This document shows, piece after piece, positions 1 to 64,000 of a stretch of 64,000 nt of DNA. The notes under the pieces were generated by a model that searched no databases, had not been told where the DNA came from, and was given only the letters and a program-made list of their open reading frames with translations. A program made the translations under genes and the position numbers. This stretch comes from Haloarchaeobius sp. HME9146 (GTDB lineage: Archaea; Halobacteriota; Halobacteria; Halobacteriales; Natrialbaceae). How positions within the stretch are numbered: the first letter of the stretch is position 1; each line of letters opens with the position of its first letter. The stretch is from contig NZ_JAODVR010000001.1 in the NCBI RefSeq assembly GCF_025399835.1, forward strand, positions 2,294,001 to 2,358,000, read 5' to 3'.

Positions 1-21
1 TAGGGACCAGCGTTCCTGTGG

Positions 22-2628
22 TCAGTCGGCCTGCTGCGGCCGCGCCTCTCCGACCGCCTGCTTCCCGTTTCCGGGTGCGCGCTTGCGGAGCAACCAGACG
101 ACGCCGGTCATCGGAATCGTCGTCAGCAGGGTCGTCAGCCCCACCACACCCCAATCGGCGAGGGTCAGGGGCACGACCTCGAACGCACGCTGGAGCGGGC
201 CGAAATACAATACGGCGAGTTGCAACAGCAGCGAGGTCGCGACGGCGACGGCGAGCCAGCGGTTCGGCTCCGGGTGGCCCGGAATCCACCGAACGACGTA
301 GAGCTTCGCGAACTCGACGACGACGAACGCGGTGAACACCATCGAGACGATGTACTCGGTCGAACTCCCGCTGGTCACCAGCCAGTAGACGAGCCCGAGC
401 ATGACGACGGTCGAGGACGCCCCGAGACCGCCGATGGTCCGCAGCATCTGCGGGTCGAGGATGCCGAGGCTCCGGTCCCGCGGGGGTCGGTCCATCACGT
501 CGCCGCTCTCGGGGTCGACGCCGAGGGCGACCGCCGGGAGGCCGTCGGTGAGGAGGTTGATCCAGAGCAGTTGCGCCGGCGGGAGGACGAGCAGGCCGAA
601 CAGCGAGGCGATGAACACCAGCATCACCTCGGTGAAGTTCGCCGACAGCAGGTAGGCGACGAACTTCCAGATGTTGTCGAAGATGGTCCGCCCGTTCCGG
701 ATCGCGGTCGCGATGGTCGCGTAGTTGTCGTCGAGCAGCACGAGGTCGGAGGCCTGCTTTGCGACCTCCGTACCGCGCTCGCCCATCGAGATGCCCACGT
801 CGGCGTGTTTCAGCGCAGGAGCGTCGTTGACGCCGTCGCCGGTCATCGCGACGGTGTGTCCGTTGGCCTGCAGGGCGCGACAGATGGCGACCTTGTGCTC
901 GGGGAGGACCCGGGCGAACACGTCGTGCGTCTCAACCGCGTCTTTCAGTTCTCCGTCCTCCATCGCGTCCACGTCGTTGCCGGTGACGACCTCGCCGGAG
1001 AGGCCGACCTGTTCGCCGATGACGGCCGCGGTCCGCCGGTTGTCGCCCGTGATGAGCTTCACCGCGATACCGGCGTCTTTCGTCTGTGCGATGGCGTCCC
1101 GGACCTCCGGCCGCGGCGGGTCCTGCATGCCCTGGAGGCCGACGAACACGAGGTCGGATTCCGGAGCCGCGGGGTCGCCGTAGGCGAATCCGAGGACCCG
1201 GAGTGCCTGGTCGGCGAACCCGTCCGCCGTCGTCTGGATCTGCTCGCGGGTCTCGTCGTCGAGGGCGACCGGTCCGTCCGCGGTGAGGACCTGCGTGGAC
1301 TGTTCGAGGACGGTCTCGGGCGCGCCCTTCACGAAACTCCGTTCGTCGTGGACGGTCGCCATCCGGCGGCGCTCCGAGGAGAACGGCACCTCGTCGGTTC
1401 GGGGGCGGTCCTCGCGGAGGGCTTTCGGGTCCAGTCCGACCGCGCTCGCCGACTCGACCAGTGCGACCTCGGTGGGGTCGCCGTTCTCGCCGGCCGCGTC
1501 GTTGCAGACCGCGCCGATCTCGAACAGCAGTCGCTGGCGTTCGTCGTCGATGTCGGCCTCGTCGGGCGTGAACTCGTTCTCGTGAACCCACGCCTTCGTG
1601 ACGGTCATCTGGCCCTCGGTGACGGTCCCCGTCTTGTCGGTGGCGACGACGTCGACCGACCCGAGGGACTCGACCGCGGGGAGTTTCCGGACCAGCGCGT
1701 TCTGGTCGGCCATCCGACGCACCCCGAGTGCCAGCGTGAGCGTGACGACGGCCGGGAGACCCTCGGGGACCGCCGCGACCGCCAGCGAGATGGCCGTCAG
1801 GCCCGCACGGATGAGGCTGGCACCACCAGTGACGAGTACACCTCCGATGATTGCTGCGAGGACGAGCACGCCCAGCCCGACCCGCCGACCGAACTTGTCG
1901 AGGTCGCGCTGGAGGGGCGTCTCCCGCTCCTCGACGGTCCCGAGTTCGGCCGCGATGGCCCCGACCTGGGTGTCCATCCCGGTCGCGTACACCACCGCCC
2001 GCCCGGAGCCGCGGACCACCGTCGTCTGCTTGTATACGAGGTTGTCACGGTCCGCAACGGCGGTGTCCGTCGGGAGAACCGCGGCTTCTTTCGACTGGGG
2101 CAGGCTCTCCCCGGTGAGCGCGGCTTCGTCGGCCGCGAGGTCAGTCGCCTTCAGGAGCCGTGCATCGGCCGACACCGCGTCGCCCGCGGTCAGGACGAGC
2201 ACGTCGCCGGGGACGACTTCGGGGGAGGGAATCTCGACTTGCTCACCGTCGCGAAGGACGGTCGCGGTCGGCGCGGCGAGCTCTCGCAAGGCACGCAGAC
2301 TCTCCTCGGCGCGGTAGTCCTGGACGAACCCGAAGATGCCGTTCAGTATCACGATGCCCATGATGAGGGCGGCGTCGACCCCGTGTCCGACCACTGCGGC
2401 GACGACAGCCGCGGCTATCAACACCCAGATGAGCGCGCTCTGGAACTGGGCGACGAAGATGTCGACGAGGCGACGCCGTTCGCCCTCGACGAACTCGTTC
2501 CGGCCGTGTTCCTCGAGTCGGCGGGCAGCCTCCTCGCTCGACAGCCCCGATTCGTCGGCGTCGAGGTCCCCGAGCAGCGTCGCGAGTTCGACGTTGTGTT
2601 CAGCCACGGGTGGAGGTTCGACGGTCAC
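22..2628 (-). CDS. P-type cation-transporting ATPase, SERCA/PMR1-like (type IIA)
   Basis: An 868-residue ATP-driven cation pump of the cytoplasmic membrane; the family exports Ca2+, Mn2+ or exchanges monovalent cations. Seen in order: an N-terminal cation-ATPase domain, the actuator motif LTGES near residue 170, the phosphorylation site DKTGTVT near residue 331, the hinge TGDGVNDAP near residue 595, and about ten membrane segments including a full C-terminal set. No N-terminal metal-binding CxxC is present, which argues against a heavy-metal type. The first possible start is GTG at 2628, but a TATA-like AATTATC lies at about 2634-2640, which fits better with a leaderless GTG at 2607. The ion cannot be decided from sequence reading; Ca2+ is the default for this subfamily. 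Confidence 0.93.
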   Translation of the reverse strand: MTVEPPPVAEHNVELATLLGDLDADESGLSSEEAARRLEEHGRNEFVEGERRRLVDIFVAQFQSALIWVLIAAAVVAAVVGHGVDAALIMGIVILNGIFGFVQDYRAEESLRALRELAAPTATVLRDGEQVEIPSPEVVPGDVLVLTAGDAVSADARLLKATDLAADEAALTGESLPQSKEAAVLPTDTAVADRDNLVYKQTTVVRGSGRAVVYATGMDTQVGAIAAELGTVEERETPLQRDLDKFGRRVGLGVLVLAAIIGGVLVTGGASLIRAGLTAISLAVAAVPEGLPAVVTLTLALGVRRMADQNALVRKLPAVESLGSVDVVATDKTGTVTEGQMTVTKAWVHENEFTPDEADIDDERQRLLFEIGAVCNDAAGENGDPTEVALVESASAVGLDPKALREDRPRTDEVPFSSERRRMATVHDERSFVKGAPETVLEQSTQVLTADGPVALDDETREQIQTTADGFADQALRVLGFAYGDPAAPESDLVFVGLQGMQDPPRPEVRDAIAQTKDAGIAVKLITGDNRRTAAVIGEQVGLSGEVVTGNDVDAMEDGELKDAVETHDVFARVLPEHKVAICRALQANGHTVAMTGDGVNDAPALKHADVGISMGERGTEVAKQASDLVLLDDNYATIATAIRNGRTIFDNIWKFVAYLLSANFTEVMLVFIASLFGLLVLPPAQLLWINLLTDGLPAVALGVDPESGDVMDRPPRDRSLGILDPQMLRTIGGLGASSTVVMLGLVYWLVTSGSSTEYIVSMVFTAFVVVEFAKLYVVRWIPGHPEPNRWLAVAVATSLLLQLAVLYFGPLQRAFEVVPLTLADWGVVGLTTLLTTIPMTGVVWLLRKRAPGNGKQAVGEARPQQAD

Positions 2629-2981
2629 CCTCTTGATAATTCGTGCTACGAGCGCAGGTTCAGCCCCATCCCTCCGGGCGCAGGCAGTTATTTCCCGGCG
2701 GAAGTAATAGAAATTTATTTATTTCGGTGATGTGTTGCGTGGAACGTGGCGGCCCGGACGGGTTTCGGCAGGTGATACCGGCACCTTGTCTCCCCCACCC
2801 CAGCCGGTGTCGACCAGCCGACCCTGACCGACTCGTCGATACCCACACCCCGAGACTCCGATTCGACGTCGGCGTCTCCCCCGTGGTACCCCACCCTCGA
2901 CGACTCGGGCGTGGCCGCCACCCGGTGTCAGCGTCACCCGTGCCGACCGCTGACACCGGTGATTCTCCCCGCTGCCGGCCC
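2629..2981. other. Intergenic region without a convincing gene; one 11-bp inverted repeat
   Basis: These 353 bases hold the AT-rich promoter of the minus-strand ATPase gene (A/T-rich block about 2700-2727 and a TATA-like element at 2634-2640). The remaining GC-rich part has open frames on both strands, but they are Arg/Pro/Gly-rich and lack haloarchaeal acidic composition, so I call no gene. A perfect inverted repeat CCGGTGTCAGC / GCTGACACCGG (2922-2932 and 2949-2959, 16-nt loop) sits just downstream of the small minus-strand gene that ends at 2982. Confidence 0.6.
2922..2959. repeat. 11-bp inverted repeat, possible terminator hairpin
   Basis: The arms CCGGTGTCAGC and GCTGACACCGG pair perfectly around a 16-nt loop. 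The element begins 22 nt past the stop codon of the gene at 2982-3257 on the minus strand. No T-tract follows on that strand, so termination is a guess; a protein-binding site is equally possible. Confidence 0.35.
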
Positions 2982-3257
2982 TTAGCGATGGAACACGCCC
3001 TTGAATGTCCAGACGAGTCCCTGCACGACGTTCCCGACGAAACCCGCGAGTCCGCTGCTCGGTTCGCGGACCAGGTCGAACCCGGCCAGCTCCTCGTGCG
3101 AGACGGAGACGACCTCACCGGTCACGGCGCGACGTTCGGCTGCGTCACCGACCCGCAGTAGCGTGACCCGGTCGTCGTCCTGTCCGACGACTCGATACAC
3201 GCCTGCTTCGAGGTCGGACTCGGGCGGTGGGCGGTAGTGTTCGGCAACTGCTACCAT
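2982..3257 (-). CDS. Small conserved-looking haloarchaeal protein, unknown function
   Basis: A 91-residue acidic soluble protein. The first 65 residues look like a compact beta-rich domain with alternating Val, Asp and Arg (VYRVVGQDDDRVTLLRVGD). The C-terminal 25 residues are more hydrophobic and Gly-rich (GLAGFVGNVVQGLVWTFKGVF) and may bind a membrane or a partner. I chose the ATG giving MVAVAEHY because it is the last of two in-frame ATGs before the conserved-looking body; an ATG seven codons upstream (3278) is possible. It is divergent from the epimerase gene at 3366. I do not recognise a named family; the call rests on acidic composition and the lack of any competing frame. Confidence 0.65.
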   Translation of the reverse strand: MVAVAEHYRPPPESDLEAGVYRVVGQDDDRVTLLRVGDAAERRAVTGEVVSVSHEELAGFDLVREPSSGLAGFVGNVVQGLVWTFKGVFHR

Positions 3258-3365
3258 GGTCCTCACTCGCGGTGCCATGGCCTCAATCTTGGGGTGCCGT
3301 GCGAGCCGGCCACCCGGCACGGGCCGACGAGAACCTTTTTGCAGACCGTGGCAGAACTTGCGAAC

Positions 3366-4337
3366 ATGGCAGACAGCACGGTACTCGTCACTGGTGGCAC
3401 CGGATTCATCGGGTCGTACGTCGCGAAGGACCTGGTCGACCACGGCCACGACGTGGTCGCCTACGACCTCTCGACAGACCCGCGAATCCTCGAGAAGCTC
3501 GACATCGCCGACGAGGTCGAGGTCCGCCGCGGCGACGTGAGCGACTCCACCGACGTGATTCGCGCGGTCAAGGAGACCGGCACGACCCACATCGTCCACC
3601 TGGCGGCCCTGCTGACCAACACGGCGCGTGACAACCCCCGCGCCGCGATGCAGGTCAACATCGAGGGCACGAACAACATCTTCGAGGCCGCGCGCACCCT
3701 CGACGACCAGGTCGAACGCGTCGCCTGGGCCTCTTCCGCCGCGGTGTACGCCCCGCCGCACAACTACGACGACGGGTCGGACTGGTGGGTCTCCGAGGAC
3801 GACCTCGTCTACCCGGACACCCTCTACGGCGCGACCAAGGAGTACAACGAGCACCAGGCCCGCGTCTACTACGAGGACCACGACGTCTCCCACGTCGCCA
3901 TCCGGCCGACCGTCGCCTACGGTCCGTACCGCGAAACCGGCGGCTCCGCCTTCCTCGCGAACATCATCGAGAAGCCCGCAGTGGGTGAATCGTTCTCCGT
4001 GGAGTACGGTGACCAGGAGATAGACTGGCAGCACGTCGAGGACATCGCGCAGGCGTTCCGCCTCGCCGCCTTCACGCCGGACGAGGACCTCAGCCAGCGC
4101 GTCTACAACGTCCGCGGCGAACTCGCCTCGATTCGCGAGGCCGCCGAGACCGTCGAGAAGATCATGCCCGACGCCGACATCGAGGTCTCTGACGAGGGCG
4201 AACTGCCCTGGACCCAGCGCCTGGACATGACGAAGTTCCAGGAGGACACCGGGTACGAGGTGCAGTACGACCTCGAATCCGGCTTCCGCAAGTACATCAA
4301 GGTGCTGCGGGAGGAAGCGGGACTGGACCCGGTCTGA
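3366..4337 (+). CDS. NAD-dependent epimerase/dehydratase (extended SDR)
   Basis: A 323-residue Rossmann-fold sugar-nucleotide epimerase/dehydratase-like enzyme. The N-terminus carries the NAD-binding glycine motif TGGTGFIG (residues 9-16), an acidic residue after the second beta strand (VVAYDLS), the substrate-side ASSAAVY strand and the catalytic YGATK (YxxxK). It is typical of cytosolic UDP-glucose/galactose-type enzymes, but the substrate is not readable from sequence; haloarchaeal relatives act in nucleotide-sugar supply for glycosylation or in sugar oxidation. The start is the ATG giving MADSTVLVTGG, since the Rossmann motif begins right after it; the upstream open frame is non-coding. 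A T-rich promoter-like CTTTTTG lies about 30 nt upstream. It appears monocistronic. Confidence 0.9.
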   Translation: MADSTVLVTGGTGFIGSYVAKDLVDHGHDVVAYDLSTDPRILEKLDIADEVEVRRGDVSDSTDVIRAVKETGTTHIVHLAALLTNTARDNPRAAMQVNIEGTNNIFEAARTLDDQVERVAWASSAAVYAPPHNYDDGSDWWVSEDDLVYPDTLYGATKEYNEHQARVYYEDHDVSHVAIRPTVAYGPYRETGGSAFLANIIEKPAVGESFSVEYGDQEIDWQHVEDIAQAFRLAAFTPDEDLSQRVYNVRGELASIREAAETVEKIMPDADIEVSDEGELPWTQRLDMTKFQEDTGYEVQYDLESGFRKYIKVLREEAGLDPV

Positions 4338-4565
4338 GACGGTAGAGTCGCCCCCTTCCACGGCGACGAGAATTATTCCTCCCGGGTGGGGCGTGCCGAC
4401 TCGCGTGCTGAAAGCCGCGAGTCATCTGCTCGAAAGCGGTACTATCGCTGGGAACGTTCGAACTGGAACAGCAACAGCCACGTGCGTTTCCACCCCCTCT
4501 CATTCCGAATCACCGACACAAACACCAAGACAGATGCCCGACAACCGGCGTACGATTACTCTGAC

Positions 4566-7500
4566 ATGGTGGCTGGACTCGACATCGGGACGGAGACACT
4601 GACGGCGGCACGAGGCGAGGGCGGGGACGCGACACTTGCCACGAGTGTGGCATCGGTCGTCGAGGTCCCGCATGGGACACTCACTGACGCCGGGTTCGAC
4701 CCGGCCGACCTCTGCTGTCTCGAACGCGGCGACACCGTATCGATACTCGGCGACGACGCGGCCGAGGTCGCCGACGCGACCGGAACAGACACGGAACCCC
4801 TCTTCTCGAACGACGTGGTGATTCCCCGCGAGGACGACGCGGCACTGGTGGGCGCGCTCGCGGACGACCTGCTGGCGGGCGACGACGAGGAATCCGTCTG
4901 TTTCACGACACCGGGCCGCTTCCTCGACGCGGACGAACCGACGACGGACCACCGCAAGGCCGTCTCGGAGGGTCTCTCCGGGGAAGGCTACGAGCCGACC
5001 CCGCTGAACACCGGCCTCGCGGTCCTCTACGACGCACTCTCGGACGGGAACTACACCGGCCTCGGGGTGGCGGTCCGCCCCGCCGTCACCACCGTCTGTC
5101 TGGCCTTCTACGGCGTCCCAGTCCTCGGGTTCTCGCTGGCGAGGGGACGTGACTGGCTGGTCGAGCAGGCGGCCGACGCGAGTGGGGAATCGGTCGAGAC
5201 GGTCGCCGCGGCCCGCGACGAGTTCACGCTGGGGCTGGACACGAGTTCCGAGGGCGTCGACGGCGCACTCGCCGACGCCTACAACGAACTCCTCGGGGAC
5301 GTTGCCGAAGCGGTCCAGCGCGAGGCCGACGAGAGCGACCTGCAGTCGGGCATCGCCGCGACGGTCGTCGTCGCCGGCAGCGGGAGCGTCCCGGGCATGG
5401 AGATGCTCCTCGGCGCACAGCTCGACGCTGCTCCCCTCCCGTTCTCGGTCGGCGACGTCAGGATGGCCGACGACCCGGCGAACAGCGCAGCACTCGGCGC
5501 GCTCGCGGCCGCCGAGTCCGGCATCGACGGCTACGAAGGAATCGCAGCGAGCGAGGAGGACGAGTCCGGCGACGACGGCCGTGGCGACGACGAGGGCCTC
5601 GCACAGCAGACCCTGTCGGGGGCGGCCGCGACAGCGGGCAGTGCCGGTGCTGGCACCCAGCACTCCGGCAGTGCCAGCCCGCCTGCCCGCGGCGACCCCG
5701 ACGATGACTCATCGAACCGCGCCATCGAGCAGATGTTCGAGCGCCTCGGGAACCGCGAGGACGAGATCGCCAGCATCCGCGAGGACCTCGATGCGGCCGC
5801 AGCCGACCTCGACGCACTCTCGGAGTCGGCCGCCCGCGAGGACGACCTCGAATCCCTCTCGGCGACGGTCGAAGCCCTCGACGAGGCGCTCGACGACCTG
5901 GACGACGCGCTGAGCGACCTCGATAGCCGGGCCGCGGCGGCGACCGACCTCGACGCGCTGGCGGACGACCTGTCCTCACTCCGTGACGACCTCGGCGAAC
6001 TGGCCGAGGAAGCCGCGACTGACGCCGAGCTCTCCGCGGCCGAAGACACGCTGGCGACCGTCGAGGACGACCTCGAATCGCTGCAGGAGACCACCGCGAC
6101 ACGGGAGTCGGTCGACTCGCTGGGCGACACGGTCACCCACCTCGAGACCGCGCTTGACGACCTCTCCGAAAGCCTCTCCGCGCTCTCGGACCGGGCGGCC
6201 GATGCCGAGACGGTCGAAGGACTGGACGAGACGGTATCGACTCTCGAGGGGACCGTCGAGACGCTGGACGCCGAGGTCGCCGCCCTCCGCGACGACCTGG
6301 CCGCCCTCGACGAGGCGAGTGCCACCGTGGACGACCTGGCCGCCCTCGACGCGACGGTGGACGACCTCTCGGCCGACTTGGCCGAACTCGACGAACGCGC
6401 CGCCAGCGAGTCGGCCCTCTCCACGGTCGCGGACGACCTGTCGGACGTGAGCACGGCGGTCGACGAGGTGGCCGACGACCTCGACGCACTCGATTCTGCA
6501 ACCGAGGACCTGAGTGCCCGACTCGACGAGGGAGATACCGAGCGCGCGTCGAACGCCGCCGACATCGAGACGCTATCTGGCGACATCGAGACGCTGACCA
6601 CCGGCCTCGATTCCGTGGAGGACACGGTCGGAACCCTGTCGGGAGACCTCGAATCGCTCGACGACGACGTGACTGCAGTTCGTGCGGACGTCGATACCGT
6701 CTCTGCGGCCCTCGACGAGGCTGAAGGCCGACTCGACCAGCTCGACGACACGGCGGCCACCACGGACGAGGTCGCCTCTGTCTCGCAGGACCTCGCGGCA
6801 CTCGCCGAGCGAGTGGAGGCGCTCGCTGCCGACGGCGCGACCGACGACGACCTGCAGGCGCTCCGGTCCGACGTGCTGGAGGCCGACATGGCCCTGGCAG
6901 ACCTGCAGGAGACGGTCTCCCGACTCGAGACCGACGGTGCAGACGCGGCGACGGTCGACGCCCTCGAGGACCGTGTTTCGGGTATCGAGGCGTCTATCGA
7001 GGCAGTCGAGTCGGAGCTGTCGACCGTGGATTCGGCGGTTTCCGACGTCGACTCGGCCGTCACCGACCTGGACTCGGACGTCTCGGAACTCGATACCCGG
7101 CTGGCCGACCTCGACTCGACGGTGGCCACGGTGGACGAGGAGGTCGCGGCGGTCGACACGCGGGTCTCTGAGATGGCGTCGGAGATGACCGCGGTAGAGA
7201 ACGCGGCTGCCGACGCCGAGACCGTCGACGAACTCGAGGCGACCGTACGCGAGACCCGTGCCACCGCGAGCGACCTCGAAGCCGAACTCGACTCGGTCCG
7301 TGACCGACTCGACACGCAGGCGGACGCCGGCCCGTCTTCCGACGACCTCGACGACCTCGCTGCCGACCTGTCCTCGCTGACGGAGGACCTCTCGACACTC
7401 CAGGCGACCGTCGAGGAACTCGAAGCGGCGGTGGACTCGACTGACGAGGAGCCCGCAAGCACCGAGGAGGTGGCCGCGCTGGCGACCCGGCTGGAAGACG

Positions 7501-8078
7501 CGACGGGCGACGATGTCCTCGCTGCCGAGGTCGAAGGGCTGGAGGACTCCCTCTCGACACTCTCGGAGCGCCTCGACGACCTCGAAGACGAGGCGACGGG
7601 CCGGGCCGACCTCGAAGCGACGGTCGCAGACCTTGAGGACGAACTCTCCACACTCGAATCGTCGGTCGTGACGGCGGAGGACCTCGACAGCCTCGAAGAG
7701 AAGATGGTCACGCAGGGCGCGCTGGATTCCAGGGATTCGGACGTCGTGACAGCCGACGAATTCGACGAGTTCCGGTCGTCGGTCGCGACGGCGGACGACC
7801 TCGCGGCCCTCCAGCGGTCGGTAGACGAACTGCGTGAGTCCTCGCGTGACCGGTCGGCAGAGCCCGCGGTCGAGGCGGGCGACACCACCGGCTTCTTCGA
7901 CCGCTTCGGCGTCGGGTTGGGCGGCGGCGCTGTCATCGCGGGTATCCTCACCATCGCCAACTCGGTCACCGGTGACGCGATAGCGATGGCTGTCGGTGCG
8001 GGTGCTCTCGTCCTCGGCCTCGCCCTCGTCGGCCTCGTCTACCGGGGCACCGACAGGAGCATGCCAGCAAAAGAGTAA
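4566..8078 (+). CDS. Actin/Hsp70-like N-domain fused to a giant coiled coil and C-terminal membrane anchor
   Basis: A 1170-residue, strongly acidic protein in three parts. Residues about 1-325 look like an actin/Hsp70/MreB-type ATPase domain: phosphate-1-like GLDIGTETLTAAR at the N-terminus and an adenosine-loop-like VVAGSGSVPGMEMLLG near residue 267. The expected phosphate-2 loop (DxGxGTTD) is represented only by VAVRPAVTTVCLA, so the usual acidic residue is missing. Residues about 326-383 are a Gly/Ser/Asp linker. Residues about 385-1105 are near-uninterrupted heptads of D/E-D-L and A-T-x-x-D-L modules, almost certainly a coiled coil. Residues about 1116-1162 form two membrane helices, and the tail is short and basic. 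The ATG giving MVAGLDIG is chosen because the fold starts there. A membrane-tethered cytoskeletal or cell-shape role is inference only. Confidence 0.8.
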   Translation: MVAGLDIGTETLTAARGEGGDATLATSVASVVEVPHGTLTDAGFDPADLCCLERGDTVSILGDDAAEVADATGTDTEPLFSNDVVIPREDDAALVGALADDLLAGDDEESVCFTTPGRFLDADEPTTDHRKAVSEGLSGEGYEPTPLNTGLAVLYDALSDGNYTGLGVAVRPAVTTVCLAFYGVPVLGFSLARGRDWLVEQAADASGESVETVAAARDEFTLGLDTSSEGVDGALADAYNELLGDVAEAVQREADESDLQSGIAATVVVAGSGSVPGMEMLLGAQLDAAPLPFSVGDVRMADDPANSAALGALAAAESGIDGYEGIAASEEDESGDDGRGDDEGLAQQTLSGAAATAGSAGAGTQHSGSASPPARGDPDDDSSNRAIEQMFERLGNREDEIASIREDLDAAAADLDALSESAAREDDLESLSATVEALDEALDDLDDALSDLDSRAAAATDLDALADDLSSLRDDLGELAEEAATDAELSAAEDTLATVEDDLESLQETTATRESVDSLGDTVTHLETALDDLSESLSALSDRAADAETVEGLDETVSTLEGTVETLDAEVAALRDDLAALDEASATVDDLAALDATVDDLSADLAELDERAASESALSTVADDLSDVSTAVDEVADDLDALDSATEDLSARLDEGDTERASNAADIETLSGDIETLTTGLDSVEDTVGTLSGDLESLDDDVTAVRADVDTVSAALDEAEGRLDQLDDTAATTDEVASVSQDLAALAERVEALAADGATDDDLQALRSDVLEADMALADLQETVSRLETDGADAATVDALEDRVSGIEASIEAVESELSTVDSAVSDVDSAVTDLDSDVSELDTRLADLDSTVATVDEEVAAVDTRVSEMASEMTAVENAAADAETVDELEATVRETRATASDLEAELDSVRDRLDTQADAGPSSDDLDDLAADLSSLTEDLSTLQATVEELEAAVDSTDEEPASTEEVAALATRLEDATGDDVLAAEVEGLEDSLSTLSERLDDLEDEATGRADLEATVADLEDELSTLESSVVTAEDLDSLEEKMVTQGALDSRDSDVVTADEFDEFRSSVATADDLAALQRSVDELRESSRDRSAEPAVEAGDTTGFFDRFGVGLGGGAVIAGILTIANSVTGDAIAMAVGAGALVLGLALVGLVYRGTDRSMPAKE

Positions 8079-8093
8079 GCGAACGGACTGTCG

Positions 8094-8213
8094 TTACTCG
8101 CGGGGAAGCGAGACGTTCCGGAGTTCACCACCGCACTTCGGGCATTCCTTCTCGTCGGCGTCCTCGGTCCGGAGACCGCAGCTCAGACACTCGTATTCTG
8201 TCGAACTTGTCAT
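8094..8213 (-). CDS. Rubrerythrin-like zinc-ribbon microprotein
   Basis: A 39-residue protein with two Cys pairs, YECLSCG and CPKCGGELRN, forming a rubredoxin/rubrerythrin-type zinc ribbon. Such short proteins are common in haloarchaea; some zinc-finger microproteins there affect regulation, but no function is assigned here. A TATA-like CTTATCAT on the minus strand is centred about 28 nt before the ATG, fixing the start and implying a leaderless mRNA. A perfect palindrome (8253-8269) lies just upstream of the TATA element. A second member of the family, with the same YECxxCG and GELRN signature, is at 41379-41522. Confidence 0.85.
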   Translation of the reverse strand: MTSSTEYECLSCGLRTEDADEKECPKCGGELRNVSLPRE

Positions 8214-8235
8214 GATACCCTCTGTAGGGGATTCG

Positions 8236-8247
8236 GTATGATAAGGA
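8236..8247 (-). promoter_or_regulatory. TATA-like promoter of the zinc-ribbon microprotein gene
   Basis: The minus-strand CTTATCAT at 8238-8245 is centred about 28 nt upstream of the ATG at 8213, the spacing expected for a leaderless archaeal transcript. Confidence 0.6.
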
Positions 8248-8252
8248 TTGCC

Positions 8253-8275
8253 GCGTTACTGAGTAACGCAGTAAC
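8253..8275. promoter_or_regulatory. Palindromic candidate operator upstream of the microprotein gene
   Basis: GCGTTACT-G-AGTAACGC is an exact 8+1+8 palindrome (8253-8269), followed at once by another AGTAAC half-site (8270-8275). It abuts the upstream edge of the TATA/BRE region of the gene at 8094-8213, a position suited to a DNA-binding regulator. No binding protein is identified. Confidence 0.5.
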
Positions 8276-8308
8276 CGGGGCGAACGTGGGTTCTCGCGAG
8301 CGGGGAAG

Positions 8309-8326
8309 GTAGCGCAGCGGCGCTAC
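8309..8326 (-). terminator. Hairpin downstream of the EthD-HD operon
   Basis: GTAGCGC-agcg-GCGCTAC forms a 7-bp stem with a 4-nt loop 18 nt past the stop of the HD gene read on the minus strand. There is no strong T-tract, so termination is tentative. Confidence 0.3.
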
Positions 8327-8344
8327 TGCTGTGTCGAAGCAGCG

Positions 8345-8944
8345 CTACTCCTGCGTCTGGCTGTACTGTGCGACCCACTCCTTGAGCGTGATGCCCATGG
8401 CGGACTGGGTGATGGCGTTCGAGGACGCCGAGTTCGCGCTCTTGACGAGTTCTGCCTCGAGCGTCCGTTTGGGCACCTCGCCGAGGAAGTGCGGAATCGC
8501 CCGCTGGACCGAGAGCGGGACGCCGACCTCGTGGGCGAGGGCGTACCCCGAGATGGAGTGGGGAATCTCCTCGCTGGCGTAGTGCTCGCGGTCCGGTTCC
8601 CCGAGCAGTTCGGCGTCGACGAAGTCGACGTACTCGTAGCACTTACCCACGTCGTGGAGCAGGCAGGCCGCCACGATAGTGTCGAGGTCGGGGTCAGCAC
8701 CGTGGAACTCGCGCTGTATCTCCGCAGACTCGATGGCGATCTTCGTCACCCCCCGGACGTGTTCGACGTTGGTCACCTCGTGGATGTTCCAGGCGTAGGG
8801 GATGTCCTCGATGTGCTGCCAGCCGCCGCGGTCGAGTCCCAGGACCCATGCCTCGACGACCTGCTCGCGCAACTCGACGTTCTCGATACGGTCGAGTTCG
8901 GGGTACGCCTCCCGGACCTGGGCGGTGTAGTCCGGGTCGGCCAT
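8345..8944 (-). CDS. HD-domain metal-dependent phosphohydrolase-like protein
   Basis: A 199-residue HD-domain protein. The signature is visible as an upstream His in the segment around VEHVRGVTKIA, then CLLHDVGKC with the metal-binding His-Asp pair, and a later EEIPHSISGYALAHEVG with two more candidate His ligands. HD proteins hydrolyse phosphate esters or nucleotides, or bind metals; the substrate is unknown here. The gene starts 1 nt after the stop of the EthD gene on the same strand, so the two form an operon transcribed away from the Liv importer. The linkage with an EthD protein and a nearby acyl-CoA ligase suggests catabolism of organic compounds, but that is guilt by association. Confidence 0.85.
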   Translation of the reverse strand: MADPDYTAQVREAYPELDRIENVELREQVVEAWVLGLDRGGWQHIEDIPYAWNIHEVTNVEHVRGVTKIAIESAEIQREFHGADPDLDTIVAACLLHDVGKCYEYVDFVDAELLGEPDREHYASEEIPHSISGYALAHEVGVPLSVQRAIPHFLGEVPKRTLEAELVKSANSASSNAITQSAMGITLKEWVAQYSQTQE

Positions 8945-9679
8945 CTAGTACCCCTCGACGTCGCCGAGGTCGTTCTTGACGAGTCGTTCCTTGCCGATGA
9001 AGCGCGGGCGCTTCTCGACCGCGAGGAAGTTGTCCACGTCCGCGCGGGCCTTCGCGGCGACCTCGCGTGTGGGGTCGTAGTCTCTGGAGCCCTCACTCCC
9101 GAGTGCCTCGTGGAGGTCGTCGAGCGTCTCGAAGTAGAGCTCGGCGACGCCGTCGAACTCGGCGTTCTCCGGGTCCGTCGGATAGACGGTCTGGTAGCGA
9201 ACCACGCCTTCGATATCCTTGGCGAGGGGCGAGTGGTTGTTCTCCCAGTAGTCGCGGAACTCCTCGTGGGTCATGCCGTCCTTGCGGACGAGGAAGGCCG
9301 AATGTTTGTAGAGGCCGTCTGTGTCGCCGGCTACCTCGTCCTTCCAGATCTTCTCCTCCCCGATGAACCGGGGTCGTCGCTCGATGTCGAGGAAGTTGTT
9401 CACGTCCTCGCGGGCCTTGGCAGCGACCTCGCGTGTGGGGTCGTAGTCTCTGGAGCCTTCACTCCCGAGTGCCTCGTGGAGGTCGTCCAGTGTCTCGAAG
9501 TAGAGTTCGGCCAGTCCATCGAACTCGGCGTTCTCCGGGTCCGTGGGGAGGACCGTCTGGTAGCGGACCACGCCCTCGATATCTCTCGCGATGGGCGTGT
9601 GGTTGTTCTGCCAGTAGTCGACGAACTCCTCGTGGGTCATATCGTCCTGTCTGACCAGCAGCGCGATGTGTTTGAACAT
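8945..9679 (-). CDS. Tandem-duplicated EthD-domain protein
   Basis: A 244-residue protein made of two copies of a 122-residue EthD (dimeric alpha-beta barrel) domain. Each copy starts with a strand plus D-x-M-T-H-E-E-F-x-D-Y-W and the family motif NNHxP, followed by GVVRYQTV, LYFETLDDLHEALGSE and RPRFIG. EthD proteins accompany degradation pathways such as ether oxidation, but their reaction is unclear; the fold also includes antibiotic-monooxygenase and muconolactone isomerase-like enzymes. The fused pair would form the usual two-barrel unit intramolecularly. The copies are highly similar at DNA level with a 366-nt offset. The TATA-like GTTTTATGC (plus-strand 9705-9713) is about 30 nt upstream. 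The gene heads an operon with the HD gene. Confidence 0.9.
   Translation of the reverse strand: MFKHIALLVRQDDMTHEEFVDYWQNNHTPIARDIEGVVRYQTVLPTDPENAEFDGLAELYFETLDDLHEALGSEGSRDYDPTREVAAKAREDVNNFLDIERRPRFIGEEKIWKDEVAGDTDGLYKHSAFLVRKDGMTHEEFRDYWENNHSPLAKDIEGVVRYQTVYPTDPENAEFDGVAELYFETLDDLHEALGSEGSRDYDPTREVAAKARADVDNFLAVEKRPRFIGKERLVKNDLGDVEGY
9063..9540. repeat. Intragenic direct DNA repeat, unit 366 nt
   Basis: The segment from 9063 is repeated from 9429 with only scattered substitutions over more than 110 nt, including runs of over 30 identical bases. The offset of 366 nt equals exactly half of the EthD gene. This shows a recent or concerted duplication inside the coding sequence rather than an inserted element. 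Confidence 0.8.
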
Positions 9680-9704
9680 ACGTGAAGAACGTCGCCTCGT
9701 CCGG

Positions 9705-9713
9705 GCATAAAAC
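9705..9713 (-). promoter_or_regulatory. TATA-like promoter of the EthD-HD operon
   Basis: The minus-strand GTTTTATGC is centred about 30 nt before the EthD ATG at 9679, consistent with a leaderless or nearly leaderless transcript. Confidence 0.5.
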
Positions 9714-9954
9714 CCGATGCGTCACCCCCTCGCACGTCTGTGGAATCCGGACACGACCGTGCCACTGAGAGCACCTGCGTCGAAGCGCACGCCCGCCGAC
9801 CTCTCGTTCTGTCGAACGGAAACTTCAAGCCTTCTATTAGGTGTTTTCGCAAGACGCAAGCGTTGCAGGGAATTGATGTGAAGCCCTACGCACTGATAAA
9901 CCCAGTCTATACGGGGGCGAACTGCTTTACCCTATTTTTAATAATGAAACATCC

Positions 9955-11226
9955 ATGGCACGGGGAAACAATGACCGCGCAGTCACGTCCGGAAATAAAG
10001 GTAGCTCTATCGGGTCTCGGCGGGACTTCCTGAAACTCGCAGCGGGTGGGAGTGCACTGAGTGTTGCAGGGTGTCTCGGGAACATCGGTGGGTCGGGAGG
10101 GTCCAGCGACACACTGACCTACGGTGTCGTGAGCCCGATGTCGGGCCCGTACAGCGGGCTCGCACCGGGGCAGCGAAACGGCGCGAAGCTCGCCATCAAG
10201 ACGCTCCAGGAGTCGGACGACTTCGACTTCGAGATAGAGGGTGTCTACAAGGACGGCAAGACCGAAGACACGGCCTCCGTGCAGGAGGCCCGCCGCGCCG
10301 TCGAACAGGACGGTGCGAACTTCATCATGGGTGCTATCTCCAGTTCTGTCGCACTCGCACTGAACGAGCTCGCCGCTGAAGAACAGGTGATCTACAACCC
10401 GGGTGGGGCCGCGGTACCGGTCACGGGCAGTGGATGTAACGAGTACGTCTTCCGGGCGGAGACGAACACGGCACAGATCGCCGAGGCGGTATCCGACTAC
10501 ACCGTCAATAACCTCGGGACGAACGTCTGGTTCCACATCGCGGACTACGCGTACGGGACCTCCGTGCAGAACCGCGTCCAGATGCGGATGGAGGAAGCCG
10601 AGCCGAACCTCAACGTCGTCGGCACCTCGAAGTCCGAGCTCGGCGCGAGCAACTTCGACTCCTACATCAGCCAGATCAACAACTCCGACGCGGAGGTCGT
10701 CGTCCTCGGGATGACCGGTGGCGACCTCATCACGTTCGTGAGCCAGGCCGTCGACAGCGGCCTGACCGAGAACGTCGACATCATGGCACCGACGATGACC
10801 TTCCAGGTCGTCCGTGGCGCGCTCGGCGCGAAGGCGTACGGCACCTACGGTGGCGTCCGCTACATCCCGGGCATCGACAACCCGCAGAACAACTCCTTCG
10901 TCGAGGCCTACCAGAGCGAGTACGACGCGATGCCCGACAACTTCGCTCGCGTCGGCTACCAGTCCATCATGATGACCGCCGAAGGCGTGAAGGAGGCAGG
11001 GTCGACCAACGTCGACGACGTCATCGACGCCCTGGCCGGGCTGGAGATGGACAGTATCCTCGGCCCGAACCAGTTCCGGAGCTGCGACCACCAGGCGCTC
11101 AACCCGACCTGGATGGGCAAGTGTGTCGAACCGGAGTCTGGTGAGATGGCGGACGTCGAGCTGCTCTCGAAGGTCGAGGGTCCCGACGCGATGATACCCT
11201 GCGACGAAACCGACTGCTCGCTCTAA
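9955..11226 (+). CDS. Branched-chain/organic-acid ABC transporter substrate-binding lipoprotein (LivJ-type)
   Basis: A 423-residue type I periplasmic-binding-fold receptor. The twin-arginine motif SRRDFLKLA (residues 21-29) and the lipobox SVAGC (Cys40) show Tat export and lipid anchoring outside the membrane. The mature domain begins with LTYGVVSPMSGPYSG and follows the Leu/Ile/Val-binding family throughout (Peripla_BP_6). The gene is followed after one base by a fused permease, two ATPases and a phenylacetate-CoA ligase, so the ligand may be an aromatic or other organic acid rather than an amino acid; this is inference. A 275-nt AT-rich promoter region precedes it; the TATA-like TTTTTAATA at about 9936-9944 lies too close to the chosen ATG for standard spacing, so CTATACG near 9911 is the alternative. 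Confidence 0.92.
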   Translation: MARGNNDRAVTSGNKGSSIGSRRDFLKLAAGGSALSVAGCLGNIGGSGGSSDTLTYGVVSPMSGPYSGLAPGQRNGAKLAIKTLQESDDFDFEIEGVYKDGKTEDTASVQEARRAVEQDGANFIMGAISSSVALALNELAAEEQVIYNPGGAAVPVTGSGCNEYVFRAETNTAQIAEAVSDYTVNNLGTNVWFHIADYAYGTSVQNRVQMRMEEAEPNLNVVGTSKSELGASNFDSYISQINNSDAEVVVLGMTGGDLITFVSQAVDSGLTENVDIMAPTMTFQVVRGALGAKAYGTYGGVRYIPGIDNPQNNSFVEAYQSEYDAMPDNFARVGYQSIMMTAEGVKEAGSTNVDDVIDALAGLEMDSILGPNQFRSCDHQALNPTWMGKCVEPESGEMADVELLSKVEGPDAMIPCDETDCSL

Positions 11227-11227
11227 G

Positions 11228-13267
11228 ATGTCCGCACTACCACTGGTCTCAGGTGCAGCCATCCTCGAACAGCTCGTCAACGGGCTGACCGTCGGGATGG
11301 TGTACGTCCTCCTCGCCGCCGGACTGTCGATCATCTTCGGCGTGATGGACGTCATCAACTTCGCGCACGGGGAGCTGTTAGCCCTGGGCGCGTACCTCGC
11401 GGTCGCCCTCTCGACGGCCGGCATCGGCAACTTCTGGGTCGCGTTGCTCGTCGCACCGCTCGCGGTCGCCGTCCTGGGTGGCGCGATGGAGCGGCTGACC
11501 ATCCGCCCGCTGTACGGCCGGAACCCGCTGTACCACATCCTGTTGACGTTCGGGCTGGTGCTCATCTTCGTCGACGCCATCGAGTTCGTCTGGGGGCCAC
11601 AGCCACTGAGTCCGCTCGACACCGGCTCGCTGGCTGGTCCCGTGACGATACTCGGCGCGACGAACACGCTCTACAGCTACTTCGTCATCGCCGCCGGCGC
11701 GCTCGTCGCGGCCGGTACGTGGCTCATCCTCGAGAAGACGCGGTTCGGGCTCGTCGTCCGTGCCGGGTCGATGGACCGCGGCATGGTCCGTCACCTCGGC
11801 ATCGACATCGACCGCTACTACACGCTCGTGTTCGCGTTCGGTGCGTTCCTGGCCGCCGTCGGCGGGGTCGTCCTCGCCGGGCGGCAGCCGGTCGGTCCCG
11901 GGATGGGTGGCTCGGTCATCATCCCGGCGTTCATCGTCGTCGTGCTCGGCGGCCTCGGCAGCTTCCGCGGGGCGGTCGCGGGTGGCCTGCTCGTCGGCGT
12001 CGTCCAGACGCTGGTGCGCTGGCAGCTCCCGTTCCTCGAGGGACTGGTCGTCTTCCTGCTGATGATCGGCGTCCTGCTGGTCCGTCCGCAGGGACTGTTC
12101 GGCAGCCCGGAGTGGCACGACCCCGGCGAATCTGGGGGTGAACTACTCACCGGTGCTGGCGGTGGCGTCCTGACACCGGAGCAACGCAAGTACCTCGGCC
12201 TGGGACTCGTGGGCTTGCTCGCGCTCGCGCCACTCGGTATCGGCGTCGTGTGGGGGTCGTTCTTCGTGAACACCTTCCTCGTGGAGATCCTCATCTGGGC
12301 GCTGTTCGCGCTCAGTCTCGACCTCGTCATGGGCTACACCGGACTGGTGTCGCTCGGCCACGTGCTGTTCTATGGGGTCGGCGCGTACGCGACGGTCCTG
12401 TTCGCGCTGTACCTCATCCCGTCGTTCTGGCTGGCGCTGCTGGCCGGCATCGTGGTCGCGGGGCTCATCGCCTGGCTGGTCGGGTACCTGTCCATCCGGG
12501 TCTCCGGCGTGTACTTCTCGATGATCACGCTGGCGTTCGCGGAACTGTTCGCCAGTCTCGCCGTGAAGATGCCGGGCCTGCGTGCGGAGTTCAACCCGTT
12601 CCTCGCGTCCATCGGCCTCCCGACCATCCCGCCCCTGACCAACGGGGAGGACGGTATCGGGGCCGAGGCGCTGTACTACGGCCTGACCTCCGGCCCGGAG
12701 TTCGGTGACGTCTCGCTGCTCGGTGAGATCACCCTGAACTACTACGTCATCCTCGCGCTGGTCGTCGGTTCGTACTTCGTCGCGCGGCGGCTCATCGACG
12801 CCCCCTTCGGGAGCGTCCTGCAGGCCATCCGCGAGTCCGAACAGCGTGCGTCGTTCCTCGGCTACGACACGACCGCGTACAAGCGCCGGGCGTTCGTCGT
12901 CAGTGGCGCGCTCGGCGGGCTGGCCGGCGGGCTGCGCGCGACCCAGACCCTGGGTCGGTCGTCCCCCGGCTTCCTCGACTGGCTCCTCTCCGGCGAGGTC
13001 ATCGTCATGACCCTGCTGGGCGGGATGGGGACCCTCTACGGCCCGATGATCGGGGCTGCCGGGTTCATCTCGCTGGAGGAACTGCTGCTCGAACAGGGAA
13101 TCGACTACTGGCAGGGCGTCCTCGGCGTCGTGTTCGTCCTGTTCGTCGTCTTCGTCCCGCGCGGACTCGTCTCGGTGCCGTCGCTGCTCAAGCAACGCCA
13201 GCAGACGATGTCCTCGGGCGGTGAAGGCGGCTCTCCCGACGCGGAACCCACGGAGGTGAGTGACTGA
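11228..13267 (+). CDS. Fused LivH-LivM-type ABC transporter permease
   Basis: A 679-residue membrane protein joining both permease subunits of a Liv-type importer. Residues about 1-292 are LivH-like, with the motif VMDVINFAHGELLALGAY and several membrane helices. A hydrophilic Gly/Glu-rich linker covers about 293-325. Residues about 326-650 are LivM-like, with SLDLVMGYTGLVSLGHVLFYGVGAY split over its first helices and the EAA-like loop RESEQRASFLGYD that contacts the ATPases. The acidic C-terminal tail ends 1 base into the next gene. Separate LivH and LivM genes occur elsewhere in this window (32428-33384 and 31308-32414), so the fusion is specific to this system. It is translationally coupled to the ATPase gene (TGATG overlap). 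Confidence 0.92.
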   Translation: MSALPLVSGAAILEQLVNGLTVGMVYVLLAAGLSIIFGVMDVINFAHGELLALGAYLAVALSTAGIGNFWVALLVAPLAVAVLGGAMERLTIRPLYGRNPLYHILLTFGLVLIFVDAIEFVWGPQPLSPLDTGSLAGPVTILGATNTLYSYFVIAAGALVAAGTWLILEKTRFGLVVRAGSMDRGMVRHLGIDIDRYYTLVFAFGAFLAAVGGVVLAGRQPVGPGMGGSVIIPAFIVVVLGGLGSFRGAVAGGLLVGVVQTLVRWQLPFLEGLVVFLLMIGVLLVRPQGLFGSPEWHDPGESGGELLTGAGGGVLTPEQRKYLGLGLVGLLALAPLGIGVVWGSFFVNTFLVEILIWALFALSLDLVMGYTGLVSLGHVLFYGVGAYATVLFALYLIPSFWLALLAGIVVAGLIAWLVGYLSIRVSGVYFSMITLAFAELFASLAVKMPGLRAEFNPFLASIGLPTIPPLTNGEDGIGAEALYYGLTSGPEFGDVSLLGEITLNYYVILALVVGSYFVARRLIDAPFGSVLQAIRESEQRASFLGYDTTAYKRRAFVVSGALGGLAGGLRATQTLGRSSPGFLDWLLSGEVIVMTLLGGMGTLYGPMIGAAGFISLEELLLEQGIDYWQGVLGVVFVLFVVFVPRGLVSVPSLLKQRQQTMSSGGEGGSPDAEPTEVSD

Positions 13268-14064
13268 TGGCGACCAGCGAACAGGAGACGAAATCGTTCG
13301 ACTCGGGCGACCCCGTGCTCGAGACGAAGAACCTGACCCGCCGGTTCGGCGAACTCGTCGCGACCGACGACCTCACGCTGGAGGTCCAGGCGGGCGAGTT
13401 CCGGAGCATCATCGGCCCGAACGGGGCGGGGAAGACCACCCTGTTCAACCTCATCTCGGGCGCACTGCTCCCGAGTGACGGGTCGATACTGTTCCAGGGT
13501 GAGGACGTCTCACAGCTCCCGCCGAACCAGCGCGTCCGCAAGGGAATCGGGCGGTCGTTCCAGATAACGAACGTCTTCGGCGGACTCACGGTGCGAGAGA
13601 ACGTCCGCCTGGCCGCACAGGCGACCCTTCGTGAGCGCTCTGTCGTGGAGAACTTCTTCGGTAACAAGGACTCCTTCGACGACCTGAACGAGCGGACCGA
13701 CGACGTGCTCGGTCGCATCGGCCTCGACGGCCGTGGCGACGAGCGCGCGTCGACGCTCGCGTACGGTGACCGTCGCCGGCTGGAGATCGGCCTCGTGCTG
13801 GCGACCGACCCCGACCTCGTCATGCTCGACGAGCCCACCGCGGGCATGAGCGCCGAGGAGACGCGTGCGACGATGGAACTCATCAGCGACGTCCTCGCCG
13901 ACAAAACCGTGTTGCTCATCGAACACGACATCGAACTCGTCATGAACGCATCGGACCGAATCACCGTCCTCAACCGTGGGTCGGAACTCGCGACCGGCGT
14001 GCCGGAGGCGGTCGCCGCGAACGACGAGGTCCAGCAGGCCTACCTCGGTGGTGGTGTGCTGTGA
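13267..14064 (+). CDS. livG: ABC transporter ATP-binding protein, LivG-type
   Basis: A 265-residue cytosolic ATPase of the Liv importer. It shows Walker A GPNGAGKTT, a Q-loop, the LivG-type degenerate signature LAYGDRRRLEIG, Walker B LVMLDEPTAGM and the switch His in LLIEHDIELV. An N-terminal extension of about 17 residues precedes the nucleotide-binding domain. The ATG overlaps the stop of the fused permease gene by one base and its own stop overlaps the GTG of livF by four, so all are one polycistronic unit. Confidence 0.95.
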   Translation: MATSEQETKSFDSGDPVLETKNLTRRFGELVATDDLTLEVQAGEFRSIIGPNGAGKTTLFNLISGALLPSDGSILFQGEDVSQLPPNQRVRKGIGRSFQITNVFGGLTVRENVRLAAQATLRERSVVENFFGNKDSFDDLNERTDDVLGRIGLDGRGDERASTLAYGDRRRLEIGLVLATDPDLVMLDEPTAGMSAEETRATMELISDVLADKTVLLIEHDIELVMNASDRITVLNRGSELATGVPEAVAANDEVQQAYLGGGVL

Positions 14065-14780
14065 GCTTCCTCGAACTCGAGAACGTCCACGGTGGCTACG
14101 GCGAGACGGAGGTCCTCTCGGGCGTCACGCTCGACGTCGAAGAGGGCGAGGTCGTCTCGCTCGTCGGCCGGAACGGCGTCGGCAAGACGACGACCCTGCG
14201 AAGCGTCGTCGGCGTCGTCGACCCGGTCAAGGGGTCGATCCACTACCAGGGCGAGGACATCACGGGTGCCTCCTCGGAGGACGTGGCCCGGAAAGGCATC
14301 GGCTTCGTTCCGGAGGAACGTCGCGTGTTCCCGGGACTGACCGTCACGGAGAACCTCCGGATGGGCAACTTCGGCGGCAGCGACACGGCACACCGTCGCT
14401 CCGTCGAGGACATCTGGGAGCTCGACGCCTTCGAGAACCTCCGCGAACGCAAGGACAGCCGCGGTGCCGACCTCTCCGGCGGGGAGCAACAGATGCTCTC
14501 CATCGCCCGGGCGATGGTCGCCGGTGCGGACCTGCTGTTGCTCGACGAACCGACCGAGGGGCTCGCCCCCATCATCGTCGAGCGCGTCGCCGACCTGGTG
14601 ACCGAACTCAACGAGGAGGGCATCTCGGTCCTGCTCGTCGAGCAGAACGTCGCCGTGGCGAGCAAGCTCGCCGACCGGGTGTTCATCCTCGACAAAGGCG
14701 AGATCGTCTACGAGGGCACTCCCGAAGAACTGGACGAGAACGACTCCGTGCGCGACAGGCACCTCGGGGTGAGCATCTGA
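14061..14780 (+). CDS. livF: ABC transporter ATP-binding protein, LivF-type
   Basis: A 239-residue second ATPase of the Liv importer, starting at GTG inside the end of livG (GTGA overlap). Walker A GRNGVGKTT, signature LSGGEQQML, Walker B LLLLDEPTEGLAP and switch VEQN are intact. In this transporter class LivG and LivF pair as a heterodimer under the two permease halves. The phenylacetate-CoA ligase gene starts 57 nt downstream on the same strand. Confidence 0.95.
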   Translation: MSFLELENVHGGYGETEVLSGVTLDVEEGEVVSLVGRNGVGKTTTLRSVVGVVDPVKGSIHYQGEDITGASSEDVARKGIGFVPEERRVFPGLTVTENLRMGNFGGSDTAHRRSVEDIWELDAFENLRERKDSRGADLSGGEQQMLSIARAMVAGADLLLLDEPTEGLAPIIVERVADLVTELNEEGISVLLVEQNVAVASKLADRVFILDKGEIVYEGTPEELDENDSVRDRHLGVSI

Positions 14781-14837
14781 CAGGGCCGCCTGTCGGCACC
14801 TGAATCGATTTACAGACACGAAACACTGGTTCAACAC

Positions 14838-16130
14838 ATGGTCTACAACGACATCGAAACCGCAGCACGAGAGGAAGTCACAGCAGTGCAGAACGAACGC
14901 CTTCGCGAGACCGTCGAGCACGTCTACGAGAACGTGCCGTGGTACCGCGAGCAGTTCGAGGAGGCGGGCATCACGCCCGACGACATCGAGTCGCTCGACG
15001 ACATCACGAAGCTCCCCTTCACCACGAAGGAGGACATCCGCGACAACTACCCGACCGACCTGTTCGCGGTCGACCGGAGCGAACTGCGTCGCATCCACGC
15101 CTCCTCGGGCACCACGGGCAAGCCGAAGATCGTCGGCTACACCGAGGACGACCTCGGCGTCTGGCGCGAGGTCATGGCGCGCTCGCTCAAGGCGGGCGGT
15201 GTCGACCCGGGCATGATGGTCCAGAACGCCTACGGCTACGGGCTGTTCACGGGCGGTCTCGGCTTCCACGACGGCATCCAGGAGCTCGGCGCGTCCGTCA
15301 TCCCGACCGGCGGTGGCAACACGGCCCGCCAGCTCGACATGCTGCAGGACCTCGAATCGGACGTGCTCTGTTGCACGCCGTCGTACTGCCTCTACCTCGC
15401 CGAGCAGGCCGAGGAACGCGGGATGGACCTCCGCGACCTGCCCCTCTCGCGGGTCGTCATCGGGGCCGAACCGTTCACCGACCCCATGCGCGAGGAGATC
15501 GAGGAAGCCCTCGGCGTGACCGCGGTCGACGTGTACGGCCTCTCCGAGATCATCGGCCCGGGCGTCTCCATCGAGTGCGCCGAGGCCCAGGACGGCCTGC
15601 ACCTCTGGGAGGACCACTTCTACCCCGAGGTCCTCGACCCCGAGACGGGCGAACCCGTCGAGGAAGGCGAGGAGGGTGAGCTGGTCATCACCTCGCTCAC
15701 GAAGCAGGCCCTGCCCATGATCCGCTACCGCACCGGCGACATGACCCGACTGAACTACGACACCTGCGAGTGTGGCCGCACGATGGTCCGGATGGACAAC
15801 ATCACCGGCCGCTCGGACGACCTGCTCATCATCCGTGGTGTCAACGTCTACCCGAGCCAGATCGAGGAGGTCATGCTCGACATGGAGGACGTGGCGCCGT
15901 ACTACCGCATCGACCTCTACCGCAAGGGCAACCTCGACACCCTGGAGCTGACCGTCGAGCACCACGAGGACTACAACGGTACGCACGAGGAACTCGAAGC
16001 GGACATCGAGAGCAAGCTCAAGGACGTCCTCGACGTGAAGCCCGACGAGATCGAGGTCGTCGGCCCCGGCGTCATCGAGCGCACCGAGGTCGGCAAGGTC
16101 AAGCGCGTCTTCGACCACCGCGAGGAGTAA
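14838..16130 (+). CDS. paaK: Phenylacetate-CoA ligase family (PaaK-like acyl-CoA/AMP ligase)
   Basis: A 430-residue adenylate-forming enzyme that would activate phenylacetate or a related aryl or aliphatic acid to its CoA thioester using ATP. It has the phosphate loop SSGTTGKPK near residue 94, the PaaK-type N-terminus (VPWYREQFEEAG), and the C-terminal GRSDDLLIIRGVNVYPSQIEE-type hinge and lid, close to the usual PaaK length of about 430-440. The position directly behind a complete Liv importer suggests import followed by CoA activation of the same compound. No ring-epoxidase (paaABCDE) or beta-oxidation genes are in the window. The stop codon TAA lies in the loop of the first hairpin of the repeat array that follows. 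Confidence 0.9.
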   Translation: MVYNDIETAAREEVTAVQNERLRETVEHVYENVPWYREQFEEAGITPDDIESLDDITKLPFTTKEDIRDNYPTDLFAVDRSELRRIHASSGTTGKPKIVGYTEDDLGVWREVMARSLKAGGVDPGMMVQNAYGYGLFTGGLGFHDGIQELGASVIPTGGGNTARQLDMLQDLESDVLCCTPSYCLYLAEQAEERGMDLRDLPLSRVVIGAEPFTDPMREEIEEALGVTAVDVYGLSEIIGPGVSIECAEAQDGLHLWEDHFYPEVLDPETGEPVEEGEEGELVITSLTKQALPMIRYRTGDMTRLNYDTCECGRTMVRMDNITGRSDDLLIIRGVNVYPSQIEEVMLDMEDVAPYYRIDLYRKGNLDTLELTVEHHEDYNGTHEELEADIESKLKDVLDVKPDEIEVVGPGVIERTEVGKVKRVFDHREE

Positions 16131-16295
16131 ACTCCTCACGAGCCCTCGTTCACTGCGTTCACGAGGACACCGCGAAGACTAGCGTCTTCGCGAGCCTCCG
16201 TTCGCTTCGCTCACGGAGACACCGAGACGAGTAAACTCGTCTCAAGCCCCCGCTCACTGCGTTCGCGGGGACACAGCGAAGAACAAATTCTTCGC
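16122..16295. repeat. Tandem array of seven alternating hairpins of two types
   Basis: Four type-A hairpins (16122-16137, 16171-16192, 16224-16243, 16276-16295) have stems of 6-9 bp and 4-nt loops TAAA, TAGC, TAAA, CAAA. Three type-B hairpins (16144-16166, 16196-16218, 16248-16270) have 6-bp stems and 11-nt loops TCACTGCGTTC or TCGCTTCGCTC. A-B units recur every 49-53 nt with a conserved ACAC spacer. The stem sequences differ between units but stay complementary, while the loops are conserved, so structure rather than sequence is being kept. The array begins inside the last codons of the ligase gene. It resembles the short hairpin-rich repeats seen between haloarchaeal genes, but I cannot name a family. 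Confidence 0.85.
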
Positions 16296-16315
16296 GAACC
16301 CACTTTTCCCCACCT

Positions 16316-16331
16316 GCATGCCCTGGCATGC
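16316..16331. promoter_or_regulatory. Inverted repeat upstream of the DUF1028 gene
   Basis: GCATGCC-ct-GGCATGC is an exact 7+2+7 palindrome ending 36 nt before the GTG start at 16368. Its position fits an operator, but no regulator is known and no clear TATA box was seen. Confidence 0.35.
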
Positions 16332-16367
16332 TCCATCTACTTCCCGGCGTAGCGAAGCGTCTCTTAC

Positions 16368-17027
16368 GTGACCTTCAGCATCTGCGTCAGGGAATCCTGC
16401 GGCGACCACGACCGCTTCGGCGTTGCGGTCACGACGCGGATGCCCGGCATCGGCGACCTCTCGCCGTTCGTCTCCCAGGACGGGGCGGTCGCGATACAGG
16501 GCCACGTCACCGGCGCGCTCGGCCCGCAAATCATCGAGTTGCTCGCTGACGACTACCATCTCGACGACGTGGTCAGGACCGTCCTCAACCCCGAGGTGGA
16601 CCCCGAGAACCGCCAGATTCACGGGGTAGACCGGCACGGCACGACGACCTACACGGGTGAGGCGTGCAACGACTGGAGCGGCCATCTGGCAGGTGCGGAC
16701 TACTCCGTCGCGGGGAACCTGCTCGAATCGGGGGAGGTCCTCGACGCGATGGCCGACTCCTACGAGGACAGTGACCGCAGGGAACGGCTCGCGAAGCGAC
16801 TCATCGACGCGCTGGAAGCGGGCGAGGAAGCTGGCGGCGACCACCGCGACCTCGACATCCAGTCGGCGGCACTGCGCGTGTTCGACCCGGAGGCACCGCT
16901 CGGGGATTCCTACTACAACGACCTCCGGACCAATGCGACGTGGACGCCCCTCGCGGACCTGCGGGAACAATACGAACTCGGCGTGCGGGGACGAAAGATA
17001 GTCGCCGAGCGGTACGACTGGGACTGA
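16368..17027 (+). CDS. DUF1028 (Ntn-hydrolase-like) protein
   Basis: A 219-residue protein matching the DUF1028 family over its whole length: an N-terminal TFSICVRE strand, GVAVTTRMPGIGDLSPFV, a GHVTGALG segment and the central TGEACNDWSGHLAG motif. The family has an Ntn-hydrolase-like fold and is often found near amino-acid or organic-acid catabolic genes, but its reaction is not established. The start is GTG (16368). It lies on the same strand as the Liv-ligase operon but is separated from it by the hairpin array, so it is probably its own unit. Confidence 0.88.
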   Translation: MTFSICVRESCGDHDRFGVAVTTRMPGIGDLSPFVSQDGAVAIQGHVTGALGPQIIELLADDYHLDDVVRTVLNPEVDPENRQIHGVDRHGTTTYTGEACNDWSGHLAGADYSVAGNLLESGEVLDAMADSYEDSDRRERLAKRLIDALEAGEEAGGDHRDLDIQSAALRVFDPEAPLGDSYYNDLRTNATWTPLADLREQYELGVRGRKIVAERYDWD

Positions 17028-17043
17028 GAGCGGTCGCCTCCCG

Positions 17044-17481
17044 TCAGCCCGACGACGACCGGGGACCGACGTCACCACCGCGGCCTGTTCTGGCCACGAT
17101 GAAGCCGATGACGCCTGCGACGAGCAGTGCAGCCGGTACGCCGAACAGCAGGACGGTGAGACCGACCGAGAGGCCCGCGACGATGTACAGCGCCAGACCG
17201 ACTGCGATGGTCCCGACGAGTGCCACGATGGCCGCAGCCCCGGCCCACAGCCCGCGGGTCACACCCTCGGTGGGGTCGCCAACCGCGGCCTGGTCACGGT
17301 ACCAGAGCGCGAGGAAACTCCCGAACAGGAGTGTCAGCCCGGCGTACACGCCGACCGGCAGTCCGACCAGCAGCGAGAACTCGATACGGGACGCGAGCAG
17401 TGCTGTCGTTCCCACGGTGGCGATGACGAACCCGGCGAGACCGGCCAGCAGGGCCGCGATAGCTCTGATTACGGTGTTCAT
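17044..17481 (-). CDS. Small integral membrane protein, unknown function
   Basis: A 145-residue protein with about four hydrophobic helices (near residues 5-30, 38-60, 80-104 and 108-130) and a short Arg/Gly-rich tail. The charged loop YRDQAAVGDPTEG separates helices two and three. No conserved catalytic residue is visible. It is convergent with the DUF1028 gene (16 nt between stops). The call as a gene rests on the membrane pattern and codon composition only. Confidence 0.7.
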   Translation of the reverse strand: MNTVIRAIAALLAGLAGFVIATVGTTALLASRIEFSLLVGLPVGVYAGLTLLFGSFLALWYRDQAAVGDPTEGVTRGLWAGAAAIVALVGTIAVGLALYIVAGLSVGLTVLLFGVPAALLVAGVIGFIVARTGRGGDVGPRSSSG

Positions 17482-17575
17482 GAGATACCTACGTCGGCCG
17501 AGAAGATAGCGAGCGATGCCGACTCTCGCCCGGTGGGAACGACCTGCGGGGTGGTGCCAGCCAGCCTCTGGTCGC

Positions 17576-17974
17576 TCAGTCCACGAACCGATACACGCGA
17601 CCCCGGAAGGTCGCCACCCGGTCCTCCCCCGCGACGATGTCGATGCTGTACTCGGCGGTCCGGCCGGCCATGTGGCTCTCCTCGGCCTCGGCGCGGAGGG
17701 TCGTCCCGGTCTCGACCGCCTCGAGGTAGGACATGTTCGTCTCCAGGGCGACCGCCGTCGTCCCGTGGGAGTTCGAGGCGGCCGCGAAGGCGGCGTCGGC
17801 CAGCGAGTAGATGGCGCCGCCGTGGGGCGTCCCGTGGAAGTTCAGCATGTCTTCGGTCACGGTGAGCTCCATCGTCGCGGTTCCCTCGCCCAGCTCGACG
17901 AGTTCGATGCCGAGCATCGCGCAGTACGGGTCCGATTCGATGCGCTCGCGGGTCTCCTCGGGAAGTTCGCTCAT
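17576..17974 (-). CDS. paaI: PaaI-family acyl-CoA thioesterase (hotdog fold)
   Basis: A 132-residue hotdog-fold thioesterase. The PaaI signature is clear: NFHGTPHGGAIYSLADAAF, with the HGG segment and an acidic residue in the long helix, followed by A-V-A-L-E-T-N-M-S-Y-L. PaaI-type enzymes release CoA from dead-end (hydroxy)phenylacetyl-CoA intermediates; that fits the PaaK-like ligase 1.4 kb away. The start is the ATG that overlaps the stop of the methylmalonyl-CoA epimerase gene (ATGA), so the two are translationally coupled. Confidence 0.9.
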   Translation of the reverse strand: MSELPEETRERIESDPYCAMLGIELVELGEGTATMELTVTEDMLNFHGTPHGGAIYSLADAAFAAASNSHGTTAVALETNMSYLEAVETGTTLRAEAEESHMAGRTAEYSIDIVAGEDRVATFRGRVYRFVD

Positions 17975-18453
17975 GCCTGCACCTCCTCGACGCGCCCACC
18001 GTTGACGAACAGTTCCTCGGGGGGCAGCCGGTTCTCCGTGTAGTCCTCGTGGTACTCCATGAGCTGGAACAGTGTGCCGGTCGGGTTCCGCGGGGAGACG
18101 AACACTTCGGTCCAGGTGTCGAACTCGGCACGGTCGACCACCCGCAGGTCGGCATCGGCGGCTTCGAGCCCGTCGATGACCGCGTCGATGTCCGCGACCT
18201 CGAGCGTGACGTGGTGGAGGCCGGGGCCGTTCGATTCCAGGAAGTCGGTCAGGAACGACTCCTCCTCGATGGGTTCGATGAGTTCGATGCGGGACGCGTC
18301 GCCCAGCCGGTAGTACACCCATCGAAACCGGTCCTCGACGGTCTCGTCGGAGAGCTTCTCGCAGCCGAGTGCGAGCAGGACGGGTTCGGCGTCGGCCACG
18401 GACTCGACGGCGAGGCCGACGTGGTCCACCCGGATCGGTGTGTCGTGTGTCAT
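17971..18453 (-). CDS. mce: Methylmalonyl-CoA epimerase (VOC superfamily)
   Basis: A 160-residue glyoxalase/VOC-fold protein with paired beta-alpha-beta-beta-beta modules. Candidate metal ligands are the His in RVDHVGLAV, the HHVTLEV His in the second module and the Glu in FQLMEYHE; the segment GPGLHHVTLEV is typical of the epimerase. It would interconvert (R)- and (S)-methylmalonyl-CoA on the way from propionyl-CoA to succinyl-CoA. The mutase is not in the window. The gene heads a two-gene operon with the PaaI thioesterase. Confidence 0.9.
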   Translation of the reverse strand: MTHDTPIRVDHVGLAVESVADAEPVLLALGCEKLSDETVEDRFRWVYYRLGDASRIELIEPIEEESFLTDFLESNGPGLHHVTLEVADIDAVIDGLEAADADLRVVDRAEFDTWTEVFVSPRNPTGTLFQLMEYHEDYTENRLPPEELFVNGGRVEEVQA

Positions 18454-18530
18454 CGGAACACACCACGACCGGCCGCCCCTTAGCCCTTCAGGTGCGTACA
18501 GCGCCGGCCGGTATCGGTAGCGATGTAGCC

Positions 18531-19256
18531 TCAGGTGTGCTCGGAGAGCACGTCGTCGAGCGTGTCCTCGACGGTGGCCGCGTCGGGGTCCGTGATGGAG
18601 AACTTGCTCGACTGGTCGGCGAACTCCTCGAAGTCGTCGACGCCCCCTTCGGGTTCGACCTGCACGACCGCGGTGACCCCATCGTCCGACGGGACGAACA
18701 CGGCTTCGAGGTCGCCCGAATCAACGTACGGTCCCCACTCGGGGACGAAGTCGAACTCCTGGACGAACGGGCGGGCGGGGTCGACGGCGTGGGTCGCCTT
18801 GCAGTCGGCCTCGTCGAAGACGTAGCCGAGCGACTCCGCGGCGTCGAAGAAGGCCTGCCGAATCGGGTCCGGGTCGACCCTGATGGTGTCCCTGTCGGTC
18901 GGGTCGATGGCCCAGTCGATGTCGAGACCGGTCTTCAGCCAGACGTTCGTGCTCCCGACGGTCACCGGCGTCGCCGGCGGGACGGTCACCTCGACCTCGA
19001 TGGTCCGGCGCGAGCCCGCCTCGATGGTGAAGTCCTCGGCGACCGTGACCGAGTCGATGACCGCGGTGTCGTGGCTGGTCCCGGACCAGTACTGCGTGGC
19101 GAACGCGAAGTAGATGCCGTCTACCTGCTGGTCGGCGTCGCCGCCCTCGATCTCCACGTCGACCGTCAGCTCCTCGCTAGGGGTCAACTCGTTCCGTGGG
19201 AGGACGGTGTCGACCGTGGCTGCACCGATGCCCACGCTAGAGAGTACGCGTCGCAT
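18531..19256 (-). CDS. Spo0M-family (arrestin-like fold) protein, copy 1
   Basis: A 241-residue acidic protein of the SpoOM family: N-terminal VLSSVGIGAATVDTVLP, a beta-sandwich arrestin-like first half with VDVEIEGG and V-K/W-LKTGLDIDWAIDP, and a second beta-sandwich ending in a short helix. In Bacillus Spo0M influences sporulation and cell shape; haloarchaea do not sporulate and their role is unknown. It is a tandem paralogue of the gene at 19336-20064 (same opening motif, same LKTGLDIDWA core). A TTAA-type TATA element lies about 28 nt upstream, so it probably has its own promoter. Confidence 0.88.
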   Translation of the reverse strand: MRRVLSSVGIGAATVDTVLPRNELTPSEELTVDVEIEGGDADQQVDGIYFAFATQYWSGTSHDTAVIDSVTVAEDFTIEAGSRRTIEVEVTVPPATPVTVGSTNVWLKTGLDIDWAIDPTDRDTIRVDPDPIRQAFFDAAESLGYVFDEADCKATHAVDPARPFVQEFDFVPEWGPYVDSGDLEAVFVPSDDGVTAVVQVEPEGGVDDFEEFADQSSKFSITDPDAATVEDTLDDVLSEHT

Positions 19257-19335
19257 TGGGCGGAGAATATACTGGCGGGAAGTTAACCGTTCTGTCGTCT
19301 GGAAGAAACCGGCTCCGGTGAGTGGTCGGGCCCGT

Positions 19336-20064
19336 TCAGGCGTGCTGGCGGACGATGGTCTCCAGTTGGTCGCGGATACCGTCGCGGTCGGGCTCGCTGA
19401 ACGTGAACCTCGCCTTCGACTCGTCGGTGTCGGCCCACTCCGAGAGCACGCCGCCGCGGCGGTCGATCTCGAGCATGACCGTCACCGAGTCCGCACTGGG
19501 CGCACAGATGACCTCCAGTTCGTCGAGCTTGCCGCGGAACTCGCCGCCCTGGGGTTTGAACTCGAACTCCTGGGCGTAGGGCTGTCCGCGACCGAACGGG
19601 GCCTTCTCGACCTCGGCGCTGTAGAAGCTGAAGCCGAGGTCCTCGACGGCGTCGAACAGCGCCTGCATGCGCTCGTCGGGGCGCACCTCGATGTGGTCGG
19701 TGTCCTTGGGGTCGACCGCCCAGTCGATGTCGAGGCCGGTCTTCAGCCACACCTTCACGTTGCCCATCGTCAGCGGGGTGCCGTAGGGGACGGTGATGTC
19801 GACGGTCTCCTCGCGGCGCTCGCCCTCGCCGATGGTGAAGTTCTGGCCGACCCGGAACTTGTCGATGACGGCCTGGGAATAGCCGTCCTCGGTCCGGTAG
19901 CGCGTCATCAGCGCGAAGTACATGTTCTCGATCTCCTGCTCGGCCGACCCACCCTCGATCTCGACGGTGGCTTCGACGGTCTCCCCCGGTGTGAGGGATG
20001 TCTTCGGGAGGATGGTGTCGACGTTGGCGGAACCGATTCCGACGCTGGAGAGCACTCGTTTCAT
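19336..20064 (-). CDS. Spo0M-family (arrestin-like fold) protein, copy 2
   Basis: A 242-residue Spo0M homologue. MKRVLSSVGIGSANVDTILP and WLKTGLDIDWAVDP match copy 1 downstream, and EFEFKPQGGEFRGKLDELEV is the typical second domain. A TATA-like CTTATGATAC is centred about 28 nt upstream of the ATG at 20064, which sets the start; open frame upstream of that is antisense to the M24 gene. The gene is divergent from the M24-fold gene at 20182, with 117 nt between the two starts. Confidence 0.9.
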   Translation of the reverse strand: MKRVLSSVGIGSANVDTILPKTSLTPGETVEATVEIEGGSAEQEIENMYFALMTRYRTEDGYSQAVIDKFRVGQNFTIGEGERREETVDITVPYGTPLTMGNVKVWLKTGLDIDWAVDPKDTDHIEVRPDERMQALFDAVEDLGFSFYSAEVEKAPFGRGQPYAQEFEFKPQGGEFRGKLDELEVICAPSADSVTVMLEIDRRGGVLSEWADTDESKARFTFSEPDRDGIRDQLETIVRQHA

Positions 20065-20150
20065 CTCGCCCCAAACTACTCCGAAACGTATCATAAGCCT
20101 TTGGTGAGTATCCAAACACCTCCGCGCCGTGTGGAGGTCTGTCACCGTAG

Positions 20151-20158
20151 TTTGATAT
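20151..20158 (+). promoter_or_regulatory. TATA-like promoter of the M24-fold gene
   Basis: TTTGATAT is centred 27 nt before the ATG at 20182, consistent with a leaderless transcript and supporting that start. Confidence 0.55.
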
Positions 20159-20181
20159 GGATTACCCGGGTAGTCCTGTGT

Positions 20182-21450
20182 ATGTACGACCGAACCTTCA
20201 TGGAAGGGACGCGGGGCACCCAGGCGGTCGACTGGGAAGAGCGAATCGACGTGAAGCGACTGCGTGAAGAACGGTACGCGAAGGCGCTCGCCCGCCTCGA
20301 AGACTCCGACCTCGGCTCGATGCTGCTGGTCTCGGACCCGAACATCCGGTACGTGACTGGACTCGCCATGACCGGCGGCTCCGGCGCGGACCACTACACC
20401 CTGCTCACGGAGGAGGGCGACATCGTCCACTGGGACACGGCCGACCACGCCAGCAACCAGCGGTTCAACTGCCCCTGGCTGCACGACATCCGGTACGCGT
20501 GTCCGGGTCTCGGGAACGTCCCGCGGGCGTCCGGCAGCGACTCGGCTCGCGGCTTCCTCAAGCAGAAGATGGCCGACCTCGTCTACGAGGCGATGGAGGA
20601 GTACGGCGTCCACAAGGAGCCGATGGGGCTCGACGTCGGGAACGCGGGCCTCATCTCCGCGTTCGAGAACAACGACGTCGAGGTCAAGACCAAGGAGTGC
20701 GTCGACCTGATGCACGACGCCCGGAAGATCAAGACGAAGGACGAGATCGAGTGCCTGCGCCAGGTCGCGGCCATCTGTGAGGCTGGCTTCCAGCAGGTCG
20801 TCGAGAACGCCCGCCCGGGCAAGCGCGAGTCCGAGGTCTGGGGCGACGTGACGAAGGAACTCTGGCGCCACGGCGCGTTCGTCGGCGGCGGCTACCTGAC
20901 TTCGGGCCCGAACACGTGGCCGAAGCACCAGGCCAACACCACCGACCGGATGATTCGCCCCGGTGACATCGTCTACGCCGACATGTACAACATCGGCTAC
21001 CTCGGCTACCGCTCCTGCTACTACCGGACCTTCTCCATGGGCGAACCCACCGAGAAGCAGAAGGAAGCCTACCAGACCGCCCGCGACAACCTCTACGACG
21101 TGCTCGACCGCATCGAGCCCGGCGCGACCACCGACGAGATCTGCAAGGGCTTCCCCGACATGGAGGGCGAGCACGCCGACTGGTACGGCGCGACCGACCA
21201 CTGGCAGATGACCACCAACCACTGGGCGCACGGGCTGGGTCTCCAGCTCTACGAGGTCCCGCTCATCTGGCGCGGCCTCTCGCCCGACCACCCCATCGAG
21301 ATCGAGGAGGGCATGACCATGGCAGTCGAGACGATGGAGCCCGCCGACCGCCAGGGCGTCCGCGTCGAGGAGATGGTCGTCGTCCGCGAGAACGGCGTCG
21401 AAGTCCTCAGCCAGTGGCCCGTCGACGAGATCACCCGAATCGACTACTGA
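20182..21450 (+). CDS. M24-fold (pita-bread) protein with one metal ligand substituted
   Basis: A 422-residue protein with a creatinase-type N-domain (DPNIRYVTGLAMTG) and a C-terminal pita-bread domain. The later ligands are present: HGLGLQLYE near residue 350, the Glu in TMAVETMEP and the Glu in GVRVEEMVVV. The first Asp is in DIVYADMYNIG, but the second Asp, normally in GYxSDxTRTF, is Cys here (GYRSCYYRTF), with one extra residue between the two positions. The family includes aminopeptidase P, prolidase, creatinase and the DMSP lyase DddP; I cannot choose among them. The substitution is less favourable for a classical dinuclear peptidase. A second start (MEGTRG) six codons in is possible. 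Confidence 0.82.
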   Translation: MYDRTFMEGTRGTQAVDWEERIDVKRLREERYAKALARLEDSDLGSMLLVSDPNIRYVTGLAMTGGSGADHYTLLTEEGDIVHWDTADHASNQRFNCPWLHDIRYACPGLGNVPRASGSDSARGFLKQKMADLVYEAMEEYGVHKEPMGLDVGNAGLISAFENNDVEVKTKECVDLMHDARKIKTKDEIECLRQVAAICEAGFQQVVENARPGKRESEVWGDVTKELWRHGAFVGGGYLTSGPNTWPKHQANTTDRMIRPGDIVYADMYNIGYLGYRSCYYRTFSMGEPTEKQKEAYQTARDNLYDVLDRIEPGATTDEICKGFPDMEGEHADWYGATDHWQMTTNHWAHGLGLQLYEVPLIWRGLSPDHPIEIEEGMTMAVETMEPADRQGVRVEEMVVVRENGVEVLSQWPVDEITRIDY

Positions 21451-21506
21451 AGCCAGCTTCGTAGCCACCGCCGCGGGTTCACCGCGTCACGGGGCAACGC
21501 AGCAAC

Positions 21507-22643
21507 TCAGGATTCCACTTCGTACGTTTTGAAGTAGTGCAGTCCCCGTCGCCGTGCCCAGACGTCGTAACTGTTCGTGAGCGTCTCTGTCGGCTCTTCC
21601 GCCGGTGGGCTCCCGCGTGCGAACGAGTCACCGCCCCGGTACAGGTACGCCGTCGTCCCCGGCTCCAGTGGCTCCTCGAGCCTGTAGTCGATGACACCCC
21701 CGTCTTTCGCGCGGTCGAACACCTGGAACACCGACCCCGCAGCGATCGCCCTGCCGGACTCGATACGAAGCTTCACGAACGAATCGTCGTCGGTGACGGA
21801 GACCGATAGCGTCGGGGCCTGCTCGCTCGCCGTCGCTACCCAGGACGGCGGTGAGACGGAGACCGACCCGAGCGAGTCGACGGTGTACGTCGCCTCGAGG
21901 ACCTGTTCTCCCCCGTCTCGAAGGTCTTCCGCGATTCGCGCCGTCAGGCTCCTGATGATGCCGTCCTCGTCGACCGTCAGCTCACCGGAGGCGACGTCCG
22001 TGATGGTCCCGCCGGTTCCGGGGTCCACCACCCCCTCTTCGTCCAGCGAGTCGGCCTGGACTCGCCAGATGGTGGTCGGACCCTCCTGGACGACCTCGGG
22101 CGATCCCCAGTTCCCGGCCTTCAGGAAGGCGCTCAGTTCCCGTATCCAGAGCGTCCATTCGTATCGCTTGTTGTTCCTGTGTTTGTCGTTCCCGTAGGTG
22201 TAGGACCCGCCGAGGTTCTCCCGCCAGTAGGCGTCCTCGCTGGTGCGGAAGATATCCACTCTCGAGCCGTCCCGTCCCAGCAACGACCCGAGTATCTCCC
22301 CGCCTTCGCTCCGATACTCGCGGTCCCGGTACACCTCGGTCTTCGAGAGGTTGCGTTTCTTCTCGGCCACCCGGAAGCTCGTCTGCCTGAGCGCCTGCGT
22401 GTGGCTGGGCAGCAGGAACAGGTTCGGGCCCTCCTCGTCGAGGCCCGTCGGGTACGGGGCGGGGCCAGCGCTGGTCGTTTCGGTGTTCGTCTGCGTGTCG
22501 GTCGCCGTCTGCGTGCTCACCGTCTCTGTGGGGTCCGGTTCGGTCGAGGTGGTGCGGGCTGTCTGTGGACTCGCGGAGTCAAGTCGAAGACAGCCCGAGA
22601 CGCCCACCAGTCCCAGTGCTGCGAGCAACTCCCGCCGATGCAT
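21507..22643 (-). CDS. Haloarchaeal lipoprotein, unknown function
   Basis: A 378-residue exported lipoprotein. The signal is short (MHRRELLAALGLVGVSGC) with the lipobox Cys at residue 18, followed by a Thr/Ser/Glu-rich stalk of about 50 residues. The mature part is beta-rich; VLEATYTVDSLGSVSVSPPSWV near residue 250 resembles the LolA/LppX-like clamp of outer lipoproteins, followed by a separate C-terminal beta-sandwich. A TATA-like CTTTACA is about 28 nt upstream. It is convergent with the M24-fold gene. I recognise no catalytic motif; surface binding or lipid handling is a guess. Confidence 0.75.
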   Translation of the reverse strand: MHRRELLAALGLVGVSGCLRLDSASPQTARTTSTEPDPTETVSTQTATDTQTNTETTSAGPAPYPTGLDEEGPNLFLLPSHTQALRQTSFRVAEKKRNLSKTEVYRDREYRSEGGEILGSLLGRDGSRVDIFRTSEDAYWRENLGGSYTYGNDKHRNNKRYEWTLWIRELSAFLKAGNWGSPEVVQEGPTTIWRVQADSLDEEGVVDPGTGGTITDVASGELTVDEDGIIRSLTARIAEDLRDGGEQVLEATYTVDSLGSVSVSPPSWVATASEQAPTLSVSVTDDDSFVKLRIESGRAIAAGSVFQVFDRAKDGGVIDYRLEEPLEPGTTAYLYRGGDSFARGSPPAEEPTETLTNSYDVWARRRGLHYFKTYEVES

Positions 22644-22721
22644 GGCTCAACCGTATCCGACGGACGATGTAAAGCTACTGGCAAGAAGGTGGAACGCGGC
22701 TCGCTGCGCCAGCGGGCCGGA

Positions 22722-24035
22722 CTACTGCGACCCGGCCGCGACCGCCTCGCTTTTCTCCGGCTCAGTGGATTCCCGCTGGTGGAGCCACACCGCACAGCCC
22801 AGCGCGATGAGTCCGTTCAGCGTCGCGATACCGAACGCGACGCGGTAGCCGAACAGCGAATAGACCCGGGAGCCAGCGACCAGCTCGCCAGTCCAGAAGG
22901 CGTCGAGCGCCGCACCGAGGATGGCCGGGAACACTGCGCCCCCGAAGAACCCGAGGGCGTTGACCGCCCCCGTTGCGGTCCCGCTGACCGCGCCGTCGAA
23001 CCGCTCCCGGACGACGGTGTAGGCGAGCGTGAACCCCCCGAGGAGGAACATCATGATGAAGAACGCAGCGCCGACGACCACGAGCGGGGGCGTCCCGAGG
23101 GCCGCGATGACCCCGTAGGCGAGGGTGTAGACGACCGCGGCGACGACGATGAGCTCGGTCCGGCGGCCGAGCCAGTCCGAGAGCCAGCCCATCACGGGCG
23201 ACCCGACCACGAGCCCGGTGTTCCCGAGCAGGGTGAACACGGACGCCTCCGAGACCGAGAGGCCGTAGGCCTGGACGAGGTAGGGGATACCCCAGAGGCC
23301 CATGACGGTGAAGTTCGTCCCGATGACGAAGAAGAGCATCCCGCCGAGGACCCACGTCTCGCGCTCGGAGAGGACGAGTTTCGCGTTCTGGATCGTCTCA
23401 CGGGGCGTGATATCGGGTGGGTCGGCCGCGCCCTCGATGGGATCCATCCCGGCGTCTGCGGGGTCGTCACGGACCGCGACGTAGATTGCGAGGGTCCCGA
23501 CGAGGCCGACTGCGCCGACGGTGAGGAACGCCGAGCGCCAGCCGTACTCCGCGACGAACAGGGCCAACGGGGTGGTCGCGATGATGCCCCCGACCGCGGA
23601 CGCCGAGAGGGTCATGCCGGCGACGGTCGCGAACTCCCCCGTCTCGAACCAGTTCGCACAGAACCGCAGGGTGGCGATGTAGATGACGCTGGCTCCCACG
23701 CCGATGAGCGCCCGGCTGGCGAACCCGGCGAGGTAGGTGTCGCTCATCGCGAACCCGAACACGCCGATGGCCATCACGAGCGAGCCGATGGTCGCCACGC
23801 GCCGGGTCCCGGTCTGGTCGGCGAGCATCCCGGCCACGAGTTGCATCGGCGCGTAGATGTAGAAGAACGACGCGTGGAGCAGTCCCAGTTCCGCGGCGCT
23901 GGTGTCGAACACCTGGGTCAGGTCGTCGGCGAGCACGCCCGTCGAGACCCGGTGGAAGTTGACGAGCACGAAGGCCGCGGCGAGCGTGAACCACGCCAGC
24001 CACCGTCGTCTGGTGGGGTCGCGCCAGAGGGACAT
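22722..24035 (-). CDS. Major facilitator superfamily transporter
   Basis: A 437-residue protein with 12 predicted helices. The MFS A-loop is visible as GMLADQTGTRRVATIG between helices 2 and 3, and its second-half counterpart as GWLSDWLGRRTELI. The helix-1 region FVLVNFHRVSTGVLADDL resembles nitrate/organic-anion MFS members, but the substrate is not predictable. I chose the ATG giving MSLWRDPTRRRWLAW, directly before helix 1; an ATG 21 codons upstream (24098) would add a short polar extension. It is divergent from the methyltransferase gene. Confidence 0.88.
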   Translation of the reverse strand: MSLWRDPTRRRWLAWFTLAAAFVLVNFHRVSTGVLADDLTQVFDTSAAELGLLHASFFYIYAPMQLVAGMLADQTGTRRVATIGSLVMAIGVFGFAMSDTYLAGFASRALIGVGASVIYIATLRFCANWFETGEFATVAGMTLSASAVGGIIATTPLALFVAEYGWRSAFLTVGAVGLVGTLAIYVAVRDDPADAGMDPIEGAADPPDITPRETIQNAKLVLSERETWVLGGMLFFVIGTNFTVMGLWGIPYLVQAYGLSVSEASVFTLLGNTGLVVGSPVMGWLSDWLGRRTELIVVAAVVYTLAYGVIAALGTPPLVVVGAAFFIMMFLLGGFTLAYTVVRERFDGAVSGTATGAVNALGFFGGAVFPAILGAALDAFWTGELVAGSRVYSLFGYRVAFGIATLNGLIALGCAVWLHQRESTEPEKSEAVAAGSQ

Positions 24036-24182
24036 GACTATCTCGAACGTCTCGCCGAGACGAGAAAGAACTGTGGGACGCAGGTAAGATGGGGTCACTT
24101 CTCCCGGACGGGTCAGCCGTCGAGATGCGTGCCATCTCCTCCCACACCTCCCAAAGCTTGAACCGCTATCCGTCAGAATCCG

Positions 24183-24881
24183 ATGTCAATGGTCGAGAAG
24201 GACGCCGTCCGGCAGGGGTACGACGAGGTCGCCGTGGTCCACGACGAGGAGCGAGACGAAGACGGTCCCGGGTCGGCCATCCTCGACACGTTCCTCGACT
24301 CGCTGGACGACCCGACCCGCATCCTCGACGCCGGTTGCGGGAGCGGCCGACCAGTCCTCCGACGGCTCACCGACGTCTCGGACGCAGTCGGGCTCGACAT
24401 CTCCGCGGGACAGTTGCGCCTCGCCCGGGAGAACGCCCCCGCCGCGGGACTGCTGCAGGGAGACATGACGACCCTCCCGTTCCCGGACGACAGCTTCGAC
24501 GCCGTCGTCGCGTTCTGGTCGCTTATCCACGTCCCCGAGGCCGACCACCAGGCGGTCCTCGACGAGTTCGCGCGGGTGCTCCGACCGGGGGGTCGAGCCC
24601 TCGTCTGCGAGGCGGCCGAGGCGTGGAACGGCGAGAACCCTGACTGGCTCGACGAGGGCGTCGAGATGCAGTGGAACATGGCCGGCGCGCAAGCCACGCG
24701 CGACCAACTGGAGACTGCCGGGTTCGACGTCGAGGAGGTGTGGGGTGCGCCGACTGCACTCGACTGGGACCGGCGAACCCACAGCGACGACGAGGCCGCG
24801 GACGTGGAGGACGAACCAGAAGACGACGCAGAGGACGACTCCCCGTGGACGTTCTTCGCGGCCCGACTCGGGAGTCAGTGA
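24183..24881 (+). CDS. Class I SAM-dependent methyltransferase
   Basis: A 232-residue Rossmann methyltransferase. Motif I is ILDAGCGSGRPVL, the acidic residue of motif II is in AVGLDIS, motif III QGDMTTLPFPDDSFDAVV and the post-motif FARVLRPGGRALV are all clear (methyltransf_11 type). The C-terminus is an Asp/Glu-rich linker followed by PWTFFAARL. The target, a small molecule or lipid, is unknown. Met3 is a possible alternative start. The kinase-like gene follows after 19 nt and is probably co-transcribed. Confidence 0.88.
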   Translation: MSMVEKDAVRQGYDEVAVVHDEERDEDGPGSAILDTFLDSLDDPTRILDAGCGSGRPVLRRLTDVSDAVGLDISAGQLRLARENAPAAGLLQGDMTTLPFPDDSFDAVVAFWSLIHVPEADHQAVLDEFARVLRPGGRALVCEAAEAWNGENPDWLDEGVEMQWNMAGAQATRDQLETAGFDVEEVWGAPTALDWDRRTHSDDEAADVEDEPEDDAEDDSPWTFFAARLGSQ

Positions 24882-24900
24882 GGGCCCGAGAGGTACCGAT

Positions 24901-25989
24901 ATGCCTGAATCCGCCACACCTATCGACACGACCGCGCTCGAAGCGTTCCTCGCGGACGAACTCGGAACCACCGTCACCAGTACCGAGGTCCTCGCGGATG
25001 GGCTGAACCTCGTCATCGCAGTCGAGACCGAGCAGGACCGGTACGTGGTCCGCCGGCCGAACAAGTTGCGCGAGACGAGCTACATCAACGACCTCCGGAC
25101 CGAGTACGAGGTGATGGAGCGACTCCGGGACACGCCGGTCCCGGCCCCGACCCCGGTCCTGTTCTACGAGGACGACGCGATACTCGGCGACTCGTTCCTC
25201 GTGTTGACGGCACTCGACGGCGACCCCGTTCCGCTGGGGTCGGACCTGCCGAACCGATTCCAGAACCCCTCGGCACGCCGCCGCGTCGGCGAGACCCTGA
25301 TAGACTCGCTCACCGAGATTCACGCCGTCGAGACCGCCCCCTTCGAGGGGGTGTGTGACCACCTGCGCCCACGAGACCAGGTCGACCGTTGCATCCGCCA
25401 CCTCGAAGCGGCGACGGCGGCGACCGGCCACGAGATTCCGGGCGTCTGGGACGTGGCGGCGTGGCTCCAGGACCACGCGCCCGAGACTGGCGAGACGACG
25501 TTGATCCACGGCGATTTCAGGCCAGGGAACGTCCTCTTCTCGGGCACCGATGAGCCCGAGATAACCGGCGTCCTCGACTGGGAGACGGCGATGCTCGGGG
25601 ACCCACTGGTCGAACTCGGCTACCTCCTCTTGCGCTGGCGGGACGAGGGCGACCCGACACCGCCGCTCGACGATCTGGCGGCGAGATACCCCGACCACGA
25701 CGCGATAGCACACTTGCGGGACGTGAACGAGAACGGACTGAGCCCCTTCACGGCGGAGCCGGGCAGTCCGACCCGGCGGGAGCTGGTCGCCCGATACGAG
25801 GACCGGACCGGGTATGCGTTCGAGAACCAGCGGTTCTACCGGGCGCTCGCCCCGTTCATGCTGGTGACGGTGTGGGAGGACCTCCATCGTCACCGGGTCG
25901 AAGCCGGGGCGGACTCGGACTGGGCACCACACATCGAGCACATGACCATGCTCGCCGAGCAGGTCGTCGACGGGTCACTCGGCCTGTAG
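24901..25989 (+). CDS. APH-family phosphotransferase (ACAD10/11-like kinase fold)
   Basis: A 362-residue aminoglycoside-phosphotransferase-fold protein. The N-lobe has ADGLNLVIAVET and the ATP-contacting YVVRRPN; the C-lobe has the Brenner motif IHGDFRPGN and the metal site GVLDWETAMLGDP. This subgroup resembles the kinase domain of ACAD10/11 proteins, which phosphorylates 4-hydroxyacyl-CoAs, and is often found with acyl-CoA catabolism rather than drug resistance. The ATG at 24901 is chosen because it precedes the fold and follows the methyltransferase stop by 19 nt. Confidence 0.87.
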   Translation: MPESATPIDTTALEAFLADELGTTVTSTEVLADGLNLVIAVETEQDRYVVRRPNKLRETSYINDLRTEYEVMERLRDTPVPAPTPVLFYEDDAILGDSFLVLTALDGDPVPLGSDLPNRFQNPSARRRVGETLIDSLTEIHAVETAPFEGVCDHLRPRDQVDRCIRHLEAATAATGHEIPGVWDVAAWLQDHAPETGETTLIHGDFRPGNVLFSGTDEPEITGVLDWETAMLGDPLVELGYLLLRWRDEGDPTPPLDDLAARYPDHDAIAHLRDVNENGLSPFTAEPGSPTRRELVARYEDRTGYAFENQRFYRALAPFMLVTVWEDLHRHRVEAGADSDWAPHIEHMTMLAEQVVDGSLGL

Positions 25990-26046
25990 GTCGCGAATGC
26001 TGCTGGCGGGGAAACTGCCTTGGGTAGTGCGGCCGATTGTCTCTCC

Positions 26047-26421
26047 ATGAGTTCAGCCGACAGACCGACCGTCGAAGACGTGATGTCCACGCCACTGGAG
26101 ACGATATCGAAGGACGCGACCGTGATGGAAGCCACCCAGCGGATGCGCGAGCTGGACATCAGCGCACTCGTCGTCCAGACCAACCCGCGGGCCATCATCA
26201 GCAGCACCGACGTCCTCGACGCCGTCGCAAACGGCCAGGACGTGACGGAATTGAAGGTGTCTGATGTGATGACGCGCGACGTCGAGACCGCCTCTCCCGA
26301 CCTCTACATGGAGGAGGTCGCGGCGATGATGACCACCTACGGCATCAAGCACCTGCCGGTCGTCGACGACGACTACGTCGGAATGATCTCCTCGACCGAC
26401 GTGACCGCGCACATGTCGTAA
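26047..26421 (+). CDS. Two-CBS-domain protein
   Basis: A 124-residue protein consisting of a tandem CBS pair (VEDVMSTPLETISKDATVMEA and VSDVMTRDVETASPDLYMEE openings) with no fused effector. A CBS pair forms a Bateman module that binds adenine nucleotides or SAM. Stand-alone forms usually regulate a partner protein; none is indicated by context. The start is the ATG giving MSSADRPT; the in-frame sequence upstream is not coding-like. Confidence 0.9.
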   Translation: MSSADRPTVEDVMSTPLETISKDATVMEATQRMRELDISALVVQTNPRAIISSTDVLDAVANGQDVTELKVSDVMTRDVETASPDLYMEEVAAMMTTYGIKHLPVVDDDYVGMISSTDVTAHMS

Positions 26422-26439
26422 CTCCCCCCGAGAAACAGC

Positions 26440-27423
26440 TTACTGCCCGGCCAGCACGGCCCGCTCGCTTCCGTCGGTCCCGGTGACGACGGCGGCGACC
26501 TTCCGGCCCGTCGTGGCCTCGGCCGGCACGCGAACCAGCAGCGTCGACAGCTGCACCTGCTGGGTGCACATCTCGTCCTTCTCCTCGACGGCAGCCCGGA
26601 GCCGGAGCCGGCGACCCTGTTCGACGCTCTCTGCAGCCAGCGACTCACAGGGGCTCGGGACCTGCTTCTCCAGGGCGAGGATGGCCTGCGTCGAGAAGTC
26701 GGTCCCTTCGACGAACGCGGCGGCCTCGGCCTGCCCGTCGAGCGTGAAGGCGTCCGCCGAGGTCAGCGTTCTCACGCGGAACTGCGGCCCCGACCCGTCG
26801 GAGACGGTCAGGCCGTCCTGGTAGAGCGCGCCGGTGTGATGGAGGTGCATCGAGCCGTGTTCGACCGGCTCGGGGGACTCGACCGCGTAGGTCTCCGGCG
26901 AGCCGCCGCCGACGCTGAGCGAGACCTGTTCGGGGGCCGACGACCCGGAGTCGACGCGGGCCAGCACCGTCTCGTAGGTGATCGCCTGTGCGCCCATCTC
27001 GGCCTCGTCGACGGTCGCGCTCACGCGCAGTTCTGTCCCCGCGCGCTGGACCGAATCCAGGGTGAACTCGGTCGAGATGCTGTCGAGGTACGTCTGGACG
27101 ACGAGCAGGTCCTCGGAGGCGAGGTCCGTCTCGTCGATGAAGGCACGGGTCGCGTCGTCGAGCGCGCCCGAGACGAACTCCCTGGCGGCGGTCTCGTCGG
27201 TGACGACGGTCGCGTAGCGCTCGCCGACCGAGTCCGGCCCGATGCCGTCCACGACGACGAGGTCGTTCGCCCGGTAGCTGTGGGTCTCGAACGAGAGGTC
27301 CTGGGGGTCGGACCCGCCGGGGGAGTCGTCGGGGACGGTCGTCGCTTCTGTCAGGCAGCCCGCGGCACCCGCGATGGCGGCGGTACCGAGGGCACGGAGG
27401 AAGTTTCGGCGGTTCGTTCGCAT
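26440..27423 (-). CDS. Tat lipoprotein with internally duplicated domain, unknown function
   Basis: A 327-residue lipoprotein: twin-arginine signal NRRNFLRALG (residues 4-13) and lipobox GAAGC (Cys23). The mature region contains two similar halves; each has an F-V/I-x-x-T-D-(F/L) segment, a hydrophobic strand (LLVVQTY / ILALEKQ), then a basic-acidic strand (LRVSATVDEAEMGAQ / LRLRAAVEEKDEMCT) ending in a LARV or LLVRVP strand. Two Cys in the second half may form a disulfide. The TATA-like TTCATATAC is about 25 nt upstream and a TAGCTC-aga-GAGCTA palindrome lies just beyond it. The function is unknown. Confidence 0.75.
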   Translation of the reverse strand: MRTNRRNFLRALGTAAIAGAAGCLTEATTVPDDSPGGSDPQDLSFETHSYRANDLVVVDGIGPDSVGERYATVVTDETAAREFVSGALDDATRAFIDETDLASEDLLVVQTYLDSISTEFTLDSVQRAGTELRVSATVDEAEMGAQAITYETVLARVDSGSSAPEQVSLSVGGGSPETYAVESPEPVEHGSMHLHHTGALYQDGLTVSDGSGPQFRVRTLTSADAFTLDGQAEAAAFVEGTDFSTQAILALEKQVPSPCESLAAESVEQGRRLRLRAAVEEKDEMCTQQVQLSTLLVRVPAEATTGRKVAAVVTGTDGSERAVLAGQ

Positions 27424-27461
27424 ACCTGGTGCAACGACACCTGTATATGAATCCTTTCGGC

Positions 27462-27476
27462 TAGCTCAGAGAGCTA
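27462..27476. promoter_or_regulatory. Palindrome in divergent promoter region
   Basis: TAGCTC-aga-GAGCTA is an exact 6+3+6 inverted repeat, about 15 nt upstream of the TATA-like element of the minus-strand lipoprotein gene (start 27423) and about 80 nt before the plus-strand TATA of the gene at 27583. It could be an operator. Confidence 0.3.
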
Positions 27477-27582
27477 TTTCACCGAAATCGACTGTCACGA
27501 CGCTCGTAGTGAAGGTTTAGCGAATTGATGGCTCGGCTGAACGAAGGCTCAGAGATATGCTGGTTCACCCCCAACGGCAGGT

Positions 27583-27783
27583 ATGTCTGGTGAATCGAAC
27601 ACCGGTGAGGAGAGCACGAACGAGGCGGAGAGTCGGGGCTGGGCGGACCTGGCCGTCGGTCTGCTGGCGGCGGTCACCTACCTCGTCGCGTCCCAGTCGC
27701 TGGGAACGGTCGAGTCGGTTCTGGCGGCTGCTGCAGTCGGCATCGCCGTCGCCGTCGCGCTGAACTACACCAGTTTCAGGTAG
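27583..27783 (+). CDS. Small membrane protein, unknown function
   Basis: A 66-residue protein with a polar Glu/Ser/Thr N-terminus of about 22 residues and two hydrophobic segments (LAVGLLAAVTYLVA and VLAAAAVGIAVAVAL). A TATA-like AGATATGC is centred 27 nt before the ATG, which supports the start and real expression. The 3' end overlaps the convergent GNAT gene by 19 nt. Confidence 0.7.
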   Translation: MSGESNTGEESTNEAESRGWADLAVGLLAAVTYLVASQSLGTVESVLAAAAVGIAVAVALNYTSFR

Positions 27784-28250
27784 ATGTTCTCCTCGTAGCT
27801 CTCGCCGCCGATGGTCGTGGTCGCCCGCTGGACCTGCTCGAAGCCGAGGCTCCGGTAGAACTCGTTCCCGGGTTCGTTGTCGGTGAGCACCATCGCCTCG
27901 ACGCGGTCGGCCCCTCTGGTGGCGAAGTCGTCCGTCGCGAACTCGACGAGCGCGCGCCCGATGCCGTCACCGCGGTGGTCGGGGTCGACGTACACGCGCA
28001 TCAGCGTCCCCGTGTCGTCGGCGAGGACGCCGTGTGCGAACCCGGCGATGTCCCCCTCCGAGAGCGCGACGAGCACCATCGTATCGGCGGCCGCGATGTC
28101 CTCCCGCAGGCGGTCGTCCCCGTACCACTCGTGGACGCCGTCGAGGATGCTCTCCCGGCTGATGATGTCCGGATAGTCCTGTTCCCACGAGCGCTCGGCG
28201 ACTCGCTGTATCGACTCGATGTCGTCGACGGTGGCGTGCCGGTAGTCCAT
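27765..28250 (-). CDS. GNAT family N-acetyltransferase
   Basis: A 161-residue GNAT-fold protein. The acetyl-CoA loop is visible as VYVDPDHRGDGIGRALVEFA (Q/RxxGxG/A type), preceded by the GDIAGFAHG strand and followed by VLTDNEPGNEFYRSLGFE. The substrate (protein N-terminus, amine or small molecule) cannot be told. It is convergent with the small membrane protein gene and stands alone. Confidence 0.9.
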   Translation of the reverse strand: MDYRHATVDDIESIQRVAERSWEQDYPDIISRESILDGVHEWYGDDRLREDIAAADTMVLVALSEGDIAGFAHGVLADDTGTLMRVYVDPDHRGDGIGRALVEFATDDFATRGADRVEAMVLTDNEPGNEFYRSLGFEQVQRATTTIGGESYEENIYLKLV

Positions 28251-28314
28251 GCTAGACGATAACGTGCGCGTGCCGGATGACTGTTACTCCGGGCGTCGTC
28301 CACGCACCGCCCAC

Positions 28315-28851
28315 CTACGCGCCGTCTTTCTCGTCTTCCGTCGCGCGCCGGCGGGTGATGGTGTCGTCGTCGACGTAGTAGACGAACCACTGGGTGAACC
28401 AGTCGGCGTGGACCTCGGTCGCGGTCTGGTTGCCGTCCGACTCACCGCCGGTGTTCGAGTAGCCGGTACAGCTGACGAGTACCTCGTACCCCTCGCCGAC
28501 CTGCTCGACCGAGTGGACCTCACAGGAGAGTTCGACCTCGGAGTACTCGCTGTACCAGAGCTGGTTGTACGCCAGGTTGTGCTCGTGCTCGTGGACGAAC
28601 TCGCGGGCCGTCTCGCGGGTCCACTCGTCGGGGCGCTCGGGCCGAGATTTCGGTCCATCGGGGAACTCGACCTCGGTGTCGGGATAGCTGGTCCGGGTCG
28701 TTGACGAGGTGGTGGGCTCGGTTCCGGTCGTCGGCGCGACGGTCGTGTCGGTGCCGGTGCGACTGCCGAGCGAACCGTCGAGACAGCCAGCCAGGGCGAC
28801 GGGGCTTGCTCCGGCGAGGCCGGTGAGGAGGGCGCGTCGGGTTCGGGCCAT
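28315..28851 (-). CDS. Small Tat lipoprotein, unknown function
   Basis: A 178-residue lipoprotein with the twin-arginine start ARTRRALLTGLAG, lipobox ALAGC (Cys22) and a Thr-rich stalk to about residue 55. The remaining 120 residues are a compact alpha+beta domain with TRETAREFVHEHEHNLAYN and two Cys (LSCEVHS and LVSCTGYS) that may pair. A CTGTCAG/CTGACAG inverted repeat lies immediately upstream of its ATG. It follows the EamA gene on the same strand after 55 nt. Confidence 0.75.
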   Translation of the reverse strand: MARTRRALLTGLAGASPVALAGCLDGSLGSRTGTDTTVAPTTGTEPTTSSTTRTSYPDTEVEFPDGPKSRPERPDEWTRETAREFVHEHEHNLAYNQLWYSEYSEVELSCEVHSVEQVGEGYEVLVSCTGYSNTGGESDGNQTATEVHADWFTQWFVYYVDDDTITRRRATEDEKDGA

Positions 28852-28852
28852 A

Positions 28853-28874
28853 CTGTCAGATTGCTGTCTGACAG
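28853..28874. repeat. 7-bp inverted repeat between EamA and lipoprotein genes
   Basis: CTGTCAG-N8-CTGACAG lies directly before the lipoprotein ATG (28851, minus strand) and 33 nt past the EamA stop. It may be an operator or a hairpin that ends the importer transcript; no T-tract is present. Confidence 0.3.
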
Positions 28875-28906
28875 GTAAGTGCTTTGTCGAGGGTGAAACC
28901 CACGTT

Positions 28907-29794
28907 TCAGTCGGCTTCCGTGCTGACGACCCAGATACCCACGGCCATCACGGTCCCACCCGCGAGGAACTCCGACCCGACCGACTCACCGAGCAATAGC
29001 ACGCCCAGCACGGTCCCCACGACCGGCTGGGCGAAGAAGAACACCGCGACGGTGCCAGCGTCCACCGTCTCGATGCCGCGGTACCACAGGTACCACGCGG
29101 CGGCCGTGGCCGCGATACCGAGGTAGCCGACGGCCGCGAGGACGCCGAGGCCCGGGAGCGCGGGGAGACCGACCACGGCGAGTTCACCGGCGGCGAGCAC
29201 CGCCATCATGGGGACCGACGCGGCCACCGAGTAGGCGGTCGTCGTCAGCGCCGAGTACTCGCGGACCAGTGGCGTCCCGTAGACGGTGTAGGCCGCCCAG
29301 GCGACGCTCGCAACGACCAGTCCCACGATACCGAGGAGGCTCCCGCCCGCCAGCGACGAGAGGTCGTACTGCCCGGCGAGGACGACGACGGTCCCGACGA
29401 CCGCGAGGGCGACGCCCGTGGTTCGCCGGCGCGAGACGGTCTCACCGAGGACGAGTGCGCCGAGCGCGACGGTCGCGACCGGCGTCAGGATGGTGACCAG
29501 CGAGCCCTGGCTCGCGTTCGTCAGGTCGGTGCCGACGAACTGCGCCGCCATCGTGAGGGACACCCAGCCGGCGAGGCCGGCGACGGTGCGCCACTCCGAG
29601 CGTGGCAGTCGCTCACCACGGAACCGGACCACCGGAAGCAACACGGCCGCACCGAGTGCGACGCGGAAGAACGCGAGGGTCAGCGGTGGGAGACTGTCGA
29701 AACTCCACTCGCTGACGACGAACATGCCGCCCCAGAGGGCGGCGGCGGTGAGCGGGGCGAGCGCGAACGCGAGTTCGCGCAACCCCGACCGCAT
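28907..29794 (-). CDS. EamA-family (DMT superfamily) transporter
   Basis: A 295-residue membrane protein with ten helices arranged as two EamA repeats: the first with ALWGGMFVVSEWSF and the second with SVAWAAYTVYGTPLV. EamA proteins usually export amino acids or metabolites. Its ATG directly abuts the stop of the livF gene (29795) without a gap, so it is very probably part of the second Liv operon, which would link uptake and efflux of related compounds (inference). Confidence 0.9.
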   Translation of the reverse strand: MRSGLRELAFALAPLTAAALWGGMFVVSEWSFDSLPPLTLAFFRVALGAAVLLPVVRFRGERLPRSEWRTVAGLAGWVSLTMAAQFVGTDLTNASQGSLVTILTPVATVALGALVLGETVSRRRTTGVALAVVGTVVVLAGQYDLSSLAGGSLLGIVGLVVASVAWAAYTVYGTPLVREYSALTTTAYSVAASVPMMAVLAAGELAVVGLPALPGLGVLAAVGYLGIAATAAAWYLWYRGIETVDAGTVAVFFFAQPVVGTVLGVLLLGESVGSEFLAGGTVMAVGIWVVSTEAD

Positions 29795-30505
29795 TCACCC
29801 ACCGAGGTAGAGACGCGAGACTTCGGGGTTGTCGAGCAGGTCGCCGGCGCGGTCCTCGAACTCGACCGACCCCTGGTCGAGGACGTAGCCGCGGTCGGAG
29901 ATGCCAAGGCCCTCCTTGGCGTTCTGCTCGACCATCAGGATCGACGTCCCGAGTTCGTTGACCTTCTTGACGTTCTGGAAGACGTCCTGCACGATGTTCG
30001 GCGCGAGCCCGGCGCTCGGCTCGTCGATGAGCAACACCTCCGGCTCCATCACGAGCGCCCGGGCGAGCGCCAGCACCTGTCGCTGGCCACCCGAGAGCGT
30101 CCGTGCCTTCGCCTGTCGCTTCTCGTCGAGGATGGGGAAGCGCTCGTACAGGCTGTCGATGGTCGACTCCAGCCCGCTCTCCTTCGCGACGCCACCCATG
30201 CGCAGGTTCTCGTCGATGGTGAGCGAGCCGAAGACGTTCTCGACCTGCGGGACGTAGCCGACGCCCTCGCGGACGAGGTCCTCGGGGGCGGTGTGGGTGA
30301 TGTCCCGGTCGCCGACCGTGACCTGGCCCTCCCACGGGTCGAGCAGGCCGAAGACGGTCTTCAGCACGGTCGACTTGCCGGCCCCGTTCGGGCCGATGAT
30401 ACAGACAATCTCGTCCTCGTTGACGTGCAAGGACAGGTCGTAGAGGACCTGTGCCTCCCCGTAGCCCGAATCGACGTTCTGGACGTCGAGTGCGCGCTGG
30501 GTCAT
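29795..30505 (-). CDS. livF: ABC transporter ATP-binding protein, LivF-type (second importer)
   Basis: A 236-residue ATPase with Walker A GPNGAGKST, signature LSGGQRQVL, Walker B VLLIDEPSAGLAP and switch LMVEQNA. It starts inside the last codons of livG (4-nt overlap). It completes the second Liv importer, encoded on the minus strand in the order livJ-livH-livM-livG-livF-eamA. Confidence 0.95.
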   Translation of the reverse strand: MTQRALDVQNVDSGYGEAQVLYDLSLHVNEDEIVCIIGPNGAGKSTVLKTVFGLLDPWEGQVTVGDRDITHTAPEDLVREGVGYVPQVENVFGSLTIDENLRMGGVAKESGLESTIDSLYERFPILDEKRQAKARTLSGGQRQVLALARALVMEPEVLLIDEPSAGLAPNIVQDVFQNVKKVNELGTSILMVEQNAKEGLGISDRGYVLDQGSVEFEDRAGDLLDNPEVSRLYLGG

Positions 30506-31311
30506 TCGCCACCTCCGAGGTACGCCTCGATGACACGCGGGTCGTTCCGGACCTCGTCGGGCGTGCCCTCCATGAGGACACGGCCCTGGTCGAGGACGAT
30601 GATGGGGTCCGCGAGGTCCATGATGAACGGCATGTCGTGCTCGATGATGCAGAACGTCTGGCCCTCCTCGTTGAGCTCCTTGACGAACCGCTTGATGTCG
30701 TTCGCCAGCGTCGGGTTGACCCCGGCGACCGGCTCGTCGAGCAACAGCACGTCCGGGTCGGTCGTGATGGCACGCGCCAACTCGACCAGCTTGAGCTGGC
30801 CGCCCGAGAGTTCCGTCGAGGGCTGGTCGATGAGGTGGTCGATCTCGAACCGTTCGAGCAGCTCGATGGCCTGGTCGATGTTGGCCGACTCCTCCTGGGT
30901 GACCTTGCTCGGCGAGGTGAACAGCGACATGACGGACTCACCCACCTGCGGGCGCGGTCCGACCAGCATCGCCTCGCGCACGGTCATCCCTTCGAGCCGA
31001 CGTGGCGTCTGGAACGTCCGGACGAGTCCGGCACGAGAGACCTCGTGGGGCGACGCCTCCGTGACCTCCTGATCGTTGACGAACACCTGTCCGTCGTCGA
31101 GGTCGTAGAACCCCGAGACGAGGTTGAACAGGGTCGACTTGCCGGCCCCGTTCGGGCCGATGAGGCCCGTGATGGAGCCGCGTTCGACCTCCAGCGTCAC
31201 GTCGTCGGTCGCCGTGAGGCCACCGAAGGACTTCTTCAGACCCTCTGTCCGCATGACCGGGTCGTCCTTGTTCAACTCGGCACCGGAGTAGTCGAGTTCG
31301 TTCAGGCTCAC
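30502..31311 (-). CDS. livG: ABC transporter ATP-binding protein, LivG-type (second importer)
   Basis: A 269-residue ATPase with a 20-residue N-terminal extension, Walker A GPNGAGKST, signature LSGGQLKLV, Walker B VLLLDEPVAGVNP and switch IIEHDMPFI. The C-terminal VLMEGTPDEV is the usual LivG tail. Unlike the LivG at 13267 it has a canonical signature motif. It overlaps livM upstream and livF downstream by 4 nt each. Confidence 0.95.
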   Translation of the reverse strand: MSLNELDYSGAELNKDDPVMRTEGLKKSFGGLTATDDVTLEVERGSITGLIGPNGAGKSTLFNLVSGFYDLDDGQVFVNDQEVTEASPHEVSRAGLVRTFQTPRRLEGMTVREAMLVGPRPQVGESVMSLFTSPSKVTQEESANIDQAIELLERFEIDHLIDQPSTELSGGQLKLVELARAITTDPDVLLLDEPVAGVNPTLANDIKRFVKELNEEGQTFCIIEHDMPFIMDLADPIIVLDQGRVLMEGTPDEVRNDPRVIEAYLGGGE

Positions 31312-32414
31312 TGGGAATCACCCTCGTTCGACGGGCGTGCCCCGCTGCGCTGCGCCCCGGGCCAGATGAGCTCCGACCGCGGGGGAAGCAGGCCGGCCGG
31401 CTTGTAGCGGACGACCAGGATGATGAGCAGGCCCACGAGCAGCAGGCGCAGCGACGCGACGTCGATACCCTGGAACAGGTCCAACAGCACGGGGAGCCCC
31501 AGGGTTTCGGACGTCCACTCGACGACGGACGGGAAGAACCGCGTCCCTTCCAGGATGGCGATGATGGTCATGCCACCCAGGATGGAGCCACGGTTGCTCG
31601 CTGTCCCGCCCAGGATGACGGCGACCCAGATGTAGAACGTGGTCAGTGGGACCAGGTCCGTCGGGTCGATGTACAGGTTCAGGTGGACGTAGAACGCCCC
31701 GGCGATCGCCATGATGACGCTCCCGAGGACGAACGCCTGCATCTTCAGGTTGAACGTGTTCTTGCCCAGTGCCTTCGCGAGGTCCTCGTCGGACCGGATG
31801 GTCCGGAGGACCCGCCCCCACGGCGAACGTTGCATCCGCCGCAGCAGCAGGTAGACGGCCCCGATGAGCACCGCGACGACCGCCAGATTGGTCGCCTCCT
31901 GGGTCAGCGGGAGCCCCTCGAACAGCCGGGGGATGCGGCTGATACCGGAGCTGCCCGCCGTCCACTGGTCCTCGTTCCGGATGACGAGCCGGATGACCTC
32001 CGCCAGCCCCAGGCTCGCGATGGCGAGGTAGTCCTCGCGCAGCTTGAGCGTGGGGATGCCGATGAGGACCGCGATGAACGCGCTCACCACGATGGCGGTG
32101 AGGAATCCGAAGACCGGGTGGAGTTCGAGCCCCAGCGGCGAGTTCGGCGAGGTCAGCAACGCCACCGAGTAGGCACCGACGCCCCAGAAGGCGGCGACGC
32201 TGAAGTTGATGAGGCCGGTGTAGCCCCACTGCACGTTCAGGCCCATGGTCAGCAGGACCCACGCACCACCGAACGCGAGCGTGCGAAGCACGTACGGGAG
32301 CTTCAGCACGCCGAGCGCGAGCAACAGGAGCACCGCGGCAGCTGCGACCGCGATACCGGCGACGGCCGTGCTGTCGTCCGCGACGGACTCCTTCATCGAA
32401 TCGACGACACTCAT
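31308..32414 (-). CDS. livM: ABC transporter permease, LivM-type (second importer)
   Basis: A 368-residue permease with about nine helices. Family motifs are NVQWGYTGLINFSVAAFWGVGAY across helices 2-3 and the ATPase-contact loop RTIRSDEDLAKALGKN. I chose the ATG giving MSVVDSMKES; an ATG nine codons earlier (32441) would overlap the end of livH by 14 nt. Both permease subunits are separate here, unlike the fused copy at 11228-13267. Confidence 0.92.
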   Translation of the reverse strand: MSVVDSMKESVADDSTAVAGIAVAAAAVLLLLALGVLKLPYVLRTLAFGGAWVLLTMGLNVQWGYTGLINFSVAAFWGVGAYSVALLTSPNSPLGLELHPVFGFLTAIVVSAFIAVLIGIPTLKLREDYLAIASLGLAEVIRLVIRNEDQWTAGSSGISRIPRLFEGLPLTQEATNLAVVAVLIGAVYLLLRRMQRSPWGRVLRTIRSDEDLAKALGKNTFNLKMQAFVLGSVIMAIAGAFYVHLNLYIDPTDLVPLTTFYIWVAVILGGTASNRGSILGGMTIIAILEGTRFFPSVVEWTSETLGLPVLLDLFQGIDVASLRLLLVGLLIILVVRYKPAGLLPPRSELIWPGAQRSGARPSNEGDSQ

Positions 32415-32427
32415 GGTAGACCACCCG

Positions 32428-33384
32428 TCACGTCGAATCACCCATGATACCGCTCGGTCTGGTCAGCAGGATGGCGACCATCAGCAGGAACGCCACCGCC
32501 GGCGCGTAGTCGTAGCTGACCGGCAGGCCGTACTGGGCGAACAACGGGACCATCTCGTGGACCATCCCGATGACGAATCCACCGAGCATCGCGCCGTAGA
32601 CGCTCCCGATGCCGCCCAGGATGACGGCCGCGAAGACGAGCAACAGGAGGTCGAAGCCCATGCGCGGGCGGACGAGCGCTTCAAGCCCGAGGAAGACGCC
32701 GCCGGCTGCCGCGAGGGCGGCCCCGATGACCCACATCGCGATGGTGACCTCACGGGTCCGGATACCGCTCACCCGAGCCAGCGAGGGGTTGTCGGCGGTC
32801 GCACGCATCTTCCGCCCCAGCGTCGTGTACTGGAGGAGGAGGTGTAACGCACCGACGAGCAGCATCGCGATGACCACGATGGATATCTTCCGCGGGGTGA
32901 TCGCGATACCGAGTGTGTCCTGCAGGGCCGGAATCGGCCCGGTCCGGGTCACGCCGAAGCGGGCACCGCCCGTCTCCAGCGGACTCAGGTACACCAGCGC
33001 ACGATAGGAGAGTGCGACCCCGATACTCGTGATGAGCAACTCGATGGAGCCGGCGTCGGTGTTCTTCAGTGGTTCGTAGACGAGACGGTCGGTCACGATC
33101 GCCACGACGGCGGAGAGGACCATCCCGACGAGCAGCGCCGCGAAGAACCACACCGGAAGCCCGAAGACACCCGCGTCGCCCAGCATCGGCTGGAGGACGC
33201 CGGCGGTCCCGAGCGCGCCGAACGCACCCACGGTCATCAGGTCACCGTGTGCGAAGTTCGCGAAGTCGGCGATGCTGTACACGAGCGAGAGGCCGATGGC
33301 CCCCAGCACGATGATGCTGCTGTACACCACGCCGTTGACGACGTACTGGAACGGGTTGACACTTACCTGCAGGACGAGGCTCAC
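32428..33384 (-). CDS. livH: ABC transporter permease, LivH-type (second importer)
   Basis: A 318-residue permease with about eight helices; IGLSLVYSIADFANFAHGDL is the LivH signature region and RATADNPSLARVSGI the ATPase-contact loop. It pairs with LivM to form the channel. It lies 54 nt after the binding-protein gene and upstream of livM. Confidence 0.93.
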   Translation of the reverse strand: MSLVLQVSVNPFQYVVNGVVYSSIIVLGAIGLSLVYSIADFANFAHGDLMTVGAFGALGTAGVLQPMLGDAGVFGLPVWFFAALLVGMVLSAVVAIVTDRLVYEPLKNTDAGSIELLITSIGVALSYRALVYLSPLETGGARFGVTRTGPIPALQDTLGIAITPRKISIVVIAMLLVGALHLLLQYTTLGRKMRATADNPSLARVSGIRTREVTIAMWVIGAALAAAGGVFLGLEALVRPRMGFDLLLLVFAAVILGGIGSVYGAMLGGFVIGMVHEMVPLFAQYGLPVSYDYAPAVAFLLMVAILLTRPSGIMGDST

Positions 33385-33438
33385 GCTACCGACCCCCGTT
33401 GCAGTGTAGCCGACACCGAAGCCGTGTCCGTCACCATC

Positions 33439-34770
33439 TTAGCTGGTGATGTAGTCGCCGTAGTCGTACTCGTGGTCCGCGACACTGTAGACCTGGTAGA
33501 AGCCCGGCGGGTCGCCGTTCTCGTCGAGGTCGACAGGGCCACTGACTCCCTGGTAGTTCACGTCGCTCGGACTGCCACCGTCCTGGAGGATGGCGGCTGC
33601 CTCCTCGTAGGTGAACGCTTCCTGGCCCTCGGGACGGGTCACGTCGCGGACGACCTCCTCGATGGCCGGCCCGGTGAACTCGTCCGCTGCGGTGACCGCG
33701 ATCGCCGCGACGGTGACCGCGTCGTACGCGTATGCGGACCAGACGGTCGGCGTCGTGTCGTACTCGCTCTCGAACTCCGAAACGAAGTTCTTGTAGTTCT
33801 CCTGGTCGGCCGGGGCGCTCTCGGTGATACCCTTCATGCCGTCGAGGCTGCCCTCGGGGGTGTTCCCGAGGATCTCCTCGGCGACGGTCGACTCTGCACC
33901 GAAGTAGTCGACCTGCTCGTTGTAGCCCTGGTCGAACGCGTTGTTGGCCATGACCGTGAACTCGTTCGCGTAGGTGAGGAACAGCCACGCGCTCGCGTCC
34001 GTGCCGGCCATCTCCGTCAGCAGGCTGCTGTAGGACGACTGGCCCTGGTCGTGGGGCTTGTTGTACGCGACCTCTCCGGGGAACGCCTCGGAGAAGACGC
34101 CCTGCAGACCCTGTCCGTAGTCGTTGTTGATCCACGTGACTGCGACCGAGTCGTGCCCCTCGTCGGCGACGAACTGCGCGAGCGCCTTCCCCTTGGCAGC
34201 GCCACTCGGGCTCATCCGGTTGAGGCCCGCGCGGGTCGTGAGCTCGGGGCTCGTGGAGTTCTGGCTGATCTGAACCACGTCGGTCCCCTGGACGACGCTG
34301 TCGTAGATCGCGATGGACACACCACTACCGACGGAGCCCAGGAGCAGCGGGACGCCGTCCTGGTTGACGAGCTTGGACGCCGCGTTCAGGCCCGCCTGGT
34401 TGGTACTCTCGTCGTCTTCGACTGTAATCTCGAGGGTGCCCTCACCGTTCGGGCCGACGCCGGCGTCGTTGATCTTCGAGAGTGCGAGTTCCTTTCCGCG
34501 CTTGTTACGCTTGCCGTACGGTGCCAGCGAGCCGGTGAGCGAGTCCACCATCCCGATGGTGTACGTGCTCATTCCACCGTCGCCGCCGGAGCCGCCGTCG
34601 CTGTCATCGCTGTCGCCGCCCCCGCCGCCGCCTCCGCCGCCTCCGCCGGAGCCGCCGTCGGTGTCACCGCCGCTGCTTTCGAAACAGCCAGCGCTGAGAG
34701 TTGCGATTGAGACGCCCGTTCCCGCCAGAATCTTTCTCCGCGACAATCTCCGGTTTCTATCTGATTGCAT
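33439..34770 (-). CDS. livJ: ABC transporter substrate-binding lipoprotein, LivJ-type (second importer)
   Basis: A 443-residue Liv-type receptor. The twin-arginine LSRRKILAGTG (residues 9-19) and lipobox LSAGC (Cys29) show Tat export and lipid attachment. A linker with about eleven consecutive Gly plus Asp/Ser follows, then the mature fold from YTIGMVDSLTGSLAPYGK. I chose ATG 34770: the TATA-like CTTAACC (plus-strand 34803-34809) would start transcription downstream of the other candidate at 34785. The ligand is probably an amino acid or small peptide product, given the divergent proline dehydrogenase; that is inference. Confidence 0.92.
   Translation of the reverse strand: MQSDRNRRLSRRKILAGTGVSIATLSAGCFESSGGDTDGGSGGGGGGGGGGGDSDDSDGGSGGDGGMSTYTIGMVDSLTGSLAPYGKRNKRGKELALSKINDAGVGPNGEGTLEITVEDDESTNQAGLNAASKLVNQDGVPLLLGSVGSGVSIAIYDSVVQGTDVVQISQNSTSPELTTRAGLNRMSPSGAAKGKALAQFVADEGHDSVAVTWINNDYGQGLQGVFSEAFPGEVAYNKPHDQGQSSYSSLLTEMAGTDASAWLFLTYANEFTVMANNAFDQGYNEQVDYFGAESTVAEEILGNTPEGSLDGMKGITESAPADQENYKNFVSEFESEYDTTPTVWSAYAYDAVTVAAIAVTAADEFTGPAIEEVVRDVTRPEGQEAFTYEEAAAILQDGGSPSDVNYQGVSGPVDLDENGDPPGFYQVYSVADHEYDYGDYITS
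34618..34672. repeat. Low-complexity GCC/CCG triplet tract coding the poly-Gly linker
   Basis: A short triplet-like run (ccg/cct repeats) encodes the Gly-rich tether behind the lipid-anchored Cys of the binding protein. Such tracts can vary in length by slippage; the reading frame is intact here. Confidence 0.7.
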
Positions 34771-34815
34771 GACGAACTGTACCACGCTACCACGAGACGG
34801 TGGTTAAGGTCGCTG

Positions 34816-34829
34816 CCGACCATGGTCGG
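34816..34829. promoter_or_regulatory. Perfect 14-bp palindrome next to the livJ TATA box
   Basis: CCGACCATGGTCGG is an exact palindrome. It lies just upstream of the minus-strand TATA-like element (34803-34809) of the second Liv operon, in the 141-nt region shared with the divergent proline dehydrogenase gene. It is a candidate operator. Confidence 0.45.
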
Positions 34830-34848
34830 GAGTCATTTTCATTCATGA

Positions 34849-34861
34849 TACAGGCCCTGTA
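34849..34861. promoter_or_regulatory. 13-bp palindrome upstream of proline dehydrogenase
   Basis: TACAGG-C-CCTGTA is an exact 6+1+6 palindrome about 20 nt upstream of the TATA-like ATTTAGG (about 34880-34886) of the proline dehydrogenase gene. With the palindrome at 34816-34829 it makes two candidate operators in one divergent promoter. Confidence 0.4.
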
Positions 34862-34911
34862 ACGTATGGTCGGGTGGTGATTTAGGGGGGTACTAACCCG
34901 AGTATCGTGCT

Positions 34912-35751
34912 ATGATACCGCCTATCGCGTCCAACTTCGTCGCGGGTGAGTCACCTGCGGCCGCGATCGAACACGCCGAACAGACCTCGACACGGGACGT
35001 CGGTTGCATCCTGAACCTTCTCGGCGAACACTACGAGGAGCGCCCACCCGCGGATGCGGACGCGGACGAGTACATCGAGGTCGTCGAGGCCATCGCCGAC
35101 AGCCCCGCAACGGCGTGCATCTCGGTCAAGCCCTCCCAGATCGGGCTCGACCTCGGCGACGACGTGTTCGCGGAGAACCTCGAACGCATCGTGACCGCCG
35201 CCACCGAGCACGACGTGTTCGTCTGGGTCGACATGGAGGACCACACGACCACGGACGCGACGCTCGACGCAGTCGAAGAGCTGGGACGTGCGACCGACGG
35301 GAACGTCGGCGTCTGCGTGCAGGCGAACCTCAAACGGACCCCCAACGACCTCGAACGGCTCGCAGCGGTCCCGGGGAAGGTCCGCCTCGTCAAGGGTGCC
35401 TACGACGAACCGAAGGAGGTCGCCTACAAGAAGAAGGCCCGCGTCGACGAGCAGTACCGCGAGCTGCTCGAATACATGTTCCAGGAGTTCGACGACGGCA
35501 TCGCGGTCGGCAGCCACGACCCCGAGATGATCGCCCACGCCCGCGACCTGCACGCGGAGTACGGGACGCCGTACGAGGTCCAGATGCTCATGGGTGTCCG
35601 CGAGAGCGCACAGTTCGACCTCGCCAGCGAGGACGTTGAGGTCTGGCAGTACGTCCCCTACGGCGACAAGTGGTTCCAGTACTTCTACCGGCGGGTCCGC
35701 GAGCGCAAGTCGAACGCGCTGTTCGCGCTGCGCGCCGTCCTGACCGGGTAG
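34912..35751 (+). CDS. Proline dehydrogenase (PRODH, FAD-dependent)
   Basis: A 279-residue stand-alone PRODH barrel that oxidises proline to pyrroline-5-carboxylate. Visible family features are ACISVKPSQIGL, VWVDMEDHTTTD, the Arg/Lys-rich RLVKGAYDEPKE, GSHDPEMI, YEVQMLMGVRE and the substrate-binding tail WFQYFYRRVRERKSN, whose RRxxER is the proline-carboxylate site. The next enzyme (P5C dehydrogenase) is not in the window. The TATA-like element lies about 29 nt upstream. It is divergent from the second Liv importer and close to an HTH-10 regulator and an Xaa-Pro-type aminopeptidase. Confidence 0.93.
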   Translation: MIPPIASNFVAGESPAAAIEHAEQTSTRDVGCILNLLGEHYEERPPADADADEYIEVVEAIADSPATACISVKPSQIGLDLGDDVFAENLERIVTAATEHDVFVWVDMEDHTTTDATLDAVEELGRATDGNVGVCVQANLKRTPNDLERLAAVPGKVRLVKGAYDEPKEVAYKKKARVDEQYRELLEYMFQEFDDGIAVGSHDPEMIAHARDLHAEYGTPYEVQMLMGVRESAQFDLASEDVEVWQYVPYGDKWFQYFYRRVRERKSNALFALRAVLTG

Positions 35752-35817
35752 GAGCGTTCGGGCGGGACCGACGAGTCCCGGCAGTCGATGGGTCCGCGAT
35801 TTCTCTAACCGTATCGC

Positions 35818-36225
35818 TCAGGAGGGGCAGTCGTTGTAGCCGATTCCCGAGACCTGGAGTTGTCTCGCCTGTGTGCGTCGTCCAGTGATTCTGACACAGG
35901 AATCGCCGTCGGCGGCGAAGAGGGAGATGTCCTGTCTCGCGTTCTGGCCCCCGGTCGTCAGTGTTATCGTGTAGTCTCCCGGTTCCGCGACTGGGTGGTC
36001 GAGTGCGACGGCAGCGTTCCCTGCAACCGGCTGTGCCGTTTCGAACACCGTCTCCCCGGCAGTGTCCACGACTGCCACGTCGAAGACGACCTCCTCGTCC
36101 GACAGGTTCTCCAGTTCGAGCACCGCTATCGTCAGCGCCTCCCCCCCGGATTCGCGGGAGCTACAGCCAGCAACAGTCGTGAGGAGGGCTGGCACCGAGA
36201 ACGCGAGGAAGCGACGACGCTTCAT
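35818..36225 (-). CDS. Small lipoprotein, unknown function
   Basis: A 135-residue lipoprotein with signal MKRRRFLAFSVPALLTTVAGC (21 residues; lipobox Cys at residue 21). The mature part is a single beta-sandwich-like domain (AVLELENLSDEEVVFDVAVVD ... GDYTITLTTG) with Cys residues in DSCVRITG and YNDCPS that could pair. An ATG three codons upstream is possible. It is convergent with proline dehydrogenase and shows no enzymatic motif. Confidence 0.75.
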   Translation of the reverse strand: MKRRRFLAFSVPALLTTVAGCSSRESGGEALTIAVLELENLSDEEVVFDVAVVDTAGETVFETAQPVAGNAAVALDHPVAEPGDYTITLTTGGQNARQDISLFAADGDSCVRITGRRTQARQLQVSGIGYNDCPS

Positions 36226-36364
36226 ACGTCGCACGCAGCGACGCGCTACTGATTACCTTTTATACTCGCCGAAGGGCGACCGGTTTCGGCACGATCTGGC
36301 TCCAGCTACCGCTCCTTCGTGTAGTGACAAAAGCACCGGTGAGCGCGTGGGCCCACCGACTCGC

Positions 36365-37111
36365 TCAGTTCGATTCGGGGTCGAGCAGTTTCGATTCTGC
36401 CTTCCGCAGGTGTTCGAGCAGCGTGGTCTTCGAGACCTCGAGCTCCGAGGCGAGTTCGCGGGTCGAGACGCCGCGGGGCCACTGGTAGTAGCCGCGCTCG
36501 CGGGCGTGCTCGAACACTTCACGCTGGGTGTCCGTCAGCGAGTCCATCCGCCAGCGTTTGTCGTTCAGCGGCGTGTCGAAGGAGGTGATGCTCGCCACCT
36601 CGATATCCGCGCCCGCTTCCTCACGGACGGCGTCGAGTTCGGGTTCGACCTGGTCGCGGGTTCCCGAGAACACCACCTGCCAGGACTCTCGCCCGTCCTC
36701 GATGCGACACGGGGCGTTGTGGACGAACCCGTGCGAGAGCAGTGTCGGACACACCATATCACCCGGGTCGTAGTCCAGGAAGAACTCGCGGGCGACGTTC
36801 CCCGGTGTCGTCGATTGCCCGGCGTAGTCGAAGCGTTCCTGTAACTCCTTGACCTCCCCTGTCAATCTGGAGTCCTGGATGATCGCGAGCAGGTCCTCCA
36901 CCTCGCCTGTCGTCTCCCCATACGCGGTGAACAGTCCGCGGACGGTCTGGTCGACCGACCCATCCGGGCCGTCGTAGATGGCGTGTGCGATGACGCCACC
37001 GTCCACATCTTCCGTCGATTCACATGCCCAGCAGTTCGGGTGCCACAGGTCGAGCGTCAGCCGCGTTCCCATAAACCGCCCACCCTCGTTCGTCTGCGAT
37101 GCGCCTGTCAT
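36365..37111 (-). CDS. HTH-10 family (bacterio-opsin-activator-like) transcriptional regulator
   Basis: A 248-residue regulator. The C-terminal HTH_10 domain is clear: LTDTQREVFEHARERGYY, then WPRGVSTRELASELEVSKTTLLEHLRKAESKLL. The N-terminal 180 residues form a sensor-like domain beginning RLTLDLWHPNCWACE, typical of halo-specific HTH-10 proteins, with Cys/His residues that could bind metal. The TATA-like CATATAG (minus strand, 37133-37139) allows a leaderless ATG at 37111; the internal ATG at 37072 (MGTRLTLDLW) is the alternative. Between the aminopeptidase and proline dehydrogenase genes, it is a plausible regulator of proline or peptide use (inference). Confidence 0.9.
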   Translation of the reverse strand: MTGASQTNEGGRFMGTRLTLDLWHPNCWACESTEDVDGGVIAHAIYDGPDGSVDQTVRGLFTAYGETTGEVEDLLAIIQDSRLTGEVKELQERFDYAGQSTTPGNVAREFFLDYDPGDMVCPTLLSHGFVHNAPCRIEDGRESWQVVFSGTRDQVEPELDAVREEAGADIEVASITSFDTPLNDKRWRMDSLTDTQREVFEHARERGYYQWPRGVSTRELASELEVSKTTLLEHLRKAESKLLDPESN

Positions 37112-37222
37112 GGGGGAGTAACTTGCGTCAAGCTATATGAAGCTAGTGCCAACAATTCCCATACTTTAATAAACAAGCTGTCAGGACTTCTCTCCGATAC
37201 GTTCACCGCCGCTTGCCCCGCC

Positions 37223-38332
37223 TCAGAGCGATTCCCAGGTCCGCGGCGAGTGGTTCAGGCGCTCGCAGCCGTCGTCGGTGACGACCACGAGGTCCTCGAT
37301 ACGGACGCCGAACCGTCCGTCGAGGTAGATGCCGGGCTCGACCGAGAACACCATCCCGGGTTCGAGCACCTGGTCGTTCCCCTCGACGATGTACGGTGGC
37401 TCGTGGACCTCGAGGCCCACACCGTGGCCGGTCCGGTGGATGAACTCGTCGCCGTAGCCAGCGTCCTCGATGACACGCCGGGTGGCCCGGTCGACTGCCT
37501 GTGCCTCGACCCCGGGCTCGACGGCGGCGACGCCGGCTTCCAGTGCCTCCAGGACGACCCGGTGGACCTCCTCGAACCCTTCGGGTGGGTCCCCCGCGAA
37601 CACCACGGTCCGGGTCTGGTCACCGGGATAATGGTCGACGAACGCCCCGAAGTCGAGGACCACGGGGTCACCGCGCTGGATCTCCCTGTCGCCGTGGCTG
37701 TGGTGCGGTTTCGCCCCGTTGGGGCCCGAGCCGACGATGACGTCGAAGGCCAGGCCGCCGCCACCCGCGCCTGCCAGGGTGGACTCTATCTCCTCTGCGA
37801 GTTCGCGCTCTGTCAGGCCGACCGCCGCGCCGCCGAGCTTGCGAATCTCTTCGCTGGCCTGGTCTGACACCTCGGCCGCCCGCCGGAGTGCATCGAGTTC
37901 GGTGTCGTCCTTGCGCAGACGCAGGTCGTCGAACACCTCGCTGGCGAGCCCGAAGGTCGCGTCGGGCAGCGCGGCTTCGAGGTCCTGCGTGAACCTGGCC
38001 CACATGGTGTCGTCGACGAGGAGATGGCCCCCGGCGAGGTCGAGGTCGTCTGCGATGGTCTTCACAGCCTCGACGGGGTCGTCGCCGTCGGCCCACGTCC
38101 GGACGTCGGAGACCCACGATTCGTCGCGAATCTGTGAGGCGTACAGCTTCGGGACGAGGAAGACCGGGTCCCCCGTCTCGGGCACGAACAGGAACAGGTG
38201 GCGCTCGGCTGGTTCCTCGTGGAAGCCACTCGCGTAGTACAGGTTCGGACTGGGGAACAGCACCGCGGCGTCCGCGTCGACGGCTTCGAGTCGCTCTTGA
38301 CAGGCGCGGGCCCGTCGCTCGAAATCGTTCAT
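37223..38332 (-). CDS. Xaa-Pro aminopeptidase/prolidase (M24)
   Basis: A 369-residue M24 metallopeptidase. The creatinase-like N-domain (NLYYASGFHEEPAERHLFLF) is followed by the pita-bread domain with all five metal ligands: Asp and Asp in VVLDFGAFVDHYPGDQTRT, His in RTGHGVGLEVHEPP, Glu in FSVEPGIY and Glu in GVRIEDLVVV. It would release N-terminal residues before proline or split Xaa-Pro dipeptides in the cytosol. The supply of proline fits the nearby proline dehydrogenase. It serves as an in-window reference for the divergent M24-fold protein at 20182. Confidence 0.93.
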   Translation of the reverse strand: MNDFERRARACQERLEAVDADAAVLFPSPNLYYASGFHEEPAERHLFLFVPETGDPVFLVPKLYASQIRDESWVSDVRTWADGDDPVEAVKTIADDLDLAGGHLLVDDTMWARFTQDLEAALPDATFGLASEVFDDLRLRKDDTELDALRRAAEVSDQASEEIRKLGGAAVGLTERELAEEIESTLAGAGGGGLAFDVIVGSGPNGAKPHHSHGDREIQRGDPVVLDFGAFVDHYPGDQTRTVVFAGDPPEGFEEVHRVVLEALEAGVAAVEPGVEAQAVDRATRRVIEDAGYGDEFIHRTGHGVGLEVHEPPYIVEGNDQVLEPGMVFSVEPGIYLDGRFGVRIEDLVVVTDDGCERLNHSPRTWESL

Positions 38333-38479
38333 GTCGGTCTAGTTGGTGCGCCACCGTCAAGTAGTTCCCGTGTATCGGTTTCGGTGATGCGTAGCCGGGC
38401 CGTGGGTTCGGTGGCTCGGGTGTCCGCGAGTCTATGATGTGCGACGAGAACGCGATGCACTCCTCGACTCCCCCTCGGT

Positions 38480-38489
38480 TTGATATAAC
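38480..38489 (+). promoter_or_regulatory. TATA-like promoter
   Basis: TTGATATAAC is centred 27 nt before the ATG at 38511, indicating a leaderless transcript of the small membrane protein gene. Confidence 0.6.
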
Positions 38490-38510
38490 TGAACCTACAT
38501 CATCCGGTCG

Positions 38511-38867
38511 ATGCGACGGCGTTCGAGAGACCCCGGCGACAAGCTACCGAGAGAGGAGATAGTAGGCCAGTTCGCCGCTATCGGGTTCTTCGTCGGTGTG
38601 TTCACGTTCGCAGCGGGCGCACCACGAAGACGGGGCGTGCAGGGGCTGATTCCACCGAAGGTCAAAGGCGTCCTGTTCTTCGGCGGAATCGCACTCTGTC
38701 TCCTCTCTGTCGTCGTCGGGTTCCGGTACGGAACCTTCGCTCGCTTCAACGTGCACTACAACGAGGAGACTGGTCGAATCGAAGGGCACTGGATGGGCCG
38801 CATACAGGACCTCGTCGACCCGCCCGACTCGAAGGGGTCGGACGGCCCGAGCGACCGCGAAGACTGA
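38511..38867 (+). CDS. Small membrane protein, unknown function
   Basis: A 118-residue protein with a basic N-terminus, two hydrophobic helices (IVGQFAAIGFFVGVFTFAAG and VLFFGGIALCLLSVVVGF) and a polar C-terminal segment of about 45 residues with FNVHYNEETGRIEGH. A well-placed TATA-like box supports the start and expression. No family is recognised. Confidence 0.75.
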   Translation: MRRRSRDPGDKLPREEIVGQFAAIGFFVGVFTFAAGAPRRRGVQGLIPPKVKGVLFFGGIALCLLSVVVGFRYGTFARFNVHYNEETGRIEGHWMGRIQDLVDPPDSKGSDGPSDRED

Positions 38868-38935
38868 CCACCGAAACGTACGCCTCTCTGCCGATGGGGG
38901 AACGACTTTCAGGTATCCCGGCAAATTTCACGAGT

Positions 38936-39943
38936 ATGAAACTCGGTACGGGACTGTTCACCTGCCAGCGACGTCCGGACGACGACCGGACCACGACGGA
39001 GATCTACGACGAGATGCTCGAACTCGGCCGGACCATCGACGAGGCCGGCCTCGACAGCATGTGGGTGTCCGAGCACCACTTCACCGAGGACGAGTACCTC
39101 CCGGGGACGATGCCCTCGCTGTCGGCGCTCGCGGCCCAGACCGAGAACGTCGAGCTGGGGACCTGTATCGCGCTCGCGCCGCTGTACGACGGGGTCCGCC
39201 TCGCCGAGGACGCGGCGACGGTCGACCACGTCTCGCACGACCGATTGACCCTCGGGCTGGCCATCGGCTCGAACCCGAGCGAGTTCGAGGCGTTCGGCGT
39301 CCCCATCGAGGAGCGCGCCGACCGGCTGGCCGACCAGGTGAAGCTCCTGCGAGCGGCGTGGTCCGAGGGTCCGCTGGACTACGACTCCGAGTTCCACGAC
39401 ATCGACCCGAGCGTCAACGTCACGCCGAAGCCCGTGGACGAGGACGTGCCCATCATGCTCGGCGGGGCGGCGAAGCCCGCGGTTCGCCGGGCAGCACGGG
39501 AGGCCGACGCGTGGTGTGCACCCTCGAAGCTCTCCATCGGCGGCCTGAAGAAGCGCGTCGAGGACATCCGGAACGTCCGCGACGAGGAGGACGTAGACGG
39601 CGACTTCGAGGTCTACATCATCAAGCACGGGTTCGTCGCCGACTCCAAGGAGGAGGCGTGGAACAAAATGAAGCCGGGCTACTTCTACATCCAGCGTCGC
39701 TACGCGGAACTGTTCTCCGGCGAGGACGTCGACGAACTCCCCGAAGAGCGCAAGGAAGAGCTGAAGAAACAGGCCATCTACGGGACGCCCGAGCAGGTGG
39801 TCGAGCGCCTCGAGAAGTACCGCGACGCGCTGGGCGACGACGTCCACGTCATCTTCCGCACCTACCACCCCGGCATCGGGACGGAGACGATGAAAGAGTG
39901 CATCCAGCGCCTCGGGAGCGAGGTCGCCCCGGAACTGCGGTAG
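38936..39943 (+). CDS. Luciferase-like (LLM class) flavin/F420-dependent oxidoreductase
   Basis: A 335-residue TIM-barrel monooxygenase of the bacterial-luciferase superfamily. Typical elements are the N-terminal MKLGTGLFT strand, SMWVSEHHFTED, LGTCIALAPLYDGVRLAEDAA split across strand 4, GRLTLGLAIGSN-type strand (here DRLTLGLAIGSN), VPIMLGGAAKPAV and the C-terminal YGTPEQVVERLEKY. The cofactor is FMN or F420, both found in haloarchaea; the substrate is unknown. The ATG giving MKLGTG is chosen because the first barrel strand starts there. It is convergent with a GNAT gene. Confidence 0.9.
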   Translation: MKLGTGLFTCQRRPDDDRTTTEIYDEMLELGRTIDEAGLDSMWVSEHHFTEDEYLPGTMPSLSALAAQTENVELGTCIALAPLYDGVRLAEDAATVDHVSHDRLTLGLAIGSNPSEFEAFGVPIEERADRLADQVKLLRAAWSEGPLDYDSEFHDIDPSVNVTPKPVDEDVPIMLGGAAKPAVRRAAREADAWCAPSKLSIGGLKKRVEDIRNVRDEEDVDGDFEVYIIKHGFVADSKEEAWNKMKPGYFYIQRRYAELFSGEDVDELPEERKEELKKQAIYGTPEQVVERLEKYRDALGDDVHVIFRTYHPGIGTETMKECIQRLGSEVAPELR

Positions 39944-39953
39944 GGTAGCCGTC

Positions 39954-40493
39954 TCACTCCTCGTTCTGCTCGCGCCACTCCTCTTCCAGTAGCCCCCAGC
40001 TCAGCAGGTCGTGGTACGTGCCGTCGACGAACGCGGTCTTCCTGGCGGTCCCTTCGTGCTCGAAGCCAGCTTTCTGGAGCACCTGCTGGGACGCCGCGTT
40101 CTGGCCGACCGTCTTCGCCTGCACGCGGTGCAGTCCCAGCGAGTCGAAGGCGTACTCGAGCCCGAGTTCGACCGCCGCCGTGGCGTAGCCGTTGCCCCCC
40201 TCGCCGGGGAGCACGAAGTACGAGAAGTCACAGATGCGGGATTGCCAGTGGATGCGCTTGACCTGCAAGAGGCCGACCAGCCCGTCGGAGTCGATGGCGA
40301 ACGGGACGTGTCGGTCGTCGTCGTGCCACCCCCGGACCAGCTCCTCGAACGGGCCTTCCGGCTGGGGTTCGACCGTATCGAGCATCCGCCAGACGTCGGG
40401 GTCGTTCCAGGCGGCCCGGAGTGCCGGCAGGTCCTCGGTCTCGATGGGACGGAGCGACACCCGCCCGTCGGAGAGGAAGGCGTGTTCGGTCAT
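39954..40493 (-). CDS. GNAT acetyltransferase, RimJ/RimL-like
   Basis: A 179-residue GNAT-fold enzyme of the RimJ/RimL type, which acetylates protein N-termini or small amines. It opens with RVSLRPIETEDLPALRAAWNDPDV, and the acetyl-CoA site is LPGEGGNGYATAAVELGLEYAF, followed by LHRVQAKTVGQNAASQQVLQKAGFEHEG spread over the last strands. It is a single gene between two plus-strand genes. Confidence 0.9.
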   Translation of the reverse strand: MTEHAFLSDGRVSLRPIETEDLPALRAAWNDPDVWRMLDTVEPQPEGPFEELVRGWHDDDRHVPFAIDSDGLVGLLQVKRIHWQSRICDFSYFVLPGEGGNGYATAAVELGLEYAFDSLGLHRVQAKTVGQNAASQQVLQKAGFEHEGTARKTAFVDGTYHDLLSWGLLEEEWREQNEE

Positions 40494-40644
40494 GGGTAGT
40501 GATAGCGTGCTGGCGAGAAAGAGGCGTCGGAGTCCATCGTCCCTGCGACCGGGCTGTCAGCTTCACTTGCGACGGTGGTGGGTGGCCGGTGCGTCGCCCT
40601 ACGACGACCGGGAGGTTCTTTCCACCGCCCCGCGAACTCCCGCC

Positions 40645-41202
40645 ATGGGATTCCACACGTTCCCGGTCGACCGCGCCGAGAAACTGGAAGACGAATCGCG
40701 GTATCGCTACTGTTCCCGCGAGGAGCTCGTCGCCGCACTCTCGCTCTCGGGAGCGGAGACGGTGGCTGACCTCGGGAGTGGCACCGGGTTCTACACCGAC
40801 GACGTGGCCCCCTTTGCGGGCAAGACCTACGCCGTCGACGTCCAGAGCGAGATGCACGACATCTACCGCGAGAAGGGCCTCCCAGAGGGTGTCGAACTCG
40901 TCACAGCGAGCATCGGCGACCTCCCGTTCGGTGACGGCGAACTCGACGCCGCCTTCTCGACGATGACGTACCACGAGTACGCCGACGATGCCGCCCTCGC
41001 CGAACTCGCCCGCGTCCTCGGTTCCGGGGGACGCCTCGTGACGGTCGACTGGTCGGGCAACGGTGACGGCGAGTCCGGGCCGCCGACGGACGAGCGCTTC
41101 ACGCTGGAGGAGGCCGTCGCGCACCACGAGGCAGCCGGGTTCAGCGTCGACGTGGCCAGCGAACGACCCGAGACGTTCCTGCTGGCCGCTCGCCTCGACT
41201 GA
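40645..41202 (+). CDS. Class I SAM-dependent methyltransferase
   Basis: A 185-residue small methyltransferase. Motif I is VADLGSGTGFYTD, the acidic motif II residue lies in TYAVDVQSEM, and the post-I strand ASIGDLPFGDGELDAAFS and ELARVLGSGGRLVTVDW are clear. The N-terminal HTFPVDRAEKLEDESRYRYCS is characteristic of UbiE/arsenite-type small relatives, but the target is unknown. The ATG giving MGFHTF is chosen because the family starts there. Confidence 0.88.
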   Translation: MGFHTFPVDRAEKLEDESRYRYCSREELVAALSLSGAETVADLGSGTGFYTDDVAPFAGKTYAVDVQSEMHDIYREKGLPEGVELVTASIGDLPFGDGELDAAFSTMTYHEYADDAALAELARVLGSGGRLVTVDWSGNGDGESGPPTDERFTLEEAVAHHEAAGFSVDVASERPETFLLAARLD

Positions 41203-41378
41203 CCACCTCCTCGACTGCCTACCCCTTCGACCGACCGCCCGCTCCGGGTTTCAGGGGAGTGTGACCAATCGTCCACTTCTCGTGTAGGTATGTGTATAAT
41301 GACCTATGATGGGTTCTATCAGTATACCCTTGTTACAGGATAATCCTTAATGGTGCGAACGGTTCACATCCGAGTACG

Positions 41379-41522
41379 ATGGTACGAACCGACCCTTACA
41401 CGCCGACCCGATCCGAGTACGAGTGCGTCCGCTGTGGCTCGCGCGTCGAGTCTCCGAGCGCAACGTGCAACCACCCGCTCTGTGACGGCGAACTCCGAAA
41501 CGTCGCCGTCTCGCGGGAGTAA
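41379..41522 (+). CDS. Rubrerythrin-like zinc-ribbon microprotein, second copy
   Basis: A 47-residue protein with Cys pairs YECVRCG and CNHPLCDGELRN; it ends VAVSRE like its relative at 8094-8213 (VSLPRE). The first pair is CxxC, while the second is stretched (CNHPLC), which may alter metal geometry. The TATA-like TCCTTAATG about 32 nt upstream and an AT-rich region (41290-41350) suggest its own promoter. Function unknown; a redox or regulatory small zinc protein is possible. Confidence 0.8.
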   Translation: MVRTDPYTPTRSEYECVRCGSRVESPSATCNHPLCDGELRNVAVSRE

Positions 41523-41606
41523 CGACCGACCGGCGAAACAGAACCCACCGCGCGACTCCAGTCGGGTCGCACACCTCGATTCTATCCGTTTTCCGCGCTC
41601 TCGCAG

Positions 41607-42062
41607 CTAGAAGTCCGGAAGGTCCTCCGGTGGCTCGTACTCCGCCTCCCAGTCGATGTACTCGTTCTTGAGCACGTCACAGACGACCTGCCCGAGTTCG
41701 GTCAGCGCGGCGTTGATACCCGAGACGGTCCCCCACGACTGCAGGTCCGGGTGGTAGTTCCGCTCCTTCCAGTCCTCGGGGATGCCGGGGGCGTGGTAGC
41801 CGACGCGGTCGGCGAAATCGTCCCAGAAGAAGTCGAAGCGCTCGAACAGGTTCATGTCGGCCGCGATCTCGAACTCCTCCTCGGTGAGGTCGGTGTGTTC
41901 GGCCCACTCGTTCCAGGACCGCTCCCACGCGCCCTCGTGGAGGAACTCCTCCAGCTCCTCCCGGCGGTAGTCCGCGTCGGCGGCGACCGTCGCGTCCTCG
42001 TACTCGTTCGGGTCGACGAACTCCAGCTCCGGCGGGGCCGGTGTCTCGACTGATAATCCCAT
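41607..42062 (-). CDS. Acidic haloarchaeal protein, unknown function
   Basis: A 151-residue strongly acidic, largely helical protein rich in Trp, Glu and Asp (AWERSWNEWAEHTDLTEEEF, FERFDFFWDDFADRVGYHAPGI). No membrane segment or Cys pair. The ATG giving MGLSVETPAPPELEF is supported by a TATA-like CCTTATCC about 29 nt upstream. It follows the photolyase-like gene on the same strand after 58 nt; functional linkage is unknown. Confidence 0.75.
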   Translation of the reverse strand: MGLSVETPAPPELEFVDPNEYEDATVAADADYRREELEEFLHEGAWERSWNEWAEHTDLTEEEFEIAADMNLFERFDFFWDDFADRVGYHAPGIPEDWKERNYHPDLQSWGTVSGINAALTELGQVVCDVLKNEYIDWEAEYEPPEDLPDF

Positions 42063-42120
42063 ACCACTTGATACGAACCGGGCGAGGATAAGGGTACGCG
42101 ACTCGGGGTGCGGTAGGCCC

Positions 42121-43626
42121 CTAGAGGGTCCCGTCGGCACCCATCTCGCGGACCTCGGCGGCGCGTTCGCGGATGGCCGCGAGTTCGTCCGCGGACTTGC
42201 GGTCGACGTGGGAGTACAGCAGGCTCATCCGGTGGTTCGACCGGAGCGTGTCCTCGTGGCGGTCGAGGAACTCCCAGTAGAGGGCGTTGAAGGGACAGGC
42301 ATCCTCCCCCGTTGTAGCGTCCTCGTCGTAGGGACAGTCCGCACAGTAGTCCGACATCTTGTCGACGTAGTTCGCCGAGGAGACGTACGGTTTGGTCGAG
42401 AGCACGTCGCTGGCGAAGCTGCCCATCCCGACGACGTTGGGCGTCGTCACCCAGTGGTAGGCGTCGGCGAAACCGAAGTGGAACCAGCGGTTGAGTTCCT
42501 GCGGGTCGGCACCGTACAGCGTCGCGAAGTTCGAGAGCACCATCAGGCGCTCGATGTGGTGGGCGTAGCCGTGGTCCCAGACGTGGCCGACGCACTCCGA
42601 GAGGCAACGCATGTCGGTTTCGCCGGTGTAGTACGCCTCGGGCAGGTCGTGCTCGTGGCCGAGCTGGTTGGCGTCTGCGAGGTCGGGCATCGCGTTGCGG
42701 TAGACGTGCCGGACGAACTCCCGCCAGCCGAGGACCTGCCGGACGAACCCCTCGACGCTCGGGAGGGGTGCGTCTCCGTTCTCGTACGCCTCGATGGCCG
42801 GCTCGACCAGTTCCTGGGGCGTGAGCAGCCCGAGGTTGAGGGCGGGCGCGAGCAGCGCGTGGTTCAGCGACCACGACCGCCGGAGCATCGCATCCTGGTA
42901 GGGGCCGAACTGGGGGAGCCGGTTCTCGATGAAGTCATCGCGTGCTGCCAGCGCCTGCGTTCTCGTGACCGGCCACGCGAACCCCTCGCCGTCACCCCAC
43001 GTCTCGAACTCGTCGGCGACCCACGCCTGGACCTCCTGGGTGATTTCGTCGGGCTCGAAACTCGGTGGGTCCGGGAATCGGACCTCTGGCCGGGGGAACT
43101 CGCGGTTCTCGTCGTCGTAGTTCCACTCGCCGCCCTCGGGGTCGTCGCCGTCCATGAGGTACCCGGTCTCGCGGCGCATCATGCGATAGAAACCCTCGTG
43201 TTTGAACGACTCGCGGTCGCCCGCCCAGTCGTCGAACCGGGCCTTCGAGCACAGGAATAGTTCGTTCTTGACGACCTCGAGGTCGCCGCCAGCCTCGGCG
43301 ACGAGTTCTCGGAAGCGGTCGGCCGCGCCGTGGCTCGCAGGTTCCATCAGGACGAGTTCATCGTCGGGGGACGCCGCGAAGTGCTCAGTGAGGCCCTTGC
43401 CGAACGTCTCCACCTGCCGGTAGTCCACCTCGTATCCCTGCGCTCGGAGCCGGTCGCGGACGTGCCGCATCGCGCTGAACACCAGCGTCAGCTTCTGCGC
43501 GTGGTAGGGCATGCGCCGGGCGAACCCGTGTGCCTCTATCATGAGCACGGAGTCCGCGCCCGGGTCGGTCGTCGCGAGTGGCCCAACCTCGGTGGTGAGC
43601 TGGTCGCCGAGCACCCAGATGGTCAT
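42121..43626 (-). CDS. Cryptochrome/photolyase-related Fe-S protein (FeS-BCP/PhrB type)
   Basis: A 501-residue photolyase-related protein. The N-terminal Rossmann domain begins TIWVLGDQLTTEVGPL, typical of this group, and the C-terminal all-helical FAD domain includes RCLSECVGHVWDHGYAHHIERLM and NVVGMGSFA. A cysteine set near residues 427-443 (YCADC then 12 residues then CPF) plus an earlier Cys matches the C-x2-C-x12-C spacing of the 4Fe-4S cluster in bacterial (6-4) photolyase PhrB. It would repair UV (6-4) photoproducts or act as a light sensor; repair suits a light-exposed halophile. Monocistronic or with the acidic gene downstream. Confidence 0.92.
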   Translation of the reverse strand: MTIWVLGDQLTTEVGPLATTDPGADSVLMIEAHGFARRMPYHAQKLTLVFSAMRHVRDRLRAQGYEVDYRQVETFGKGLTEHFAASPDDELVLMEPASHGAADRFRELVAEAGGDLEVVKNELFLCSKARFDDWAGDRESFKHEGFYRMMRRETGYLMDGDDPEGGEWNYDDENREFPRPEVRFPDPPSFEPDEITQEVQAWVADEFETWGDGEGFAWPVTRTQALAARDDFIENRLPQFGPYQDAMLRRSWSLNHALLAPALNLGLLTPQELVEPAIEAYENGDAPLPSVEGFVRQVLGWREFVRHVYRNAMPDLADANQLGHEHDLPEAYYTGETDMRCLSECVGHVWDHGYAHHIERLMVLSNFATLYGADPQELNRWFHFGFADAYHWVTTPNVVGMGSFASDVLSTKPYVSSANYVDKMSDYCADCPYDEDATTGEDACPFNALYWEFLDRHEDTLRSNHRMSLLYSHVDRKSADELAAIRERAAEVREMGADGTL

Positions 43627-43762
43627 ACTGGAGATGGGGTCGGCAGGGAGAAAAGCACGGGGCCGAACGAGGGAGTCGGAGACCCGGGAGACTCACGAAC
43701 CGGCCCGTTCCCGTTCGATTCACCACCAGTTCGAAATATTCTATCGCGAAAACTATCACACT

Positions 43763-43772
43763 AATTTTATTA
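43763..43772 (+). promoter_or_regulatory. TATA-like promoter of the ABC-2 exporter operon
   Basis: AATTTTATTA is centred about 33 nt before the ATG at 43800 but only about 15 nt before the ATG at 43782, so the downstream ATG is the better start under standard archaeal TATA-to-start spacing. Confidence 0.5.
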
Positions 43773-43799
43773 TGTGTCGAAATGACGGCCCAAACGCAC

Positions 43800-44765
43800 A
43801 TGCCCGCCATCGAAACGTCCGCCCTGACGAAACGCTTCGGCGACGACGTCGTCGCCGTCGACTCCCTCGACCTCCGGGTAGAGGAGGGGGAGATATTCGG
43901 CTTCCTCGGCCCGAACGGGGCCGGGAAGTCGACGACCATCAACATGCTGCTCGACTTCCACCGACCTACCTCCGGGTCGGCCCGCGTCCTCGGCTTCGAT
44001 GCACAGGACGAGATCGACGAGATTCGCCAGCGCGTCGGCGTCCTCGCCGAGGGGCTGGAACTGTACGACCGGCTCACCGCCAGGGAGCACCTGAACCTCT
44101 GCGTCGACATGAAGAACGCGGACGACGACCCCGACGAGGTCCTCCATCGCGTCGGGCTCGACGACGCGAAAGACCGCAAGGTCGGCGGCTTCTCCAAGGG
44201 GATGCAACAGCGCCTCGCACTTGGGATGGCCCTCGTGGGCGACCCACAACTCGTCATCCTCGACGAGCCCTCCTCCGGGCTGGACCCGAACGGCATCCAG
44301 CACATGCGTGAGATCCTCCGCGAAGAGGCCGCGAACGGGACGACCGTCTTCTTCTCCAGCCACATCCTCTCAGAGGTCGAGGCGGTGTGTGACCGCGTCG
44401 GCATCATGTCCGAGGGTGAACTCGTCACCGTCGACACCATCGACAACCTGCGCTCGCAGTCGGGCGATTCGGGCGAGGTCGAACTCACCGTCGAGGTCGT
44501 TCCCGACGGCCTCCGCGGCGAACTCGAACGGCTCGACGGCGTCACGAACGTCCGCATCGAGGACGACGAGATCCGGGCGTACTGCAACTCCGGGACGGCG
44601 AAGATGGCGGCCATCCGGGCGGTCGACGATGCCGCGACCGTCACCGACGTGGTCGCCACGGAGACCTCCCTGGAGGAGCTGTTCAACCAGTACACCGGTG
44701 GGGGCCGCGATGGCAGCGCGGAGGAACGCGGTGAGACTGCCGAGAAGATGGAGGTCCCGGCATGA
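43800..44765 (+). CDS. ABC-2 type exporter ATP-binding protein
   Basis: A 321-residue ATPase of the CcmA/NatA type: Walker A GPNGAGKST, degenerate signature FSKGMQQRL, Walker B LVILDEPSSGLDP and switch FFSSHILSEVE. A C-terminal extension of about 80 residues (VELTVEVVPDGLRGELERL...) is typical of DUF4162-bearing ABC-2 ATPases. ATG 43800 is preferred over 43782 because of the TATA position. It overlaps the permease gene by 4 nt. The substrate is unknown. Confidence 0.93.
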   Translation: MPAIETSALTKRFGDDVVAVDSLDLRVEEGEIFGFLGPNGAGKSTTINMLLDFHRPTSGSARVLGFDAQDEIDEIRQRVGVLAEGLELYDRLTAREHLNLCVDMKNADDDPDEVLHRVGLDDAKDRKVGGFSKGMQQRLALGMALVGDPQLVILDEPSSGLDPNGIQHMREILREEAANGTTVFFSSHILSEVEAVCDRVGIMSEGELVTVDTIDNLRSQSGDSGEVELTVEVVPDGLRGELERLDGVTNVRIEDDEIRAYCNSGTAKMAAIRAVDDAATVTDVVATETSLEELFNQYTGGGRDGSAEERGETAEKMEVPA

Positions 44766-45604
44766 GTCTCCAGGGCGTCGTCAAGAAGGATATCCTGGAC
44801 GTCCGCCGCGCCAAGCTCATCTGGGGTGTCGGTCTCCTGTACACCCTCTTTACGGTCCTGTTCTTCTACGGGACCGGCTCGACCAGCGAGAACGCCGGCG
44901 AACTCTCCAGCCAGCTGTTCTCGATGGCCGGCATCGCCGTGCTCGTCATCCCGCTGGTCGCGCTCGTCGCGGCCTACCTCTCGGTCGCTGGCGAACGCGA
45001 GTCGGGCAGCCTGAAGTTCCTGCTCTCGTATCCGAACAACCGGCTCGACGTGGTGCTCGGGAAGCTCGTCGCCCGATCGGCGGTCGTCGGTGCGTCCGTG
45101 CTGTTCGCCTTCGTCGTCGGCCTCGGGCTCGGCTTCTACTACTTCGACAGCGTCGACCTCGGCACGTACTTCGGCTTCGTGGGACTGACGCTGCTGTTCG
45201 CGCTCGTCTACGTGAGCATCGCGGTCGGCATCTCCGCGGCGACCAGTTCCCGGTCGCGCGCCATGGGTGCCGCCATCGGGACATGGTTCGTCCTCAACGT
45301 CTTCTGGAACTCGTTCCCGGTCACGCCCAGCGACATCATCAACTTCGTCGCCGACAAACTCGGCCTCGACATCTCCGAGTCGGTCCTGCATCTCATAACC
45401 GCGCTCAGCCCGTCGTACGCCTACTTCGTCGCACTGGACTTCGTGTTCGAGGTGAATCCGGCGACTGGGAAGGGGATGGTTGACCGTCCCCACCTGACCG
45501 ATTGGTTCCTCGAACCCTGGTTCATGCTCGTCATCCTCGCGTTCTGGGCCGTCGTCCCCCTCGCGCTGGGCTACTGGCGGTTCGAGCGCGCCGACCTCGG
45601 GTAG
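44762..45604 (+). CDS. ABC-2 type exporter permease
   Basis: A 280-residue membrane protein with six helices of the ABC-2/NosY-like type; VAAYLSVAGERESGSLKFLLSYP holds the conserved E-R-E-S-G-S-L coupling segment between helices 2 and 3. It pairs with the overlapping ATPase gene. A T-rich tract CTCCTCTTTTTGG follows the stop within 20 nt and probably ends the transcript. Confidence 0.92.
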   Translation: MSLQGVVKKDILDVRRAKLIWGVGLLYTLFTVLFFYGTGSTSENAGELSSQLFSMAGIAVLVIPLVALVAAYLSVAGERESGSLKFLLSYPNNRLDVVLGKLVARSAVVGASVLFAFVVGLGLGFYYFDSVDLGTYFGFVGLTLLFALVYVSIAVGISAATSSRSRAMGAAIGTWFVLNVFWNSFPVTPSDIINFVADKLGLDISESVLHLITALSPSYAYFVALDFVFEVNPATGKGMVDRPHLTDWFLEPWFMLVILAFWAVVPLALGYWRFERADLG

Positions 45605-45609
45605 AGCCG

Positions 45610-45624
45610 TTCTCCTCTTTTTGG
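45610..45624 (+). terminator. T-rich transcription terminator candidate
   Basis: TTCTCCTCTTTTTGG lies 6 nt past the permease stop codon. Archaeal intrinsic termination depends on T-tracts in the non-template strand, so this is a likely end of the two-gene operon. Confidence 0.5.
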
Positions 45625-45647
45625 TTCGCAGTCACACACCGGCCAGA

Positions 45648-45656
45648 AGATTAAGT
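45648..45656 (+). promoter_or_regulatory. TATA-like promoter of the S66 peptidase gene
   Basis: AGATTAAGT is centred 28 nt before the ATG at 45680, consistent with a leaderless transcript. Confidence 0.5.
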
Positions 45657-45679
45657 GACTGACACGAGTCGGTTCGTGC

Positions 45680-46738
45680 ATGCCCGACTTCGTCACGCCA
45701 CCACCGGTCGAACGCGGTGATTCCGTCGCCGTCGTCGCACCGGCCTCCAACGTCCCCGAGGAGTTCTCCCACGTCTACGACCTCGGCCTGGAACGAATTC
45801 GCGAGGTGTTCGACCTCGAGCCGGTCGAGTACCCGACCGCGACCGCGGACCCCGACTGGTTGCTGGAGAACCCCGAGGCCCGCGCCCAGGACGTGATGGA
45901 CGCCTTCGAGGACCCCGATATCGCTGCGGTCATCACCAACATCGGTGGGAACGACCAGCTCCGAATCCTGAAGCACCTCGACCCCGACGTGTTGCGAGAG
46001 AACCCGACCCGGTTCTACGGCTGGTCCGACAACACGAACCTGGCCCTGTTCCTCTGGAATCACGGCATCGTCTCGTACTACGGCGGCTCGACGCTCACCG
46101 AATACGCGATGGACGGTGAGATGTTCGACTACACCGTCGAGTACCTGGGGCGGGCGCTGTTCGACGAGCACATCGGCGAGTGGGAGGGAGCCGACTGTTT
46201 CACCGACCAGCCCGGCGACTGGGAGGAGCCGCGCTCGCTGCAGTACCACCGGGACATCGAACCCGCTGACGGCCGGACCTGGGTCGGCGGCGGGGAGGCC
46301 GTCGAGGGCCGCATCTGGGGCGGCTGCTTCGAGATACTCGACCAGTGGTTCATCCACGACGAGTGGCTGCCCGCACCCGCAGAACTCGAGGGCACCATCC
46401 TCGCCCTCGAGACCAGCGAGGAGGTTCCCGACCCCGGTCTCGTCACCGGCTGGCTGCGGGCCCTGGGTGAAGCCGGCTACCTCGAGGTCTTCGACGGCTT
46501 CCTCGTCGGGCGAGCCTGCGCCCGGAACCACACCGAGGCGGGCGACAACCCGGCTCACGAGCGCGAGGCGTACCGCGAGCAACAGCGTGAGGCCTTCGAG
46601 ACCGTGATTCCGCGGTACAACCCCGACGCGCCGATCGTCCTCGACTGCGAGTTCGGGCACACCTATCCGACCTGCCCACTCCCCATCGGCGGCGTGGCTG
46701 CACTCGACCCCGGGAGCGAGACGATAGCACTGCGGTGA
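45680..46738 (+). CDS. S66-family serine peptidase (LD-carboxypeptidase/MccF-like)
   Basis: A 352-residue S66 peptidase. The nucleophile is in FYGWSDNTNL (Ser about 116), the Glu of the triad in ILALETSEEV (about 243) and the His in EFGHTYP (about 326). Because haloarchaea have no murein, an LD-carboxypeptidase role is excluded; the MccF type, which cleaves microcin C-like acyl-AMP-peptide toxins or other unusual amide bonds, is closer. The N-terminal GDSVAVVAPAS and GGNDQLRILKHLDP are family features. Cytosolic, no signal peptide. Confidence 0.9.
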   Translation: MPDFVTPPPVERGDSVAVVAPASNVPEEFSHVYDLGLERIREVFDLEPVEYPTATADPDWLLENPEARAQDVMDAFEDPDIAAVITNIGGNDQLRILKHLDPDVLRENPTRFYGWSDNTNLALFLWNHGIVSYYGGSTLTEYAMDGEMFDYTVEYLGRALFDEHIGEWEGADCFTDQPGDWEEPRSLQYHRDIEPADGRTWVGGGEAVEGRIWGGCFEILDQWFIHDEWLPAPAELEGTILALETSEEVPDPGLVTGWLRALGEAGYLEVFDGFLVGRACARNHTEAGDNPAHEREAYREQQREAFETVIPRYNPDAPIVLDCEFGHTYPTCPLPIGGVAALDPGSETIALR

Positions 46739-46817
46739 CTCGGCCAGAACAGTTCTTCAGCTGTCATCTCTCGCTTCTGCGAATCGATTTTTGTGGTCTC
46801 GGCGCGTCTACTTTCCC

Positions 46818-47063
46818 ATGACACCCGGCGGGACGGCACCCCTCCAGAGCCAGTTCACCGTCTATGCGACGTTCTGCCTGACGGGGCTGGTCGCCTTCGC
46901 CCTCGTCACGGAGATCGGCCTCGGCGGCTACGTCGGTGTCGTCGTCGCGTTCGCGGTCATGGGACTGCTCGCCGTCGGGCTGCTATTGCTCTACGGCCAG
47001 TACTTCGCCAGCCGGGTCGAGTCGGCCGAACCGCCGCTCGGCCCGAACGGTGGTGGCTCCTAG
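46818..47063 (+). CDS. Small membrane protein, unknown function
   Basis: An 81-residue protein with two hydrophobic helices (FTVYATFCLTGLVAFALV and VGVVVAFAVMGLLAVGLLLLYG) and a short polar tail. A TATA-like ATTTTTG is centred about 28 nt before the chosen ATG. The stop codon shares the palindrome CTAG with the stop of the convergent thioesterase gene. Confidence 0.75.
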   Translation: MTPGGTAPLQSQFTVYATFCLTGLVAFALVTEIGLGGYVGVVVAFAVMGLLAVGLLLLYGQYFASRVESAEPPLGPNGGGS

Positions 47064-47500
47064 TCCTCTTTCCCGTTGACGGCCGCGTCGTACAGCTCGT
47101 GCCCGCGGTCGGACTCGATGGTCAACTCGGGAACCTCGACCGGCTCGCCGTTCTCGTCGATGGCGACGAACACCATGTACGACTCCGTCGTGAGCTGCGT
47201 CTCGTTCGACCGGATGTCCTCGCGGTACACCCGGACGCGGACCTTCACGCTGGTCCGACCCGAATCGTAGACGTAGGCACGGATGAGCGCGGCATCGCCC
47301 TGGGGAATCGGCCGCCGGAAGTTGGTCTGGTCCATCCGGGCCGTGACGCAGGTCTCGCCGGCGAAGCGCATCGCGGACATCGCACCCACCTCGTCCATCC
47401 ACTTCATCACGTTGCCCCCGTGGGCCGACCCGAGGATGTTCGCGTCGTTCGGGTTGACGAGGGACCGGTTCTCGATGTAGGTGTCCATCAGGCTCGGCAT
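47060..47500 (-). CDS. Acyl-CoA thioesterase (YciA/BFIT-like hotdog fold)
   Basis: A 146-residue hotdog thioesterase that would hydrolyse acyl-CoA. The family segment NPNDANILGSAHGGNVMKWMDEVGAM contains the catalytic Asp and the HGG turn; FRRPIPQGDAALIRAYV and SYMVFVAIDENG follow. It belongs to the single-domain acyl-CoA hydrolase group, distinct from PaaI at 17576. A TATA-like GGCTATTCC lies about 29 nt upstream of the ATG. Confidence 0.92.
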   Translation of the reverse strand: MPSLMDTYIENRSLVNPNDANILGSAHGGNVMKWMDEVGAMSAMRFAGETCVTARMDQTNFRRPIPQGDAALIRAYVYDSGRTSVKVRVRVYREDIRSNETQLTTESYMVFVAIDENGEPVEVPELTIESDRGHELYDAAVNGKED

Positions 47501-47566
47501 GCAGGCGAGTTCCCGGCGGAAGCGGAATAGCCTACCGGGTTCGCCCGACTGCCACTTTCCTCCGAC

Positions 47567-47577
47567 AACCGTTTACG
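47567..47577 (+). promoter_or_regulatory. TATA-like promoter of the TraB-S2P operon
   Basis: A weak TATA-like CCGTTTACGG is centred about 28 nt before the ATG at 47601, supporting that start over in-frame upstream codons. Confidence 0.4.
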
Positions 47578-47600
47578 GTGTGAGAAAGAAGCGACGTGCA

Positions 47601-49313
47601 ATGAGCGAATCTGCCGACCCGCCGGCACCGGACCCACTGGGACCGCCGGGCGACGGCGACGGGTCCGTCACCGTGCTCGGGACGGCCCACGTCTCGGAAC
47701 AGTCCGTCGAGGACGTACGTGACACCATCGCGGCCGAGCAGCCGGACGTCGTTGCGGTCGAACTCGACGAGGGACGGTACAACCAGCTGCGCGGGGAGAC
47801 GCCGGAGGACATCGAGCCCCGCGACCTGCTGAAGGGCAACACCGTCTTCCAGTTCATCGCGTACTGGATGCTGTCGTACGTCCAGACGCGCCTCGGCGAG
47901 CAGTTCGACATCCAGCCGGGTGCGGACATGCTCGCGGCCATCGAGGCCGCCGAGGAGCACGAACTGGGCGTCGCGCTGGTCGACCGCGACATCCAGGTGA
48001 CCATCCAGCGCTTCTGGCGGCGGATGTCCAGCAAGGAGAAGATACAGATGATGGCCGGCCTCATCTTCGGGGTCGCCGACGCGCTGGTCGTCGGGGTCAC
48101 CATCGGTCTCATGGCCGGGCTCTTCCTCGGCCCGCTGTTCGGGCTCGCTTCCGGGCCGCTCTTCGGCGTCGAGGCGGCCACGATGCAGGGAATCGCCGGC
48201 GGTGGGGTCATCGGACTCCTCGCGGGCTACCTGCTCTGGGAGTTCGGCCTCCGGAGTCTCACGGACGACCAGGCCATCGCACTCGGCGCTGGCGGTGCGG
48301 TCGCCGTCGGGGGTGCGGTCGCCATCTCGGGCGTCGCGAACCCGTTCGTCGGAAGCCTGCTGGGAACCGGCCTCGGGCTTTCGCTCGTCGGTGGCCTCGT
48401 CGGCGGTGTCGTCGCCGGCGTCGGCTTCGGTGGCGTTCTTGGCGTCTTCATGCTCGCGCTCGGCTACGACGCCGCGCCCGAGGAGGACTACGAGGAGTTC
48501 GACATCGAGCGCATGACCGACGCCGACGTGGTGACGGCGATGATGGAGGAGTTCCGCCAGTTCTCTCCCGGTGGCGCCCAGGCGCTCATCGACGAGCGTG
48601 ACGCCTACATCGCCCACAAGCTGCTCGCGCTGCGCGAGCAGGGCTACTCCGTCGTCGCGGTCGTCGGCGCGGGCCACCGGGCCGGCATCGAGAACTACCT
48701 GGAGAACCCGTCCGAACTCCCCTCACTCGACTCCATCTCCGGCACCGACCGGTCCCGACGGTTCTCGTTTCTGAAGGCGTTCGCCTACGCGCTCGCCATC
48801 GGCTACATCGCGTTCTTCTTCCTGCTCGTGATGGCCGGCGTCGGGAACCTGTTCCTGCTGAAGCTGTTCGCGGCGTGGTTCCTGTTCAACGGCGTCATCG
48901 CGTTCACGCTGGCGAAACTCGTCGGGGCGCGCTGGACCTCCGCCGCCGTCGGTGGGGCCATCGCGTGGCTGACGAGCCTCAACCCGCTGCTCGCGCCGGG
49001 CTGGTTCGCGGGCTACATGGAGTTGCGCCACGACCCGGTCAACGTCGGCGACATCAACACGCTCAACCAGATACTTTCGGACGAGGAGAGCCCGCTGCTG
49101 GACGTGGTCCGCCGGATGTTCGACGTCCCGCTGTTCCGGCTCATCATGGTCGTCGCCGCCACCAACATCGGGAGTACCATCGCCAGCGTGCTGTTCCCGG
49201 TCGCGGTGTTGCCCTGGCTCGCCCAGGGGCGCATCGAGAACGTCGAACAGCTCATGGACCTGCTCCTGCGCGGGGCACAGAACAGCGTGGACATCATCAC
49301 GGGGGTGCTCTGA
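47601..49313 (+). CDS. TraB/PrgY-family membrane protein (putative TIKI-like protease)
   Basis: A 570-residue protein. The N-terminal TraB domain has VTVLGTAHVSEQS (first GxxH near residue 27), DVVAVELDEGRYNQL and a second GxxH in VAVVGAGHRAGIENYL (near residue 356). A hydrophobic Gly-rich membrane block is inserted between them (about residues 150-290), and four further helices form the C-terminal 200 residues. The TIKI/TraB/PrgY family is proposed to be a metalloprotease fold; PrgY limits pheromone signalling in enterococci and TIKI cleaves Wnt. Its stop overlaps the ATG of a site-2-protease-like gene (TGATG), so the two are translationally coupled. Confidence 0.88.
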   Translation: MSESADPPAPDPLGPPGDGDGSVTVLGTAHVSEQSVEDVRDTIAAEQPDVVAVELDEGRYNQLRGETPEDIEPRDLLKGNTVFQFIAYWMLSYVQTRLGEQFDIQPGADMLAAIEAAEEHELGVALVDRDIQVTIQRFWRRMSSKEKIQMMAGLIFGVADALVVGVTIGLMAGLFLGPLFGLASGPLFGVEAATMQGIAGGGVIGLLAGYLLWEFGLRSLTDDQAIALGAGGAVAVGGAVAISGVANPFVGSLLGTGLGLSLVGGLVGGVVAGVGFGGVLGVFMLALGYDAAPEEDYEEFDIERMTDADVVTAMMEEFRQFSPGGAQALIDERDAYIAHKLLALREQGYSVVAVVGAGHRAGIENYLENPSELPSLDSISGTDRSRRFSFLKAFAYALAIGYIAFFFLLVMAGVGNLFLLKLFAAWFLFNGVIAFTLAKLVGARWTSAAVGGAIAWLTSLNPLLAPGWFAGYMELRHDPVNVGDINTLNQILSDEESPLLDVVRRMFDVPLFRLIMVVAATNIGSTIASVLFPVAVLPWLAQGRIENVEQLMDLLLRGAQNSVDIITGVL

Positions 49314-49924
49314 TGGTCCAGTTCCGCTTCGCCGACGGCGAGTTGAAGGACCTCGGCATCGCGTGGGTGGCGCTGTCGGTCGCGTTCGGTATCCTCATCA
49401 TCGGCCCGAGCGCCATCACCCGCATCGACCCGACTGCTGCGTTCCGGCTGCTCGGGTTCGCCGCGTTCACGGCCGGTATCGGCTTCCTGCTCCACGAACT
49501 CGCCCACAAGTTCACCGCGATGCACTTCGGCTACCCCGCCGAGTTCCGCGCCGACTACAACATGTTGCTGCTCGCCGTGTTCAGCGCGATGGTCGGGTTC
49601 CTGTTCGCGGCACCTGGCGCGGTGTACCACCCGCGGACGAGCAAGAAGGAGAGCGGCCTCATCGCCGTCGCCGGCCCGCTCACGAACGTCGCGTTGGTCG
49701 CGGTGTTCTTCCCACTGCTCGCGTTCGGTGGCACGCTGGGTCGGGTCGGGGCGTTCGGGGTCTTCATCAACGCCTTCCTCGCGGGGTTCAACATGATCCC
49801 GTACGGGCCCCTCGACGGGCGGAAGGTGCTCAACTGGAGCAAGCCGGCGTTCGCCCTGACGTTCCTGCTCTGTGGCGGCCTCGGGTTCGCGGCCTTCTTC
49901 GGGCTGCTCCCCACGCCGTTCTGA
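49313..49924 (+). CDS. Site-2 protease-like (M50) intramembrane metalloprotease
   Basis: A 203-residue protein with about six helices. The zinc motif HELAHK (near residue 62) lies in a membrane segment, and the third ligand Asp is in NMIPYGPLDGRKVL (near residue 165), the usual S2P core. No PDZ or CBS domain is attached, so it is a minimal core of the archaeal type. It starts inside the TraB stop codon (one-base overlap), suggesting a coupled proteolytic pair. The substrate, perhaps a membrane-bound regulator or the TraB protein itself, is unknown. Confidence 0.92.
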   Translation: MVQFRFADGELKDLGIAWVALSVAFGILIIGPSAITRIDPTAAFRLLGFAAFTAGIGFLLHELAHKFTAMHFGYPAEFRADYNMLLLAVFSAMVGFLFAAPGAVYHPRTSKKESGLIAVAGPLTNVALVAVFFPLLAFGGTLGRVGAFGVFINAFLAGFNMIPYGPLDGRKVLNWSKPAFALTFLLCGGLGFAAFFGLLPTPF

Positions 49925-50005
49925 CAGGTCCTGTACCTCGTGAGTATTGAGGTTTCTGTCGGGTGAGTGGTCAGTATTTCTACTCTCAGCCCCTTCTATT
50001 CTCCC

Positions 50006-51343
50006 ATGAGTGTCAGTAGACGTACCGTGCTACAGGGGGGTGGCATCGCGGCGGTGCTCTCGCTGGCCGGCTGCCTCGAGGGGTTCGCCTTCGGGGGCGG
50101 CGGCAGTCCCAACGTTTCTGGACCGACGACCAACTTCGTGTACGACCACGGCGACCTGCTCGAGGGGAACCTGTCCTTTTTCATGCAACTCGACGGCTCG
50201 GCGCTGGGCACGACTCGTGTCCCACAGGAGACAGAGGAGAAGATCGAGGACTCGGTCGACGCGGTCGGATCGGTCGACGAGCTCCTCGCGGTCGGCTACG
50301 TGAAGACCGGCTCGAAACAGCAGGCCGGCGGGACCCTGATGGCCCGCGGATCTGTCGACTCGGGCGCGGTGGCGACCGACCTCGTCCGCAAGGGCCTCCG
50401 TGACGCGGGCGGCCACGCCGGATACGACATCTACCGGGCGGACGTGACGGGCGGCATCGACATCGCGACCGCGGTCGCGGGCAACGCCATCGTCTACGGG
50501 GTCGGCTCTCCGGCCGTCCCGGCGGTCGACGCGGTGACGACCATGATCGACGCCGGCAGTGGGAAGGCGACCCGCCGGCTGGACGAGAGTTCGGGTGCGC
50601 GGGCGCTCGTCAACCGGTACACCTCCCGGGAGACGCCCCCGACGGGCTACTTCGTCGTCGAACTCGACGACAAGGCCGTCGACGACATGTTCCCGTCGCT
50701 CGACGCGGGCGTCAGGGACCTGTTCCGGGGGGCGCGTGCGGCCGGCTTCGCCTTCGACGTGAACGGCGGCGGCACGAACGTGGAAGCACTCTTCCTCTAC
50801 GACACGCCGAACGACGTGGCGGCGGGCATCAGCGCGGCCGAAGCGCTGTTCGCCCGGATGGCCAGTGACGACCCGAACCTCCCGGCACCACTCGTCGGTG
50901 CCTGGAACACCAAGGTCACGAACAGCGACTCGGCGGTCGCGGTCACCTTCGGGACCGAGACGGAGTCCCTCTGGGAACTGGTCGTCGGGCCGTTCCTCGG
51001 CCTCGCGACGGACCTGACCGACATCGACACCTCTGCGGCTCCCAACGTCGGGTTCTCGTACCGGTACCGCGACGACGCCAGGGTGACCATCACCCACGAG
51101 GCGGGTGACGCCTTCCAGAACGTGAAGGTCGTCTACACCAGCTTCGGCGAGCGGGTCACCGAGGACTGGAAAAAGAAGGGTGACGTGGTCGTCGGCGACA
51201 AGTACACCACCAAGAACGGGGTCAGCTTCGACGAACCGCTGCAGGTCATCTGGTACGGCGGGAACGTCCCCATCATCATCGGGCAGTACGACCCGACGGA
51301 CGACGACGACGAGGAAGCGGCGGCGGAGAGCGAGACGGCCTGA
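50006..51343 (+). CDS. Haloarchaeal Tat lipoprotein, unknown function
   Basis: A 445-residue lipoprotein with signal SVSRRTVLQGGGIAAVLSLAGC split as twin-arginine and lipobox (Cys23). The mature region consists of two similar-looking alpha+beta parts (VGYVKTGSKQQAGGTLMARG and VDDMFPSLDAGVRDLFRGAR regions) and a C-terminal beta-rich part ending in an acidic tail. No catalytic motif or repeat is recognised. A TATA-like CAGTATTTC is centred about 29 nt before the chosen ATG. It may be a surface receptor or structural protein. Confidence 0.75.
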   Translation: MSVSRRTVLQGGGIAAVLSLAGCLEGFAFGGGGSPNVSGPTTNFVYDHGDLLEGNLSFFMQLDGSALGTTRVPQETEEKIEDSVDAVGSVDELLAVGYVKTGSKQQAGGTLMARGSVDSGAVATDLVRKGLRDAGGHAGYDIYRADVTGGIDIATAVAGNAIVYGVGSPAVPAVDAVTTMIDAGSGKATRRLDESSGARALVNRYTSRETPPTGYFVVELDDKAVDDMFPSLDAGVRDLFRGARAAGFAFDVNGGGTNVEALFLYDTPNDVAAGISAAEALFARMASDDPNLPAPLVGAWNTKVTNSDSAVAVTFGTETESLWELVVGPFLGLATDLTDIDTSAAPNVGFSYRYRDDARVTITHEAGDAFQNVKVVYTSFGERVTEDWKKKGDVVVGDKYTTKNGVSFDEPLQVIWYGGNVPIIIGQYDPTDDDDEEAAAESETA

Positions 51344-51349
51344 GTACTC

Positions 51350-51646
51350 TTACTTCAGCGTGACCCAGGTCAGGAACACCAGTGCGACGAACTGCAGGCC
51401 GCGCAGGACCGCGACGGACTGCTGGACGGCAGCCGATTCTCCGTAGAACATCTCCATGCTGAAGAAGAAGTACAGCGCGGTGGCGTTCTCCAAGAGCAGT
51501 ACGACGGCGAACGCGATGAGCCCGAGCGTCAGCGAGGTCTTGAACGTCCGGTAGTTCTTGACCCAGACCGCCGTCAGCACTGCCAGTAGTACCACGTTGA
51601 TGCCCGCGAACGCGCTCGCGATTGCGAGTGTCTGTCCCATTGCCAT
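51350..51646 (-). CDS. Small membrane protein paired with a winged-helix regulator
   Basis: A 98-residue protein with three hydrophobic helices (IASAFAGINVVLLAVLTAVWV, LTLGLIAFAVVLLLENATALYFFF, LRGLQFVALVFLTWV). Its ATG begins 2 nt after the stop of the winged-helix gene, so the pair is an operon. Such wHTH-membrane pairs recur in haloarchaea and may form a membrane-coupled sensor, but this is inference. The start may be either of two adjacent ATGs (51646 or 51640). Confidence 0.75.
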   Translation of the reverse strand: MAMGQTLAIASAFAGINVVLLAVLTAVWVKNYRTFKTSLTLGLIAFAVVLLLENATALYFFFSMEMFYGESAAVQQSVAVLRGLQFVALVFLTWVTLK

Positions 51647-51648
51647 AG

Positions 51649-51924
51649 TTACTCCATGTGTTGGATTATCTCCTCGAACGCCTCCCGGTGGTGTTCGAAC
51701 TGGTCCGTGAGGAAGTACAGCGCGCCGTAGTCGTCGCCGCCTTTCTCCACGACGTTGTGGTCGAGCAGCATGTCGAGGTGGTGTCGAATCGTGTTGTAGT
51801 CCACCTCGAGGTGCTCGGAGAGCTGATTGGCGTTTCGCGGCCGCTCCGAGAGCGCCCGGATGATACGGACGCGGTTCGTGCCGCCGCGCGTGCCCACCAG
51901 CAGGTACCACAGCGCCTTCTCCAT
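51649..51924 (-). CDS. Winged-helix (ArsR-like) transcriptional regulator
   Basis: A 91-residue DNA-binding protein. The wHTH core is GTNRVRIIRALSERPRNANQLSEHLEVDYNTIRHHLDMLLDHNVVEKGG, arranged as helix, helix-turn-recognition helix and wing, followed by a short C-terminal helix. No metal-binding Cys set is present, so it is not a metal sensor of the ArsR type. It is first in an operon with a membrane protein. Confidence 0.85.
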   Translation of the reverse strand: MEKALWYLLVGTRGGTNRVRIIRALSERPRNANQLSEHLEVDYNTIRHHLDMLLDHNVVEKGGDDYGALYFLTDQFEHHREAFEEIIQHME

Positions 51925-52024
51925 CTATTCCTGTCTGTTTCCTGCAACACCAGCGTACTTAGTGACACCGTTACGCTCCCTCGGTTCAACCGACGATTCA
52001 CCCACCGACCGCTATGCTCGTCGG

Positions 52025-53539
52025 TCATCCCCCCACGCGCTTCTTGACCCAGCCGCTCGCGCCGCTGGGGTACGACTGTGAGAACTCCTCTGGCTGGACC
52101 GCGCCGGTCCCGTCGACGGCTCGCACGACGACCTCGGTCTCGCCCACGGGCGTGAACGCGTAGCGCCACATGCGCCAGACGTCCTCGCCGGGGAGCGGGG
52201 CCGACAGCTCCGCGTCGGTCCAGGTGTCGCCGCCGTCGGTCGACACCTCGACGCGGTCGACGCCGCGGGTGCCCGCGTAGGCGTGTCCCGCGACCTCGAT
52301 GGAGCCGTCGTCCAGTTCGTTGGTGGCGTGGAGCTTCGCGACCGTGTTCACGGGGCCGGTCCCGTGCCAGCCGCGCTTCTCCCAGTAGCCGTCGACCGCC
52401 TCGTCGAGGAACTCCAGTTCGGTGATCCACTTCACGTTCACCTCGCCCCAGTGCCCGGGGACGAGCAACCGGACGGGCCGGCCGTGCTGTCTCGGGAGGC
52501 CCATCCCGTTCATCCCGTAGGCGAGGAAGCCCTTCTCGAGGGCGGCGTATGGGAACTGGACGAAGTAGCCGTCGGCCGCGTGGGCCATCACGCAGCCGCA
52601 GTCGCTCGACACGCCCGCTTCCTCGATGAGGTCGGCGATGGGGATGCCCGTCCAGAGCGCGTTGTCCATCTTGTGCCCGTTCAGGCTCTCGCCGACGCAG
52701 CGAAGCGTGACGAACCGATGTTCGGGCTCGCGCCCGGTCAGTTCGTCGTAGCTGAGCGAGACCTCCTGGTCGACCGCGCCGGTAACCGAGAGCGTCCACT
52801 TTTCGGGGTCAGGCGAGGGGTCAAACGAGTTGATGTCCGTCTCGTAGAACTCGCCGATGGGCGTGACGAGGCCACCGAGGTTGGCCACGGGGAGTGACTC
52901 TGCCTCGGCGTCGTTCAGCAACTGGTCCGTCTCGACCTTCGAGGCCAGTTCCTCGGTCGCCTCGCCCGTCCGCGGGGCGCTGCCGCCGAGGACCGAGCCG
53001 ACGGCGGCGTATGCGGTGGTGCCGAGGAACACGCCGACCAGTCGTCGGCGCGCCGGGTCGGCCCGCGCATCGGGGTGCGTGGAGTCGCCGGCAGAGCCGG
53101 CTGGAAGGCCGAGCGTGCCTGCACCGATTACGGCGGCGGCCGAGAGCGCGCCGGCCGTCGATGGGCCAGGCGCGCCGGTCGTCGCGAGGAGCAGGACCGC
53201 GACGAGGACCGAAGTGAGGGCCGGTGCCAGCAGGGGACGGTCGAATCGGCGTGCGAGGGCGAGCGCCAGCAGGGACGGAACTGCGAGGCCGGCGACCGCG
53301 ATGGCGATAGCCAGCGCGATGTGCAGGAGGTGCCCGGCCGAGCCGAGCCACAGGATGGCGTACCTGACGACGATGTCCGGGGTCGCGTTCACGACCGCGG
53401 CGTCTATCGGCGCGACGATGAACGACTGTCGCGACCAGCCCGCGAGGGCGTAGGACCCCACGACGGCGGCCACGCCGGCCAGCGCCGCGAGGGCCAGGTC
53501 GGTTCGGCTCGGCTTCGATGTTCGGTCTCGCATCTCCAT
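52025..53539 (-). CDS. Sulfite-oxidase-family molybdopterin oxidoreductase with N-terminal membrane domain
   Basis: A 504-residue protein. Residues 1-190 carry about five hydrophobic helices; residues 225-400 are the oxidoreductase molybdopterin domain with the Mo-ligating Cys in LRCVGESLNG (near residue 280), GIPIADLIEEAGV and RQHGRPVRLLVPGHWG; residues 405-490 are the Mo-co dimerisation immunoglobulin-like domain (GVDRVEVSTDGGDTW). No Tat signal is present, but helix count would place the catalytic part outside the cell. The family reduces or oxidises sulfite, nitrate or S-oxides; the substrate here is unknown. The membrane fusion is unusual compared with the soluble form. Confidence 0.9.
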   Translation of the reverse strand: MEMRDRTSKPSRTDLALAALAGVAAVVGSYALAGWSRQSFIVAPIDAAVVNATPDIVVRYAILWLGSAGHLLHIALAIAIAVAGLAVPSLLALALARRFDRPLLAPALTSVLVAVLLLATTGAPGPSTAGALSAAAVIGAGTLGLPAGSAGDSTHPDARADPARRRLVGVFLGTTAYAAVGSVLGGSAPRTGEATEELASKVETDQLLNDAEAESLPVANLGGLVTPIGEFYETDINSFDPSPDPEKWTLSVTGAVDQEVSLSYDELTGREPEHRFVTLRCVGESLNGHKMDNALWTGIPIADLIEEAGVSSDCGCVMAHAADGYFVQFPYAALEKGFLAYGMNGMGLPRQHGRPVRLLVPGHWGEVNVKWITELEFLDEAVDGYWEKRGWHGTGPVNTVAKLHATNELDDGSIEVAGHAYAGTRGVDRVEVSTDGGDTWTDAELSAPLPGEDVWRMWRYAFTPVGETEVVVRAVDGTGAVQPEEFSQSYPSGASGWVKKRVGG

Positions 53540-53656
53540 CTGATGGGAGGCAACAGGTGTAGAAAGGGGTTTTTCGAACTGTCACCAGAATCCTTCTAGA
53601 ATTCGTCCCGGACGGACACCGGTGGGCTTTTGCGCGTCCACGTGGCGCGAACTCGT

Positions 53657-54640
53657 ATGACCGAGGACGAGGACGAACTCACCTACGCCGACGCCGGCGT
53701 GGACATCGAGGAGAGCGAGGCGGCGACGGCCGCGCTACTGAACGCGGTCGGCAACGTCGTCGACACCGAGTACGCGGGGCTGCTGGACATCGGCGACCAG
53801 TACCTGGGGCTGGCGACCGACGGGGTCGGGACGAAACTGCTCGTCGCCGAAGCACTGGGCGACTACTCCACCGTGGGCATCGACTGCATGGCGATGAACG
53901 CGAACGACCTCGTCGCGGCGGGCGTCAAGCCGGTCGCGTTCGTGGACTACCTCGCGGTCGACGAACCCACCGAGGAGTTCGCGGAGCAGGTCGGTGAGGG
54001 GCTCGCCGAAGCGGCCGAACGCGCCGACGTGGCGCTCCTGGGCGGCGAGACCGCAGTCATGCCCGAGGTCGTCTCCGGGCTCGACCTCGCGGGCACCTGC
54101 GCGGGACTGGCGAAGAAAGGAGCCGTCTTCGACGGCGAGGCACAGGTCGGCGACAAGCTCGTCGCGTGGCCGTCCTCGGGGATTCACTCGAACGGGCTCA
54201 CCCTCGCGCGCAAGGCGGTCCAGCGCGAGTACGATTACGAGGACCCCTTCCCGGCCGCCGAGGACGACCGCACCATCGGTGAGGAGCTGCTGGAGCCGAC
54301 CCGCATCTACACGGACCTGCTCGACCCGATGCACGAACACGGCGTCCACGCGGCCGCCCACGTCACCGGCGGCGGCTGGACGAACCTCCTCCGGATGGGC
54401 GAGTTCGAGTACGATATCGAGGACCCCTTCGGCGCTCAGGCGATTTTCGGCCTCGTGCAGGACCTCGGAAACGTCTCCCCCGAGGAGATGTACCGGACCT
54501 TCAATATGGGTACCGGCTTCGTGGCTGCTGTTCCCGCAGACGAGGCCGAGGCGCTGGCGGACGCGACCGAGGACGGGAAGGTCATCGGCGAGGTCACGGA
54601 AGGCGCGAGCGTCGAGATCCGCGGCCTCTCGCTGGACTAG
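53657..54640 (+). CDS. purM: Phosphoribosylformylglycinamidine cyclo-ligase (AIR synthetase)
   Basis: A 327-residue PurM that converts FGAM to AIR with ATP in purine biosynthesis. Signatures are the N-terminal LTYADAGVDIEE, YLGLATDGVGTK, GIDCMAMNANDLVAAGV, LLGGETAVMPEV and the C-terminal FNMGTGFVAAV. The start is the ATG giving MTEDEDELTYADAG, with a T-rich promoter element about 28 nt upstream. The stop codon shares CTAG with a convergent membrane-protein gene. Confidence 0.95.
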   Translation: MTEDEDELTYADAGVDIEESEAATAALLNAVGNVVDTEYAGLLDIGDQYLGLATDGVGTKLLVAEALGDYSTVGIDCMAMNANDLVAAGVKPVAFVDYLAVDEPTEEFAEQVGEGLAEAAERADVALLGGETAVMPEVVSGLDLAGTCAGLAKKGAVFDGEAQVGDKLVAWPSSGIHSNGLTLARKAVQREYDYEDPFPAAEDDRTIGEELLEPTRIYTDLLDPMHEHGVHAAAHVTGGGWTNLLRMGEFEYDIEDPFGAQAIFGLVQDLGNVSPEEMYRTFNMGTGFVAAVPADEAEALADATEDGKVIGEVTEGASVEIRGLSLD

Positions 54641-54852
54641 TTCTTCGAGTCGCCGGGGAAGGCCCGCTTCAGGTAGGCCATCACGGCCCCGCCCCCGACG
54701 ACCAGTGCGGCTCCCAGCCCGAACAGCGGCAGGACCGCGCCGACCAGCGTCGGCGTCAGGTCGCCCATCGCGGCCAGGGCGTAGAGCAGGACGAACGCCC
54801 CCCCGATGATGGTGATGCCGGCCGCGTCGCGGATGCGGTTCTCTGAGACCAT
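54637..54852 (-). CDS. Small membrane protein, unknown function
   Basis: A 71-residue protein with two helices (AAGITIIGGAFVLLYALAAMG and LVGAVLPLFGLGAALVVGGGAVMAYL) and a basic tail KRAFPGDSKN. An ATG five codons upstream is also possible. It is convergent with purM, sharing a CTAG stop palindrome. No family recognised. Confidence 0.7.
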   Translation of the reverse strand: MVSENRIRDAAGITIIGGAFVLLYALAAMGDLTPTLVGAVLPLFGLGAALVVGGGAVMAYLKRAFPGDSKN

Positions 54853-55215
54853 ATTTCGAATAACCATTGGAAATACAAAGAGTTTGGTGATAGGATTGTG
54901 GCACGGGACCGGTGGTGGATTGTCTGTTCCTCTTGGCGTGCGGCTTCGCTGGCAGCCGAATGGCAGTGAGGCAGGCCAGCGAGACACTCGCGCGAGGGAT
55001 GAGGACCGCAGTGGAGCGGAGCGGAGCGAGGACCGCAATCGGCTGGGGAGGGTGTGGTTGCGGAGCGGTGCGGTTGCGGTCCCAGTTCCATCGGCACGAG
55101 TCGCCGTGCTGTCTCACGGGCATCCACCTCGAAGGCCCATCCAACCCCTCACTCGGCCCGCTCCGTCAGCCGAATCCCCGACGACAAAATCCGGTCTATA
55201 CCCAGAAACGCCTCC
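54853..55215. other. Intergenic region with low-complexity haloarchaeal-type repeat
   Basis: The 363 bases have no convincing gene. The left end (54853-54900) is A/T-rich and holds the promoter of the minus-strand membrane-protein gene. From about 54960 to 55095 the sequence is a purine-rich degenerate repeat built on GGAGCGGAGCG, GAGGACCGCA and TGCGGAGCGGTGCGGTTGCGG units. It is uniform, directional and non-coding-like, and resembles short repeated elements I associate with haloarchaeal intergenic DNA; no mobile-element gene is present. Confidence 0.55.
54960..55095. repeat. Degenerate purine-rich intergenic repeat
   Basis: Contains GAGGACCGCA twice (about 55000 and 55029 in slightly different context), overlapping GGAGCGGAGCGGAGCG units and TGCGGAGCGGTGCGGTTGCGG. 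No inverted ends or target duplications are visible, so it is not an insertion sequence. Confidence 0.45.
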
Positions 55216-55410
55216 CTACATCACGGACTCGGCGTAGAACCGCACCAGCCGACACTCCGGACAGACGTGTGCGACGACGGGATTTCCTTCCATGCTCAAC
55301 GCGCCCATCAGGCCGCCGCCGGCCTCGACGCGGATGTCCTCTTCGCCTTCGCTTGTCCCGTACTCGGCCTCCACGAGTCCCACGTCACAGTCCGGGCAAT
55401 AGTGACTCAT
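55216..55410 (-). CDS. Small zinc-ribbon protein
   Basis: A 64-residue protein with Cys pairs CPDCDVG near the N-terminus and HVCPEC near the C-terminus, separated by a Gly/Glu-rich stretch. It probably binds one zinc. The TATA-like GTTTTTATC (55432-55440) is centred 27 nt before the ATG giving MSHYCPDC, which rules out the ATG five codons further up. Function unknown. Confidence 0.85.
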   Translation of the reverse strand: MSHYCPDCDVGLVEAEYGTSEGEEDIRVEAGGGLMGALSMEGNPVVAHVCPECRLVRFYAESVM

Positions 55411-55431
55411 GCAGGACGTTAGCACGCGAAG

Positions 55432-55440
55432 GATAAAAAC
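55432..55440 (-). promoter_or_regulatory. TATA-like promoter of the zinc-ribbon gene
   Basis: Minus-strand GTTTTTATC is centred about 27 nt upstream of the ATG at 55410 and 11 nt from the alternative ATG at 55425, so it selects 55410. Confidence 0.6.
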
Positions 55441-55496
55441 TTCTCAGCGGAAACGAACCCCGCGAACCGCCTGAGGGGGACCCGGTGCTTGCAGTA

Positions 55497-56045
55497 TCAG
55501 GACAGGTGCGTCGCGATGTCGGCCTCGGTGATGATGCCGACCATCTCGCCCTCCTCCTTGACGATGACGGCGTCGTGGAGTTCGAGCAGGTTGTCGATGC
55601 TGTCGAGGGTCGCGTCCCGCCCGACCGTACTGTAGCTCTCGTTCATGACCTCGGCGACCGGCAGCTCCTCGATGTCGCGGTCCTCGCGGTGGAGCCGGAT
55701 GTCGCTGTTCGAGATGAGACCGACGGGGGTGCCGCGCTCGTCGACGACCGGGAGCTGGGAGTAGCCCTGCTCGCCCATGATGTCGATGGCGCGCCCGACG
55801 CTGTCGTCCATGCGGACGAACTCCAGTTCCTCGTGCATCACGTCCTCGGCGCGCTTGATCTCGCCCTCGGCCTCGTTCAGCGCCTCGACGATGCGTCGCA
55901 ACGTCGAGAGCCGGGGGTCGACGTCGCCACCCTCGATTCGGGCGATGAGCGGCTGTGAGACGTCCGCCGCGTCGGCGAGTTCGCTCTGCGTGAGGTCCAG
56001 CCCTTTCCGTCGTTCCCGGAGGTCAGTCGGGGTGGGAAGTTCCAT
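55497..56045 (-). CDS. HTH-CBS transcriptional regulator
   Basis: A 182-residue protein joining an N-terminal lambda-repressor-type HTH (LRERRKGLDLTQSELADAADVSQPLIARIEGGDVDPRLSTLRRI) to two C-terminal CBS domains (VMHEELEFVRMDDSVGRAI and VMNESYSTVGRDATLDSI). The CBS pair should sense an adenine nucleotide or similar ligand and gate DNA binding. The TATA-like TTATTTTATAA is centred 27 nt before the ATG, giving a leaderless mRNA. This HTH-CBS organisation is archaeal-typical; targets unknown. Confidence 0.93.
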   Translation of the reverse strand: MELPTPTDLRERRKGLDLTQSELADAADVSQPLIARIEGGDVDPRLSTLRRIVEALNEAEGEIKRAEDVMHEELEFVRMDDSVGRAIDIMGEQGYSQLPVVDERGTPVGLISNSDIRLHREDRDIEELPVAEVMNESYSTVGRDATLDSIDNLLELHDAVIVKEEGEMVGIITEADIATHLS

Positions 56046-56063
56046 ACGAACCGATAACCGGGG

Positions 56064-56076
56064 GTTATAAAATAAG
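56064..56076 (-). promoter_or_regulatory. TATA box of the HTH-CBS regulator
   Basis: Minus-strand CTTATTTTATAAC is centred about 26 nt upstream of the ATG at 56045; this is one of the clearest archaeal boxes in the window. Confidence 0.7.
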
Positions 56077-56098
56077 CTTTCGGGGCGCGCCGGTCGAC

Positions 56099-56461
56099 TT
56101 ACTCGTCTTCGTCTTCCTCGTCGCGCTTGATGGTGTCGACGACCTTCAGGGGGACGTCCCGAAGCGCGCCGCCGACCTCGCTCTTTGCGATGCGCTTTGC
56201 GTGTTCCTCGCTGTCGGCGTTGAACACCTCCATCTCCAGGACGAGCCCGACGAGCGCCGTATCGGCTGCGATGTAGGCGGAGTCGAAGCCCTCGCCACAG
56301 GCGGGACAACCGGTGAGGCCGACGTTGACCTCGACGTAGTCCTTCCCCTCGCTGTTGAGGCGCTTGCCGGCCTCGCTCACCGCGACACCGATTGCGTCGT
56401 CGATATTGCTCACGTCGCGTACCAACCAGGCTGCTTCCATCGCAACCAGATAATTGCTCAT
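56099..56461 (-). CDS. UPF0212/DUF555 family protein
   Basis: A 120-residue archaeal-specific protein beginning MSNYLVAMEAAWLVRDV, with IDDAIGVAVSEAGKRLN, the metal-site-like TGCPACGEGFD and a C-terminal acidic tail. The family has no established function. The ATG giving MSNYLV is chosen because the family starts there; the open frame above it is Arg/Pro-rich and non-coding. It is followed 53 nt later on the same strand by the HTH-CBS gene, which has its own TATA box. Confidence 0.93.
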   Translation of the reverse strand: MSNYLVAMEAAWLVRDVSNIDDAIGVAVSEAGKRLNSEGKDYVEVNVGLTGCPACGEGFDSAYIAADTALVGLVLEMEVFNADSEEHAKRIAKSEVGGALRDVPLKVVDTIKRDEEDEDE

Positions 56462-56776
56462 ACACCGACCCATGGGTCCCAGCAAGGCTTGCTTTGTGGT
56501 TCGTCCTGCACCCGCTCGTGAACCCCGGCCGATGTGCGGCCCGAACAGGCGCGGACCGGCCGGCATCCCCCGGCGTATTATTCGCATAAGTTACGAGAAT
56601 CCCGGGTGTGTCTGAGCGATGAGAGACCGAAATCCAGCCGAGATTCGCACTTCCAGTTGGATAGAAACAAAGTCGAATTGAATCGCAAGACTGCGTCGGG
56701 GTGACTCCGGATGGCACGGCCCCGTCGGGGAGTAATACTTATATACCACCTGCGCGCTGGACTCAACCGAAGCCAG
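56462..56776. other. Intergenic region with two divergent promoters; no further gene seen
   Basis: The left part leads into the DUF555 gene (minus strand); the right part carries the TATA box TTATATA at 56739-56745 for the small gene at 56777. The middle (56590-56700) is AT-richer and has no convincing frame on either strand. Confidence 0.6.
56739..56745 (+). promoter_or_regulatory. TATA box of the small gene at 56777
   Basis: TTATATA is centred about 35 nt before the ATG at 56777 and lies downstream of the other in-frame ATG (56711), so translation must start at 56777 or later. Confidence 0.6.
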
Positions 56777-56950
56777 ATGATCAACCGGGCCACCCAAGCC
56801 GCCCTGTTCGCACTGTACCAGATGAGTATCGCGGTCGGCATCCTCCTGATGCCATTCGCACTCGCGATGCGCCGGTTCGGCGTGTCGCTGCCGGTGCACA
56901 GGGTCGTCGAGACGTTCGGCGGCGCGTACGAACAGACCGGGCGCAGATAG
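56777..56950 (+). CDS. Small membrane-associated protein, unknown function
   Basis: A 57-residue protein with one hydrophobic helix (LFALYQMSIAVGILLMPFALAM) flanked by basic residues and a polar tail ending TGRR. The TATA box position fixes the start. It lies between DUF555 and the proteasome gene; conserved small proteins of this kind are common in haloarchaea, but no role is known. Confidence 0.7.
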   Translation: MINRATQAALFALYQMSIAVGILLMPFALAMRRFGVSLPVHRVVETFGGAYEQTGRR

Positions 56951-57009
56951 ACGAACACCACTTCTCGTGTCCACCACCCGCCGAGCGCTAGCCGTCGGCA
57001 ACGCCGCCC

Positions 57010-57016
57010 TTTTATA
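57010..57016 (+). promoter_or_regulatory. TATA box of psmB
   Basis: TTTTATA is centred 29 nt before the psmB ATG at 57042, giving a leaderless transcript. Confidence 0.7.
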
Positions 57017-57041
57017 CCGGGGCGCGTGTTAGTGCCGACCA

Positions 57042-57770
57042 ATGCGAACGCCACGCGCCGACGACCCCCAGATTCCGGACGCACTCTCCCTCGAACCGGT
57101 CGACCCCTACGAACCACAGGTCGGGTCGCTCCCCCGGAGCGAGTACAGCGCGGAGCAGATGGAGAACGTCACCAAGACCGGGACGACCACCGTCGGCCTC
57201 ACCACCGACGAGGGCGTCGTCATCGCGACCGACATGCGCGCCTCCCTCGGCGGGATGTTCGTCGCGAACAAGGACGTCCAGAAGGTCGAGCAGATCCACC
57301 CGACGGCCGCGCTCACCCTGGTCGGGAGCGTCGGCGGGGCCCAGTCGTTCATCCGGTCGCTTCGCGCCGAAGTGAACCTCTACGAGGCCCGCCGCGGGGA
57401 GGAGATGTCGATGCAGGCGCTCTCGACGCTCGCCGGGAACTTCGCCCGCGGCGGCCCGTTCTTCGCCATCAACCCCATCCTCGGTGGGGTCGACGACGAC
57501 GGGCACCACGTCTACTCCATCGACCCGGCCGGCGGTGTCATGCGTGACGAGTACACCGTTACCGGCTCCGGGATGATGGTCGCTCACGGACTGCTCGAAC
57601 AGGAGTACGAGTCCGGGCTGTCGAACGAGGAGGCCAAAACCGTCGCGGCGCGTGCGGTCCGGTCGGCCGCCGAACGCGACACCGGCTCCGGCAACGGCGT
57701 GTTCCTCGCCGAGGTGACCGGTGAGGGAGTCGACATTCGTGGACACAAGGACTTCGACGAGGTCTGTTGA
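57042..57770 (+). CDS. psmB: Proteasome beta subunit
   Basis: A 242-residue 20S proteasome beta subunit. The propeptide ends in KTG and is removed autocatalytically to expose Thr48 as the catalytic nucleophile (TTTVGL). Other active-site features are the Asp in IATDMRAS, the Lys in VANKDVQK and the SGxxMM segment TGSGMMVAHG. It forms the proteolytic rings of the archaeal proteasome; the alpha subunit and PAN ATPase are not in the window. The gene has its own TATA box and no operon partner. Confidence 0.97.
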   Translation: MRTPRADDPQIPDALSLEPVDPYEPQVGSLPRSEYSAEQMENVTKTGTTTVGLTTDEGVVIATDMRASLGGMFVANKDVQKVEQIHPTAALTLVGSVGGAQSFIRSLRAEVNLYEARRGEEMSMQALSTLAGNFARGGPFFAINPILGGVDDDGHHVYSIDPAGGVMRDEYTVTGSGMMVAHGLLEQEYESGLSNEEAKTVAARAVRSAAERDTGSGNGVFLAEVTGEGVDIRGHKDFDEVC

Positions 57771-57919
57771 CGACAGTTGGTTGTCACCTCCCCGGTTCAC
57801 GCTCCACAGAGACCGTTCGTAATCGTCCACGAGGCCAGGTTCGATACCCCCTACCGGTAGATTCCGGAGTCCCTAACAGTATTGTACGGCCCTCCTACCG
57901 CCGTGTAACCGCCGATTCC

Positions 57920-57942
57920 TGGAAGTAAGTCGGTGACTTCCA
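57920..57942. promoter_or_regulatory. Inverted repeat upstream of the first SipW-type gene
   Basis: TGGAAGT-N9-ACTTCCA (arms 57920-57926 and 57936-57942) contains a nested AAGTC-ggt-GACTT. It lies about 110 nt upstream of the gene at 58052 and could be a regulator site or a hairpin; no copy was found before the paralogue at 60899. Confidence 0.4.
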
Positions 57943-57991
57943 CGAAACCGTTCTCGAGTAATCGATGTTTCTGACACGTTGAAGTTGCCCA

Positions 57992-58008
57992 TAGGTAACC
58001 CCTCTTAC
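57992..58008 (+). promoter_or_regulatory. Shared upstream motif TAGGTAACCCCTC, copy 1
   Basis: TAGGTAACCCCTCTTAC lies about 15 nt upstream of a TATA-like TTACAATT and about 44 nt before the ATG at 58052. The same 13-bp core recurs at 60832 before the paralogous gene, in otherwise dissimilar DNA. Confidence 0.55.
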
Positions 58009-58051
58009 AACTTACAATTGAGCATCACCCTCAGAAGGGGGTGGGGTACGT

Positions 58052-60430
58052 ATGACGCAACAAAACAAACCACGATTTACCCGCCGGCAGGTGCTTGCGG
58101 GGCTCGGGACAATCGGTGTCGCGAGCGCGGGCGCCGGACTCGGCACGACCGCATTCTACAGTGACAGAGAAACGCTCGAGGGCTGGCTCGAAGCTGGCCG
58201 CGTCGACCTCAGACTTGACTACCGCTCGACCTACAAGCCGTGGGACCGCTACGACCTCCACGACGTGCCGCTCGAAGAGCGCCCGCCGCTCGTCGCGGGC
58301 ACCGACGGCATGACCTACGAGATCGCAGCGGCACCCGCGATCCGTAATATCAACACGGGCGAGGCGCCCACGCACGAGCAGTGGGGCCGCCTGGTCACCG
58401 GCGGGACCGACGTTCCGACCGCGTGTGACATCGACGACGCGCGAGACATCTCGGACTTCCTCCCGGAGGGCTTCGAGACCGAGAACAGTTCGGGCGACCT
58501 GGAGAACCCGGGCCTGTACTACCCGGGCTACATCGACGGCCCGACGGGCATGTTCATCGACCTCGACGACATCAAGCCGTACGACGAGGGCGAGACGACG
58601 TTCAGTCTCCACCTCTGTGGCAACCCGTCGTTCCTCACTGCATCGCTTGGCGAGTGCGAGGACGAGGAGAACGAGGTCATCGAGCCGGAGTACATGGCTG
58701 GCGAACCGCTCGACCAGACGGGTATCTGGGAGGGTGGCGAGTTGTGTGACTACCTGTACGTCATCATCTCGCTCGACCAGGACTGCGACAACCTGACTGC
58801 GAACACCATCCTCACTGAGCCCGACATGGACGACTGGCAGAACGGCGCATCGGCCGATGCGGACTTCGACGTCATCAACGAGAACGTGCTCTACGCGGGT
58901 TCGCTCGCGGGATGGAAGCAGATACTCGAAGACGGCTTCGCACTGCCACCCTCGGGCCCCGGTGGGGCCGGTGGTGACGAGAACGGCGAGGCGAACGGCG
59001 ACGCGACCGCGGCCTCCAGCAGCCAGGTCGAAGTACTGGAGACCGAGACGGTCTTCGCCGAGTTCGTCGAGAACTTCGAGGGCGGCCCACAGATCAACCA
59101 GTGTATCGGCGCGCTCCCGGACGAGTGTGAATCACCCGTCGTACTCGGCGCGATAGAAGAGGGCATGGACCCGGGATTCAACGGTATCTGTTACGACGGA
59201 CCGATTCCAGAGGGGACGACCGATGTCGTCCTCAAGGCAGGCATCGGGTGCTACTACGCCGAGGTCGACGAGAACACCACCGAGATCTGTCTCGTCGACC
59301 CGATGATGGACCCGAACCAGTTCGGCGACATCAGCAACATCACGTTCTTCGAGTGCGATGGGAACGGTCCCGCACCGCCGCCGGCCGGTGGCCCCAACGG
59401 TGAGTGTCCGCTCCCGGGCGCACACTGCTACGTGCTGGAGTGGTACCTCCCGTGCAAGGAGAACGACGGCCCGGGCCGGCTGGGCTTTACCGACCTGCCG
59501 GTGTACAACGCCATCGACCAGAACGGCAACCCGGTCGAAGAGCAGGACGACGACATGGACGGTCAGGGTGGCGAGAGCCGCCTGAGCTTCAACGACGAAC
59601 TGCGCCAGCGCGGCTTCGTCCAGAACGACACGACCATCGGTGTGAACGTCACGCAGACCGACTCGTGCCACCTGACCATCATCTTCGAGGCTGAACAGTG
59701 CCGCCACAACATGCGCCAGGACATCGACATCGAAGGCGAGTGTAAGAGCGACTTCGAGACCGACGCGGACGACTGGACCGCATTGTGTCCGTTCGATGGC
59801 CACGACGCGAAAGCGTCGTTCAACTCCAACGGGTTGCTCCAGTACAGCCCAACCGGCGGGAACCCCGGCGGCTACGTCTTCGTGAACCCGTTCAACTGCT
59901 TCGTCAGGAGTGAGTTACCGACGGTCGATGTCCAGAACATCGCGCCCATCGATAGCGCTATCTGGGCCGTCCAGAACGACCCCGAATCGTGCTTCCTCGG
60001 CGACAAGAGCGCGTTCGTCGGCGGGACGCTGGCGTACGACCTCCGGCGGACCGACTTCAACGGCATGGACCCCGGATTCACCGCGAACAACGAGGTCCAG
60101 GAGTACGACGTCATCATCGAGGGCAGTGCTGGAAGCCTGTTCTACAGCGGGTTCACGATGCCCAACGATTGGACCACGCACACGGTGGAACTGATCCCCG
60201 AGAACTGGTCGTTCCACCCGGTTGGACCCCACGCGCTGACGACCGGGTCCCAGCCGACCATCGAGCAATTCGTCGACGTCCTCAGCGACGTGACGGCACT
60301 GAACATCCGGCTCTGCTCGGTCTTCGAGTTCCTCCAGGTGATGAAGAACGAAGAAGTCAGCATCCAGACGCCGTCTATCCCGCAGTGCTGCCTGGACAAC
60401 GTCTGCCTGAACCTCCCCACCAACGGGTGA
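58052..60430 (+). CDS. SipW/TasA-type exported protein with laminin-B-like C-terminal domain
   Basis: A 792-residue exported protein. The N-terminus has a twin-arginine-like FTRRQVLAGLG (residues 9-19), a hydrophobic core and then AFYSDRETLEGWLEAGRVDL, the cleavage-plus-downstream pattern of SipW-dependent TasA/CalY-family proteins. Residues about 45-560 are acidic, Cys-containing repeats of unknown fold shared with the gene at 60899. Residues about 575-760 resemble the laminin IV/B domain: FLGDKSAFVGGTLAYDLR and, later, DVLSDVTALNIR. The two paralogues and the absence of any nearby sipW or housekeeping genes suggest a surface-exposed structural role, but it is unproven. Confidence 0.82.
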   Translation: MTQQNKPRFTRRQVLAGLGTIGVASAGAGLGTTAFYSDRETLEGWLEAGRVDLRLDYRSTYKPWDRYDLHDVPLEERPPLVAGTDGMTYEIAAAPAIRNINTGEAPTHEQWGRLVTGGTDVPTACDIDDARDISDFLPEGFETENSSGDLENPGLYYPGYIDGPTGMFIDLDDIKPYDEGETTFSLHLCGNPSFLTASLGECEDEENEVIEPEYMAGEPLDQTGIWEGGELCDYLYVIISLDQDCDNLTANTILTEPDMDDWQNGASADADFDVINENVLYAGSLAGWKQILEDGFALPPSGPGGAGGDENGEANGDATAASSSQVEVLETETVFAEFVENFEGGPQINQCIGALPDECESPVVLGAIEEGMDPGFNGICYDGPIPEGTTDVVLKAGIGCYYAEVDENTTEICLVDPMMDPNQFGDISNITFFECDGNGPAPPPAGGPNGECPLPGAHCYVLEWYLPCKENDGPGRLGFTDLPVYNAIDQNGNPVEEQDDDMDGQGGESRLSFNDELRQRGFVQNDTTIGVNVTQTDSCHLTIIFEAEQCRHNMRQDIDIEGECKSDFETDADDWTALCPFDGHDAKASFNSNGLLQYSPTGGNPGGYVFVNPFNCFVRSELPTVDVQNIAPIDSAIWAVQNDPESCFLGDKSAFVGGTLAYDLRRTDFNGMDPGFTANNEVQEYDVIIEGSAGSLFYSGFTMPNDWTTHTVELIPENWSFHPVGPHALTTGSQPTIEQFVDVLSDVTALNIRLCSVFEFLQVMKNEEVSIQTPSIPQCCLDNVCLNLPTNG

Positions 60431-60537
60431 GGTGCTGGCGGCATCCATCTGCACGCGACGACGGTCGATCCTGACCGGATTTCGGCTTGCCGGGTGAGCT
60501 GGAATCGTTCCGGCGACCCGTCGCCCAGGAACCGACG

Positions 60538-60584
60538 CCCCGCTCTATCGAAGCGCGGGGTCGAACGACCACGACCACTTTTTC
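60538..60584 (+). terminator. Hairpin plus T-tract terminator candidate
   Basis: CCCCGC pairs with GCGGGG across an 11-nt loop, and a TTTTT tract lies 19 nt further on. It follows the first SipW-type gene at a distance of about 110 nt and could end its transcript. Confidence 0.4.
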
Positions 60585-60738
60585 GAATGCTGTCCTGAGG
60601 AGTGTGAAAGACAGGCAGCCCTGGTGACAGCGGCCGGGACAGATTCCGCGATGCTGGGACACCAGTATATATCGTTCACCCTGACAACTCTGGGTTCCTA
60701 ACGTTCGACAAGCCCCCGAAACCGAGCGGGTGGGGCCA

Positions 60739-60786
60739 CCCTCGCATGCCACCTCCCTCCCGTCAGCTAACGAGGGTTTTCTTTCA
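60739..60786 (+). terminator. Inverted repeat followed by T-rich stretch
   Basis: CCCTCG and CGAGGG can pair across a 26-nt loop and are followed by TTTTCTTT. This could terminate a transcript started from the TATA-like box near 60667, but no product is evident. Confidence 0.3.
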
Positions 60787-60831
60787 CCCGATATCACTTA
60801 AGATTCACTTCTGTGCTGTCGGGGCTACGCT

Positions 60832-60848
60832 TAGGTAACCCCTCATAC
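60832..60848 (+). promoter_or_regulatory. Shared upstream motif TAGGTAACCCCTC, copy 2
   Basis: TAGGTAACCCCTCATAC precedes a TATA-like CAATACAAAG by about 15 nt and the ATG at 60899 by about 50 nt, matching copy 1 at 57992 in sequence and layout. It may be an activator site shared by the two paralogues. Confidence 0.55.
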
Positions 60849-60898
60849 TGCCAATACAAAGCCAGACACCCCGTGGGGTATGGGGGTCACCTGACATC

Positions 60899-62608
60899 AT
60901 GAAAACAAACCTTTCCCGCCGGCAGGTGCTGGCAGGGCTCGGAACGATCGGCGTCGCGAGCGCAGGTGCCGGACTCGGCACGACCGCGTTCTACAGCGAC
61001 AGAGAAGCACTCGAAGGCTGGCTCGAGGCCGGCCGGGTCGACCTCAGACTCGACTACCGCTCCACGTACAAGCCGTGGGAACGCTACGACCTGCACAACG
61101 TGCCGCTCGAAGCGCGCCCACCCATCGTCGCGGGTACCGACGGTATGGCGTACGAGATCGCCGCCGCACCGGCGATCCGTAACGTCGACACGGGCGAAGC
61201 GCCCACGCACGAACAGTGGGGGAGACTCGTCTCTGGAGAGACCGACGTCCCGGCCGCCTGTGTCCCGGACGACGCACGCGACATCTCGCAGTACCTTCCG
61301 GAGGGCTTCCGGACGGAGAACAGCGGCACCCTCGAAGAACCGGGCGTGTACTATCCGGGCTACGTCGACGGCCCGACGGGCATGTTCGTCATGCTCGACG
61401 ACATCAAGCCGTACGACGAGGGCGAGACGACGTTCAGTCTCCACCTCTGTGGCAACCCGTCGTACATCACCGCCTCGCTGGCCGATATGCTCGACCTCGA
61501 GGACGAAGACGGGACGGAGAACCCCATCGAGCCCGAGCTCGAAGCCGGTGAACCCGGGGCCGGTGACCGCTCCGAGGACGAGATGGCTGTCTGGGACGGC
61601 GGCGAACTCGCCGACTACCTGTACGTCGTCGTCTCGACCGACTCCGACTGTGACAACCTGACCGCGAACACCATCTTCGGGGCACCCGACGAGGACGACC
61701 TGAACTTCGAGGACGGCATCAGCCTCGACCCCGACTTCGACATCATCGACGAGAACATCCTCTACGCCGGCTCGCTCGCCGGCTGGAAGCAACTCCTCGA
61801 GGCGGGCTACGAACTCCCGCCCTCGGGCGCAGGTGGTGTGGGCACCAACGGCATGCAGCCGGGGGTCGTCACCCCGGTCATCCAGCCGGCGAACGGCTCT
61901 AGCGTCGAAGCCACCTACCAGGGTGACTTCACCGGTGGGCCGGGCGGCCAGATCAACCAGTGCATCAGCCACCTCCCCGAGGAGTGTGAGGACGCAGAGC
62001 TCACCGGATTGGTCTCCGGACTCAGCGGGTTCTGCTACGACGGCGAGATTCCCGAGGGAACGACCCACGTCGTGCTCAAGGCCGGCATCGGCTGCTACCT
62101 CGCGGAGGTCGACGAGGGCACGACCGAGATCTGTCTGGTCGACCCCGAGCTGAATCCGAACCAGTTCGGCGAGATCAGCAACGCGACGTTCTTCCAGTGC
62201 TTCGAAGACGAGTTCGACCCGGACCCGGAGGGCGACCCCGAACCCGGCGACTGCTTCGTCCCGGGCGCGCACTGCTACGCGATGGAATGGTACCTCCCGT
62301 GCAAGGAGAACGACCCGACCCGCCTCGGGTTCACCGACCTGCCGGTGTACAACGCCATCGACCAGGACGGTAACCCCATCGAGGAACAGGACATGGATAC
62401 CGACGGCCAGGCCGGCGAGAGCCGCCTGAGCTTCAACGACGAACTGCGCCAGCGCGGCTTCGTCGACGGCGACGCGACCATCGACGTGAACGTCACGCAG
62501 ACCGACTCGTGCCACTTCACCATCGAGTTCGAAGCGGTCCAGTGCCGCCACAACATGCGGCCCGTCGAGGAAGAAGAGGTCCCGGTCGAACCGATCGACA
62601 TCGAGTGA
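60899..62608 (+). CDS. SipW/TasA-type exported protein, shorter paralogue
   Basis: A 569-residue paralogue of the gene at 58052. The N-terminus is LSRRQVLAGLGTIGVASAG and AFYSDREALEGWLEAGRVDL; long segments such as STYKPW, AAAPAIRNVDTGEAPTHEQWGRL, PYDEGETTFSLHLCGNPS and CYLAEVDEGTTEICLVDP match the first copy. It ends with a Glu/Pro-rich tail instead of the laminin-B-like domain. Even numbers of Cys in the conserved part suggest disulfides. It has the shared upstream motif, so the two are probably expressed together. Function unknown; a pilus- or matrix-like role is speculative. Confidence 0.82.
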   Translation: MKTNLSRRQVLAGLGTIGVASAGAGLGTTAFYSDREALEGWLEAGRVDLRLDYRSTYKPWERYDLHNVPLEARPPIVAGTDGMAYEIAAAPAIRNVDTGEAPTHEQWGRLVSGETDVPAACVPDDARDISQYLPEGFRTENSGTLEEPGVYYPGYVDGPTGMFVMLDDIKPYDEGETTFSLHLCGNPSYITASLADMLDLEDEDGTENPIEPELEAGEPGAGDRSEDEMAVWDGGELADYLYVVVSTDSDCDNLTANTIFGAPDEDDLNFEDGISLDPDFDIIDENILYAGSLAGWKQLLEAGYELPPSGAGGVGTNGMQPGVVTPVIQPANGSSVEATYQGDFTGGPGGQINQCISHLPEECEDAELTGLVSGLSGFCYDGEIPEGTTHVVLKAGIGCYLAEVDEGTTEICLVDPELNPNQFGEISNATFFQCFEDEFDPDPEGDPEPGDCFVPGAHCYAMEWYLPCKENDPTRLGFTDLPVYNAIDQDGNPIEEQDMDTDGQAGESRLSFNDELRQRGFVDGDATIDVNVTQTDSCHFTIEFEAVQCRHNMRPVEEEEVPVEPIDIE

Positions 62609-62689
62609 GCACGTCTCGCGTCGAGACGTACCTCACCCCGGACCGGTAGACGGGTGGACTCGCCGTCCACCCCGCTGTGCTGTCCGCCC

Positions 62690-62698
62690 TTTTTTATA
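62690..62698 (+). promoter_or_regulatory. TATA box of the HD-domain gene
   Basis: TTTTTTATA is centred about 27 nt before the ATG at 62722, indicating a leaderless transcript and ruling out the ATG 15 codons upstream. Confidence 0.7.
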
Positions 62699-62721
62699 CG
62701 AACCCGCCGAAATCCACGGCA

Positions 62722-63951
62722 ATGAAGACCATCAAGGACAGCGTCCACGACCACATCGAGGTGGACGGTGTGGCGCGGGCGCTGCTCGATACGCCGGAGA
62801 TGCAGCGACTCCGGCACATCACGCAGCTCGGCACCGCCTCGCTGGTCTACCCGTCGGCGAACCACACACGCTTCGAGCACTCGCTGGGGGTGTACCACAA
62901 CGCCTGCGAGGCGCTCGACCACCTCGGCATCGAGGGCGAGAACGCGGAGAAGATTCGCGCGGCCGCCATCTTGCACGACGTGGGCCACGGCCCGTTCTCG
63001 CACAACCTGGAGCCGCTGACCCAGCGCCGGACCGGGAAGTACCACGACGACGTCCACGAGCTGTTCGAACGCGGGGCCGTCGGCGAGGTCCTGCGCGAGC
63101 ACGACATCGCCCCCCACGAGATCGCCGACCTGGTCGCCGGCGACGGGAAGTACGGGCAGATCGTCTCGGGCGAACTCGACGTGGACCGGATGGACTACCT
63201 GGTGCGTGACGCCCATCACACGGGTGTCCCCTACGGGACCATCGACCACGCACGCCTGCTGCGCGAACTCACCTTCGCCGACGGCGAGCTGGTGCTCGAC
63301 GAGGGGAACGTCCAGACCGCCGAGAGCCTGCTGGTGGCGCGAGCCCTGATGACGCCGACCGTGTACGGACACCACGTCGCGCGTATCTCGAAGGCGATGC
63401 TCCGACAGGCCGGCGAGCGCCTGCTCGATACGACCGACACCACGCCCGAGGAGTTCCGCCGGATGGACGACCACGACCTGCTCTACACGCTGCGCAACAC
63501 CGAGAGCACGGCCGAACTCGCCCGGCGGTTCGACCACCGTGACCTGTTCAAGCGCGCGGTGTGGGCCGAGTACGAGGACGTGCCGGAGTCGCTGCTCGCG
63601 GCCGACCACGAGGACATCCGGGGCTGGGAACTCGAACTCGCGGACAGGGCCGGACTCTCGGCCGGGGAGGTCATCCTCGACGTCCCCGGTGAGCCGTCGA
63701 TGACGGAGTCTTCGACCCGGGTCCTCGTCAACGGCGAGGCCCGGCGGCTCGACGAGCAGTCACCCCTGGTGCAGGCGCTCCAGTCCGCCCAGCAGGCGCA
63801 GTGGCGACTCGGTGTGTACGCGCCAGAAGAGGCGACCGACCAGGTGCGGAGTGCGGTCGTCAGGACGCTCGATATCGAAGAGAGCGCGCTCGTCTCGGAG
63901 GTCGGGGCGGGACTGCACGCGACGCTCGACCAGTTCGCGGAGGAACCATGA
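62722..63951 (+). CDS. HD-domain dGTPase/SAMHD1-like phosphohydrolase
   Basis: A 409-residue HD phosphohydrolase. The metal site is complete: His in NHTRFEHSLGVYHN, the HD pair in AILHDVGHGPFSH, and the distal Asp in GELDVDRMDYLVRDAHHTG. This arrangement and the N-terminal VHDHIEVDG match the archaeal dGTPase/SAMHD1-like subgroup, which hydrolyses (d)NTPs to the nucleoside; the exact substrate is not proven. The C-terminal 130 residues are a helical extension. Its stop overlaps the ATG of the next gene (ATGA). Confidence 0.9.
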   Translation: MKTIKDSVHDHIEVDGVARALLDTPEMQRLRHITQLGTASLVYPSANHTRFEHSLGVYHNACEALDHLGIEGENAEKIRAAAILHDVGHGPFSHNLEPLTQRRTGKYHDDVHELFERGAVGEVLREHDIAPHEIADLVAGDGKYGQIVSGELDVDRMDYLVRDAHHTGVPYGTIDHARLLRELTFADGELVLDEGNVQTAESLLVARALMTPTVYGHHVARISKAMLRQAGERLLDTTDTTPEEFRRMDDHDLLYTLRNTESTAELARRFDHRDLFKRAVWAEYEDVPESLLAADHEDIRGWELELADRAGLSAGEVILDVPGEPSMTESSTRVLVNGEARRLDEQSPLVQALQSAQQAQWRLGVYAPEEATDQVRSAVVRTLDIEESALVSEVGAGLHATLDQFAEEP

Positions 63952-64000
63952 TTCTGGAAGGAACCATCCTCGCCGGGGACGAGTTCGAGCCGGTCGAGGG
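63948..64000 (+). CDS. N-terminus of an amidohydrolase-like protein (cut by window edge)
   Basis: Only 17 codons are inside the window: a protein starting MILEGTILAGDEFEPVEG, the beta-strand opening of haloarchaeal amidohydrolase/dihydroorotase-like proteins. Its ATG overlaps the HD gene stop, so the two are coupled. The family call is tentative because the metal-binding HxH motif lies outside the window. Confidence 0.5.
   Translation, partial: MILEGTILAGDEFEPVE

Follow-up and report, generated by a model that had tools for sequence, protein, structure and literature searches.

A volactin paralogue with a long coiled-coil rod and a candidate membrane anchor in haloarchaea

Within the stretch of DNA analysed here (the window, 64,000 nucleotides from Haloarchaeobius sp. 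HME9146), an apparently monocistronic gene with an ATG start runs along the forward strand from position 4566 to 8078 and encodes a protein of 1170 amino acids. Its product opens with an actin-fold domain of the volactin type (residues 1-320, positions 4566-5525, + strand, as are all features below; assigned by PF25216, AlphaFold2 and Foldseek), followed by an acidic, Gly/Ser-rich linker (residues 321-381, 5526-5708) that is predicted to be disordered from its composition and pLDDT values of 30-41. A heptad coiled-coil rod comes next (residues 382-1093, 5709-7844), and a C-terminal hydrophobic hairpin, recognised by hydropathy and comparison with relatives and rich in G in its first segment, completes the chain (residues 1110-1162, 7893-8051). 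This order of head, acidic linker, coiled coil and C-terminal hydrophobic pair is the one described in the initial annotation, and the open reading frame bears it out. An epimerase gene stands about 230 bp 5' of the gene and the next 3' gene is convergent with it; these neighbours vary between genera, and no conserved operon partner of the long volactin was found among them. Elsewhere in the window, positions 8945-9679 encode a protein of two tandem EthD-type domains, which adjoins an HD-domain gene and is convergent with the long volactin gene, and positions 11228-16130 hold a branched-chain-type ABC transporter, one of whose open reading frames (679 residues) resembles a LivH-LivM fusion. 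A LivH-LivM-like frame of similar length occurs at loci L063-L065; in the window it is followed by two ATPase genes and then by a phenylacetate-CoA ligase-like gene.

The head (residues 1-316) matches the Pfam Volactin model PF25216 over its full length (model positions 1-321) with an E-value of 1.4e-99 and a score of 334 bits against a cut-off of 35; Volactin was the only family returned from Pfam, with no match to FtsA, PilM or GspL. Judged by its sequence, the head belongs to the volactin family, and hence among the known haloarchaeal actins; its compact paralogue is encoded elsewhere in the genome (C1:2098336-2099298, about 341 residues). At 1170 residues with rod and hairpin, the protein departs from the single-domain architecture of compact volactins, which span 341-369 residues. 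An AlphaFold2 model of the head, built from 30 sequences (pLDDT 92.9, pTM 0.91), displays the two-domain fold of the actin/Hsp70/MreB superfamily, and Foldseek comparison with the PDB, the fold search that had been set beforehand, placed BeeR (2.4e-12), MamK (3.6e-12) and MreB (6.5e-12) at the top, confirming the actin/MreB-like domain initially proposed. The TM-scores to these three structures, 0.56-0.65, indicate that the head is a divergent member of the actin/MreB fold. Fold search alone was informative here, as PDB sequence searches with the head, run as a single sequence or as a profile, yielded nothing useful. The salactin model NF053533 did not match the head at an E-value of 0.1, the sole match being a MamK model (E 0.0046), and a salactin match was likewise absent from the five related genomes tested.

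When volactins of both types, compact and long, are aligned with E. coli MreB (K-12 record), the comparison shows that the nucleotide pocket of the window protein retains little of the volactin signature. The phosphate-1 motif GLDIGTET (residues 4-11, 4575-4598), which had been read from the sequence at the outset, is intact; its Thr is often Pro in the long clade. The remainder of the proposed ATPase motifs is altered: Thr149 (5010-5012) occupies the site of the catalytic Glu143 of E. coli MreB; Arg-Pro-Ala replaces the compact-volactin GAG in the phosphate-2 hairpin (residues 165-177, 5058-5096, GLGVAVRPAVTTV); and Ser replaces the second Gly of GG in the adenosine-loop remnant AGSGSVPGM (residues 270-278, 5373-5399). 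These substitutions typify the long forms. Glu is present at the MreB Glu143 position in 54/54 compact volactins (11 outgroup and 43 haloarchaeal sequences, some of the latter near-identical) and in 0/49 long forms, where Lys (18), Arg (15) and Thr (12) take its place; the third phosphate-2 Gly is found in 54/54 compact versus 6/49 long forms, the second adenosine Gly in 54/54 versus 1/49, and the phosphate-1 Thr in 54/54 versus 15/49. From the active-site set that is invariant in volactins (phosphate-1 Thr/Asn, connect-1 Glu, phosphate-2 GxG and adenosine GG), the window protein keeps only the phosphate-1 Thr and the first adenosine Gly. Long forms of haloarchaeal family f7 preserve the phosphate-2 GxG and have lost phosphate-1, and the phosphate-2 Asp is missing even in compact volactins. 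Since the catalytic Glu, phosphate-2 Gly and adenosine Gly are all replaced, the original label of an actin-like ATPase is probably the wrong name for the long form; hydrolysis appears to have been lost or strongly weakened throughout the long clade, though ATP binding could persist.

A retained fold with eroded ATPase residues would also suit the main alternative to the reading that we favour, a tether for volactin filaments. Under that alternative, the protein is a membrane adaptor of the FtsA/PilM/GspL type, whose head docks some other cytoplasmic partner and engages no actin filaments, the rod and hairpin setting the distance. Foldseek does return PilM and FtsA for the head, albeit ranked under MreB and MamK; by sequence, however, the kinship of the head is with volactin, a filament former, and not with FtsA or PilM, and no neighbouring partner gene is conserved, so we consider an adaptor of this kind rather unlikely.

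Across the rod, hydrophobic residues recur with a period of 3.43 residues (spectral power 6.3, whereas none of 60 composition shuffles exceeds 1.5), proline accounts for 0.4% of residues, and the whole-protein AlphaFold2 model shows residues 382-1093 as helix with brief interruptions, in agreement with the long coiled coil first proposed. If the rod forms one continuous helix, its length would be about 100 nm. At its start, alignment of long forms reveals a conserved box (residues 384-408, 5715-5789, NRAIEQMFERLGNREDEIASIREDL), in which A386, F391, R393, L394 and R397 are invariant among 22 full-length long forms and dN relative to the nearest relative is about 0.016. At the opposite end, Kyte-Doolittle peaks at residues 1116-1134 (1.69) and 1139-1157 (2.39) mark two hydrophobic segments within about 1113-1160. 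Inspection of the C-termini of long relatives revealed a G-rich and then a hydrophobic segment in 40/40; relatives have AGGGGAGVVAGG in common, followed by the second hydrophobic segment, which stops a few residues before the end of the chain. The hairpin is a candidate membrane anchor: the two conserved hydrophobic segments of the initial annotation stand, whereas their insertion as membrane helices is a prediction, the C-terminus having a pLDDT of 28-41 and no usable membrane topology in the whole-protein model.

The rod makes up the bulk of the chain and gives weak scores with numerous coiled-coil families, which might suggest a scaffold resembling intermediate filaments or SMC proteins, in which the rod self-assembles and a degenerate head acts only as a regulatory cap. 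The Pfam and NCBIfam matches concerned (CENP-F, FlaC, SMC, EzrA and others) are mostly near or below their cut-offs and were set aside as generic heptad similarity, with Crescentin reaching 28 bits against a cut-off of 100 and the SMC and archaeal SMC-related models falling far under theirs. Conservation is also distributed in a manner that argues against a scaffold, being highest in the head, the rod-start box and the hairpin and lower in the rod itself, the length of which drifts fast (963 versus 1170 residues in total between proteins with 84%-identical heads). An unrelated coiled-coil protein of about 720 residues in the same genome (G000:C1 around 683254-685400, L171), with a counterpart at G234:C1 around 2288473 (L172), has a similar hydrophobic hairpin near its C-terminal side and a non-actin N-terminal domain, indicating that the layout is not unique to volactin; even with this example counted in its favour, a scaffold seems improbable. 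Among long forms generally, total length spans 575-1263 residues and the hydrophobic C-terminus is constant. This variability bears as well on the possibility that the heads polymerise by themselves into a membrane-attached filament with rods projecting sideways. Membrane-linked actin-fold heads could polymerise as MreB does, and some actin-fold proteins polymerise without hydrolysis, but the catalytic Glu and phosphate-2 Gly are lost, and a long, variable rod on every subunit would be superfluous for a self-contained membrane filament. We therefore regard an autonomous polymer as doubtful.

We surveyed 391 genomes of the class. A second volactin-family match is present in 76/101 same-family genomes with a match, leaving about a quarter without one, and the second volactins inspected in these genomes all lie in long frames (649 to 1564 codons), with the exception of genome G364. 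In that genome, the volactin matches are fragments only (query 109-318 and 1-85, separated by about 9 kb), and the copy may be broken or interrupted. In the Natrialbaceae group a second volactin is thus usually of the long form, and the same domain order recurs in a few other haloarchaeal families, among them f7 and f10 (780-909 codons). Carriers of the long form include Natrinema, Natronorubrum, Natrialba, Halovivax, Natribaculum, Halopiger, Haloterrigena and Halorubellus. Long open frames at some compact volactins of family f4 were rejected as further examples, as they consist of open frame 5' of the ATG and contain no rod. In a survey of the phylum, non-haloarchaeal genomes with an intact match carry compact volactins only, in frames of 326-371 codons; the presence of compact volactin well outside the Haloarchaea indicates that volactin predates haloarchaea. 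Identity between these proteins and the compact volactin encoded in the window's genome is 45-54%.

With 11 compact non-haloarchaeal volactins as the root, a maximum-likelihood tree groups every one of the 20 long forms sampled into a single clade (support 100/99). Its branch point lies next to or within the compact haloarchaeal volactins, which are themselves less firmly united (79/83). The simplest reading of this topology is that the long form arose once, by duplication within haloarchaea. Compact volactins are nearly frozen and the head of the long clade evolves fast: across genera, long-clade heads are about 37-49% identical to that of the window protein, which is itself about 36-38% identical to compact volactins. 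The head is nonetheless under purifying selection, the two closest heads giving dN 0.09 and dS 0.50 (dN/dS about 0.18).

The intergenic region 5' of the gene (4338-4565) carries ACAAACACCAAGACAG, common to the window and its nearest relative, near the position of a conserved promoter-like block in Natrialbaceae relatives. In those relatives (L066-L102), the block reads TTTTCA-NN-TCTGGTA...CCAAA...CCAAGAGGG and occupies positions of about -62 to -18 relative to the start codon of the long volactin, with the spacing from TCTGGTA to ATG fixed at 50-51 nt in 36 loci irrespective of the neighbouring gene; in the window (4480-4565) and its nearest relatives the block has diverged. The block has no Rfam match and differs from the promoter of compact volactin, which is conserved and TATA-like. 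It is single-copy in each genome and occurs at the long-volactin gene only, a pattern that speaks against a regulon sharing this element. The loss of nucleotide-pocket residues could in principle reflect decay of a functionless gene, but the gene is intact in dozens of genomes, its head evolves at the constrained dN/dS noted above, and the rod-start box, hairpin and upstream element are all conserved, making decay extremely improbable.

A hydrolysis-poor head that is rooted in the membrane through a flexible linker and a long rod would be well placed to tether, cap or nucleate paralogous filaments, and such a tether is more likely than an ordinary actin; the tethering or spacing role first suggested for the protein is to that extent reasonable. 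We accordingly propose, with a probability of roughly 0.4, that the long form is a hydrolysis-deficient paralogue which, tethered to the membrane, binds volactin filaments or caps them some distance away from it. The comparisons above show a duplication of volactin within haloarchaea, one copy staying compact and near-unchanging while the other acquired the heptad rod and C-terminal hairpin, lost most of the ATP-hydrolysis signature and stayed under purifying selection. In the proposed scheme, the hairpin would enter the cell membrane from the cytoplasmic side and the rod would pair, probably as a parallel dimer, so that two heads are held as far as about 100 nm inside the cytoplasm, where they would bind, cap or nucleate compact-volactin filaments of the same cell. 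Heads that do not cycle through ATP hydrolysis could then provide stable attachment while compact volactin polymerises and depolymerises. The more specific picture of a membrane-rooted pseudo-actin, hydrolysis-dead and dimeric, that serves as a long-armed, single-chain anchor for the filaments of its paralogue is put forward more tentatively still.

Dynamic filaments are known in vivo for the Haloferax volactin HVO_2015, and these reportedly span the cytoplasm and touch the membrane by their tips, the involvement of volactin-binding factors being suggested (PMC10869688). In Haloferax volcanii, no actin homologue other than volactin is reported to have been identified (PMC7617734). Tip-anchored filaments thus exist in a species in which volactin is the one actin homologue reported, so the long form cannot be the general volactin anchor.

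To our knowledge, no mechanism has been established for the membrane attachment of actin filaments in archaea. A conserved, apparently membrane-rooted, long-armed paralogue that is probably catalytically dead offers a concrete candidate for this attachment and, if the proposal is correct, would show how duplication can turn an actin into a fixed tether. Volactin itself is already known; in the sections consulted of some open-access papers that name it, located by keyword, neither the rod-hairpin fusion nor its distribution nor the missing active-site residues are mentioned, and the erosion of the ATPase signature in the long clade is new here.

Compared with known systems, the protein is nearest to volactin (VolA, HVO_2015, PF25216), whose entire family model is matched by its N-terminal 316 residues; compact volactins, at about 340-370 residues, lack the rod and hairpin and retain both the catalytic Glu and the phosphate-2 GxG that are lost here. 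MreB, MamK and BeeR are the nearest solved folds to the head, but have no rod, and MreB possesses the catalytic Glu and a phosphate-2 DIGGGT, both absent here. FtsA, PilM and GspL are actin-fold domains that serve as membrane adaptors, linked to the membrane through a partner protein, a single helix or one that is amphipathic; they belong to other families and have no 700-residue rod with hairpin. Salactin, the actin-fold filament protein of Halobacterium salinarum (PMC10746226), forms a separate family with a disordered N-terminal tail, in contrast to the C-terminal rod and hairpin of the long volactin. In the magnetosome network, the actin-like proteins MamK and Mad28 and the coiled-coil proteins Mad20, 23, 25 and 26 (PMC12748827) likewise bring actin-like and coiled-coil elements together at a membrane system, but there the components are named as individual proteins, whereas here they are joined in a single polypeptide.

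Follow-up and report, generated by a model that had tools for sequence, protein, structure and literature searches.

The window, a 64,000-nucleotide stretch of a 4.19 Mb haloarchaeal genome, carries a tandem pair of paralogous genes on the forward strand. To judge from identical PhoD-type domains in genomes of one family and in named records, the genome probably belongs with Natrialba, Natrinema, Haloterrigena and Halovivax in that family. The first (58052..60430; 792 aa), delimited from the ORF call and profile matches, encodes a SipW/Tat-type scaffold, predicted to be exported, with a laminin B domain at its C-terminus. The second (60899..62608; 569 aa) encodes the same core and, by ORF call and by profile and similarity searches, lacks the laminin domain. 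Upstream of the pair lies a gene that reads as a proteasome beta subunit (57042-57770), and downstream lies one that reads as an HD-domain-like protein, named from its sequence rather than from a profile. G+C at the three codon positions is 0.55/0.41/0.89 in the laminin domain versus 0.65/0.43/0.85 in the core, and this coding-type pattern rules out a frameshift or ORF artefact in 58052-60430.

The 792-aa protein opens with a signal region (residues 1-34, 58052..58153; MTQQNKPRFTRRQVLAGLGTIGVASAGAGLGTTA) followed by FYSDRE, with a putative cleavage point placed from the sequence and from the signals of paralogues. The scaffold core (residues 35-553, 58154..59710), delimited by paralogue alignment, ends in the family motif Q-C-R-H-N. 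Core identity between the tandem proteins is 73%; their DNA similarity spans 58062 to 59715 and ends at the fusion boundary, beyond which the longer protein has about 235 residues past the core that are missing in its 569-aa paralogue. The scaffold is Cys-rich, with 24 cysteines in all. Within the core we recognized an inserted middle module (residues about 303-445, 58958..59386) that has no Pfam match; the adjacent paralogue has it too, as do exported-looking proteins of 423-532 aa from other haloarchaea, with matches to residues 302-443 in genomes G134, G169, G330, G055 and others. The middle module also has conserved cysteines.

Both tandem proteins begin with an RR-containing signal, xRRQVLAGLGTIGVASAGAGLGTTA-FYSDRE, which is near-identical among all paralogues. 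The initial annotation described the protein as exported. The twin-arginine motif and the SipW-type signal layout support this well, although the NCBIfam models for the cognate SipW signal (TIGR04088; 12.4 bits, cut-off 19) and the TAT signal (10.4 bits, cut-off 16.7) both score under cut-off, as does a weak match to TafA. Relatives of the window protein in a SipW-type gene cluster of another haloarchaeal family (locus L104) pass TIGR04088 with 29 to 32 bits. The window genome also encodes a SipW-like archaeal signal peptidase (L051 11705-13276) that reaches 114.8 bits on TIGR02228 (cut-off 51.85) and 105.8 bits on the SipW equivalog model, under its cut-off of 190. Its gene adjoins one of the SipW-type gene clusters here, and a relative in the genus shows the same arrangement. 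From the signal layout, we infer that the 792-aa protein is exported by Tat and undergoes a SipW-type cut just ahead of FYSD, and it would probably be placed at the cell surface.

The core shares with TasA/camelysin (Peptidase_M73) and the archaeal bundling pili the signal layout A-F-Y-S-D, the first strand region and a SipW-like peptidase in the genome. It differs in its length (about 520 residues versus about 230 in TasA/camelysin), its Tat-type signal, its extra modules and the lack of a match over cut-off: Peptidase_M73 (PF12389) gives 14.7 bits (cut-off 22.5) and covers residues 19-56 only. An AlphaFold model of the full-length protein was poor (pLDDT 43.9), with a core of low confidence. 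Searching the PDB with a core profile turned up neither TasA nor camelysin nor a bundling pilus of archaea, an absence that is no evidence against kinship; the matches that it did return (heat shock protein 60, near E 0.04) were dismissed as chance. The signal layout and the sub-cut-off Peptidase_M73 matches hint at TasA-like behaviour of the core. In Bacillus subtilis, members of the SipW/TasA class form polymers through donor strands, and archaea have bundling pili related to TasA (PMC9674648); by analogy, the scaffold core could serve as a subunit of a fibre or of the cell surface.

A profile search with PF00052 matched residues 647-755 of the 792-aa protein at 34.6 bits (E 2e-8), above the curated cut-off of 22.4 bits, and the C-terminal fragment alone scored 37.6 bits. 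No other Pfam family matched this protein at its cut-off, and a domain copy reversed by hand gave zero PF00052 matches at E up to 10. The matched part (about 59990..60316) covers profile positions 7-105 of 136. All 14 sequences of our domain alignment, the window copy and 13 homologues, pass the PF00052 cut-off, and conservation runs along the entire length of the alignment (GGNPGG, FLGD, an invariant GGTL, V and LDNV). A profile built from the 14 domains matched perlecan (6.9e-6) and laminin alpha-2 (2.7e-5) in the PDB, with E-values ranging to 3.5e-5; there was no further match below E 0.4, the next entry standing at 0.44. The initial annotation had proposed a laminin-B-like domain at the C-terminus from an acidic start and the peptides PGGYVFVNP, FLGDKSAFVGGTLAYDLR, VIIEGSAGSLFYSG and DVLSDVTALNIR. 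All of these peptides occur in ORF 58052-60430, and the acidic start, SDFETDADDW, is a conserved strand, the first of the domain, which resembles STFDEDADGW in homologues. Further along, GGNPGGYV pairs with GGNPGGHI, YDVIIEG with GDVLLAG (homologue sequences second) and FLGDKSAFVGGTLAYDL of the window copy with FLGDREAFYGGTLSFDL of a homologue. The terminal CLDNVCLNL aligns with the invariant LDNV strand of the 13 homologues, which makes it the closing strand in place of the DVLSDVTALNIR first proposed. The proposed extent of 59740-60340 needs correction: the domain begins near residue 564 (59741) and runs on past the proposed end to close with the protein at 60427. Its last part (60317..60427) is a lineage-specific Cys-containing loop followed by the conserved last strand.

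We modelled residues 555-792 with AlphaFold from the 14 sequences (pLDDT 75.4, pTM 0.80), and the last strand was predicted at domain residues 223-233. Foldseek placed six laminin IV chains on top in the PDB, with E-values of 7.4e-9 to 4.9e-8 for perlecan (9i5a best) and of 3.3e-7 and 7.4e-7 for laminin alpha-2 (4yep best); the best fold other than laminin IV reached only 3.9e-3. VIA-align paired 172-173 residues with the laminin IV structures, at Z 16.2 and 15.4 (perlecan) and at Z 14.8 and 14.6 (laminin alpha-2 L4b). The expectation that structure prediction would point to laminin IV was thus borne out, and the C-terminal 229 residues are a bona fide, diverged laminin IV/B (L4) domain with a predicted beta-sandwich fold. 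Chance similarity to laminin B is ruled out by the E-values, the fold match and the reversed control. Next after laminin IV in VIA-align came carbohydrate-binding modules (CBM11, CBM22, CBM27, CBM28 and CBM30; Z 9.5 to 11.2), and a match to the Haloferax turret 8qpg (Z 9.8) was level with these.

The proximity of CBMs raises the question of whether the module works as a CBM on an envelope or environmental polysaccharide, the laminin label reflecting shared ancestry only. Its relatives on secreted-type PhoD phosphatases, where a module for substrate or surface anchoring makes sense, favour this, as does the remark in a review of laminin structures that the LN domain, a different jelly roll of laminins, is closest to bacterial galactose-binding domains (PMC6744579). 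However, jelly-roll sandwiches resemble many CBMs by fold alone, and the CBM matches (CBM11, CBM22 and CBM30 share a similar jelly roll with the window domain) lie clearly below the laminin ones. Taken as a separate explanation, we consider it rather unlikely; it is compatible with an outward-facing binding module and narrows that explanation.

Human laminin alpha-2 L4b (4yep, 4yeq) and perlecan region 3 (9i5a) share the predicted beta-sandwich along the full domain at a significant profile score, but identity to the window domain is only 13-16% and the window copy has extra Cys loops. In animal laminins and perlecan, L4 sits between or within LE (laminin EGF-like) modules, whereas the window copy is appended to an unrelated archaeal scaffold, and a Pfam search found no LE or other laminin domains in the 792-aa protein. 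The protein is not a laminin, as it is the LE context and not the domain that defines laminins, and we do not suggest that it is related to animal laminins outside this one domain.

The window domain has diverged in several ways. It has eight cysteines, at residues 564, 579, 616, 647, 755, 779, 780 and 785, compared with none in most homologues. An insert of about 20-30 residues stands ahead of FLGD, and the loop that joins the final two strands is longer. The RGEYRSGDD (GEY..G.D) motif of homologues is absent, so its ligand, if any, may differ from theirs. In the domain tree, no other full-length copy has a branch as long (2.06 changes per site); the position of the window copy is without support, with PhoD-type copies nearest by path. 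The branch length, the lost motif and the presence of laminin B in only one of the six genomes of the genus, namely the window genome, could indicate a recent, possibly non-functional fusion, with a decaying domain behind a working scaffold. We regard this as highly improbable, since the frame is open to its end with coding-type G+C by codon position, the core strands and terminal LDNV are kept and the fold prediction is confident. The cysteines, together with the Cys-rich scaffold, could also point to a structural module, either a disulphide-braced spacer or a subunit-subunit contact in a filament or envelope, without a free ligand; laminin L4 domains themselves have no known ligand (PMC6744579). 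Against this, the neighbouring paralogue and the syntenic genes of a sister genome (G282) do without the module, which indicates that it is dispensable for the scaffold, and the same module occurs elsewhere on enzymes. A purely structural role thus appears improbable.

We surveyed haloarchaeal proteins for the same domain. Of 392 Halobacteriales genomes sampled, 22 had a PF00052 match over cut-off, and a previous sample gave 14 of 293; the domain lies most often at the C-terminus of PhoD-like phosphatases, the commonest haloarchaeal carrier. Querying genome contigs with the domain alignment yielded 13 loci, and the genome-contig search found no close relatives of the entire 792-aa protein. One example, the L081 protein, scores 168.9 bits for PhoD and 59.4 bits for Laminin_B. 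The PhoD-borne copies (in Natrialba, Natrinema, Haloterrigena, Halovivax and Halomarina) are 32-35% identical to the window copy and likewise C-terminal; unlike it, they sit on an enzyme, lack the cysteine loops and keep the RGEYRSGDD..LDNV ending. The PhoD plus laminin B loci (L004-L014, L081-L088 and L094-L102) often adjoin a gene that reads as CbiX/sirohydrochlorin-like.

A second laminin B protein of the window genome (L058 6144-7370; 409 aa) has a Tat-lipoprotein-like start, RRRLLAAASTMVATGLAGC, and is a putative lipoprotein. Its middle domain is DUF2808-like with a score just under cut-off, and its gene is flanked by hisB-like and transcriptional-regulator-like genes. Another haloarchaeal family provides a SipW-type protein with laminin B (genome G183, L104 6766-8634), encoded in the SipW-type gene cluster mentioned above. 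This protein has a SipW-type signal (TIGR04088, 29.3 bits), a core and a C-terminal Laminin_B domain (73.9 bits). Unlike in the window protein, an extra domain (about 130 residues) separates its core from laminin B, and its laminin B is near consensus and not Cys-rich. A third haloarchaeal family has a frameshifted laminin B copy (L103).

Beyond haloarchaea, methanogens (Methanothrix harundinacea and a relative) encode proteins with three tandem laminin B copies (L079, L080, L092 and L093). These triple proteins are exported-looking and adjoin proteins with DxxEPN repeats. Verrucomicrobial genomes encode single-domain laminin B proteins, of which one ends in a PEP-CTERM-like tail, as well as a very large protein that includes another copy. 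Laminin B is thus widespread but sparse in prokaryotes and not an animal speciality; in bacteria and archaea it behaves as a mobile module added to other proteins. The initial annotation had called the domain rare outside animals and some bacteria, and a haloarchaeal case noteworthy; uncommon it is, but the haloarchaeal count and the methanogen triple copies make it less exceptional in archaea than implied. In a 2014 study, Laminin_B appears in the list of domains linked to how the extracellular matrix of metazoans evolved (PMC4224354), and we found no dedicated paper on archaeal laminin B domains in the open literature (subscription papers not covered). The family itself is already known, and databases would label the 792-aa protein automatically. 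What is new is a diverged, Cys-bearing laminin IV domain as an exchangeable module of a haloarchaeal SipW-type scaffold, and PhoD as the commonest haloarchaeal carrier.

A whole-protein search revealed at least six further paralogous genes in the window genome, and the sister genome G282 has a comparable set. Its syntenic site, which follows purM and the proteasome gene, has three consecutive scaffold genes, none of them with laminin B. The conserved, beta-rich cores of the paralogues all end in Q-[CSA]-R-[HNA]-N, followed by a stop or by an extra module. One SipW-type paralogue (L055 6151-8175) has a choice-of-anchor L domain (NF038133, 225.9 bits) inserted in its core, other members of the scaffold family have vWA-like inserts, and several end in C-terminal domains without a Pfam name, as no Pfam family scored over cut-off on these C-terminal modules. 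Laminin B belongs to this set of exchangeable modules, some of which interrupt the core while others follow Q-C-R-H-N. A further SipW-type protein of the window genome (L051 8163-10037) has a beta-rich-looking C-terminal extension of 230 residues without a family name.

We interpret the 792-aa protein as, probably, a laminin IV domain carried behind a Tat/SipW-type scaffold, with a TasA/camelysin-like core and laminin B as an outward-facing binding module. In this mechanism, the scaffold protein would leave the cell by Tat and a SipW-like peptidase would cut its signal. The core would then join other SipW-type subunits or the cell surface in the manner of TasA/camelysin, and the laminin B module would point outward and bind matrix components such as glycans or glycoproteins. 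Even in laminins, L4 domains have no known function (PMC6744579). For laminin B as a binding domain, a CBM-like role seems likeliest from fold and context, because CBMs come next to it in structure and phosphatases bear this module as well. A more specific proposal is a haloarchaeal system of modular surface display, in which tandem TasA-like subunits combine a constant core with exchangeable modules and laminin B acts as an adhesin for cell-cell or cell-matrix contact. We put this forward tentatively and consider it possible but doubtful; if true, a laminin-type domain would serve matrix binding in archaea. Archaeal laminin B domains on phosphatases and exported scaffolds offer small, simple systems for finding the ligand of this fold, and the scaffold family illustrates a way in which haloarchaea may alter what a repeated exported subunit presents on its outside, through swapped C-terminal or inserted modules.
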